DNA of 33,455 nt from assembly GCA_025928585.1 (NCBI GenBank), contig JAICJG010000018.1, positions 1 through 33,455 on the forward strand, in the 5' to 3' direction. Below, piece by piece: positions 1-33,455 of this stretch. The position numbers were made by a program, and so were the translations under genes. A model generated the notes under the pieces. The model made no database searches. It had not been told where the DNA came from and saw only the letters and a list, made by a program, of their open reading frames with translations. This DNA is from Rhodanobacteraceae bacterium. GTDB taxonomy: Bacteria > Pseudomonadota > Gammaproteobacteria > Xanthomonadales > Rhodanobacteraceae. Position 1 is the stretch's first letter. Every line of letters starts with the position of its first letter.

Positions 1-1419
1 CTCGAGCAGTGGTGCGACTGGACGGGCAACGATCCCGCCAAGACGCGCGCGGTGGTCGGAAGCGCGTTTCGCATGCCGGGCCCCGACCAGAACGTCTACA
101 CGCTGGCGGCCAACGCCGTGTTGCGCCTGATCGGGCGCTACGGCATCGACCCGCGGCGGATCGGCTATCTCGCGCTCGGCACCGAATCGAGCACCGACAA
201 CGCCGCCGGCGCGGTGATCGTGCGCGGCCTGGTGGACGTGGCGCTGGCGGCAGAAGGCAAGCCGCCGCTCGCGCGTGATTGCGAGGTTCCCGAGTTCAAG
301 CACGCCTGCCTCGGCGGCGTGTACGCGATGAAGGGCGGCTTGCGCTATCTGGCATGCGACGGGAAGGGGCGGCAGGCGATCACGGTCAGCGCGGACGTCG
401 CCGAATACGCGCGCGGCAGCAGCGGCGAACCCACCCAGGGCGCCGGCGCGGTCGCGATGTTGCTGGAATCGCCGGGACGCCTGCTGGAACTCGACCTCGC
501 GGCCGGCGGCAGCGCGTCCGATTACCGCGGCCTGGATTTCCGCAAGCCGTTCCTGCGCTTCGCGGGCCAGACGCCGGGCCAACATGGGCGCCTCAGCGAC
601 CTGCCGGTGTTCAACGGCAAGTATTCGACGGACTGCTATACCGAGGCGACGCTGGCTGCGCTGGATGCGATGTTCGCGCGGCGCGGTGGCTCGCGCACGG
701 CCTGCCTGCGCGAATTGGCCGCGGTGTTCATGCACAGGCCATATCACCGGATGCCGCGCAACGCTTGGGCGATGGCTTACCTCGCCGCGCTCGCGCACGA
801 TGCGTCCGCGGGTGATGTCGAAGCCGGGCACGAACTGGAAGCCTATTGCGGCGCCGCGGGCGCTTCGCCGGAAGAACTGTCGCGCGAACTCCGGGGCGGC
901 ACCGCTGCCTGCCCGGACGGCGGCCTGCCGGCCGATGCGTTTCCGGTGGCGACGGCGGTGCTCAAGGCATTCCGCAAGAGCGACGCGTACCCGCGGATCG
1001 TCGAGGACAAGCTGCGATTTGGCACGGCCGCGATGATGGAACTCGGCAACCTCTACACCGCGGCCTTGCCGGCCTGGCTGGCCGCGGGACTCGACGACGC
1101 GGCCGGGCAGGGCGCCGACTTCGAAGGCCGCGACCTGCTGGTGCTCGGCTACGGAAGCGGTGATGCGGCCGAAGCGATCCCGGCGCGGGTGGCGCCTGGC
1201 TGGCGGGAAGCCGCCGCCGCGATCGGCTTTCGCGAGGCACTGGCCGCCGCAAGGGACCTCGATCATGCGGAATACGCGCTGCTGCACGACGCCGGCACGT
1301 TGAACGGAGCAGCGGTGCAGGCGCCATCCGGAGTGGTCATCGACCATGTCGGCGAGAGCAACGATCCTGCCTTCCAGGATTTCGGCATCGCGTATTACAA
1401 GTATTGCGGTCGTCCCTGA
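1..1419 (+). CDS. Hydroxymethylglutaryl-CoA (or -ACP) synthase family protein, 5' end cut by window
   Basis: The frame is open from base 1 to the TGA at 1417-1419, giving 472 visible residues; the true start lies outside the window. Family enzymes condense acetyl-CoA with an acetoacetyl thioester through a Glu/Cys/His triad. All three can be seen: Glu in LGTESSTD (window residue 62), the acylated Cys in HACLGGV (residue 103) and His in FMHRPYHRMP (residue 245). The C-terminal GYGSGDAAEAI also fits the family. The Glu-Cys spacing is longer than in the short mevalonate-pathway enzymes, suggesting a small insertion. Only the N-terminal few dozen residues appear to be missing. Whether it serves mevalonate synthesis or beta-branching on a polyketide carrier protein cannot be decided, because the upstream neighbours are not visible. 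The next gene is on the other strand, so this is the last gene of its unit. Confidence 0.85.
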   Translation, partial: LEQWCDWTGNDPAKTRAVVGSAFRMPGPDQNVYTLAANAVLRLIGRYGIDPRRIGYLALGTESSTDNAAGAVIVRGLVDVALAAEGKPPLARDCEVPEFKHACLGGVYAMKGGLRYLACDGKGRQAITVSADVAEYARGSSGEPTQGAGAVAMLLESPGRLLELDLAAGGSASDYRGLDFRKPFLRFAGQTPGQHGRLSDLPVFNGKYSTDCYTEATLAALDAMFARRGGSRTACLRELAAVFMHRPYHRMPRNAWAMAYLAALAHDASAGDVEAGHELEAYCGAAGASPEELSRELRGGTAACPDGGLPADAFPVATAVLKAFRKSDAYPRIVEDKLRFGTAAMMELGNLYTAALPAWLAAGLDDAAGQGADFEGRDLLVLGYGSGDAAEAIPARVAPGWREAAAAIGFREALAAARDLDHAEYALLHDAGTLNGAAVQAPSGVVIDHVGESNDPAFQDFGIAYYKYCGRP

Positions 1420-1449
1420 CCGCTGCATCGCCGAGTCGTCTCTCTCGCA

Positions 1450-1486
1450 GGATGGCTTCCGTTCTCGAGCATCAGAACGGCCATCC
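1450..1486 (+). terminator. Hairpin downstream of the HMG-CoA synthase-like gene
   Basis: About 30 bases after the stop codon, GGATGG (1450-1455) pairs with CCATCC (1481-1486), and CCGTTCT pairs with AGAACGG further in, giving a long stem-loop. It is followed by TTGGCCTGACTTTT, so the T-tract is interrupted. It could be a weak intrinsic terminator; the U-run is poor. Confidence 0.45.
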
Positions 1487-1555
1487 TTGGCCTGACTTTT
1501 CACAAAAGCCGCTCCGCTCGCGACTTTGTACAGCCGCTTCGAGCCTGACCCTCTG

Positions 1556-2098
1556 TTACGGTATTCCGGCGAGGCACCGGTGCAGGCGGGCGGGATCGGG
1601 CGCGGCGACCCGCACGCGCCCCGAATTCGACACCACGACGGACTTGCCGTCGCGATCGCGTGCATGGCAGATCGTGAAACGGGCGTTGCTGCCCGCGGAG
1701 TTGCCGTCCGGGTGAAAGATGATGTGCCTGCGGCCGGAACTGGTGATGATGCGGCTTCCCCTCGGCATCGCAGGTAGCGCGGCGATGACCTGCCGGCCGG
1801 CATCGGGCTGCCCGTCGTGATCGGCATCGGGGGCGACGATCCAGCCGTGTTGCCAATCGTATCCGGCCCGGCAATGCCGACCATCAGCGCTGGGACAAAC
1901 AATGATCCGCGTGTTGTCCATGACGGCCGCGGTGCGCGCGTGCCGCAACGTGCCCGCGACTCTCGCCTCGGCGCTGGCCTCGCGCGTGCGGGCGAGCAGG
2001 CTGCCAAGCGCGGGTGCCCCGATCATCGCCAGGATTGCGGCGACCCCCAGGGTCAGCATCAATTCGATGAGCGTGAAACCGCTGGCTTTCCGGTGCAT
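1556..2098 (-). CDS. GspH/FimT-type pseudopilin (type IV pilus or type II secretion minor pilin)
   Basis: 180 residues. The N-terminus shows a prepilin peptidase site, GFTLIE: cleavage is expected after Gly7, leaving Phe at +1 and Glu at +5 (residue 12), followed by one hydrophobic helix to about residue 33. The C-terminal globular part, with paired cysteines near ADGRHC and ICHARD, fits the GspH/FimT family of minor pseudopilins, which prime pilus assembly in the inner membrane. No other pilus or secretion gene is visible nearby, so it is an orphan here. It lies downstream of, and in the same direction as, the SIR2-TIR/STAND pair, but a terminator-like hairpin lies between them. The start is supported by GGAGG about 8 bases upstream; that ribosome binding site sits in an inverted repeat. 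Confidence 0.85.
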   Translation of the reverse strand: MHRKASGFTLIELMLTLGVAAILAMIGAPALGSLLARTREASAEARVAGTLRHARTAAVMDNTRIIVCPSADGRHCRAGYDWQHGWIVAPDADHDGQPDAGRQVIAALPAMPRGSRIITSSGRRHIIFHPDGNSAGSNARFTICHARDRDGKSVVVSNSGRVRVAAPDPARLHRCLAGIP

Positions 2099-2104
2099 GG
2101 CCGC

Positions 2105-2120
2105 TTCCTCCGTGGAGGAA
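2105..2120 (-). promoter_or_regulatory. Inverted repeat enclosing the ribosome binding site of the pseudopilin gene
   Basis: On the plus strand TTCCTCC (2105-2111) and GGAGGAA (2114-2120) form a perfect repeat with a 2-base centre. In the minus-strand mRNA the 3' arm is the Shine-Dalgarno sequence GGAGGA, about 8 bases before the ATG at 2098. Pairing would hide the ribosome binding site. Regulation by this fold is an inference. Confidence 0.45.
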
Positions 2121-2220
2121 ACAGTCTGCCGATCCGTTTCCGCGCGGGGCAGCGGCGCGCGGCGCCTGATCGCGTCAGCGCGTGCCTATGTTTCGCGTCG
2201 GAAAACTCCGGCACAAAAGA

Positions 2221-2253
2221 GGGGACACAAGTCCCCTTTTTGTGTCCCTTTTT
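2221..2253 (-). terminator. Hairpin terminator after the STAND gene, with an alternative fold
   Basis: GGGGAC (2221-2226) pairs with GTCCCC (2231-2236) around ACAA. Read on the minus strand, it lies about 40-55 bases after the STAND stop codon and is followed by TCTTTTG, a usable U-tract. An overlapping repeat, GGGACACAA (2222-2230) with TTGTGTCCC (2240-2248), gives a competing stem. On the plus strand both are followed by T-runs, so it could work in both directions. Similar GGGGACA palindromes occur as dispersed repeats in this bacterial group. Confidence 0.55.
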
Positions 2254-2275
2254 GTAAGGAGAGAAGTTCCGACGC

Positions 2276-5200
2276 TCAGACGTGGGTGGTGGAGCGGGCC
2301 TTGGCGATCAATCCCGCCACGTAGCGCATGCTCGTCAGCCGCTGCGCTTCCGCCGACGCGCCGGCGATCTGCTGCGCCGCTTCGGTGAGCGCGGCATCGC
2401 GCAGCTTGCGGCCGTTCGCGGTGCCCGGCTGTGAAATCGCGCTGACGTACAGCGCATAGGCGTAGTCATGGCGGAAGGTGGTGCCGGTCGCGCCCGCCTT
2501 CTGTTGTTGGTCGTACCACGCCAGCGCCGGTTGCAGGACTTTCTGCGCTTCGTCGTTGCGGCCCTGCATCGCGATCGCCTGTGCGAGGACGAATCGGGCG
2601 CGCGATTCGCGCGGCTTCGGGTCGGTTTGCGTGGCTGCCGCATTCGGGATGATCGCCAACCACTGTCGCGCCAGAGCTTCTGCTTGTGCGTAGTGCCCGA
2701 GTCGCATGGCCGCCCGCGTGGCGACGTTGAGACCGTCTGCCAGATTCTGGTTCTTCCAGCGGGTTGCGCCTGCGTCCGTCGACGGCACCTCGATCGGCTG
2801 GATTGTGGCGCGCGCCTCGGTGGCTTCGGCCAACGCCGGTTGCAGCGCACCCTGGCTCAGTTTGATATCCCCGAGTGCGAGCGGCAGGTTGGTTGCCGCA
2901 AGCCGGCGCTGGGGAGAACCAGGCGGTCGATCCGCCATCAGCGATTGCAAATCGCGCACGGCGGTCTGCGCTGACTGCTCCGCCCCCGCTTCGCCGTTCT
3001 CCGCGATGGCCCTCGCGAGGTTGAGCCGGATGTACCAGGTCACGGCAGCGAGAGGTTTGGGGCTGCGCGGGTCCTGCGCCAGCGCCAGCGCCGCGCGCAG
3101 GGTGGCGATGGATGTCGATACCTCGCCACGCTCGAACTGGAATGTCGCAACCTGGGTCCGGGCCTGCGCCAACCTGCCCCAGGCATCGACACTGGACGGG
3201 TCGAAGCGTACCCAATCCTCGGCGGCCTGCACGGCTTCGTCCGCATGCTTCGCGGCCGCCGCCGCGTCGTGCCGGCCCGCAGCAAGGTCGCCGAGCCGCT
3301 TCACGGCAAAGAAGCGATCTTCCAGCGAATGCAGGTCGCCCGGCCGGCGCGCCAGGACCTTTTCGGTCATCGCGAACACCTGCTGCTCCAGCTTTTCGGC
3401 TTCGTCGATGCGGCCGAGCGCCTGCAGTTCCCCGGACTTGGTATCGGCGGTGTCGGCCCAGGAGGCCGCGGCATTCAGGTCCGACAAATCCAGCGCGCCG
3501 AGGCCTGCCAGCGTCCTGAGCGCTTCGTCGCAGGTTGCCAGGCCTTGCTGCGGCCGCTGGTTGAGGCAGATGATGTTCAAGGTGTCGGCGTAAAGCTGCC
3601 GTACCCGGTGCGACGGATTGGCACCGTTGACCAGCGGCCGCAGCAGGGCGGCGGCCTGGTCCATCGGCGCCGAACTCCCGCCGCCCACGGCGGATCCGTA
3701 ATTCGCGTTGTACAGGATCGAGGCGAGGCCATAGACCACGGGTTCGCCGTCGTCGCCCGCTGCGCGCAGCTTCGCGAAGATCGCCTGGGCTTCGCCGAAA
3801 TTCTTGCGCGCGGCTTTGTCGTCGCCGCTGGCATTCTGGGCTGAACCGAGGCGCACCAGCGCCATCGCCTTGTTGATTTCGGTTTCCGGGGTGAGCAACG
3901 CCGGCGGCAGGCCGTCGTAGTAATCCACGGTTTTCTGCGCCAGCATGCCCAGCGTGCCGAGCCGGCCGGTGGGCGCGAGCTCGTCGTAGAAATCATCGAT
4001 CATGAAGCCGACCAGGTTCTCCGCATGCGTGCGCGAGGCCTGGGCTTCCGCTTGCGCGATCTTGGCGCGGTGCATGCCGATGAAGCCGAAGACCGCGGCG
4101 ATAATCGCGAGTACCAGCAACACTACGCATACCGTCGCGACCATGCGCGTGCGCAGCAGCGCGCGGTGGGTGGCCGCCTCGCGCTCGCGCTGCGCGGCGA
4201 GCTGATGTTCGGCCTGCTCGCGCGCCTCGCGCTCGCGGCGCAGGTTGCGGCTGGCCAGCACCACCGGGCACAGCACGTCGTGGGTCAACTCGACCCTGCG
4301 CATGTCGAGGCGTTCCTCGATCCGCAGCAAACGCCGGTTGACCAGCGTCGCCAGCGTGTCCGGTTCGGCGCCAGCCACGGCGAGCGCCTTGGCCACCCGT
4401 TCCTCGGCCAGGCTTTCGCGGTAGCCCGATTCGGTGAGCAGCTCATCCTCGATCACGCGCCGAACGCCGGCCGGCTGGTCGGCCAGCGCGCGCTCGTAGA
4501 ATTCGCTCAGGATGGTCTCGCGTGATCCGGCCAGGAGATCGGTCGAGATTTCCTCGCGCCCCTGCGACAGCCGGATGTTGTTGAGTTCGCGGCACACGAG
4601 GCTCAGCAATGACGGCTCGATTTCGGCGTTGACCAGTTCCGAACCGCCGGCGACGAAGCGCACGATCGATTCGGCGACTTCCCGCGACACCAGCTTTCCG
4701 CCCGGCTTCACCACCGCGTTCAAAGCCTGCGCGCCATTCATCCGCGCCAAGCGCATGCGGTTCTGGGTGATCGAAGGCATGCTGGCCTTCAGCCCTTCCA
4801 GGTGCGCGAGGTAATCCTCGCGCAGGGCGATCAACATGCGGTAATCCGCGCGCGCGAAATCGAAATCGTCCGCAGCGGTGTCGTCCTCCTCCAGCCTCGC
4901 CTCCAGCGCCGCGGGCGCGCGGTTTTCGACCAGGTCGGCCAGGTCTTCCAGGAATTGCTTGGCGCGCAGGCGGCCGGCGTCGTCGGCCTGGCCGAGCGTG
5001 AAGATTTCCTCGAACTGGTCGAAGATCAGCAGCGGTATCAGCGCGCGGCCTTCCGCGTCGCGCAGCAGGTCACCGCGGTGGTGCAGGAATTCCCACAGCG
5101 ACTCGCCCTGGATGGCGGCGCCCGGCCGCGTCCAGTGGCCGGCAGCCTCGGTGGCGCGGAAGATCGCGTGCTTGATCTGCTCGGAAGGCGCAGGCGACGC

Positions 5201-5476
5201 GGCCGCATAATCGATGCGCACGTACACCGGGCAATAGCCATCGTTGCGCAGCCGCGGCACCAGGCCCGCGCGCAGCAGCGATGTCTTGCCGAGGCCGGAT
5301 TGGCCGAACAGCACGGTCAGGATCTTGCGTTGCACCCGGCGCGCGAGCTCGGCGGCTTCCTCGTCGCGGCCGTGGAAATACGCGCGCGTCTCCTCGGTGT
5401 AGGAAAACAGGCCCAGCCACGGATTCTCCGGATCGAGCGTGACCGTGTCGGTGCCGCCGGCGTGGCCGTCGTTCAT
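2276..5476 (-). CDS. nSTAND-type NTPase with membrane helix and C-terminal TPR-like repeats (conflict/defence protein)
   Basis: 1066 residues. After a short leader, YFHGRDEEAAEL (about 33-44) opens an nSTAND1-like P-loop module. The Walker A is GQSGLGKT (58-65) and the Walker B is LLIFDQFEE (149-157). A winged-helix-like end carries ELTHDVLCPVV (about 396-406). A charged stretch (410-440) leads to one strong transmembrane helix (about 446-467), followed by a long alanine-rich helical region to the C-terminus that reads as TPR-like repeats. STAND proteins act as switch NTPases that oligomerise when their repeats sense a trigger. There is no effector domain on this protein; the effector is the upstream SIR2-TIR gene, overlapped by ATGA (start codon 5474-5476), so translation is coupled. 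The frame stays open upstream to about 5746, but that part overlaps the neighbour and reads as non-protein-like Arg/Pro-rich sequence. An anti-phage role is inferred. Confidence 0.85.
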   Translation of the reverse strand: MNDGHAGGTDTVTLDPENPWLGLFSYTEETRAYFHGRDEEAAELARRVQRKILTVLFGQSGLGKTSLLRAGLVPRLRNDGYCPVYVRIDYAAASPAPSEQIKHAIFRATEAAGHWTRPGAAIQGESLWEFLHHRGDLLRDAEGRALIPLLIFDQFEEIFTLGQADDAGRLRAKQFLEDLADLVENRAPAALEARLEEDDTAADDFDFARADYRMLIALREDYLAHLEGLKASMPSITQNRMRLARMNGAQALNAVVKPGGKLVSREVAESIVRFVAGGSELVNAEIEPSLLSLVCRELNNIRLSQGREEISTDLLAGSRETILSEFYERALADQPAGVRRVIEDELLTESGYRESLAEERVAKALAVAGAEPDTLATLVNRRLLRIEERLDMRRVELTHDVLCPVVLASRNLRREREAREQAEHQLAAQREREAATHRALLRTRMVATVCVVLLVLAIIAAVFGFIGMHRAKIAQAEAQASRTHAENLVGFMIDDFYDELAPTGRLGTLGMLAQKTVDYYDGLPPALLTPETEINKAMALVRLGSAQNASGDDKAARKNFGEAQAIFAKLRAAGDDGEPVVYGLASILYNANYGSAVGGGSSAPMDQAAALLRPLVNGANPSHRVRQLYADTLNIICLNQRPQQGLATCDEALRTLAGLGALDLSDLNAAASWADTADTKSGELQALGRIDEAEKLEQQVFAMTEKVLARRPGDLHSLEDRFFAVKRLGDLAAGRHDAAAAAKHADEAVQAAEDWVRFDPSSVDAWGRLAQARTQVATFQFERGEVSTSIATLRAALALAQDPRSPKPLAAVTWYIRLNLARAIAENGEAGAEQSAQTAVRDLQSLMADRPPGSPQRRLAATNLPLALGDIKLSQGALQPALAEATEARATIQPIEVPSTDAGATRWKNQNLADGLNVATRAAMRLGHYAQAEALARQWLAIIPNAAATQTDPKPRESRARFVLAQAIAMQGRNDEAQKVLQPALAWYDQQQKAGATGTTFRHDYAYALYVSAISQPGTANGRKLRDAALTEAAQQIAGASAEAQRLTSMRYVAGLIAKARSTTHV

Positions 5477-6858
5477 GCGGACCTCCCGCTGAACAGATCC
5501 TGCAGGCGGCGCAGGAATTCCGGTGTCGGTTCGCCGCCCGACAGCCGGGTCATGTGCACGGCCTTGAAATGGTCCGGCACCAGCGCGGCGGATTCCGGTG
5601 TGTCGTCGATGCACACCGGCAGGATGAACACGGCGCCGCCGGCCATGTTGCGCACGCGATCGACGGCGTAGCTCCATTCGCGGCGGAAGTAGGCCTCGAA
5701 ACGGTGCTGGGTGGTGGCCGAGATCACCGGCACGAAGTAACTGCAACGGGCGATATTGGCGCGGATCTTGCGGTCGTAGTCGTCGCCGCCTTCCAGCCGG
5801 TCGAGATCGAACCAGGTGGTCATGCCCGCGGCGTCCATGCCGGCCTTCAGCCGCTGCACGGAGGCAAGATCCTCGCGCGCGTAGCTGATGAAGATCGCGT
5901 TTTCGGGCATTTCGCGGGCGGGTGGCAGGAACCGCAGCGGCGCGCCGCCATTGGCCGAAGGCACGCCAGCCTGGCGAGCACTCCAGCGCTGATGCAATTC
6001 CGCGACGAAGGTTTCCGCGCCGCCGTACACGCGGGTACGCACGCTGACCTGCTGCAGGAACGCGACCAGTCGTCCATCCTGCAGCGTGTGATCGTCGGCG
6101 AATACCTCGGTGACGTCACGCGGATCGGATAGCCGCTTGCGCTTGGCCATGCGCAGGAAAAGGCGCGCCAGCCAGTTCGAAAAATCGCTGCCGATCAGAA
6201 GCAGGTGACTGTGTTCGAGCTCGTGGAAAAGCTTCTCCGGCGTCAGGTGTTCGGACTGCAGCGCGCAGATGAACTCCAGCATGTCCTCGTCGGAGAGCAC
6301 GTACGTCGGCGAGGCGGACAAGCGCCCGAGCAGGTGATAGACCACCGTGCGCGACAGGTTGGCGCGTTCGCTCGGCAGGTCGGCAACGCGGTTCGGTGTA
6401 TAGGCGATCACCTCGGCGCCGGGTTGGCCACCGTACCGTTCGAGGTTGACGGCATTTTCCAGCAGCGGATCGAACGTGGTGGTGACGAACAGGTCGAAGT
6501 CGGTGATCTGCGCCAGTTGCCGCAAGGGCCGCGGCGGTTCGAAGTGCATCTCGCGCATGATCGAGCGCAGACGCGTGTACGCCTCCTCGCGCCGCCCGTG
6601 CTGGCCGAGATAGCTGCACATCACGTCGTTGAGCGTCAGCGGCTGCGGCAGCCCGACAGGATCCACCGACAGCCGTGCCGCCAGTTTTTCCGCCAGCCAG
6701 ACGTACAGCGGACGCAGGCCGCTTTCGGTCTGCACGCGCAAAAGGTCGGGTCCGATGATCGGGATGACCCGGTGCTCCTCGATGTAGTTGAGGAGATCGT
6801 CCCAGGCGTCTTCATCGAAAGACGGCACGGGATCCGTCGCGGCGGGAAGCGTTGACAT
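5473..6858 (-). CDS. SIR2-like/TIR domain fusion protein, putative NADase effector
   Basis: 461 residues, no signal peptide or membrane helix. The N-terminal part (about 15-290) is a SIR2-like domain: IIGPDLL (34-40) at the nucleotide loop, [10 protein letters not shown] (125-134) at the position of the usual TTNYD motif, YHLLG with His175, and [13 protein letters not shown] (220-232). A linker leads to a C-terminal TIR domain: [10 protein letters not shown] (321-330), [13 protein letters not shown] (349-361), and Glu394 in FRREWSYA at the place of the catalytic Glu of NAD-cleaving TIRs. The usual SIR2 Asn is replaced by Thr128, so the SIR2 part may bind rather than cleave NAD. TIR and SIR2 domains are known NAD-depleting effectors of bacterial immunity. 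The gene is first of a pair with the STAND NTPase and is divergent from uvrB. The start ATG is at 6856-6858. Confidence 0.85.
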
Positions 6859-6958
6859 GGCGGGGAGGCCCCTTTTGGCCCGCAGAGCTTACTCCCAATC
6901 CTGGGCGAGGGCGCAAGCGCCGCTCGAAGCAGGCGGCGAGGCCGCCGCAAGCGACATT

Positions 6959-6964
6959 TATAAT
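6959..6964 (+). promoter_or_regulatory. -10 element of a leaderless uvrB promoter
   Basis: A perfect TATAAT ends exactly 6 bases before the uvrB ATG, so the expected +1 is the A of the start codon. No Shine-Dalgarno sequence precedes the ATG. There is no good -35 hexamer; instead the perfect repeat GGCGGC-GAG-GCCGCC (6932-6946) covers the -35 region. The promoter assignment is an inference. Confidence 0.5.
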
Positions 6965-6970
6965 TGCCGG

Positions 6971-9043
<2,073 letters not shown>

Positions 9044-9576
9044 CGGGCACAGCGCGGCGCCGTACCGAAACACTCGTCAGCCCCTCACTGCAAGCGCACC
9101 GGACGGGAGCGGCAACTAAGCGCTACCCACGCCCAATGGGCCTGATCTTTTTGCCTTCCTGCCTGTCTCACCGATGTTTATATCCGGAGCTGTGACAACT
9201 TGACGCGCTCTGTTATCGAATGGCGTTTGTGCCGTAGTAGCAGGTAAAACCATGCCGGCCAGCCTCGTGGGGCCCGTTCAGCTTCATAAGGGCTGCGAAT
9301 CGTGGCTATCAAAAAAATCAAAAACAAATGCTTGGGGCCGTGCTCGAGGCGCACGCCGCACTGGTGGCGATCAGAAATCCGTGCGCGGCCGGTGCAGCCG
9401 GCGAGGGTGGGGCGATACCAACCGAGGCTGCCTCGCGGGACCGGGCTGACCGCACCGAACGCGCACAGGCACTGCGGGTGCATCCTTGCTACTCGAACCG
9501 ATCGCCCCACCCTCCTGGCATTGGCTTGGCAGTTGAATCAGGATGCTGCCGCGTCAGAAAATTTTCTTGATATAGC
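9044..9576. other. Gap after uvrB with no convincing gene
   Basis: Open frames here are short, Arg/Pro-rich and without a ribosome binding site or recognisable motif. The stretch holds a weak hairpin, GCCC-AAT-GGGC (9131-9141) followed by TTTTT (a possible poor uvrB terminator), an A-rich run near 9310-9330, and the 14-bp inverted repeat listed separately. Confidence 0.5.
9403..9514. repeat. 14-bp perfect inverted repeat flanking an 84-base interior
   Basis: GAGGGTGGGGCGAT (9403-9416) and ATCGCCCCACCCTC (9501-9514) are exact reverse complements. The interior contains further short complementary GC-rich pieces. It could be the closing stem of a structured RNA of about 112 nt or the ends of a small degenerate mobile element. 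No clear target duplication is visible and I recognise no known RNA family. Confidence 0.5.
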
Positions 9577-10068
9577 TCACGCCAACCGCTTGCGGCGGAA
9601 CATCACCGCAGCGACAGCTGGCATGCCGAAACCCCCCAAGCCCAAAAGGTAGCGGGGTCGGGCACTGGAACGCGGGTCCGGGTCGCGGTACCGCGGAATA
9701 TGTCGTCGGTGGACGAAGTGGTATAACCAAACGGATAGATCGGATCTCCTCCGCCTGTAAGCCACCAGCTGTTCGTAGGTTGAGTCAAAGAACAACCCAC
9801 GTGGCAATCACTACCGAAACACCGAACCCGTATTGGCAGTTGCTGCGGTGTAGGTGAAGCCGTTGAAGGCGAAATCCAGACCGAATGAGTACCAGGGCTG
9901 ACGCTGCTGCTGTCGAAAGCGAAGCTGCCTTGATCGACATTACCTGCGAGTGGCCCTCCGAAACATGCACCGTCCTTGACGGGGAGTAGCTCGAGCGGCC
10001 GGGATAGGCGTCATCGTGGCGGCGGTTACGGCGAGAATCGCGCAAAGAACCTTGGAAGCGCAGTTCAT
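9577..10068 (-). pseudogene. Frameshifted PEP-CTERM exported protein remnant
   Basis: On the minus strand an ATG at 10066-10068 starts a clear signal peptide, MNCASKVLCAILAVTAA followed by TMTPIPAARA, but that frame stops soon after. Protein-like sequence continues in other frames: KDGACFGGPLAGNVDQGSFA, then YSFGLDFAFNGFTYTAATA, then GYTTSSTDDIFRGTATRT leading into VPVPDPAT. Another frame holds YLLGLGGFG and AVMFRRKRLA, ending at 9577. The last two pieces together make a PEP-CTERM sorting signal (Val-Pro-x-Pro, hydrophobic helix, Arg-rich tail), normally recognised by exosortase. At least three frame changes are needed to join the pieces, so the gene is broken, unless the sequence has several indel errors. 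The ancestral protein was probably small (about 150-165 residues), secreted and of unknown function. Confidence 0.65.
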
Positions 10069-10094
10069 GGACGTGACTCTCGTTGATAGTGTGA

Positions 10095-10342
10095 TCACCC
10101 AATCGAACCGGCTATTTGATCCAGCGCAACTCCCGTGCACCCGCGCCATTCAGCTTCACCGGTCGCACGTGATTGTGGGTCCGAAATCGACAGGACAATC
10201 GCGTGCACGTGGTTCGGCGCGGGTCCCGGCGTCCTCACGAAAACCGCGACAACGCGAAGTGATTCATCCGGTTGCAGGCACGGCCGGTCGGCGCCGCACG
10301 GCGTCGACCAGCCGGTCGGAGCGGCACCCGAACGCGCCGCCG
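10095..10342 (-). other. Open, protein-like stretch without a start (possible gene remnant)
   Basis: Downstream of glk, one minus-strand frame stays open to a stop at 10095. It reads as plausible protein, with a Cys-containing start (CGADRPCLQPDESLR), alternating hydrophobic beta-like segments (VVAVFVRTPGP, HVHAIVLSISDP) and EWRGCTGVALDQIAG. There is no start codon with a ribosome binding site, and upstream the frame runs through glk out of phase. It may be the C-terminal remnant of a deleted gene. I do not recognise the family. Confidence 0.25.
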
Positions 10343-11332
10343 CTACGGGACCGTGGCGGCCGTGGCCGCACGCGCCGCCACGGCCGCGCCGAGCAGACCG
10401 GGATTGGGGTGGGTGATGACCTGCACCGCCATCCGCTGCATGTAGTCCTCGTGGCGGCCCTTGGCGACGAAGGCCTCCATGAATTCGCTGTCGCGGAAGA
10501 AATCCAGGAAATGCAGCACGATGCCGCCGGCGATCAGCACGGTGCTGGCCCCGTGCAGCAGCGCGGCGTCGCCGGCGACCGCGCCGTAGATGCGGCAGAA
10601 ACGCCGCAGCGCCCGCAAGGCGTCCGGCTCGGCCGCCAGTGCGGCGTCCACGATTTCCTTGGAACGGCGTGAGCCGGATTGCGGCGCCGGCGCGGGGACC
10701 GGCGGGATGCCGCGCAAGGCGGCATCGATGTTGGACAACCCGTGGCCGCTCAGCAGGCGTTCGTTGGAAACCCGCCCATGGCGCTGGCAGAGCCAGGTTG
10801 CGAGCTTGCGTTCCTCGTCGTTGGTGGGCGCGAAGCTCGCGTGCCCGCCTTCGGTCGGGACGACATGCCAGCCGCTGGCGGACGATCCCGTGAGCAGCGC
10901 GACGCCGAGACCGGTGCCTGCACCGATCAGCGTGACCGGCCCTTCGGGCGGCGTCGCCACCACGCCGTGCACCGCCATGCGGTCGCCCGCGGCGAGGTGC
11001 GGCGCGGCCCATGCGATCGCCGCGAAATCATTGATGAGTTGCAGTTCGTCGAGGCCGAGGGCCTCTTGCAGATCGCTGCGCCGGAACGACCAGTCGCGAT
11101 TGGTGAGCGTGATCTCGTCGCCGGTGATCGGCGATGCGACCGCCAGCGCCGCGCGCTTCGGGTGCGTGCCGAGTTCATCCAGGTAATGCCGTGCGGCTTC
11201 GCGCAGGCTGCGGAAGCCCCGGTCGGTCAGGGTTTGTTCCTCCAGGATCCGTGGTTCCCGCGAGGCGGGATCGGTCAGGGCGAATCGCGCGTTGGTGCCG
11301 CCGATGTCGCCGATGAGGGCCAGCTTCTCCAT
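10343..11332 (-). CDS. glk: Glucokinase (ROK-unrelated Glk family)
   Basis: 329 residues, close to E. coli Glk (321). It phosphorylates glucose with ATP in the cytoplasm. The N-terminal phosphate-binding loop is GDIGGTNARFAL, the sugar-binding region includes LINDFAAIAWA (catalytic Asp), a second nucleotide motif is IGAGTGLGVALL, and TEGGHASFAP is the conserved glucose-contacting Glu-Gly-Gly-His segment. The start at 11332 has GGAG about 7 bases upstream. It is the last gene of the minus-strand arm (alpha-glucosidase, sugar porter, LacI regulator, glk), separated from the regulator by 134 bases. It would commit the glucose released by the two GH13 and the GH31 enzymes to glycolysis or the Entner-Doudoroff path. 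The C-terminus is Ala-rich (AAVAARAATAATVP). Confidence 0.95.
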   Translation of the reverse strand: MEKLALIGDIGGTNARFALTDPASREPRILEEQTLTDRGFRSLREAARHYLDELGTHPKRAALAVASPITGDEITLTNRDWSFRRSDLQEALGLDELQLINDFAAIAWAAPHLAAGDRMAVHGVVATPPEGPVTLIGAGTGLGVALLTGSSASGWHVVPTEGGHASFAPTNDEERKLATWLCQRHGRVSNERLLSGHGLSNIDAALRGIPPVPAPAPQSGSRRSKEIVDAALAAEPDALRALRRFCRIYGAVAGDAALLHGASTVLIAGGIVLHFLDFFRDSEFMEAFVAKGRHEDYMQRMAVQVITHPNPGLLGAAVAARAATAATVP

Positions 11333-11466
11333 GTTTCACTCCGATGAACAGGCGGCCAGCATAAGCAACCACCCGTATGCGTGTCATGCGTTGGCACTGC
11401 CGGGCCGTCGTCAGAATGCGGTGGCGGCTCCGGCCTGCGGCAGGGCGCGGGCGAGCACACGCCGCG

Positions 11467-12510
11467 CTAGGCGCATGCCGTCTGGCGCCGGCTCGAGTTG
11501 CGCACGACCAGCCTCATCGGCAACATCCGGCTGGCGGCGGCCTCGCCGTGGATCAACCGCACCAGGCTGTCCACCAGCATTTCGCCCGCGAGAGCGGTGT
11601 CTTGCAGGACGGTGGTCAGCGGCGGATTGACGAAACTCGCCATCGGGATGTCGTCGAAACCAGCGACTGCCACGTCGTCGGGCACCTCGATGCCGCGGGC
11701 GGAGAGCGCGCCGAGGGCACCGATCGCGATGAGGTCGCTGGCGGCGAAGATGGCGTCGAAGCTCACGTTGCGCGCAAGCAACGTCTCGACCGCCTGGCGT
11801 CCGGAATACTGGAAGCTTTCCGCGTCGACCTGCAATGCGTCATCGGTGGCGATGCCGTGCGCGCGCAGCGCCTGCAGGTGGCCGCGGTAGCGTTCCTGGA
11901 ATTCCGGGAAGTGGCTGGATGCGTCGCCGAGGAACGCGATGCGCCGGCAACCCTGGGCCAGCAGGTGTTCGGTGACCGAGCGGCCGCCGTGGAAATTGTC
12001 GCAGCCGATCGTGACGCACGGCTGCCCGGGCAGCACCGCGCCCCAGCACACGATCCGGGTGCCCTGCGCGCACAGCCGTTCCAGACGGCTGGCGTGGGCG
12101 AGGTAATCGCCATAGCCGAGCAGGATGATCCCGTCCGCCTTCTTGCTCTCCGCGAAATCGGCGTGCCAGTCGCGCGCGAGTTCCTGGAAGGAGATCAGGA
12201 GGTCGTAACCCTGGCGCGCGCACTCGCGGGTGATCGAACCGAGCATCGACAGGAAGAACGGATTGATGCGCGAGTCATCGGGCGTCGGATCTTCGAAAAA
12301 CAACAAGGCGAGCGTTCCCGAGAATTGGCTGCGCAGGCCGGATGCATGCTTGTCGACGGTGTAGTGCAGCGTGGCCGCGGCGGCGGCGACCCGCTGGCGT
12401 GTCTCCTCGCTCACCTGGGTGCTGCCGCGCAACGCGCGCGAGACCGTCGCCTGCGAGACGCCCGCCAGCTCGGCGATGTCGAACGACGTGATGCGCTTCT
12501 TGTTGGCCAC
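11467..12510 (-). CDS. LacI-family transcriptional regulator of the sugar locus
   Basis: 347 residues from a GTG start at 12508-12510, the usual length for the family. The N-terminal helix-turn-helix is ITSFDIAELAGVSQATVSRA (about 7-26), followed by the hinge (about 45-60) and a periplasmic-binding-protein-like sugar domain with AIFAASDLIAIGAL, VAVAGFDDIPMASFVNPPLT and TTVLQDTALAG motifs. The frame is open to a TTG at 12594, but the extra 28 residues do not look like LacI N-termini. It lies 94 bases after the sugar-porter gene, co-directional with the alpha-glucosidase and glk, so it probably regulates its own operon and the divergent TonB-receptor operon. Candidate operators are the two TACGTA-centred near-palindromes at 15787-15803 and 15973-15989. 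The inducer is probably a malto- or related gluco-oligosaccharide; this is inferred from context only. Confidence 0.9.
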   Translation of the reverse strand: MANKKRITSFDIAELAGVSQATVSRALRGSTQVSEETRQRVAAAAATLHYTVDKHASGLRSQFSGTLALLFFEDPTPDDSRINPFFLSMLGSITRECARQGYDLLISFQELARDWHADFAESKKADGIILLGYGDYLAHASRLERLCAQGTRIVCWGAVLPGQPCVTIGCDNFHGGRSVTEHLLAQGCRRIAFLGDASSHFPEFQERYRGHLQALRAHGIATDDALQVDAESFQYSGRQAVETLLARNVSFDAIFAASDLIAIGALGALSARGIEVPDDVAVAGFDDIPMASFVNPPLTTVLQDTALAGEMLVDSLVRLIHGEAAASRMLPMRLVVRNSSRRQTACA

Positions 12511-12604
12511 CCGGAACTGCCGCCCCTGAAGCGCGGCCCCCAGGCCGCGACTGCACGATCCTATCCAAAAATCCGCGGGTCTGCTGCAGACCAAAGCCGC
12601 CGCG

Positions 12605-14026
12605 TCATCCGGGCATGTCCTCTAGTTCCACGCCGCGGGTCTCGCGCACGAAGCGCCACACGAACAGCAGCGACAGTGCGGCGAAGGCCGCGTACACGCC
12701 GTACGAGAACGGCAGGCTGAACTGGGCCATCGACGGGAAGCTGCTGGTGATCGCGAAATTGGCCAACCATTGCGCCGCGGCGGCGATCGCCAGCGCCATC
12801 GCGCGGATGCGGTTGGGGAACATTTCGCCCAGCAGCACCCACACCACCGGTCCCCAGCTCACCCCGAAGCAGACCACGTAGAGGTTCGCCGCGACCAGCG
12901 CGACCGGTCCCCACGGCGCGGGCAACGTCATGTCGGCGCCGCTGCCGCTGGCCTGCGCGAAGCACCAGGCCATCGCGCCGAGCGTCACCGCCATCCCCGC
13001 CGAGCCGAACAGCAGCAGCGGCTTGCGGCCGATCCGGTCGACCAGCCCGATCGCCACCAGCGTCACCAGCACGTTCACGATCGAGGTGATCACCGTGATC
13101 GTGAACGAGTTGGATTCGTTGAAGCCCACCGAATGCCACAGCGTCGTCGAGTAGTAGAAGATCACGTTGATGCCGACGAACTGCTGGAACACCGACAGCA
13201 CGATGCCGACCCAGACGATCGGCAGCAGTCCGGCACCGCCGACCAGGTCGCGCCACCGCGGCTTGTGCTCGCGTTGGAGGCTGAGCTGGATGGCGTCGAG
13301 TTTCCGGCGCAGCGCGGCGTCGGAACCGATTCCGAGCACCCGCTTCAGCACCCCGAGCGCCTCGTCGCTGCGGCCGCGGGCGACCAGGTGCCGCGGCGAC
13401 TCGGGGACGCTGAAGGCGAGCACGCCATAGATGAGTGCCGGGATCACGCCGACGATGAACATCCAGCGCCAGGCGCCGAGTCCGAACCAGAGGGGGCCGC
13501 TGGCGCCGCCGGCCGAGTTCGCGAGGGCCGCGTCGCTCAGGAGTGCCACGAAGATCCCGAGCACGATCGCCAGTTGCTGCATCGAACCGAGACGGCCGCG
13601 GATCCAGGCCGGCGATATTTCCGCGATGTAGGCCGGCGCGACCACCGATGCCACGCCGACACCGATACCGGCGACCACCCGCCAGCCCATCAGCCACGCC
13701 ACCGAACCGGACAGGCCGGCGCCGATCGCGCCCGCCGCCAGCAATATCGCGGCGACCTGCATGGTACGTACCCGGCCGTAGCGGTCCGCGAGCTTTCCCG
13801 CGTACCACGCGCCCAGCGCCGAACCCAGCAGCGCGATGGACACCGCGAATCCGGTCAGTGCCGCGCTGAGTCCGAACGCGGCCCGCAGGGAATCCACCGC
13901 GCCATTGATGACGGCGGTGTCGAACCCGAACAGGAAGCCGCCCAGCGCGGCGGCGGAAGCGATCAGGACCACCCGCAGGTTGGCGCGCCCTCGCAGGTCT
14001 TCCGGCAGGCTCGCGGATTCGTTCAT
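12605..14026 (-). CDS. MFS sugar-porter family transporter (XylE/GalP/GLUT-like)
   Basis: 473 residues with about 12 membrane helices. Sugar-porter signatures are present: GGFLFGFDTAVINGA in the first helix, GKLADRYGRVRTM after helix 2, RVVAGIGVGVASVVAPAYIAEISP in helix 4, PESPRHLVARGR before the central loop, QQFVGINVIFYYST in helix 7 and VDRIGRKPLLL after helix 8. These proteins usually drive inward hexose or pentose transport by proton symport across the inner membrane. The start overlaps the upstream alpha-glucosidase stop by ATGA (14023-14026), so the two are translationally coupled; GGAG lies about 8 bases before the start. It likely imports monosaccharide (glucose) released outside the cytoplasm and feeds glk, two genes downstream. 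Confidence 0.93.
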   Translation of the reverse strand: MNESASLPEDLRGRANLRVVLIASAAALGGFLFGFDTAVINGAVDSLRAAFGLSAALTGFAVSIALLGSALGAWYAGKLADRYGRVRTMQVAAILLAAGAIGAGLSGSVAWLMGWRVVAGIGVGVASVVAPAYIAEISPAWIRGRLGSMQQLAIVLGIFVALLSDAALANSAGGASGPLWFGLGAWRWMFIVGVIPALIYGVLAFSVPESPRHLVARGRSDEALGVLKRVLGIGSDAALRRKLDAIQLSLQREHKPRWRDLVGGAGLLPIVWVGIVLSVFQQFVGINVIFYYSTTLWHSVGFNESNSFTITVITSIVNVLVTLVAIGLVDRIGRKPLLLFGSAGMAVTLGAMAWCFAQASGSGADMTLPAPWGPVALVAANLYVVCFGVSWGPVVWVLLGEMFPNRIRAMALAIAAAAQWLANFAITSSFPSMAQFSLPFSYGVYAAFAALSLLFVWRFVRETRGVELEDMPG

Positions 14027-15693
14027 GACGCGGCTCCCATGGTGGTTTCAGCAGGCGCCGGGGACGGCGCGTCGATCGTCGTGAGGCGCGCGAACACCGC
14101 GCCGTGGCCGGGCAGGCGCAGGCGGCCTCCCTCGAGCGAGCCTTCGCGCAGTCCGTGCCCGCGCAGGACTTCGTTCTTGCCGGTTGCCGGCAGGCTCGCT
14201 TCAGCCGGATGTTCGGATAGGTTGAACGCCACCAGCAATACCTCGTCATCGGCCTGGCGGGTGAAGGCCAGTACGGGTTCCGGAGTATGCAGGAAACGGA
14301 TCGCCCCGGTGCGCAGCGCCGGATGCGCGCTGCGCCAGCGCATGAAGGCACGGAAGGCCTGCAGGGTCGAGGCGGGGTCGGTCTCCTGACGGCTCACCGC
14401 GAGTGCAAGGTGTTCGTCCGGTACCGGCAGCCACGGTTGGCCGGTGGTGAAACCGCCGTGGGCCGCGCTGTTCCAGGGCATCGGCGTGCGGCAGCCGTCG
14501 CGGCCCTTGAACTGCGGCCAGAAGGCGATGCCGAAGGGATCGCGCAGCGCTTCGTAGGGTACCTCGGCTTCGGTGAGGCCCAGTTCCTCGCCCTGGTACA
14601 CGCACACCGCCCCGCGCAGCGAACACAGCATCGCGGTCAACAGCCGCGCCAGCGGCGCCGCCGGCCGGCCGCCGCCCCAGCGCGAAAGCACGCGCTCGAC
14701 GTCGTGATTGGAAATGGCCCAGCACGGCCAGCCTTCCCGCATCTTCGCGTCCAGCCTGCGTACGGTGTCGCGGATCCATGTGGCGCTGAAATCGTCGGTG
14801 AGCAACTCGAAGCTGTAGCCCATGTGCAGGCGCCGGCCGCTGGTGTATTCGGCGATCGTGGCGAGCGAGTCCTCGGACGAAATTTCGCCCAGCGAAGCAA
14901 CGCCGGGATGGCGGTCGAGCAGCGCGCGCAGTTGTTCGAGGAACGCCAGGTTCTCCGGACGGGTGTTGTTGTAGATGTGGTACTGATGCGCGTAGGGATT
15001 GTCGGGGCTGAAGCCTCGCCCGATCCGGTCGGCGGCAGGCTTGGCCGGGTTGTCGCGCAGGGCCGGATCATGGAAGCAGAAATTGATCGCGTCGAGGCGC
15101 AGTCCGTCGACGCCGCGCTCGAGCCAGAAGCGGACGTTGCCGAGTACCGCCTCGCGCACTTCGGCGTGGTGGAAGTTGAGGTCCGGCTGTTCGGCAAGGA
15201 AGTTGTGCAGGTAGTACTGCTGGCGACGCGGTTCCCATTGCCAGGCAGGGCCGCCGAAGATCGACAGCCAGTTGTTCGGCGGGGTGCCGTCCGGGCGCGG
15301 GTCGGCCCACACGTACCAGTCCGACTTCGGGTTGTCGCGGCTCTGCCGGCTTTCGCGGAACCACGCGTGCTCGCGCGAGGTGTGGCTGAGCACCTGGTCG
15401 ATCATCACCTTGAGGCCCAGCGCGTGCGCCTTGTCCAGCAGGCGATCGAAATCATCGAGCGTGCCGAACAGCGGGTCGACCGCGCGGTAGTCGGCGATGT
15501 CATAGCCGAAATCGGCCATCGGCGACTGGAAGAAGGGTGCGATCCAGATCGCGTCCACCCCGAGGCCCGCCACGTACTCGAGGCGGTCGAGGATGCCGGG
15601 CAGGTCGCCCACCCCGTCGCCGTTGGTGTCGAGGAAACTGCGCGGATAGATCTGGTAGATGACGGCGCCCCGCCACCAGGGAACATCTGACAT
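14023..15693 (-). CDS. GH13 alpha-glucosidase / oligo-alpha-glucosidase, cytoplasmic
   Basis: 556 residues, no signal peptide, consistent with a cytoplasmic enzyme. The GH13 conserved regions are present in order: GLKVMIDQVLSHTS (93-106), GVDGLRLDAINF with nucleophile Asp201, ASLGEISSE with acid/base Glu270, and AISNHDVERV with Asp331. A QxDL-type segment (QPDLNFHH) and the N-terminal YQIYPRSFLDTNGDGVGDL fit the alpha-glucosidase/oligo-1,6-glucosidase side of GH13, close to the Xanthomonas-type alpha-glucosidases. It hydrolyses short alpha-gluco-oligosaccharides to glucose. It is first in the minus-strand operon, followed by a sugar porter, LacI regulator and glucokinase. Linkage preference (1,4 versus 1,6) cannot be read with confidence. 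The ribosome binding site is weak (GGGGC). Expression is probably controlled by the two operators 94-296 bases upstream. Confidence 0.93.
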   Translation of the reverse strand: MSDVPWWRGAVIYQIYPRSFLDTNGDGVGDLPGILDRLEYVAGLGVDAIWIAPFFQSPMADFGYDIADYRAVDPLFGTLDDFDRLLDKAHALGLKVMIDQVLSHTSREHAWFRESRQSRDNPKSDWYVWADPRPDGTPPNNWLSIFGGPAWQWEPRRQQYYLHNFLAEQPDLNFHHAEVREAVLGNVRFWLERGVDGLRLDAINFCFHDPALRDNPAKPAADRIGRGFSPDNPYAHQYHIYNNTRPENLAFLEQLRALLDRHPGVASLGEISSEDSLATIAEYTSGRRLHMGYSFELLTDDFSATWIRDTVRRLDAKMREGWPCWAISNHDVERVLSRWGGGRPAAPLARLLTAMLCSLRGAVCVYQGEELGLTEAEVPYEALRDPFGIAFWPQFKGRDGCRTPMPWNSAAHGGFTTGQPWLPVPDEHLALAVSRQETDPASTLQAFRAFMRWRSAHPALRTGAIRFLHTPEPVLAFTRQADDEVLLVAFNLSEHPAEASLPATGKNEVLRGHGLREGSLEGGRLRLPGHGAVFARLTTIDAPSPAPAETTMGAAS

Positions 15694-15786
15694 ACAAGCC
15701 CCATGACAATGCCGCCCGTCGCCGATGCGGGGCAGCCGTGATCGGCGCCCAGCTTAACGTCAGGCTCCAGCGCTCCCATACCGCGT

Positions 15787-15803
15787 TGCATACGTATTCA
15801 TGG
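15787..15803. promoter_or_regulatory. LacI-type operator copy 1 in the divergent region
   Basis: TGCATACGTATTCATGG. Its inner 14 bases are a near-palindrome centred on TACGTA, the size and symmetry expected of a LacI-family operator. Its exact reverse complement recurs at 15973-15989. A weaker related half-site, TGCGTATGCC, lies at 15848-15857. Binding by the LacI protein at 11467-12510 is an inference. Confidence 0.65.
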
Positions 15804-15972
15804 ATGCTGCACCTGCGTCAAGGGCGCGGCTGCAGACCAAGCCGGTCTGCGTATGCCGCCGGTGCGGGCGGCCCTCCACGCATTCGTATCGTGCGTCATT
15901 CGACGGCAGGGGCCGGCCCAGCCGTCGCGAAGGACGTGCATGCGGCAACGCAACATCGATCCTCCCGGGTCG

Positions 15973-15989
15973 CCATGAATACGTATGCA
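15973..15989. promoter_or_regulatory. LacI-type operator copy 2 in the divergent region
   Basis: CCATGAATACGTATGCA is the exact reverse complement of the site at 15787-15803, with 186 bases between centres, so both sites face outward to the two divergent operons. A related half-site (CATACGCA) follows within 16031-16041. The rest of the 426-base gap (15694-16119) shows no gene. A repression loop between the two sites is possible. Confidence 0.65.
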
Positions 15990-16119
15990 TCCCGCTGCCG
16001 GGCGGGAACCGGCGCCCTACCATCGGGGCCGGCCATACGCACGACGCGAGCCTGCGCAGCGCGCCGACCGCGAAGCGCGCGCAAACGAATGATCATCACC
16101 TGCTTGGGGAACCGAGAAC

Positions 16120-19062
16120 ATGCAACCGAAACGCAATGTGTTGACCTTGGCGCTGCTCTCCGCAGGCATCGGCCTGGCCACCTGCAGCAACCTCGCCTTC
16201 GCCATCGGTGCGCCGACCGGCGGAGCGCAGGATCAGCAAGCCCAGCCGCAGACCCCGCCGTCGACGGCGGACCAGGATGCCAAGAACAAGAAGAACAAGC
16301 GGACGCGCAAGGAGCAGGCCACCCAATTGCAGGCCGTCCAGGTGCACGGATTCATCAGCAGTATCGAGAATTCGACTGCGTTGAAGCGCAATGCCAGCAC
16401 GATCGTCGAGGCGGTTTCGGCCGAGCAGATCGGCAAACTGCCCGGCGTGAGCATCGCGGATGCGCTGGGGCGCTTGCCTGGTCTCGCGGTCCAGACCGTG
16501 GACGGCCGTCCCCAGGTGCTGACGATCCACGGCCTCGGTCCCGACTTCAGCACCGCGCTGGTCAACGGCGGCCAGCAGGTCTCGACCTCCAACAACCGCG
16601 ACGTGCAGTTCGACCAGTATCCGTCGAGCTGGTTCGACAACGTGGTGGTGCATTTGAGCCCGGAAGCCGACCTGATCGGGCAGGGCCTGGCTGGCACCGT
16701 GGACATGCACACGATCCGCCCGCTCGACAAGCCGGCGCCGGTAGCGGCGATCAATGCGCGCTACATCTGGAACGGAATGTCGCAACTGGCCGATGGCCCC
16801 GGCGTCAGCAACAAGGGCTACAACGTGAACGGCATCTGGGTCGATCAGTTTGCCGATCACACCCTGGGCGTCACCCTGGGCGTGGATCTCGAGCACAACC
16901 CGTCGCAAATCGAGCACGAGGCGCCGTGGGGCTACCCGACCGACGCCAATGGCGACTATGTCGTCGGCGGCGCCAAGAATTACGGCATCAGCGACATGAT
17001 GAAGCGCAGCGGCGTGCTGGCGACGGTGCAGTGGCGGCCGAACAGCTTCTACGACGGCGCCATCGACCTCACCTACGACAACTTCAAGGAAATCCAGCAG
17101 GCCAAGGGCATGGAGCTGCCGCTGTGGTGGGGCAACGGCTCGATCTCCCCGGGCCCGACCATGGTTCCCGGCAACGTCGTCGATGGCTTCGTGCAGAGCG
17201 GCACGTACGAAAACATCAACCCGGTGATCCGCAACGACTACAACAGCACCAGCGCCCGGGTTTACAACTTCAACTGGCAGAACAAGTTCCATTTCAACGA
17301 GAACTGGTCGGCCGAAGTGGACGCCAACTACTCGCGCGCCAAGCGACGCGACGTGAACCTGGAAAGCTATTCCGGCACCGGCTACTTCGACTCGGCGAAC
17401 GGCACGCGCGGCCAGCCCGGCAGCTTCGCTTTCAGCGAGCTCGGCGACAACATGCTGTACGCCGTTCCCTCGCTCGATTACACGCAGGGCGTGGTGCTCA
17501 CCGATCCGCAGGGCTGGGGCTCGGGCAGCAACCTGGTCCAGGCCGGCTTCATCAATGCCCCGCACACCGTCGACTACCTCGCCAACCTGCGCCTGAACGT
17601 GGAACGCGATTTCGCCAGTGGGCCGTTCTCCAGCATGGACTTCGGGGTGGCGCGCAGCACCCGCAACAAGACCTACGACGTAGATCAGAACTTCCTGACC
17701 CTGGGCGGCGGCTTCCTGAGCGATGGCACCGCCGTCACGGAAGCGCCGATCACCGGCGCAACTCCTTGTAGTCCGCTGTCGTGGATGGGGATGGGCTCCG
17801 AACTCTGCTACAACCCCTTCGACCTGATCGACAACAGCACCCTGGTTGAGGTTCCGACGTTCCAGTCCTCGCTGCCGTTGCCGCCGAACTGGAAGGTGCG
17901 CGAGAACGACGTCACGCCCTACCTGCAGTTCAACCTCGACACCCAGCTGGGCGGCATCGGCTTGCGCGGCAACTTCGGGGTGCAGGTCGCGCATACCAAC
18001 CAGACCTCGACCGGCGAGCGCGTGGCGCCCGGCAGTTCCTATGTCGGCCAGACCGAACTCGTTCCCGTCACCGGCGGCACCAGCTATACGCGCTGGCTGC
18101 CCAGTGCCAATCTGATCTTTGCCTTCACCGGCAACGATGACCTGCGCGTCAGCGCCGCCCGCACCATTGCCCGGGCCCGCATGGATCAGATGAACGCCAG
18201 CCAGTCGGTAAGCGGCAACTTCACGCATCTGACCTCCACCGATCCGAACCAGGCCTTCTTCAGCTCGTCGGGTGGCAATGCCGCGCTGTTGCCAACCAAG
18301 GCCGACAACTACAACGTCAGCTACGAGCACTATTTCTCCGGCGGCACCGGCTACCAGTGCACTTCGGCCGATGCCAGGAACTCGGCGTTGTGTCTGGGTG
18401 GCGGTGGCTACTTCGCGGTGTCGGCGTACTTCCTCCGCCTGAGCGACTACATCGACCCCAACGCTGCCTACCTGTACGACTTCAGCGCCTTCATCCCCTC
18501 TTACCTGACGCCCGCGCAGGCGCAGCAGTTGGGGACGCCCTTCGGCATCGTCTCGGGCCCGACCAACGACGGGCACGGCTACGTCAAGGGCCTCCAGGCC
18601 ACGTTGAACCTGCCGTTCAGCGTGATCACCCCCGCGCTCGACGGCATTGGCGTGATCCTTACCGCCGATCGCACCAAGAGCTCGCTGGTTTACGGAAGCA
18701 ATCCGAATCCGATCACCGTTCCCGGCCTGTCGAAGTGGGTAGCCGATGCCACGGTGTACTACCAGCACAACGGCTTCGAAGCTCGCGTCAGCGACAGCTA
18801 CCGTTCCAGCTTCCTCGGCGAGGTGTCGGGCATCAGCGCCTCGCGCATCCTCCAGTACCTCAAGGGTGGCAGCACCTACGATGCGCAGGTGAGCTACACG
18901 TTCGACAGCGGTCGCTTCAAGGGCCTGACCCTGATCGCCCAGGGTTCGAACCTGTCGAACAAGGTCTTCTCCACCTACCAGAACAACGATCCGCGCCAGA
19001 CGCAGCTCTGGGAAAGGTACGGGCGTCGCTTCGAGGTCGGCATCTCCTACAAGTTCTTTTGA
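16120..19062 (+). CDS. TonB-dependent receptor for oligosaccharide uptake
   Basis: 980 residues. A signal peptide (about 1-28, ending NLAFA) precedes a Gln/Lys-rich linker, a TonB-box-like segment (LQAVQVHGF, about 70-78), and a plug domain with STIVEAVSAEQIGKLPGVSI and ADALGRLPGLAVQ, typical of the Xanthomonas/Caulobacter TonB-receptor group that includes maltodextrin receptors. The remainder is a 22-strand-type beta-barrel ending in aromatic Phe (YGRRFEVGISYKFF). It should carry oligosaccharides across the outer membrane, powered by TonB/ExbBD encoded elsewhere. Four cysteines in two local pairs (TPCSPL/ELCYNP and YQCTS/ALCLGG) suggest disulfide-stabilised loops. It is first in the plus-strand arm, divergent from the alpha-glucosidase operon and flanked by two operators. 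GGGGA precedes the start by about 10 bases. Confidence 0.93.
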   Translation: MQPKRNVLTLALLSAGIGLATCSNLAFAIGAPTGGAQDQQAQPQTPPSTADQDAKNKKNKRTRKEQATQLQAVQVHGFISSIENSTALKRNASTIVEAVSAEQIGKLPGVSIADALGRLPGLAVQTVDGRPQVLTIHGLGPDFSTALVNGGQQVSTSNNRDVQFDQYPSSWFDNVVVHLSPEADLIGQGLAGTVDMHTIRPLDKPAPVAAINARYIWNGMSQLADGPGVSNKGYNVNGIWVDQFADHTLGVTLGVDLEHNPSQIEHEAPWGYPTDANGDYVVGGAKNYGISDMMKRSGVLATVQWRPNSFYDGAIDLTYDNFKEIQQAKGMELPLWWGNGSISPGPTMVPGNVVDGFVQSGTYENINPVIRNDYNSTSARVYNFNWQNKFHFNENWSAEVDANYSRAKRRDVNLESYSGTGYFDSANGTRGQPGSFAFSELGDNMLYAVPSLDYTQGVVLTDPQGWGSGSNLVQAGFINAPHTVDYLANLRLNVERDFASGPFSSMDFGVARSTRNKTYDVDQNFLTLGGGFLSDGTAVTEAPITGATPCSPLSWMGMGSELCYNPFDLIDNSTLVEVPTFQSSLPLPPNWKVRENDVTPYLQFNLDTQLGGIGLRGNFGVQVAHTNQTSTGERVAPGSSYVGQTELVPVTGGTSYTRWLPSANLIFAFTGNDDLRVSAARTIARARMDQMNASQSVSGNFTHLTSTDPNQAFFSSSGGNAALLPTKADNYNVSYEHYFSGGTGYQCTSADARNSALCLGGGGYFAVSAYFLRLSDYIDPNAAYLYDFSAFIPSYLTPAQAQQLGTPFGIVSGPTNDGHGYVKGLQATLNLPFSVITPALDGIGVILTADRTKSSLVYGSNPNPITVPGLSKWVADATVYYQHNGFEARVSDSYRSSFLGEVSGISASRILQYLKGGSTYDAQVSYTFDSGRFKGLTLIAQGSNLSNKVFSTYQNNDPRQTQLWERYGRRFEVGISYKFF

Positions 19063-19069
19063 GAGATGG

Positions 19070-19110
19070 CGGTGGCACGGCTTCGTTGCGACAGCGAAGC
19101 CGTGCCATCG
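19070..19110 (+). terminator. Strong 16-bp hairpin between the TonB receptor and the flavoenzyme gene
   Basis: CGGTGGCACGGCTTCG (19070-19085) pairs with CGAAGCCGTGCCATCG (19095-19110), with one G-U pair and a 9-base loop, directly after the receptor stop. There is no T-tract, so it is not a classical terminator. It may stabilise the 3' end of the receptor mRNA or partly end transcription, lowering expression of the downstream enzyme genes. Confidence 0.5.
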
Positions 19111-19151
19111 GCGCGATGCGTGCAAAGTCAGGTCTGCAAGGTTGAGGCCGG

Positions 19152-20738
19152 ATGTTCAACGGGTGTGCTTCCCGCATGAACGAATCGGCTATCCGGCGCG
19201 TGGTGATCGTGGGCGGTGGCACCGCAGGCTGGATGGCGGCCGCGCTGCTGGCGCGTGCACTGGGGCCGCAGCGTGAAATCCGCCTGATCGAATCCGCCGA
19301 GATCGGCACCGTCGGCGTCGGCGAGGCGACGATCCCGCAGATCCTGCACATCAACGCGTTCCTCGGCATCGACGAGGGGGACCTGCTGCGCTTCACCCAC
19401 GGCACCTACAAGCTCGGCGTGCAGCTCAACGACTGGGGCCGCATCGGCGATTCGTACCTCCATGCATTCGGCGACGTCGGCCTGCCGCTGGGGCTGCTGC
19501 CGTTCCACCACTACTGGCTGCGCAGCCGTGCGCAAGGTGACAGCCATTCGCTGTGGGCGTATTCGCTGAACGCGACGGCCGCCGCGACGAACCGGTTTGC
19601 CCGGCTGGACAAGGTGGGGGATAGCCCGCTCGGCGGCATTCGCTACGCCTACCAGTTCGACGCCGCCCGCTACGCGCGCTACTTGCGCGAACGTATTCCC
19701 GAGGGCGCCGTGAAGCGTACCGAGGGCAAGGTGGTCGGCGTGAACCTGCGCGCCGAGGACGGTTTCATCGAATCGCTCCGGCTCGAAAGCGGCGAAACCG
19801 TCGCGGGCGATTTCTACATCGACTGCTCGGGTTTCCGCGGCCTGCTGATCGAAGGAGCGCTGAAGACCGGCTACGAGAACTGGCAACACTGGCTGCCGTG
19901 CGATCGGGCACTCGCGGTGGCCAGTGCGCGCACCGCGCCTATGCGTCCCTACACCGAGGCGACCGCGCGCAGCGCCGGCTGGCAGTGGCGGATCGCGCTG
20001 CAGCACCGCACCGGCAACGGCCACGTGTATTGCAGCCGCTTCATCAGTGACGACGAAGCCACGGCGCAGCTGCTGGCGAACCTCGAGAGCGAACCGCTGG
20101 AAGATCCGCGCCCGCTGCGCTTCACGACCGGCATGCGCAAGCTCGCATGGAACCGCAATTGCCTCGCGCTGGGGCTCGCGGCCGGCTTCATGGAGCCGCT
20201 GGAATCGACCAGCATCCATCTGGTGCAGTCGGGCATCGCGCGTTTCCTCGGCATGTTCCCCGACAAGGTTTGCGACCCGCTGCTGGTCGACACCTACAAT
20301 CGCCAGACGCGCTTCGAGTACGAGCGCGTGCGCGATTTCCTGATCCTGCACTACAAGGCCACCGAGCGCGACGACACCCCTTTCTGGCGGCAGTGCGCGG
20401 CGATGGAAGTGCCGCCGGAGCTCGGCCGCCGCATCGACCTGTTCCGCCGCACCGGCCTGGTCTTCCGCGAGTCCGACGAACTCTTCACCGAGACCGGATG
20501 GTTGCAGGTGATGCTCGGCCAGCGGATCGAGCCGCAGGCTTACCACCCGCTCGCAGACGAGCTGGAAGCGTCGAAATTGCAGGGTTTCCTTGCCGACATC
20601 CGCACGCTGGTCGACCGCACGTCCGCGCGGCTGCCCAGCCACGACGATTTCGTGGCCCGCGCCTGCGCATCGCTCGCCACAGCGCAGGCAGATGCGGGAT
20701 CGCAGTCGCCACACAAGCTGGAACGGAGCGCCCCATGA
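19152..20738 (+). CDS. Tryptophan-halogenase-like FAD-dependent protein
   Basis: 528 residues. The FAD-binding GGGTAGW motif (21-27) is intact, as are Lys87 in YKLG, matching the catalytic lysine of flavin-dependent halogenases, and the FMEPLESTSIHL segment with the conserved catalytic Glu. The second signature, WxWxIP, reads WQWRIA (277-282), with Pro replaced by Ala. Known family members oxidise halide using reduced FAD and halogenate indole-type substrates. Homologues are common beside TonB receptors in sugar loci of Xanthomonas and Caulobacter relatives, where the substrate is unknown. No flavin reductase gene is near. There is no signal peptide, so it is probably cytoplasmic. The start at 19152 has GAGG about 8 bases upstream; an internal ATG at 19176 lacks one. 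The stop overlaps the next gene's start (ATGA). Confidence 0.85.
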   Translation: MFNGCASRMNESAIRRVVIVGGGTAGWMAAALLARALGPQREIRLIESAEIGTVGVGEATIPQILHINAFLGIDEGDLLRFTHGTYKLGVQLNDWGRIGDSYLHAFGDVGLPLGLLPFHHYWLRSRAQGDSHSLWAYSLNATAAATNRFARLDKVGDSPLGGIRYAYQFDAARYARYLRERIPEGAVKRTEGKVVGVNLRAEDGFIESLRLESGETVAGDFYIDCSGFRGLLIEGALKTGYENWQHWLPCDRALAVASARTAPMRPYTEATARSAGWQWRIALQHRTGNGHVYCSRFISDDEATAQLLANLESEPLEDPRPLRFTTGMRKLAWNRNCLALGLAAGFMEPLESTSIHLVQSGIARFLGMFPDKVCDPLLVDTYNRQTRFEYERVRDFLILHYKATERDDTPFWRQCAAMEVPPELGRRIDLFRRTGLVFRESDELFTETGWLQVMLGQRIEPQAYHPLADELEASKLQGFLADIRTLVDRTSARLPSHDDFVARACASLATAQADAGSQSPHKLERSAP

Positions 20739-22318
20739 GACGACTCGCTGCACGGATCGGCCTGCTGCTGATCGTAACGCTCGCGTCGAGCGGTGGCGCG
20801 CTGGCGTCGCAGCCCGCCGGCGGGGGCGCCGCTGCGACGAACCGGCGGGCGCCAGCGAATGTCTACTACGAGATCTTCGTGCGCAGTTGGTACGACACCA
20901 ATGGCGACGGCATCGGCGACTTGAATGGCGTCACGGCCAAGCTCGATTACCTCAAGCGGCTCGGCGTCAGCGGCATCTGGCTGATGCCGATCAACCCTTC
21001 ACCGAGCTACCACGGCTATGACGTTACCGATTACCGCGAGATCAATCCGCAATACGGGACGATGGCCGATTTCGAGCGGCTGCTGCGCGAGGCGCACAAG
21101 CGCGGCATCAAGGTGATCCTGGACCTCGTGGCCAACCACAGCAGCAACCGCTCGCCATGGTTCCTGGCCGCGCGCGACCCGCACAGCAAGTACCGCGACT
21201 GGTACACATGGGCGAAATCCGACACGGACCTGAAGGCGACCAGCGCGACCGGGGGATTCGCGTGGCACCCGCTGGCGGACGGCCGGGCCGGTTCACGACA
21301 ACATTATCTCGGTGTATTCGCGGGCGTGATGCCCGACCTGAATTACGACGACCCGGCCGTGCGAAGGGAGATGATCGGGATCGGGAAGTTCTGGCTGAAG
21401 AAGGGCGTGGACGGTTTCCGCCTCGATGCCGCGCAACACCTTTATCTCAATTTCGAGACGGATTGGGACAACCCGGCCGCGCTGAAGAAGAACCTTGCGT
21501 GGTGGAGCGAGTTCCATCGGGGGATCGACGCGGCGAATCCGCACGCGTGGGTGGTGGGCGAAGTGTGGCCGCGCAACCCCGACCAGCTCGCGGCATGGAT
21601 GGGATCGCTCGATGCGGTGTTCGACTTTCCCCTCGCGCAGCGGCTGGTCGCGAGCGCCGACCAGGAGCGCGACCGCGACATCGGTGCGACGATCGCGCGC
21701 CGCGATGCCGCCTATCGCGCCGCTGCGCAGGGGCGCTTCGACGATGCGCCGTTGCTGTCCAATCACGACATGGAACGCGTGATGAGCCAACTCGACGGCA
21801 ACCAGGAGCACATGCGCGTCGCGGCTGCCATGCTGCTGACGCTGCCCGGCCATCCGTTCGTCTACTACGGCGAGGAACTCGGGATGCGCGGCAACAAGCC
21901 CGATCCGCACCTGCGCGAACCGATGCGCTGGTACCGCGCCGGGAAGGGCCCGGGTGAAACGAGCTGGGAAGGCTGGAGCGCGGGCGACGGCCCCGGCGTG
22001 TCGGTCGAAGCCGAACGGGCGAGTCCGGGTTCCCTGCTCAATTGGTACCGGATGCTGATTGGCTGGCGGCGCGACATCCCGGCCTTGCGCGACGGTGTCG
22101 CACGCGACTGGCAGGATCACAACCTGCAGGTCGCGGCGTGGGAGCTCGACGATCCGCACGGCGACGTGCTGGTGCTGCACAATTTGTCGGGGCGTACGCA
22201 ATCGGTGGAGATCACCGGGCGGCGCTTCCGGAGCCTGTTGCGGGACAGCCAGCCGGAGACCGTGCTGGGCGGCGGCCAGCTGCAACTGCCGCCCTACGGC
22301 AGCGCGGTGCTGCAATGA
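20735..22318 (+). CDS. Exported GH13 alpha-amylase-family glycosidase
   Basis: 527 residues from the ATG at 20735, which overlaps the previous stop by ATGA; GGAG lies upstream. A signal peptide (about 1-25, LLLIVTLASSGGALA) implies export to the periplasm or beyond. The GH13 regions are complete: VILDLVANHSSNRS (127-140), GVDGFRLDAAQHL with nucleophile Asp231, WVVGEVWP with acid/base Glu276, and LLSNHDMERV with Asp345. The DTNGDGIGDLNGV loop fits the oligo-glucosidase/amylase group. Likely role: trimming alpha-glucan oligosaccharides after their entry through the TonB receptor. It pairs with the cytoplasmic GH13 in the divergent operon, giving one enzyme on each side of the inner membrane. 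The C-terminal beta-sandwich is short, and no carbohydrate-binding module is visible. Confidence 0.92.
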   Translation: MRRLAARIGLLLIVTLASSGGALASQPAGGGAAATNRRAPANVYYEIFVRSWYDTNGDGIGDLNGVTAKLDYLKRLGVSGIWLMPINPSPSYHGYDVTDYREINPQYGTMADFERLLREAHKRGIKVILDLVANHSSNRSPWFLAARDPHSKYRDWYTWAKSDTDLKATSATGGFAWHPLADGRAGSRQHYLGVFAGVMPDLNYDDPAVRREMIGIGKFWLKKGVDGFRLDAAQHLYLNFETDWDNPAALKKNLAWWSEFHRGIDAANPHAWVVGEVWPRNPDQLAAWMGSLDAVFDFPLAQRLVASADQERDRDIGATIARRDAAYRAAAQGRFDDAPLLSNHDMERVMSQLDGNQEHMRVAAAMLLTLPGHPFVYYGEELGMRGNKPDPHLREPMRWYRAGKGPGETSWEGWSAGDGPGVSVEAERASPGSLLNWYRMLIGWRRDIPALRDGVARDWQDHNLQVAAWELDDPHGDVLVLHNLSGRTQSVEITGRRFRSLLRDSQPETVLGGGQLQLPPYGSAVLQ

Positions 22319-24714
22319 ACCAACCACTTTCCCGGGGAAAACGGATGAAGGATTTGCTGCGTCTGTTGGCGTTCATGATGCTGGCCGGACCTGGCCTTGC
22401 GTTGGCGGCACGTGTGCCGTCCGGCGACGGGGTCGCGAAGCTGCGGGCGGTCACCGCGCACGGGCTGGAATTGTCGCTGGAGGACGCGACGATCTCGCTG
22501 CAACTGGTCGCGCCGGGCGTGCTGCACGTGCACTACGTGCGCGACGGGCGGACGACGCCGGCGAGCCTCGTGATCGATCCGCAGCGCACGCCGGCGCCCG
22601 CGTTCACGCCGAAGGTTTCGCGCACGGGCGACACCGTCACGCTGCGTTCGGAGCGGATGACGGTGACCTGGGACGGCGCGGCGGACGCCCTGAGCGTTGT
22701 CGACGCGCACGGCCATCCGCTGCTGAAGCAAGCCGGCTTCGCGACGCTCGCGGGCGGCCGCATCGTGCTGCAGCACGCCCCCGGCGACGCCCTCTATGGC
22801 ATCGGCGGGTACACGATCCACGAAAGCGTTGCTCCCGGCCTGCTGCGGAGCGGGAAGCAAATCGCACAGGCCGGCAAGCAGGGGCACGCCGGAGCACCGT
22901 TCGTGTGGAGCACGGGGGGTTACGGGCTGCTGGTCGACTGCAAGGGCGCGACCTTCGACCTCGATGACGGCCGCATCACGGTCGCCGATTACCAGCGCCC
23001 CGATGCCGACTACTACGTGCTCGCCGGCACGCCCGCGGAGCTGTTCGGCGAGGTATCGCGGATCAGCGGTCCCGCGCCACTCTTCCCCAAGTGGGCGATG
23101 GGCTTCACCAATAGCCAGTGGGGCATCGACGAAAAGGAGCTGCTGGACATCGTCAAGACCTATCGCGCCAAGCACATCCCGATCGACAACTTCACGCTGG
23201 ATTTCGACTGGAAGGCCTGGGGCGAAAACAACTACGGTGAGTTCCGCTGGAACCCGAAGAAGTTTCCCGACGGTCCGGGCGGCAAGCTCGCGAAGATGCT
23301 GGGCGCGCAAGGTATCCACCTCACCGGCATCATGAAGCCTCGCATCCATGTGAATACCGTGGAGGGCCGCTACGCGACCGCGCACCATCTCTGGATTCCC
23401 GGCGAGAAGCCGTTCCAGGACTATTTCTCGCACAAGCTGGTGAAGCGGTTGGATTTCGACAAGCCGGAGACTCGCCGCTGGTTCGGAGAGGCGGCGATGA
23501 AGTACGCCTTCGACGAGGGCATCATCGGCTGGTGGAACGACGAGGCCGACGAGGTCGGATCCGACACCCAGTTCCTCAACATGGAGCGCGCGCTCTACGA
23601 CGCGCAACGCGGCGCGAGCGACAAGCGCGTGTGGTCGATCAATCGCAACTTCTGGCTGGGCGCGCAGCGCTATTCCTATGGCCTTTGGTCGGGTGACATC
23701 GACACCGGTTTCGCGAGCATGGCCGCCCAGCGCACCCGGATGCTGAGCGCGATCGAGGTGGGCGAAAGCAATTGGGGCATGGACGGCGGCGGCTTCAATG
23801 GGCATCCGTCCGACGAGAACTATGCCCGCTGGATCGAGTTCGGCGCGTTCACCCCGATCTTCCGGGTACACGGCACCAAGGATGAGAAACGCCAGCCGTG
23901 GCGCTACGGCCCGGTTGCCGAAGCTGCAGCGACCCGCGCGATCCGGCTCCGTTACAAGCTGATCCCCTACATCTACGCATACCAGCACGCGGCGCACGTC
24001 CATGGCGTCGGGCTGGTTCGCCCGCTCACTTTCGACTGGCCGGACGATCCGAAGGTGCGCGACGACGTGGGTGCGTGGCTGTTCGGGCAATGGCTGCTGG
24101 TCGCGCCAGTGGTCGAGCAGGGCCAGACCTCCAAATCCATCTATTTGCCCGCGGGTACCTGGACCGACTGGTCCACCGGCAAGGTGTACGCGGGCGGCCA
24201 GACCATCGATTACAAGGTGGACGCCAAGTCCTGGCGCGACATTCCCCTGTTCATCCGCGCGGGGGCGATCATCCCGACCCAGCCGGTGATGGATCATGTC
24301 GGGCAGCATCCGGTGAAGACCGTGACGGTTGAAGTGTTCCCTGCCACGCATGCGACACACTTCGATTACTACGACGATGACGGCGAAACCTGGGGCTACG
24401 AACACGGCGCGTATTTCCTGCAGCGCCTGAGCGTGCGGCGCGATGGCCGCGAGGTCACTCTCCGCACCGATGCGCCGAGCGGCAGCTACCGCCCGGCCTT
24501 GCGCGATTATCTGGTACGGGTGCACGGAACTGCGGCGGCTTCGGCGCGTGCCGGTGGCGCGGAACTCCATCGCTACGCCGATGCCAAGGCGCTCGCCGCG
24601 GCGAGCGGTGAAGGCTGGACCACCGGCCACGACCGCTACGGCACGGTGACGATCGTGAAGCTCGACGCCGGCGCGGCTCGCGACGTGACCCTGGATGGAG
24701 AGTCCGCGCAGTGA
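22315..24714 (+). CDS. Exported GH31 alpha-glycosidase (alpha-glucosidase or transglucosidase type)
   Basis: 799 residues from the ATG at 22315 (ATGA overlap with the GH13 stop); an in-frame ATG at 22345 gives a more standard signal peptide (MKDLLRLLAFMMLAGPGLALA). GH31 features follow: an N-terminal beta-sandwich (about 40-240), the barrel entry FTNSQWGIDEKELLDI, IDNFTLDFDWKAWGE, nucleophile Asp409 in GWWNDEADE, acid/base Asp461 in WSGDIDTGF, and a C-terminal beta-domain with an RAGAIIPTQ segment. GH31 covers alpha-glucosidases, alpha-xylosidases and 4-alpha-glucosyltransferases. The glucokinase and GH13 partners favour a gluco-substrate, but alpha-xyloside cannot be excluded, given the GH39 neighbour. 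It probably acts in the periplasm or on the cell surface. It is the fourth gene in the run of overlapping plus-strand genes. Confidence 0.92.
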   Translation: MNQPLSRGKRMKDLLRLLAFMMLAGPGLALAARVPSGDGVAKLRAVTAHGLELSLEDATISLQLVAPGVLHVHYVRDGRTTPASLVIDPQRTPAPAFTPKVSRTGDTVTLRSERMTVTWDGAADALSVVDAHGHPLLKQAGFATLAGGRIVLQHAPGDALYGIGGYTIHESVAPGLLRSGKQIAQAGKQGHAGAPFVWSTGGYGLLVDCKGATFDLDDGRITVADYQRPDADYYVLAGTPAELFGEVSRISGPAPLFPKWAMGFTNSQWGIDEKELLDIVKTYRAKHIPIDNFTLDFDWKAWGENNYGEFRWNPKKFPDGPGGKLAKMLGAQGIHLTGIMKPRIHVNTVEGRYATAHHLWIPGEKPFQDYFSHKLVKRLDFDKPETRRWFGEAAMKYAFDEGIIGWWNDEADEVGSDTQFLNMERALYDAQRGASDKRVWSINRNFWLGAQRYSYGLWSGDIDTGFASMAAQRTRMLSAIEVGESNWGMDGGGFNGHPSDENYARWIEFGAFTPIFRVHGTKDEKRQPWRYGPVAEAAATRAIRLRYKLIPYIYAYQHAAHVHGVGLVRPLTFDWPDDPKVRDDVGAWLFGQWLLVAPVVEQGQTSKSIYLPAGTWTDWSTGKVYAGGQTIDYKVDAKSWRDIPLFIRAGAIIPTQPVMDHVGQHPVKTVTVEVFPATHATHFDYYDDDGETWGYEHGAYFLQRLSVRRDGREVTLRTDAPSGSYRPALRDYLVRVHGTAAASARAGGAELHRYADAKALAAASGEGWTTGHDRYGTVTIVKLDAGAARDVTLDGESAQ

Positions 24715-24794
24715 TGGTCGTGGACCGCTGCGTTCCTGCGGGCCAGGCCCCCGGGCGCTGGACCTGCGCGCCGGGTTGAGCCAGACTCGGCGGT

Positions 24795-24814
24795 GGATGT
24801 AAACGTTTCCATCG
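24795..24814. promoter_or_regulatory. LacI-type operator upstream of the GH39 gene
   Basis: GGATGTAAACGTTTCCATCG is a near-palindrome centred on CG with an AAACGTTT core, the classic LacI/CcpA-like operator form; 8 of 10 half-site positions match. It lies 23 bases before the GH39 start, in a 122-base gap, and suggests a separate internal promoter for the last genes of the arm. It differs from the TACGTA sites near 15.8 kb, so another LacI protein may act here. Confidence 0.6.
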
Positions 24815-24836
24815 GATAGGCCAGCAGGGATTCGCC

Positions 24837-26399
24837 ATGAAGATCGCGAAGGGTGTTCGACGTATTGCATTGGGAATCGCCGCGGTTGCGCTGATCGCCG
24901 CGGGCGGACTCGCCGTGGCGGCACCGGCCGCGCAGACCATCCGCCTGCAGGTTGACGCCCGGGCGCACGGCACGCCGTTCCCGCATTTCTGGGAGCAGAT
25001 GTTCGGGTCTGGTCGCGCGGTGCTTTCGCTGCGCGACGACTACCGCAAGGACCTCCAGGCGGTGCACGAGGCGACCGGCTTCCAGTACGTGCGTTTCCAC
25101 GGGATCTTCGATCGCGACGTAGGACTCGTGCAGCGGGGCAAGGACGGCAAGATCAGCTACAACTTTTCCTATGTCGACCAGATCTACGACGGGTTGCTCG
25201 CGCGCGGGGTGAAGCCTTTCATCGAACTGGGCTTCATGCCGCCGGACCTGAGTTCCGATCCGTCGAAGAACCACAGCTTCTGGTATCACCCGAACGTGAT
25301 GCCGCCGAAGAGCTACGCGGAATGGGACGCGATGATCCGCGCTTTCGCGAAGCATCTCGTGGATCGTTACGGCATCGACGAGGTCGCCACTTGGTACTTC
25401 GAGGTATGGAACGAGCCCAACATCGATTTCTGGGGCGGAGTTCCCAAGCAGGCGACCTATTTCAAGCTTTATGACAACACAGCGCGCGCGCTGAAGTCGG
25501 TGAGCCCGCGGCTGCGCGTGGGCGGTCCCGCGACCGCACAGGCTGCGTGGGTTCCTGACTTCCTCGCGCACGTGCACAAGTCCGGCGTGCCGATCGATTT
25601 CGTCAGCAGCCACGTGTACGGCGACGACACCGCCGAGAACGTGTTCCACACCGGGGAAAACATCCCGCGCAAGGACATGGTGTGCCGGGCGGTCGGCAAG
25701 GTCCACGAGGAGATCCTGGCCTCGCCGTATCCGAAGCTGCCGCTGATTTTCAGTGAATACAACGCGTCCTACGCCAACCTGCCCAACGTGACCGACACGG
25801 TGTTCATGGGCCCGTGGCTCGCCAATACCATCCGCGCCTGCGCGGGCAAGGTGGCGATGATGAGCTACTGGACGTTTTCGGATGTGTTCGAGGAGCAGGG
25901 CATCGTGCGCACCCCGTTCTATGGCGGTTTCGGCCTGATCGCCGAGGACCGCATCGACAAGCCCGCGTTCAATGCGTTCGCGATGCTGCACAAGCTGGGC
26001 GACCAGCGGTTGCCGCTGAAGTCCGACAGCGCGCTCGCGACCCGTGGCACGGACGGATCGCTGGTGCTGGCGCTGTGGAACTATGCGCCCCCGATCGGCA
26101 ACGGGGCGACCTACACGCCGGGCCCGCCCGAGGGATCGCCGAAGCACTTCGAAATCACGCTCGAGCACTCTGGGGCGCAGGCAACGGCCACGGTGTGGCG
26201 GCTGGACGCAACCCACGGCAACGTGATCGCGACCTTCGACAAGATGGGACGCCCGGCCTTCCCGAGCCGCAGCCAGATCGAGCAGTTGCGCGCGGCCGGG
26301 AAGCTTGCCGATGCGCAGCAGGTGGCCGTGCACGACGGCAAGCTCGATTTCGACGTGCCGCCGCAGGGGCTGGTGGTTGTGAAGGTCAGACAGAAATGA
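24837..26399 (+). CDS. GH39-like exported glycosidase (beta-xylosidase family)
   Basis: 520 residues with a signal peptide (about 1-29, ALGIAAVALIAAGGLAVAA). The (beta/alpha)8 barrel shows clan GH-A catalytic sites: acid/base Glu193 in FEVWNEPNIDFW and nucleophile Glu307 in PLIFSEYNAS. GVKPFIELGFMP and YVRFHGIF are typical of GH39, whose members include beta-xylosidases and other beta- or arabinosidases. The C-terminal beta-sandwich contains ATVWRLDATHGN and ends QGLVVVKVRQK. Why a retaining beta-type enzyme sits in an otherwise alpha-glucan locus is unclear; the substrate may be a mixed glycoside or xyloglucan-like oligomer. AGGGA lies about 7 bases before the start. An operator-like palindrome lies 23 bases upstream, so it may be expressed separately from the GH31 gene. 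The stop overlaps an ATG (26396) by ATGA. Confidence 0.88.
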   Translation: MKIAKGVRRIALGIAAVALIAAGGLAVAAPAAQTIRLQVDARAHGTPFPHFWEQMFGSGRAVLSLRDDYRKDLQAVHEATGFQYVRFHGIFDRDVGLVQRGKDGKISYNFSYVDQIYDGLLARGVKPFIELGFMPPDLSSDPSKNHSFWYHPNVMPPKSYAEWDAMIRAFAKHLVDRYGIDEVATWYFEVWNEPNIDFWGGVPKQATYFKLYDNTARALKSVSPRLRVGGPATAQAAWVPDFLAHVHKSGVPIDFVSSHVYGDDTAENVFHTGENIPRKDMVCRAVGKVHEEILASPYPKLPLIFSEYNASYANLPNVTDTVFMGPWLANTIRACAGKVAMMSYWTFSDVFEEQGIVRTPFYGGFGLIAEDRIDKPAFNAFAMLHKLGDQRLPLKSDSALATRGTDGSLVLALWNYAPPIGNGATYTPGPPEGSPKHFEITLEHSGAQATATVWRLDATHGNVIATFDKMGRPAFPSRSQIEQLRAAGKLADAQQVAVHDGKLDFDVPPQGLVVVKVRQK

Positions 26400-26412
26400 A
26401 CACGCCCCGCGA

Positions 26413-28626
26413 TTGCGCCGCCGCCGAAATGGCAGGCGGGCGCCGGTGATTGCCGCCACGCTGCTGATGCTTGCGGCGACGGCTGCGCATGCCGCGCCCG
26501 TGTGGCACAGTCGTCTCGAGTGGCGCGGCAAGGACGCATCCATGTCGATCCACGCGGACGGCAGCTATGCACTCACCGGACCGTTCGGCGAACGGACCAT
26601 CCCGGCGCCGCGCGCGAGGGCGCAAACCGCGAGCGTGCTGTTCGACGGATTGTTCGCGATGGCGCAGGAGGAACTTGGGCAAGATTCGGTGTCGGTGCTG
26701 CACGACCCCGCCTACGACCATGGTGGCGCGATGGACTGCCGCTGCTTCGTCACCGGGGTGAAGTGGCCCTATGTGTGGACGCGCGATGTTTCGTATTCGA
26801 TCGACCTCGGGTTGTGGCGATACGACCCGGCGCGGGCGCGCGCATCGCTGCTGTTCAAACTGTCCGGGACGCGCGCGAAAGGCGTGCCGCAAGGGCTCTA
26901 TCCGATGCAGGATACGGGCTCCGGCGGCAGCTGGCCGATCAGCACCGACCGGGTGGTGTGGTTCCTGGGGGCGCGCCACCTGCTCGATGACAAGGCTTTC
27001 GCCGACCAGGCCTGGCAGGCGCTGAACGACACCCTGGCGCAGGACCGCGAGTACGCCTTCGATTCGCGCCTTGGGCTGTACCGCGGCGAGACTTCGTTCC
27101 TCGACTGGCGCGAGCAGACCTATCCCGCGTGGACCAAGGACAACGTGGAGTTCATCGCGCAGTCGTTCGCGTTGTCCACCAACGTGTTGCACTACGAGGC
27201 GTTGCGGCTCGCGGCACGGATGGCGGAGGAGCGCAGAGACCCGCGCGGCGCGCAGTATTCGGCACAAGCCGCGGCACTGAAGCAGGCGATCAATGCGCAC
27301 TTCTGGCAGCCCGGGCGCGGCATGTACATGAGCTACCTCGGCGGCGACGGGATGCCGGTCGAAGCCTACGACCTCCTCGGGATCTCGCTGGCGATCACCA
27401 GCGGCGTCGCCGACGAGGCGCGCGCGCGTTCTTCGCTTTCGCACTATCCCGTGTGGCTGGCCGGCACCCCCGTGATCTGGCCCGAGCGCGCAGATGAGCC
27501 GATCTACCACAACCGCGCGATCTGGCCGTTCGTCAGCGCCTACGCCTTGCGCGCGGCGCGCGAGGTGGACGATCCCGCGTGGATCGCGCTCGAGATCCGC
27601 TCGATGATCCGCGGCCCCGCGCTGGCCGGCTCGAACATGGAGAACTACGCCATGCTGGAGCAGGCGACCCACGTGGACGCGGGCAAGCTGAGCGGCCCGG
27701 TGGTGAATTCGCCACGCCAGTTGTGGTCGGTCGCGGGCTATCTCGACATGGTTGCCGAGGGCGTGTTCGGCTTGACCGCCGACGGCAAGGTCGAGCCGAA
27801 ACTGCCGGTCTCGCTGGTGCCGACGCTGTTCGGCGACCGCGATGAGATCACACTGCAGCTTCCGCACCGGCACGTCACGCTGCGGCGGCCCGCCAGCCTG
27901 GACGGCAACCTGCTGGTCGCGGACGAGGTCGAGAACCAGGGTGGTCGCACCGTCGTCACCTTGAAGGCCATCGAGGTCCCCGAGCTGCACCCGCGTACGG
28001 ATGCGCCGATGTATGCGCCGGCGACGCCGGCGGCGCCGGTCGTGACGCGCGACGGCGACCGTTGGCGGGTGCGGGCCGATGGAAACCACGACGTGTTGTA
28101 CGTCGACGGCAAGCGCCACGGCTCCATCGGTGCGGCCTGGGCCTTGCGGGTGTCTCCCGCGCGGCATTGTCTGCGGGTCGCCCGCATCGACGAACACGGC
28201 ATCGAATCGCTGCCGAGCGAGGCGACCTGCGTCGGCTCCGAGGACCGCGTCACCGGATCCTGGCCGCGCACCTGGACCGCGCCGCGCAGCGGCCGGTATC
28301 GCGTGTGGCTGGATTACACGAACGACCACGGCCCGATCAACACCGGCATCACTGCCGCGGTGAAGCGCCTCGCGATCGATTGTGCGGGCAGCCCCGCGCA
28401 GACGGTGCCGATCGTGATGCCGCACAGTGTGGCCAAGCAGCGTTCCACCACCGGGACATTCGAGGTCAGGGCGGGCGCGCGTTGCATGTTCGCGCTGCAG
28501 CAGGGCTTCAACATGAGCGACCTCGCACATTTCGTGCACTACACCGGCGGCGAGGGCGGAGCCAGCGGGCCGCTCAATGAAGCGGACGTCGATGCCCTCC
28601 ATGTCGCGCCGTTACCAGCGCGGTAA
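26413..28626 (+). CDS. Exported (alpha/alpha)6 six-hairpin glycosidase-like protein, family unassigned
   Basis: 737 residues from a TTG at 26413. That start gives a classical signal peptide: Arg-rich n-region RRRRNGRR, then VIAATLLMLAATAAHA, cut before APVW. No ribosome binding site precedes the TTG. The ATG at 26396, coupled to the previous stop, is one frame off and ends at 26449, so a frameshift may be present; a GTG at 26446 is another option. The core (about 100-480) has helical-hairpin motifs WPYVWTRDVSYSID, GGSWPISTDRVVWFLG, SFLDWREQTYPAWT, AIWPFVSAYALRAA and NMENYAMLEQATH, resembling amylo-alpha-1,6-glucosidase, trehalase or GH15-type barrels. Candidate acids are the Asp in FLDW and the Glu in MENYAMLE. 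A beta-rich C-terminal half (500-737) ends in a lectin-like domain with Cys pairs. Likely a debranching or exo-glycosidase; substrate unknown. Confidence 0.7.
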   Translation: MRRRRNGRRAPVIAATLLMLAATAAHAAPVWHSRLEWRGKDASMSIHADGSYALTGPFGERTIPAPRARAQTASVLFDGLFAMAQEELGQDSVSVLHDPAYDHGGAMDCRCFVTGVKWPYVWTRDVSYSIDLGLWRYDPARARASLLFKLSGTRAKGVPQGLYPMQDTGSGGSWPISTDRVVWFLGARHLLDDKAFADQAWQALNDTLAQDREYAFDSRLGLYRGETSFLDWREQTYPAWTKDNVEFIAQSFALSTNVLHYEALRLAARMAEERRDPRGAQYSAQAAALKQAINAHFWQPGRGMYMSYLGGDGMPVEAYDLLGISLAITSGVADEARARSSLSHYPVWLAGTPVIWPERADEPIYHNRAIWPFVSAYALRAAREVDDPAWIALEIRSMIRGPALAGSNMENYAMLEQATHVDAGKLSGPVVNSPRQLWSVAGYLDMVAEGVFGLTADGKVEPKLPVSLVPTLFGDRDEITLQLPHRHVTLRRPASLDGNLLVADEVENQGGRTVVTLKAIEVPELHPRTDAPMYAPATPAAPVVTRDGDRWRVRADGNHDVLYVDGKRHGSIGAAWALRVSPARHCLRVARIDEHGIESLPSEATCVGSEDRVTGSWPRTWTAPRSGRYRVWLDYTNDHGPINTGITAAVKRLAIDCAGSPAQTVPIVMPHSVAKQRSTTGTFEVRAGARCMFALQQGFNMSDLAHFVHYTGGEGGASGPLNEADVDALHVAPLPAR

Positions 28627-28672
28627 GTCCGCGCCGGCGGTTTTCGACGGATCCTCGGCTGATTCTGCCCTT

Positions 28673-28692
28673 CGCCCTTCGGGAGAGGGGCG
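28673..28692. repeat. REP-like short palindrome 1
   Basis: CGCCCTTC (28673-28680) pairs with GAGGGGCG (28685-28692) around a 4-base loop, with one G-U pair. The CCCTTCGGGAGAGGG type of element is a familiar dispersed palindrome in intergenic DNA of this group. It lies 46 bases after the six-hairpin gene stop. Confidence 0.5.
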
Positions 28693-28790
28693 CAAGGCGG
28701 CGCTTTTGCTCCTGCGCCCGGCGCCGGATGAGGATCCGGACACGCCGGTGGTAAATTTCCGCGTGCACCGGTGATCCATTGCAGGTGCGT

Positions 28791-28840
28791 ACCCTCACCC
28801 GTCCCTTCGGGGGACCCTCTCCGAAGGGAGCGGGGACAAA
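28791..28840. repeat. REP-like palindrome 2, related to palindrome 1
   Basis: CCCTTCGG (28803-28810) and CCGAAGGG (28821-28828) form a perfect stem with imperfect outer pairing (ACCCTCACCC on the left, AGCGGGGACA on the right). It repeats the CCCTTCGG/GGGAG theme of the element at 28673-28692. It may mark a transcription end or a mRNA-stabilising site between the six-hairpin gene and the MFS gene. Confidence 0.55.
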
Positions 28841-28864
28841 ACAGAGACCAGACCAGGAAACCCC

Positions 28865-30367
28865 ATGAGCCGCAAGCCCGCGCTGTCGTTCTGGCAGATC
28901 TGGAACATGTGTTTCGGGTTCCTCGGCATCCAGTTCGGATTTGCCCTGCAGAACGCCAACGTCAGCCGGATCTTCCAGACCCTTGGCGCCAGCGTCGACG
29001 CGATCCCGGCGCTGTGGATCGCCGCGCCGCTGACCGGGCTCATCGTGCAGCCGCTGATCGGGCACTGGTCGGATCGCACCTGGGGACGGCTGGGGCGCCG
29101 GCGGCCGTACTTCCTCGCCGGTGCGGTGCTGGCGACGCTGGCGTTGCTGGTGATGCCGAACGCGCCGCTGCTATGGATCGCGGCCGGGTTGTTGTGGATC
29201 ATGGACGCGTCGTTCAACGTCGCGATGGAGCCGTTCCGCGCGTTCGTGGGCGACCGGCTTCCGGTCCGGCAACGCGCCCGCGGCTATGCGATGCAGAGTT
29301 TCTTCATCGGGATCGGCGCGGTGGTGGCATCCGCGCTGCCCTATTTCCTCGCGCACGCCGGGGTGGCGAATACGGCGCCGGAGGGAACGATCCCCGACAC
29401 CGTGAAGTACGCGTTCTATGCCGGCGGCGCGGTGCTGCTGGGTTCGGTGCTGTGGACGGTATGCACCACTCGCGAGTATCCGCCCGAAGCGTTGCTCGCC
29501 TTCGACGACGGCGCGAACGTGCTGCCGGAGGGCGACGTGTCGGGGGCGTGGCGCGTCGGCGCGGTGCTGGGCCTGTTGGGCGTGCTGCTGCTGGCGCTGA
29601 TCCTGCGCTTCGCGCTGGCGCGCGACCTGTACCTGCTGGCCGGGATGCTGATCGCCGCCGGGCTGCTGTTCGTGTGGCTGGCACGCACCCGCCGCGACGG
29701 TACCGTGCGCCAGGTGATGGGCGACCTGTACCGGATGCCGGAAGCGATGCGGCGACTCGCCTGGGTGCAGTTCTTTTCCTGGTTCGCACTGTTCGCGATG
29801 TGGATCTACACCACGCCCGCCGTCACGGCGGTCCAATTCGGCGCGACCGATCCGCATTCGGCGGCGTACAACGCCGGGGCCAACTGGGTCGGCGTGCTGT
29901 TCGCGGCCTACAACGGTTTCGCGGCCCTGGCCGCGATCGTGATCCCCTGGATGGCGCGCACCTGGGGCCTGCGGGTCAGCCATCTCGTCAACGTCACGCT
30001 GGGTGGCGCGGGGCTGGTGTCGTTCGCGCTGATCCGCGATCCGCACTGGCTGCTGCTGTCGATGCTGGGCGTCGGCTTCGCGTGGGCGTCGATCCTGTCG
30101 CTGCCCTATGCATTGCTTTCGGACAACCTGCCCGCGGCGAAGATGGGCGTGTACATGGGCATCTTCAACTTCTTCATCGTGATCCCGCAACTGCTGGCCG
30201 CGAGCGTGCTGGGTGTGCTGCTGAAATGGTTTTTCCACGACCAGCCGGTATATGCGCTGGTGCTCGGCGGTGCCAGCCTGATCGTGGCGGGACTGTGCAC
30301 GCTGCGGGTGCGCGAGCCCCACGCGGCCGTTGCCGCGCGTGGCGTGGCGGAAGCTTCGCCAGGCTGA
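28865..30367 (+). CDS. SLC45/GPH-like MFS sugar transporter
   Basis: 500 residues with about 12 membrane helices. Diagnostic segments are [22 protein letters not shown] after helix 2 and [24 protein letters not shown], both characteristic of the SLC45/bacterial maltose-sucrose proton symporter group, and the helix-10 region [25 protein letters not shown]. Likely role: import of a disaccharide or short oligosaccharide from periplasm to cytoplasm, complementing the sugar-porter carrier of the other arm, which probably takes monosaccharide. It lies 238 bases after the six-hairpin gene, with two REP-like palindromes between, so it may have its own promoter. The start is supported by AGGA about 9 bases upstream. 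It is the last gene of the carbohydrate locus. The central cytoplasmic loop and the C-terminal tail ([14 protein letters not shown]) are poorly conserved in type. Confidence 0.9.
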
Positions 30368-30485
30368 GGGAAGCACCGGTTGGCCCCGGCTGCGGGCGAG
30401 GCGAAAGCGCGACCTTGACGGCGATCAAGGAGCCCTCGCTCGGCCGGTCGAGAATGGCCGTGGCGACCTGCGCAGCGATGCAGCC

Positions 30486-30725
30486 ATGGAATTCAACATC
30501 AAGACCCAAGGCGTGACGCCGAACCTCGGCGCGATCAACGACGCGCTCACCGGGATCGATCCCATGGCCGTGGCCGACCTCGACTCGGCCGGCACCACCC
30601 TGCGGGTGGCCGCGGCGTTGAGTTCCCCCGAGTTGCTGGCGTTGCTCACGCGAAGCGGATACCCGGTGGATTGGCGGCAACTCGAGCAGGTGCCCTCGGT
30701 GTGTTGCGGCGCATGCGGCGGGTGA
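30486..30725 (+). CDS. Small HMA-like protein with a CCxxC C-terminal tail
   Basis: 79 residues from the ATG at 30486. The layout resembles the heavy-metal-associated (HMA) beta-alpha-beta-beta-alpha-beta fold: MEFNIKTQGV, a helix (LGAINDALTGIDP), AVADLDSAGTTLRVAA, and a helix SPELLALLTRSGYPV. The metal-binding GMxCxxC loop is replaced by GVTPNLG. Cysteines appear only at the extreme C-terminus, in SVCCGACGG (Cys73, Cys74, Cys77). It may bind a soft metal ion or act as a metallochaperone through the tail. I know of similar small proteins in proteobacteria but cannot name the family. No strong ribosome binding site is visible; the frame is open further upstream without a better start. It stands alone between the MFS gene and the GlcG-type gene, and a GC-rich hairpin follows the stop. 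Confidence 0.65.
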   Translation: MEFNIKTQGVTPNLGAINDALTGIDPMAVADLDSAGTTLRVAAALSSPELLALLTRSGYPVDWRQLEQVPSVCCGACGG

Positions 30726-30726
30726 C

Positions 30727-30742
30727 GCCGGACTCGTCCGGC
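30727..30742 (+). terminator. GC-rich hairpin after the HMA-like gene
   Basis: GCCGGAC and GTCCGGC are perfect complements separated by 2 bases, starting one base after the stop codon. There is no T-tract, so intrinsic termination is doubtful. It may simply define the 3' end of the short message. Confidence 0.35.
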
Positions 30743-30810
30743 CGCCACCAAGGTCACGGCCATCGCGAACGCACCGGGCGCATGGTTCGGCAAGCGCGGA
30801 GCGCATAAAA

Positions 30811-30840
30811 ATTTCCGGTCCGGCGGGATTTTCCGGAAAT
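30811..30840. promoter_or_regulatory. Inverted repeat upstream of the sigma-54-like promoter
   Basis: ATTTCCGG (30811-30818) and CCGGAAAT (30833-30840) are exact complements with 14 bases between. The stretch is notably AT-rich for this DNA. It lies about 70-100 bases upstream of the expected transcription start of the GlcG-type gene, the usual place for an enhancer-binding activator site. The role is inferred. Confidence 0.4.
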
Positions 30841-30883
30841 GGCGACCCGGCAAAACATTCCACCGTGTCGCGGCGACGCGGCG

Positions 30884-30899
30884 TGGCACGCGCGATGCA
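30884..30899 (+). promoter_or_regulatory. Sigma-54 (RpoN)-type promoter
   Basis: TGGCACGCGCGATGCA matches the -24/-12 consensus TGGCACG-N4-TTGCA at all positions but one (A for the first T of TTGC), with correct GG-to-GC spacing. Transcription would start near 30911, giving a leader of about 160 bases before the GlcG-type gene. The rest of the 347-base gap (30726-31072) shows no gene. Confidence 0.45.
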
Positions 30900-31072
30900 G
30901 CACGAACGGGGAGCAGGCGCTCCGGCGCAATGGGACCTTGCCGTTGGCGAATCGAAAACGGCCGCGGCCATTCGGCCACGCCGGTCGCTGACGGCATGCA
31001 CGCGGAATGCCCAGGCGGCGGCGGAGCGTGCCGAGGCGATTTCCGTGGGCCAATCGAAAAGGAGTTCGCACC

Positions 31073-31483
31073 ATGATCCAGCAGCAGACCGTCTCACTTG
31101 AGGACGCCCGCCGCATCATCGTTGCCGGGGAGCAAAAGGCCCGCGACATCGGCCAGCCGATGAACATCGCGGTGGTCGACGATGGCGGCAACCTGGTGGC
31201 GTTCGCGCACATGGACGGCGCATGGAAAGGCAGCGTCGACATCGCCGTAAACAAGGCCTTCACGTCCGCCATGTTTACGATTCCGACAAAAGCGCTCGCC
31301 CAAAAGGCACAACCGGGTGAAGCGTTCTACGGAATCCACGTCTCCAACCACGGTCGTGTAATGATTTTCCCGGGCGGCATTCCGTTGAAAGCGGGCGATC
31401 AGGTGATCGGCGCCGTGGGCGTGAGTGGCGGCGACAACTCGCAGGACCAGAGCGTCGCGGAAGCCGCCGCGGCGGCACTTTGA
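31073..31483 (+). CDS. GlcG/HbpS-family (DUF336-type) protein
   Basis: 136 residues. The sequence has the family layout: SLEDARRIIVAGEQKARDIG helix, NIAVVDDGGNLVAFAHMDGA beta-hairpin, a central helix with SVDIAVNKAFTSAMF, FYGIHVSNHGRVMIFPGGIP and the closing GDQVIGAVGVSGG. Family members include the haem-binding HbpS of Streptomyces and GlcG of glycolate loci; proteins of this type are frequently encoded near PQQ-dependent alcohol dehydrogenases, as here, 702 bases upstream. There is no signal peptide, so this copy is probably cytoplasmic. The start is well fixed by AAGGAG 8 bases before the ATG. A sigma-54-like promoter lies about 160 bases upstream. Whether haem or another ligand binds cannot be told from the sequence. 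Confidence 0.88.
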   Translation: MIQQQTVSLEDARRIIVAGEQKARDIGQPMNIAVVDDGGNLVAFAHMDGAWKGSVDIAVNKAFTSAMFTIPTKALAQKAQPGEAFYGIHVSNHGRVMIFPGGIPLKAGDQVIGAVGVSGGDNSQDQSVAEAAAAAL

Positions 31484-31619
31484 GCGTGCGCGCCAAGCGA
31501 CGGGGAAGCGTGCAAGCCGGCGGCCTCATGCACACGCGCAGTCCATCCATCTTGACAGCCCGAATTTTCAGCGTAGCGTTTTTCTGACAACCGGACGACG
31601 CACAGGCACGGAGGCCGCG

Positions 31620-32132
31620 ATGCGTACTTTCCCGCTTTCGGTTTTGCTGGTTTTTCCACTCGCGGCCGGTGCAGCACAGCCCCCGCAGGTCTCGTCGCAG
31701 GATGGCAGCTGGCTCATCGCCGCGCATCAGGACAACCTCGCCGAAATCAAGTCCGGCGATCTGGCTGCAGAGAAGGGCCACGATGCCGATGTGCGCGCGG
31801 CGGCGCGGACGCTGGCCCGGGATCACGGGAATCTGGACGCCAAGCTGCGGCCGGTAGCGAAGCAGCTCGGGGTAAAACTTCCGACCCGGCCGAATGCCGA
31901 GCAACGCGACGAGATGCGCAAGTTCAAGAGCGCATCGGGCGTCGACTTCGACCGCACCTGGACCCATGACGAGGCGGACGGCCACGTCAAGGCCATCGAG
32001 CTGACCGTACGCGAGATCCAGCACGGCTCGCTGCCACAGGTGAAGCACCTCGCGCAGTCGGCGCTGCCCGTTCTGAAGAAGCACCTGCACATGCTGCAGC
32101 AGACCCAGTCGGCCCGCAGCGGCAATCAATGA
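31620..32132 (+). CDS. Exported DUF4142 protein
   Basis: 170 residues: a signal peptide (about 1-19, LSVLLVFPLAAGAA) followed by a helical DUF4142 domain. Typical features are the starts SSQDGSWLIAAHQDNLAEIK and SGDLAAEKGHDADVRAAA, ARTLARDHGNLDAKL, and the C-terminal helix KHLHMLQQ, with several His residues at ferritin-like positions. The family is periplasmic or outer-membrane associated with unknown function, sometimes linked to stress. GGAGG lies about 6 bases before the ATG. It lies 136 bases after the GlcG-type gene and 52 bases before the PQQ dehydrogenase gene, all co-directional, so the three may form one transcript. The ORF is open further upstream but lacks a signal peptide there. 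Confidence 0.85.
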   Translation: MRTFPLSVLLVFPLAAGAAQPPQVSSQDGSWLIAAHQDNLAEIKSGDLAAEKGHDADVRAAARTLARDHGNLDAKLRPVAKQLGVKLPTRPNAEQRDEMRKFKSASGVDFDRTWTHDEADGHVKAIELTVREIQHGSLPQVKHLAQSALPVLKKHLHMLQQTQSARSGNQ

Positions 32133-32184
32133 GAACCCACGCGCGTCCGGCCGTGCCGCCGGTCGTGCCTGCAAGGAGGCGTCA

Positions 32185-33455
32185 ATGAAAATGCTCGCTC
32201 TGGCCATGGCCGTTTCAGCAGCCCTGCTCGCGACGTCGATGGCGCGCGCGCAGACGCACCCGGCCAAGCCAGCCTCAGCCGGCAGCGCAGCCGCGCAATC
32301 GGCGATGGGCGCGAGCGTCACGCAGTTGGCAAGCAATCCGTCCGACTGGCCCATGCCGGGCAAGAACTACGCGGGTACGCGCTTCAGCGGCCTCAAACAG
32401 ATCGACGCGAACAACGTCAGGAATCTCACCGTCGCCTGGACCTTTTCGACCGGCGTACTGCGCGGCCATGAGGCGGCGCCGATCGTGGTCGGCGACACGA
32501 TGTACGTCATAACCCCCTGGCCCGACATCCTCTATGCGCTCGACCTTTCGAAGGATGGCGCCATCAAGTGGGTGTTCAAGCCATACCCGTCGCGCGCCTC
32601 CCAGGGTGTCGCCTGTTGCGACGTGGTGAACCGGGGCGTCGCCTACTCCGACGGCAAGATCTTCATGAATACCCTGGACGATCACACGATCGCCGTCGAC
32701 GCCAAGACCGGCAAGCAGGTCTGGAACACCAAGATCGGGGACATCAACCACGGCGAAACCATCACGATGGCTCCGCTGGTGGTGAAGAACCACGTACTGG
32801 TGGGTGTCAGCGGCGGCGAGATGGGCGTGCGCGGCTGGCTGAAATCACTCGATACCAATACGGGCAAGGTGCAATGGACCGCGTATTCCACGGGTCCCGA
32901 CAAGGACGTGCTGATCGGCAAGGACTTCAATCCGCCGTACCCGGAAGACAAGGGGCCGAACCTCGGCGAGACGAGCTGGCCGAACAAGGCTGCGTGGATG
33001 ATCGGCGGCGGGCCGGTGTGGGGCTGGATCACCTACGACCCGAAACAGGACCTGATCTATTACGGCACCGGGAATCCTGGACCATGGAACTCCTACCAGC
33101 GGCCCGGCCTGAATTTCTGGACCTGCACGCTGTTTGCCCGCGATCCCGATACCGGGATGGCGAAGTGGGCGGTGCAGTGGAACCCGCACGACACGCACGA
33201 CTACGACGGCGTCAACGAGAACGTGCTGTTCAACGCGAAGATCGACGGCAAGGAGCGCGAGTTGCTGGCCCATCCGGACCGCAACGGCTTCATGTACGTG
33301 CAGGATCGCACCACCGGCAAGATCGTTTCGGCCCAGCCGTTCATGCAGGGCATCAACAGCATCGAGCGCATCAATCTCGTGACGGGCGCACCGGTGGTGA
33401 ATCCCGCCAAGGTGCCGCAGCTCGGCAAGACTGTCCATGACATCTGCCCGGCCTC
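32185..33455 (+). CDS. PQQ-dependent alcohol dehydrogenase with lanthanide-type active site, 3' end cut by window
   Basis: The frame is open from the ATG at 32185 to the window end, giving 423 residues of an expected 580-620. A signal peptide (about 1-23, ending MARA) sends it to the periplasm. Quinoprotein features are present: DWPMPGKNYAGTRFSGL, the adjacent cysteine pair Cys144-Cys145 (ACCDVVNRG) that forms the disulfide ring over PQQ, metal ligand Glu212 in GGEMGVRGW, Asn297 in GTGNPGPWN, and catalytic Asp339 in HDTHDYDGVN. Asp341, two residues after the catalytic Asp, is the extra ligand diagnostic of lanthanide-dependent XoxF-type enzymes; calcium MxaF enzymes have Ala there. It oxidises primary alcohols and feeds a cytochrome c. 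A strong ribosome binding site, AAGGAGG, precedes the start. The usual RPGDNKW segment reads RPGLNFW. The cytochrome partner is not in view. Confidence 0.93.
   Translation, partial: MKMLALAMAVSAALLATSMARAQTHPAKPASAGSAAAQSAMGASVTQLASNPSDWPMPGKNYAGTRFSGLKQIDANNVRNLTVAWTFSTGVLRGHEAAPIVVGDTMYVITPWPDILYALDLSKDGAIKWVFKPYPSRASQGVACCDVVNRGVAYSDGKIFMNTLDDHTIAVDAKTGKQVWNTKIGDINHGETITMAPLVVKNHVLVGVSGGEMGVRGWLKSLDTNTGKVQWTAYSTGPDKDVLIGKDFNPPYPEDKGPNLGETSWPNKAAWMIGGGPVWGWITYDPKQDLIYYGTGNPGPWNSYQRPGLNFWTCTLFARDPDTGMAKWAVQWNPHDTHDYDGVNENVLFNAKIDGKERELLAHPDRNGFMYVQDRTTGKIVSAQPFMQGINSIERINLVTGAPVVNPAKVPQLGKTVHDICPA

Follow-up and report, generated by a model that had tools for sequence, protein, structure and literature searches.

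XoxF3-type dehydrogenases have been described for Rokubacteria, Gemmatimonadota and Bryobacteraceae, and accounted for 340 of the 411 XoxF sequences in a study of weathered granite and soil (PMC10875860). The same study describes XoxF3 clusters encoding CoxI-III, CtaG, XoxG and XoxJ, cites an earlier mini-review for the presence of cox and ctaG genes in a few xoxF3 operons and states that XoxF3 systems are without experimental or biochemical study. Gene clusters combining XoxF3 and an oxidase are already known, with hardly any laboratory testing. PQQ is made by 16 of the 38 XoxF genomes reported in that study and not by the rest, and scavenging of PQQ by XoxF bacteria has already been proposed (PMC12124388; PMC10875860). 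Several xoxF3 copies have been reported for Methylocaldum (PMC12482762).

The locus described here lies in a window of 33,455 nucleotides (i.e. the whole stretch of DNA analysed, equal to all of contig C165 in an assembly of 183 contigs and 2.73 Mb) from a Rhodanobacteraceae bacterium. An open reading frame at 32185-33453 (+), starting with the ATG at 32185 and truncated by the end of the window, very probably encodes a XoxF3-type lanthanide/PQQ methanol/alcohol dehydrogenase heading a self-contained periplasmic respiratory module. The features of this gene and its upstream neighbours are listed below, where clade rows are those of the 42-row clade in the XoxF tree.

31073..31483, + strand: HbpS-like protein (PF03928), found near xoxF in 9 of the 51 named loci (script threshold)
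31620..32132, + strand: DUF4142 protein (PF13628), 5' of xoxF; also upstream of xoxF3 in L031, L071 (i.e. the G083 locus) and L004
32173..32179, + strand: AAGGAGG, 5 bases 5' of the ATG, a putative ribosome-binding site from direct reading
32185..33455, + strand: xoxF3, first 423 of 619 codons, with the remainder on contig C53 (open reading frame, alignment and tree)
32185..32253, + strand: probable Sec signal peptide, residues 1-23 (by-eye reading of the translation)
32614..32619, + strand: Cys144-Cys145 (C at both positions in 42 of 42 clade rows)
32818..32820, + strand: Glu212 (conserved in all but one of the 42 clade rows, which has D)
33073..33075, + strand: Asn297 (conserved in all 42 clade rows)
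33199..33201, + strand: Asp339 (conserved in all 42 clade rows)
33205..33207, + strand: Asp341, the XoxF-type extra carboxylate (Asp in all 58 XoxF rows counted versus Ala in all seven MxaF-group rows)

A scan for sigma-70 promoters 5' of the gene returned no site. By eye, TTGACA and TAGCGT separated by 16 bases were seen at 31552-31579, 5' of the DUF4142-xoxF pair, and are a possible promoter candidate below the strength required by the scan. The first 141 bases of contig C53 (minus strand) from the same genome were identical to the last 141 bases of the window, and joining of the two contigs produced a complete XoxF of 619 residues. The same gene order in locus L031 and in G083, a genome on a single contig, supported this join.

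The original prediction had placed a catalytic Asp followed by Tyr and a second Asp at 33181-33210. Translation of these bases in the frame of the ATG at 32185 gave NPHDTHDYDG (i.e. residues 333-342), with D-Y-D at residues 339-341 and Tyr340 at 33202-33204 (+), exactly as proposed. The claimed MxaF-like spacing of 42 between Asn297 and Asp339 also held, as chains 4tqo and 5xm3 aligned without gaps in this region; 4mae has one residue more between the Asn and the Asp. We take Cys144-Cys145 to be the adjacent-cysteine pair beside PQQ, Glu212 and Asn297 to be metal ligands and Asp339 to be the catalytic base. Alignment of the open reading frame with solved methanol dehydrogenases (4mae, E-values of 6e-133 for the 423-residue partial protein and 3.4e-200 for the completed protein) indicated that the DYD motif is not a chance occurrence. 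The partial protein scored 449.6 bits against the NCBIfam methanol/ethanol PQQ family, under the cut-off of 480.05, probably because the gene is truncated.

Relatives were collected by a pattern-seeded scan using one genome per species, producing 51 loci that include methylotrophs, Rokubacteria, Gemmatimonadales and Bryobacteraceae. A XoxF tree of 72 rows was built by a quick method with SH-aLRT support alone; 18 of the 90 aligned rows were left out, 11 as fragments, paralogues or broken or odd sequences and seven as judged near-duplicates. The omitted rows include two distant paralogues (L107 and L044_16780) and L092, which was unalignable at the motif. In another omitted row, L035:2532- from Phycisphaerales, Gly replaces the catalytic Asp and Asp replaces Asn297; this protein may be inactive, or the differences may reflect an alignment slip. 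The window XoxF belonged to a clade of 42 rows (SH-aLRT 99) that was separate from the seven-row MxaF group (100). Also outside the clade were the 4mae row, a group with 7o6z, rows resembling XoxF4/5, four rows of Vicinamibacteria type and two of ethanol type. Of the PDB chains, 4mae is taken to be XoxF2 and both 4tqo and 5xm3 are taken to be MxaF; the listing for 5xm3 names this chain 'Glucose dehydrogenase'. Residues were counted in 65 of the 72 rows, and position 341 was Asp in 42/42 clade rows and 16/16 other XoxF rows but Ala in the 7/7 MxaF-group rows. The seven uncounted rows (i.e. L093, L094, L104, L041, L043, L045 and L052) all have D at this position. The closest solved structure to the completed XoxF was 4mae (670 bits), with 541 bits for the best MxaF-type chain (4tqo), 339 bits for the ethanol enzyme 6zcv, presumably PedH, and 326 bits for the ethanol enzyme 1flg. 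An ExaF/PedH type was ruled out by the far weaker match to 6zcv than to 4mae.

As the tree contained no XoxF3-labelled reference, the name XoxF3 for the 42-row clade is inferred from its members (Rokubacteria, Gemmatimonadota and Bryobacteraceae) and gene order, both as in PMC10875860, and from copy number, with three Methylocaldum copies in the clade. The gene was completed and placed in a tree, as the original prediction had proposed; it groups with XoxF rather than MxaF enzymes and looks like XoxF3, not ExaF. A calcium-dependent PQQ alcohol dehydrogenase, in which the second Asp is present by chance or descent, is highly unlikely. The Glu, Asn and catalytic Asp are common to the MxaF group, as window XoxF is identical to the MxaF-group rows at these residues and at the cysteine pair, and a sequence by itself does not reveal metal use; however, the position outside the MxaF group in the tree, the Asp at 341 and the adjoining XoxJ gene all argue against calcium, and the first two of these ruled out an MxaF calcium enzyme. 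The XoxF clade and adjacent xoxJ support the lanthanide-type reading originally put forward, and lanthanide dependence of the window XoxF is strongly suggested. The strongest external evidence for a lanthanide-using XoxF3 comes from Methylosinus trichosporium, whose XoxF3 protein was increased with cerium by a log2 fold change of 7.66 (PMC12482762).

Downstream of the dehydrogenase, the genes are ordered xoxF-xoxJ-cytochrome-coxII-coxI-coxIII-small-ctaG. The same order is unbroken on the single contig of G083 (XoxF 90% identical) and recurs in L031, a Rhodanobacteraceae MAG (XoxF 89% identical), as would be expected if the host here is also a member of the Rhodanobacteraceae. The gene 3' of xoxF matched the solved XoxJ 6onp (E-value of 3e-45) and scored 274.2 bits against the NCBI model for quinoprotein-dehydrogenase-associated binding proteins, above the cut-off of 212.15. 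The c-type cytochrome gene following xoxJ occupies the place of xoxG; its product scored 33.9 bits against the MxaG model, under the cut-off of 147.8, and among solved structures it is closest to cbb3 oxidase subunits. Of the companions expected nearby, xoxJ is adjacent, and this c-type cytochrome is a candidate for XoxG. CoxII scored above the CoxB cut-off and has a fused cytochrome c domain (haem c), while CtaG also bears a cytochrome c domain. The small membrane protein between CoxIII and CtaG has 137 residues and no family match. For the 25 clade loci whose downstream flank reached 7 kb or more, the cytochrome was present nearby (script thresholds) in 25, XoxJ in 20, CoxII in 22, CoxI in 20, CoxIII in 18 and CtaG in 18.

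The linked CoxI (L003:2594-4534, minus strand, downstream of the window xoxF) is the least expected part of the cluster and the lead most worth following. This protein contains GHPWVY and SAVSVF in place of the GHPEVY and TGIKFF of solved A-type oxidases (e.g. 6adq), such that Trp replaces the D-channel Glu and Ser replaces the K-channel Lys. The CuB histidines and cross-linking Tyr, as we take these residues to be, were kept (i.e. HPWVY, VHH and AHLH aligned with 6adq). Of the canonical A1-type features, the linked CoxI therefore has the CuB ligands and Tyr but neither the D-channel Glu nor the K-channel Lys. A nitric oxide reductase was ruled out by the retained CuB histidines and Tyr. The K-channel Lys was replaced by Ser, Ala or Gln in 32/32 alignable CoxI rows from xoxF loci, one of which (L127) is tied to its xoxF only across a contig break, and was Lys in 16/16 other oxidases of the family genomes, representing 16 of 18 unlinked places with the short pieces L144 and L146 left out. 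These counts omit L049_4235, which was unalignable at the sites, and L125, a second query copy; the downstream CoxI of L016 was fragmented and uncounted, and the other L016 CoxI was counted. One of these Lys-bearing controls, L071_2649, shares a 20-kb stretch with the G083 xoxF and is ~13 kb away from it.

In a 67-row CoxI tree generated by a quick method, the Trp variant formed a single 16-row clade (support 98) nested in a 44-row clade without the K-channel Lys (i.e. K-less; support 100). A xoxF gene was in the same stretch for 15 of the 16 Trp-clade rows, with contigs breaking between the two genes in G096. The cluster with a Trp-variant oxidase also occurs in Aurantimonas (L023 and L050), a culturable relative. 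As most of these rows had been found via xoxF, the search was repeated from the oxidase side. In 369 genomes of the class, 13 other oxidase places scoring >490 bits were all K-less, with xoxF beside three; the Trp variant occurred in two of the 13, both with xoxF. Of 18 places with lower scores, seven were retrieved, each with Lys. A further 15 places fetched from 398 genomes of the phylum were all K-less, consisting of five Trp variants (xoxF beside three) and ten Glu variants (xoxF beside four). Over the whole oxidase-side search, xoxF was beside 5/7 Trp copies versus 5/21 others, these being related sequences. K-less oxidases as a XoxF-specific group were ruled out, as xoxF was absent from 10/13 class and 8/15 phylum stretches fetched (one K-less stretch, L186, spans just 7.5 kb). 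An invariable association of the Trp variant with xoxF was ruled out by two of the seven oxidase-side copies, L214 and L215, for which an 18-kb stretch lacked xoxF. A multi-haem cytochrome c is encoded near both of these oxidases, together with a Gfo/Idh/MocA oxidoreductase near that of L214; the cytochromes fit an outlet role for periplasmic dehydrogenases. Family A oxidases, at least archaeal ones, have been described in which the K-channel varies or is lost (PMC8239418). A literature search, mostly not of full texts, returned no description of XoxF-linked oxidases without the D-channel Glu and K-channel Lys. The residues of the linked oxidase suggest that proton pumping may be reduced.

A related dehydrogenase was present in 13 of 97 family genomes (E-value threshold of 1e-150), and four of these 13 have the XoxF3 type (i.e. 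this genome, G083, G046 and G096). Two tandem xoxF3 copies are present in G096 (L004 in the tree; L004:9770-13600), the second having DDD at the motif and not DYD. Another XoxF group (support 100) contains G003, G012, G021, G024 and G029; a member of this group, L066, best matched the solved XoxF 6oc5, and G045 and G058 share its motif and, being near-duplicates, were excluded from the tree. The remaining genomes are G044, which groups with 7o6z, and G004, which groups with MxaF.

These 13 genomes and three without a dehydrogenase at the same threshold were tested for PqqC and PqqE. Neither protein was found in 15 of the 16 genomes, including this one, where PqqE gave two weak matches and none above cut-off; G004 alone has both and is the sole PQQ maker of the 16. 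PqqU was found in 10 of 12 genomes tested, comprising 9/9 with a dehydrogenase and 1/3 without. The homologue in this genome (G000:C50:9929-11929) scored 565 bits with 43% identity to E. coli PqqU over nearly the full length, and among solved chains PqqU/YncD scored 566 bits and the next receptor 57. A PqqU with no detected PqqC or PqqE recurs in eight more of the family genomes in which the three proteins were sought, and G004 has all three. With a clear PqqU and no detected PqqC or PqqE, this bacterium probably scavenges PQQ. Of the pqq genes proposed as a check, those for PqqC and PqqE did not appear and one for an importer did. A decayed or unused acquisition, in which the enzyme is never loaded because PQQ is not synthesized, would accord with the missing PqqC and PqqE but is extremely improbable, given that the frame and active-site residues are intact, the cluster is also intact on the single-contig genome and PqqU accompanies every tested dehydrogenase-bearing genome.

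The sugar-using setting of the original prediction was corroborated by genes in the window for an alpha-amylase-family enzyme, GH31, GH39, glucokinase and a TonB receptor. Between 16120 and 28626, genes for a TonB receptor, a tryptophan-halogenase-like protein, the alpha-amylase-family enzyme, GH31, GH39 and a six-hairpin glycosidase lie in a row, a predicted sugar-uptake and degradation cluster. Elsewhere in the window (2276-6858, minus strand), an nSTAND1 ATPase gene adjoins a SIR2-TIR gene, a pair with the look of an anti-phage defence system. For C1 metabolism, Fae was found in 0/12 family genomes tested, with no match in this 183-contig assembly. A glutathione-type formaldehyde dehydrogenase scored above cut-off in 10 of these 12 genomes, with none above cut-off in this genome or G070.

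These observations bear on the substrate. A lanthanide enzyme acting on a substrate other than methanol (e.g. an aldehyde, or an alcohol that is longer or derived from sugar) and serving a sugar-degrading lifestyle is possible, if somewhat unlikely, and overlaps with the XoxF3 reading preferred here, the substrate being the sole difference. The glycoside hydrolases and glucokinase on the same contig favour such an enzyme, as do the results for Fae and formaldehyde dehydrogenase; against it, the similarity to a methanol dehydrogenase far exceeds that to the ethanol enzymes, and co-regulation of the sugar genes with xoxF3 is not required.

For the XoxF3 module itself, we infer the following metal, substrate, electron path and physiological role. 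The secreted XoxF3 would be loaded with imported PQQ, XoxJ would aid its activation, and a rare-earth ion would be held by Glu212, Asn297, Asp339 and Asp341. The enzyme would oxidize a short primary alcohol, methanol or another, and possibly also the resulting aldehyde. Electrons would pass from XoxF3 to the XoxG-like cytochrome c, then to CoxII (via CuA and the fused haem c) and to CoxI, which would reduce oxygen. With Fae and the glutathione-type formaldehyde dehydrogenase as the C1 routes searched, the module appears to be used for energy or for removal of alcohols and aldehydes, and not for production of biomass from C1 carbon. A wider and rather unlikely conjecture is that many proteobacterial XoxF3 enzymes feed private HPWVY oxidases that lack the D-channel gating Glu and the K-channel Lys and have little, no or rerouted proton pumping, in a lanthanide-dependent detoxification or redox-overflow respiration, sustained in this family by scavenged PQQ and metal, as opposed to classical methylotrophy.

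These results place a XoxF3 module in a sugar-using gammaproteobacterium without detected PQQ synthesis genes, with a close relative, G083, available as a single-contig genome. Two questions are testable now: whether rare-earth alcohol oxidation serves non-methylotrophs, and whether the oxidase packaged with XoxF3 still pumps protons.

Among the known systems, the XoxF2 of 4mae, presumably from Methylacidiphilum, shares 54.8% identity with the window protein over 564 aligned residues and has the same DYD, but falls outside the 42-row clade and is one residue longer between Asn and Asp. The MxaF chains 4tqo and 5xm3 have the Cys-Cys, Glu, Asn and Asp residues and the 42-residue spacing in common with the window XoxF, but contain DYA instead of DYD and form a separate tree group. 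The candidate importer resembles E. coli PqqU at the level of identity given above. The linked CoxI has Trp where Glu is kept in L020, the only relative from Acidobacteriota whose CoxI could be aligned. The XoxF3 systems of Acidobacteria, Gemmatimonadetes and Verrucomicrobia likewise have the extra Asp, XoxJ, CoxI-III, CtaG and CytC, together with XoxG, for which the c-type cytochrome is the candidate here, and most of the acidobacterial clusters have a small protein between CoxIII and CtaG, as here; the host of the present cluster is a Rhodanobacteraceae gammaproteobacterium, unlike the XoxF3 hosts described in that study (PMC10875860). Within the Xanthomonadales, a XoxF protein has been detected in the non-methanotrophic Dokdonella koreensis, where it was reported as XoxF1 (PMC8999231), whereas the enzyme described here is probably of the XoxF3 type.
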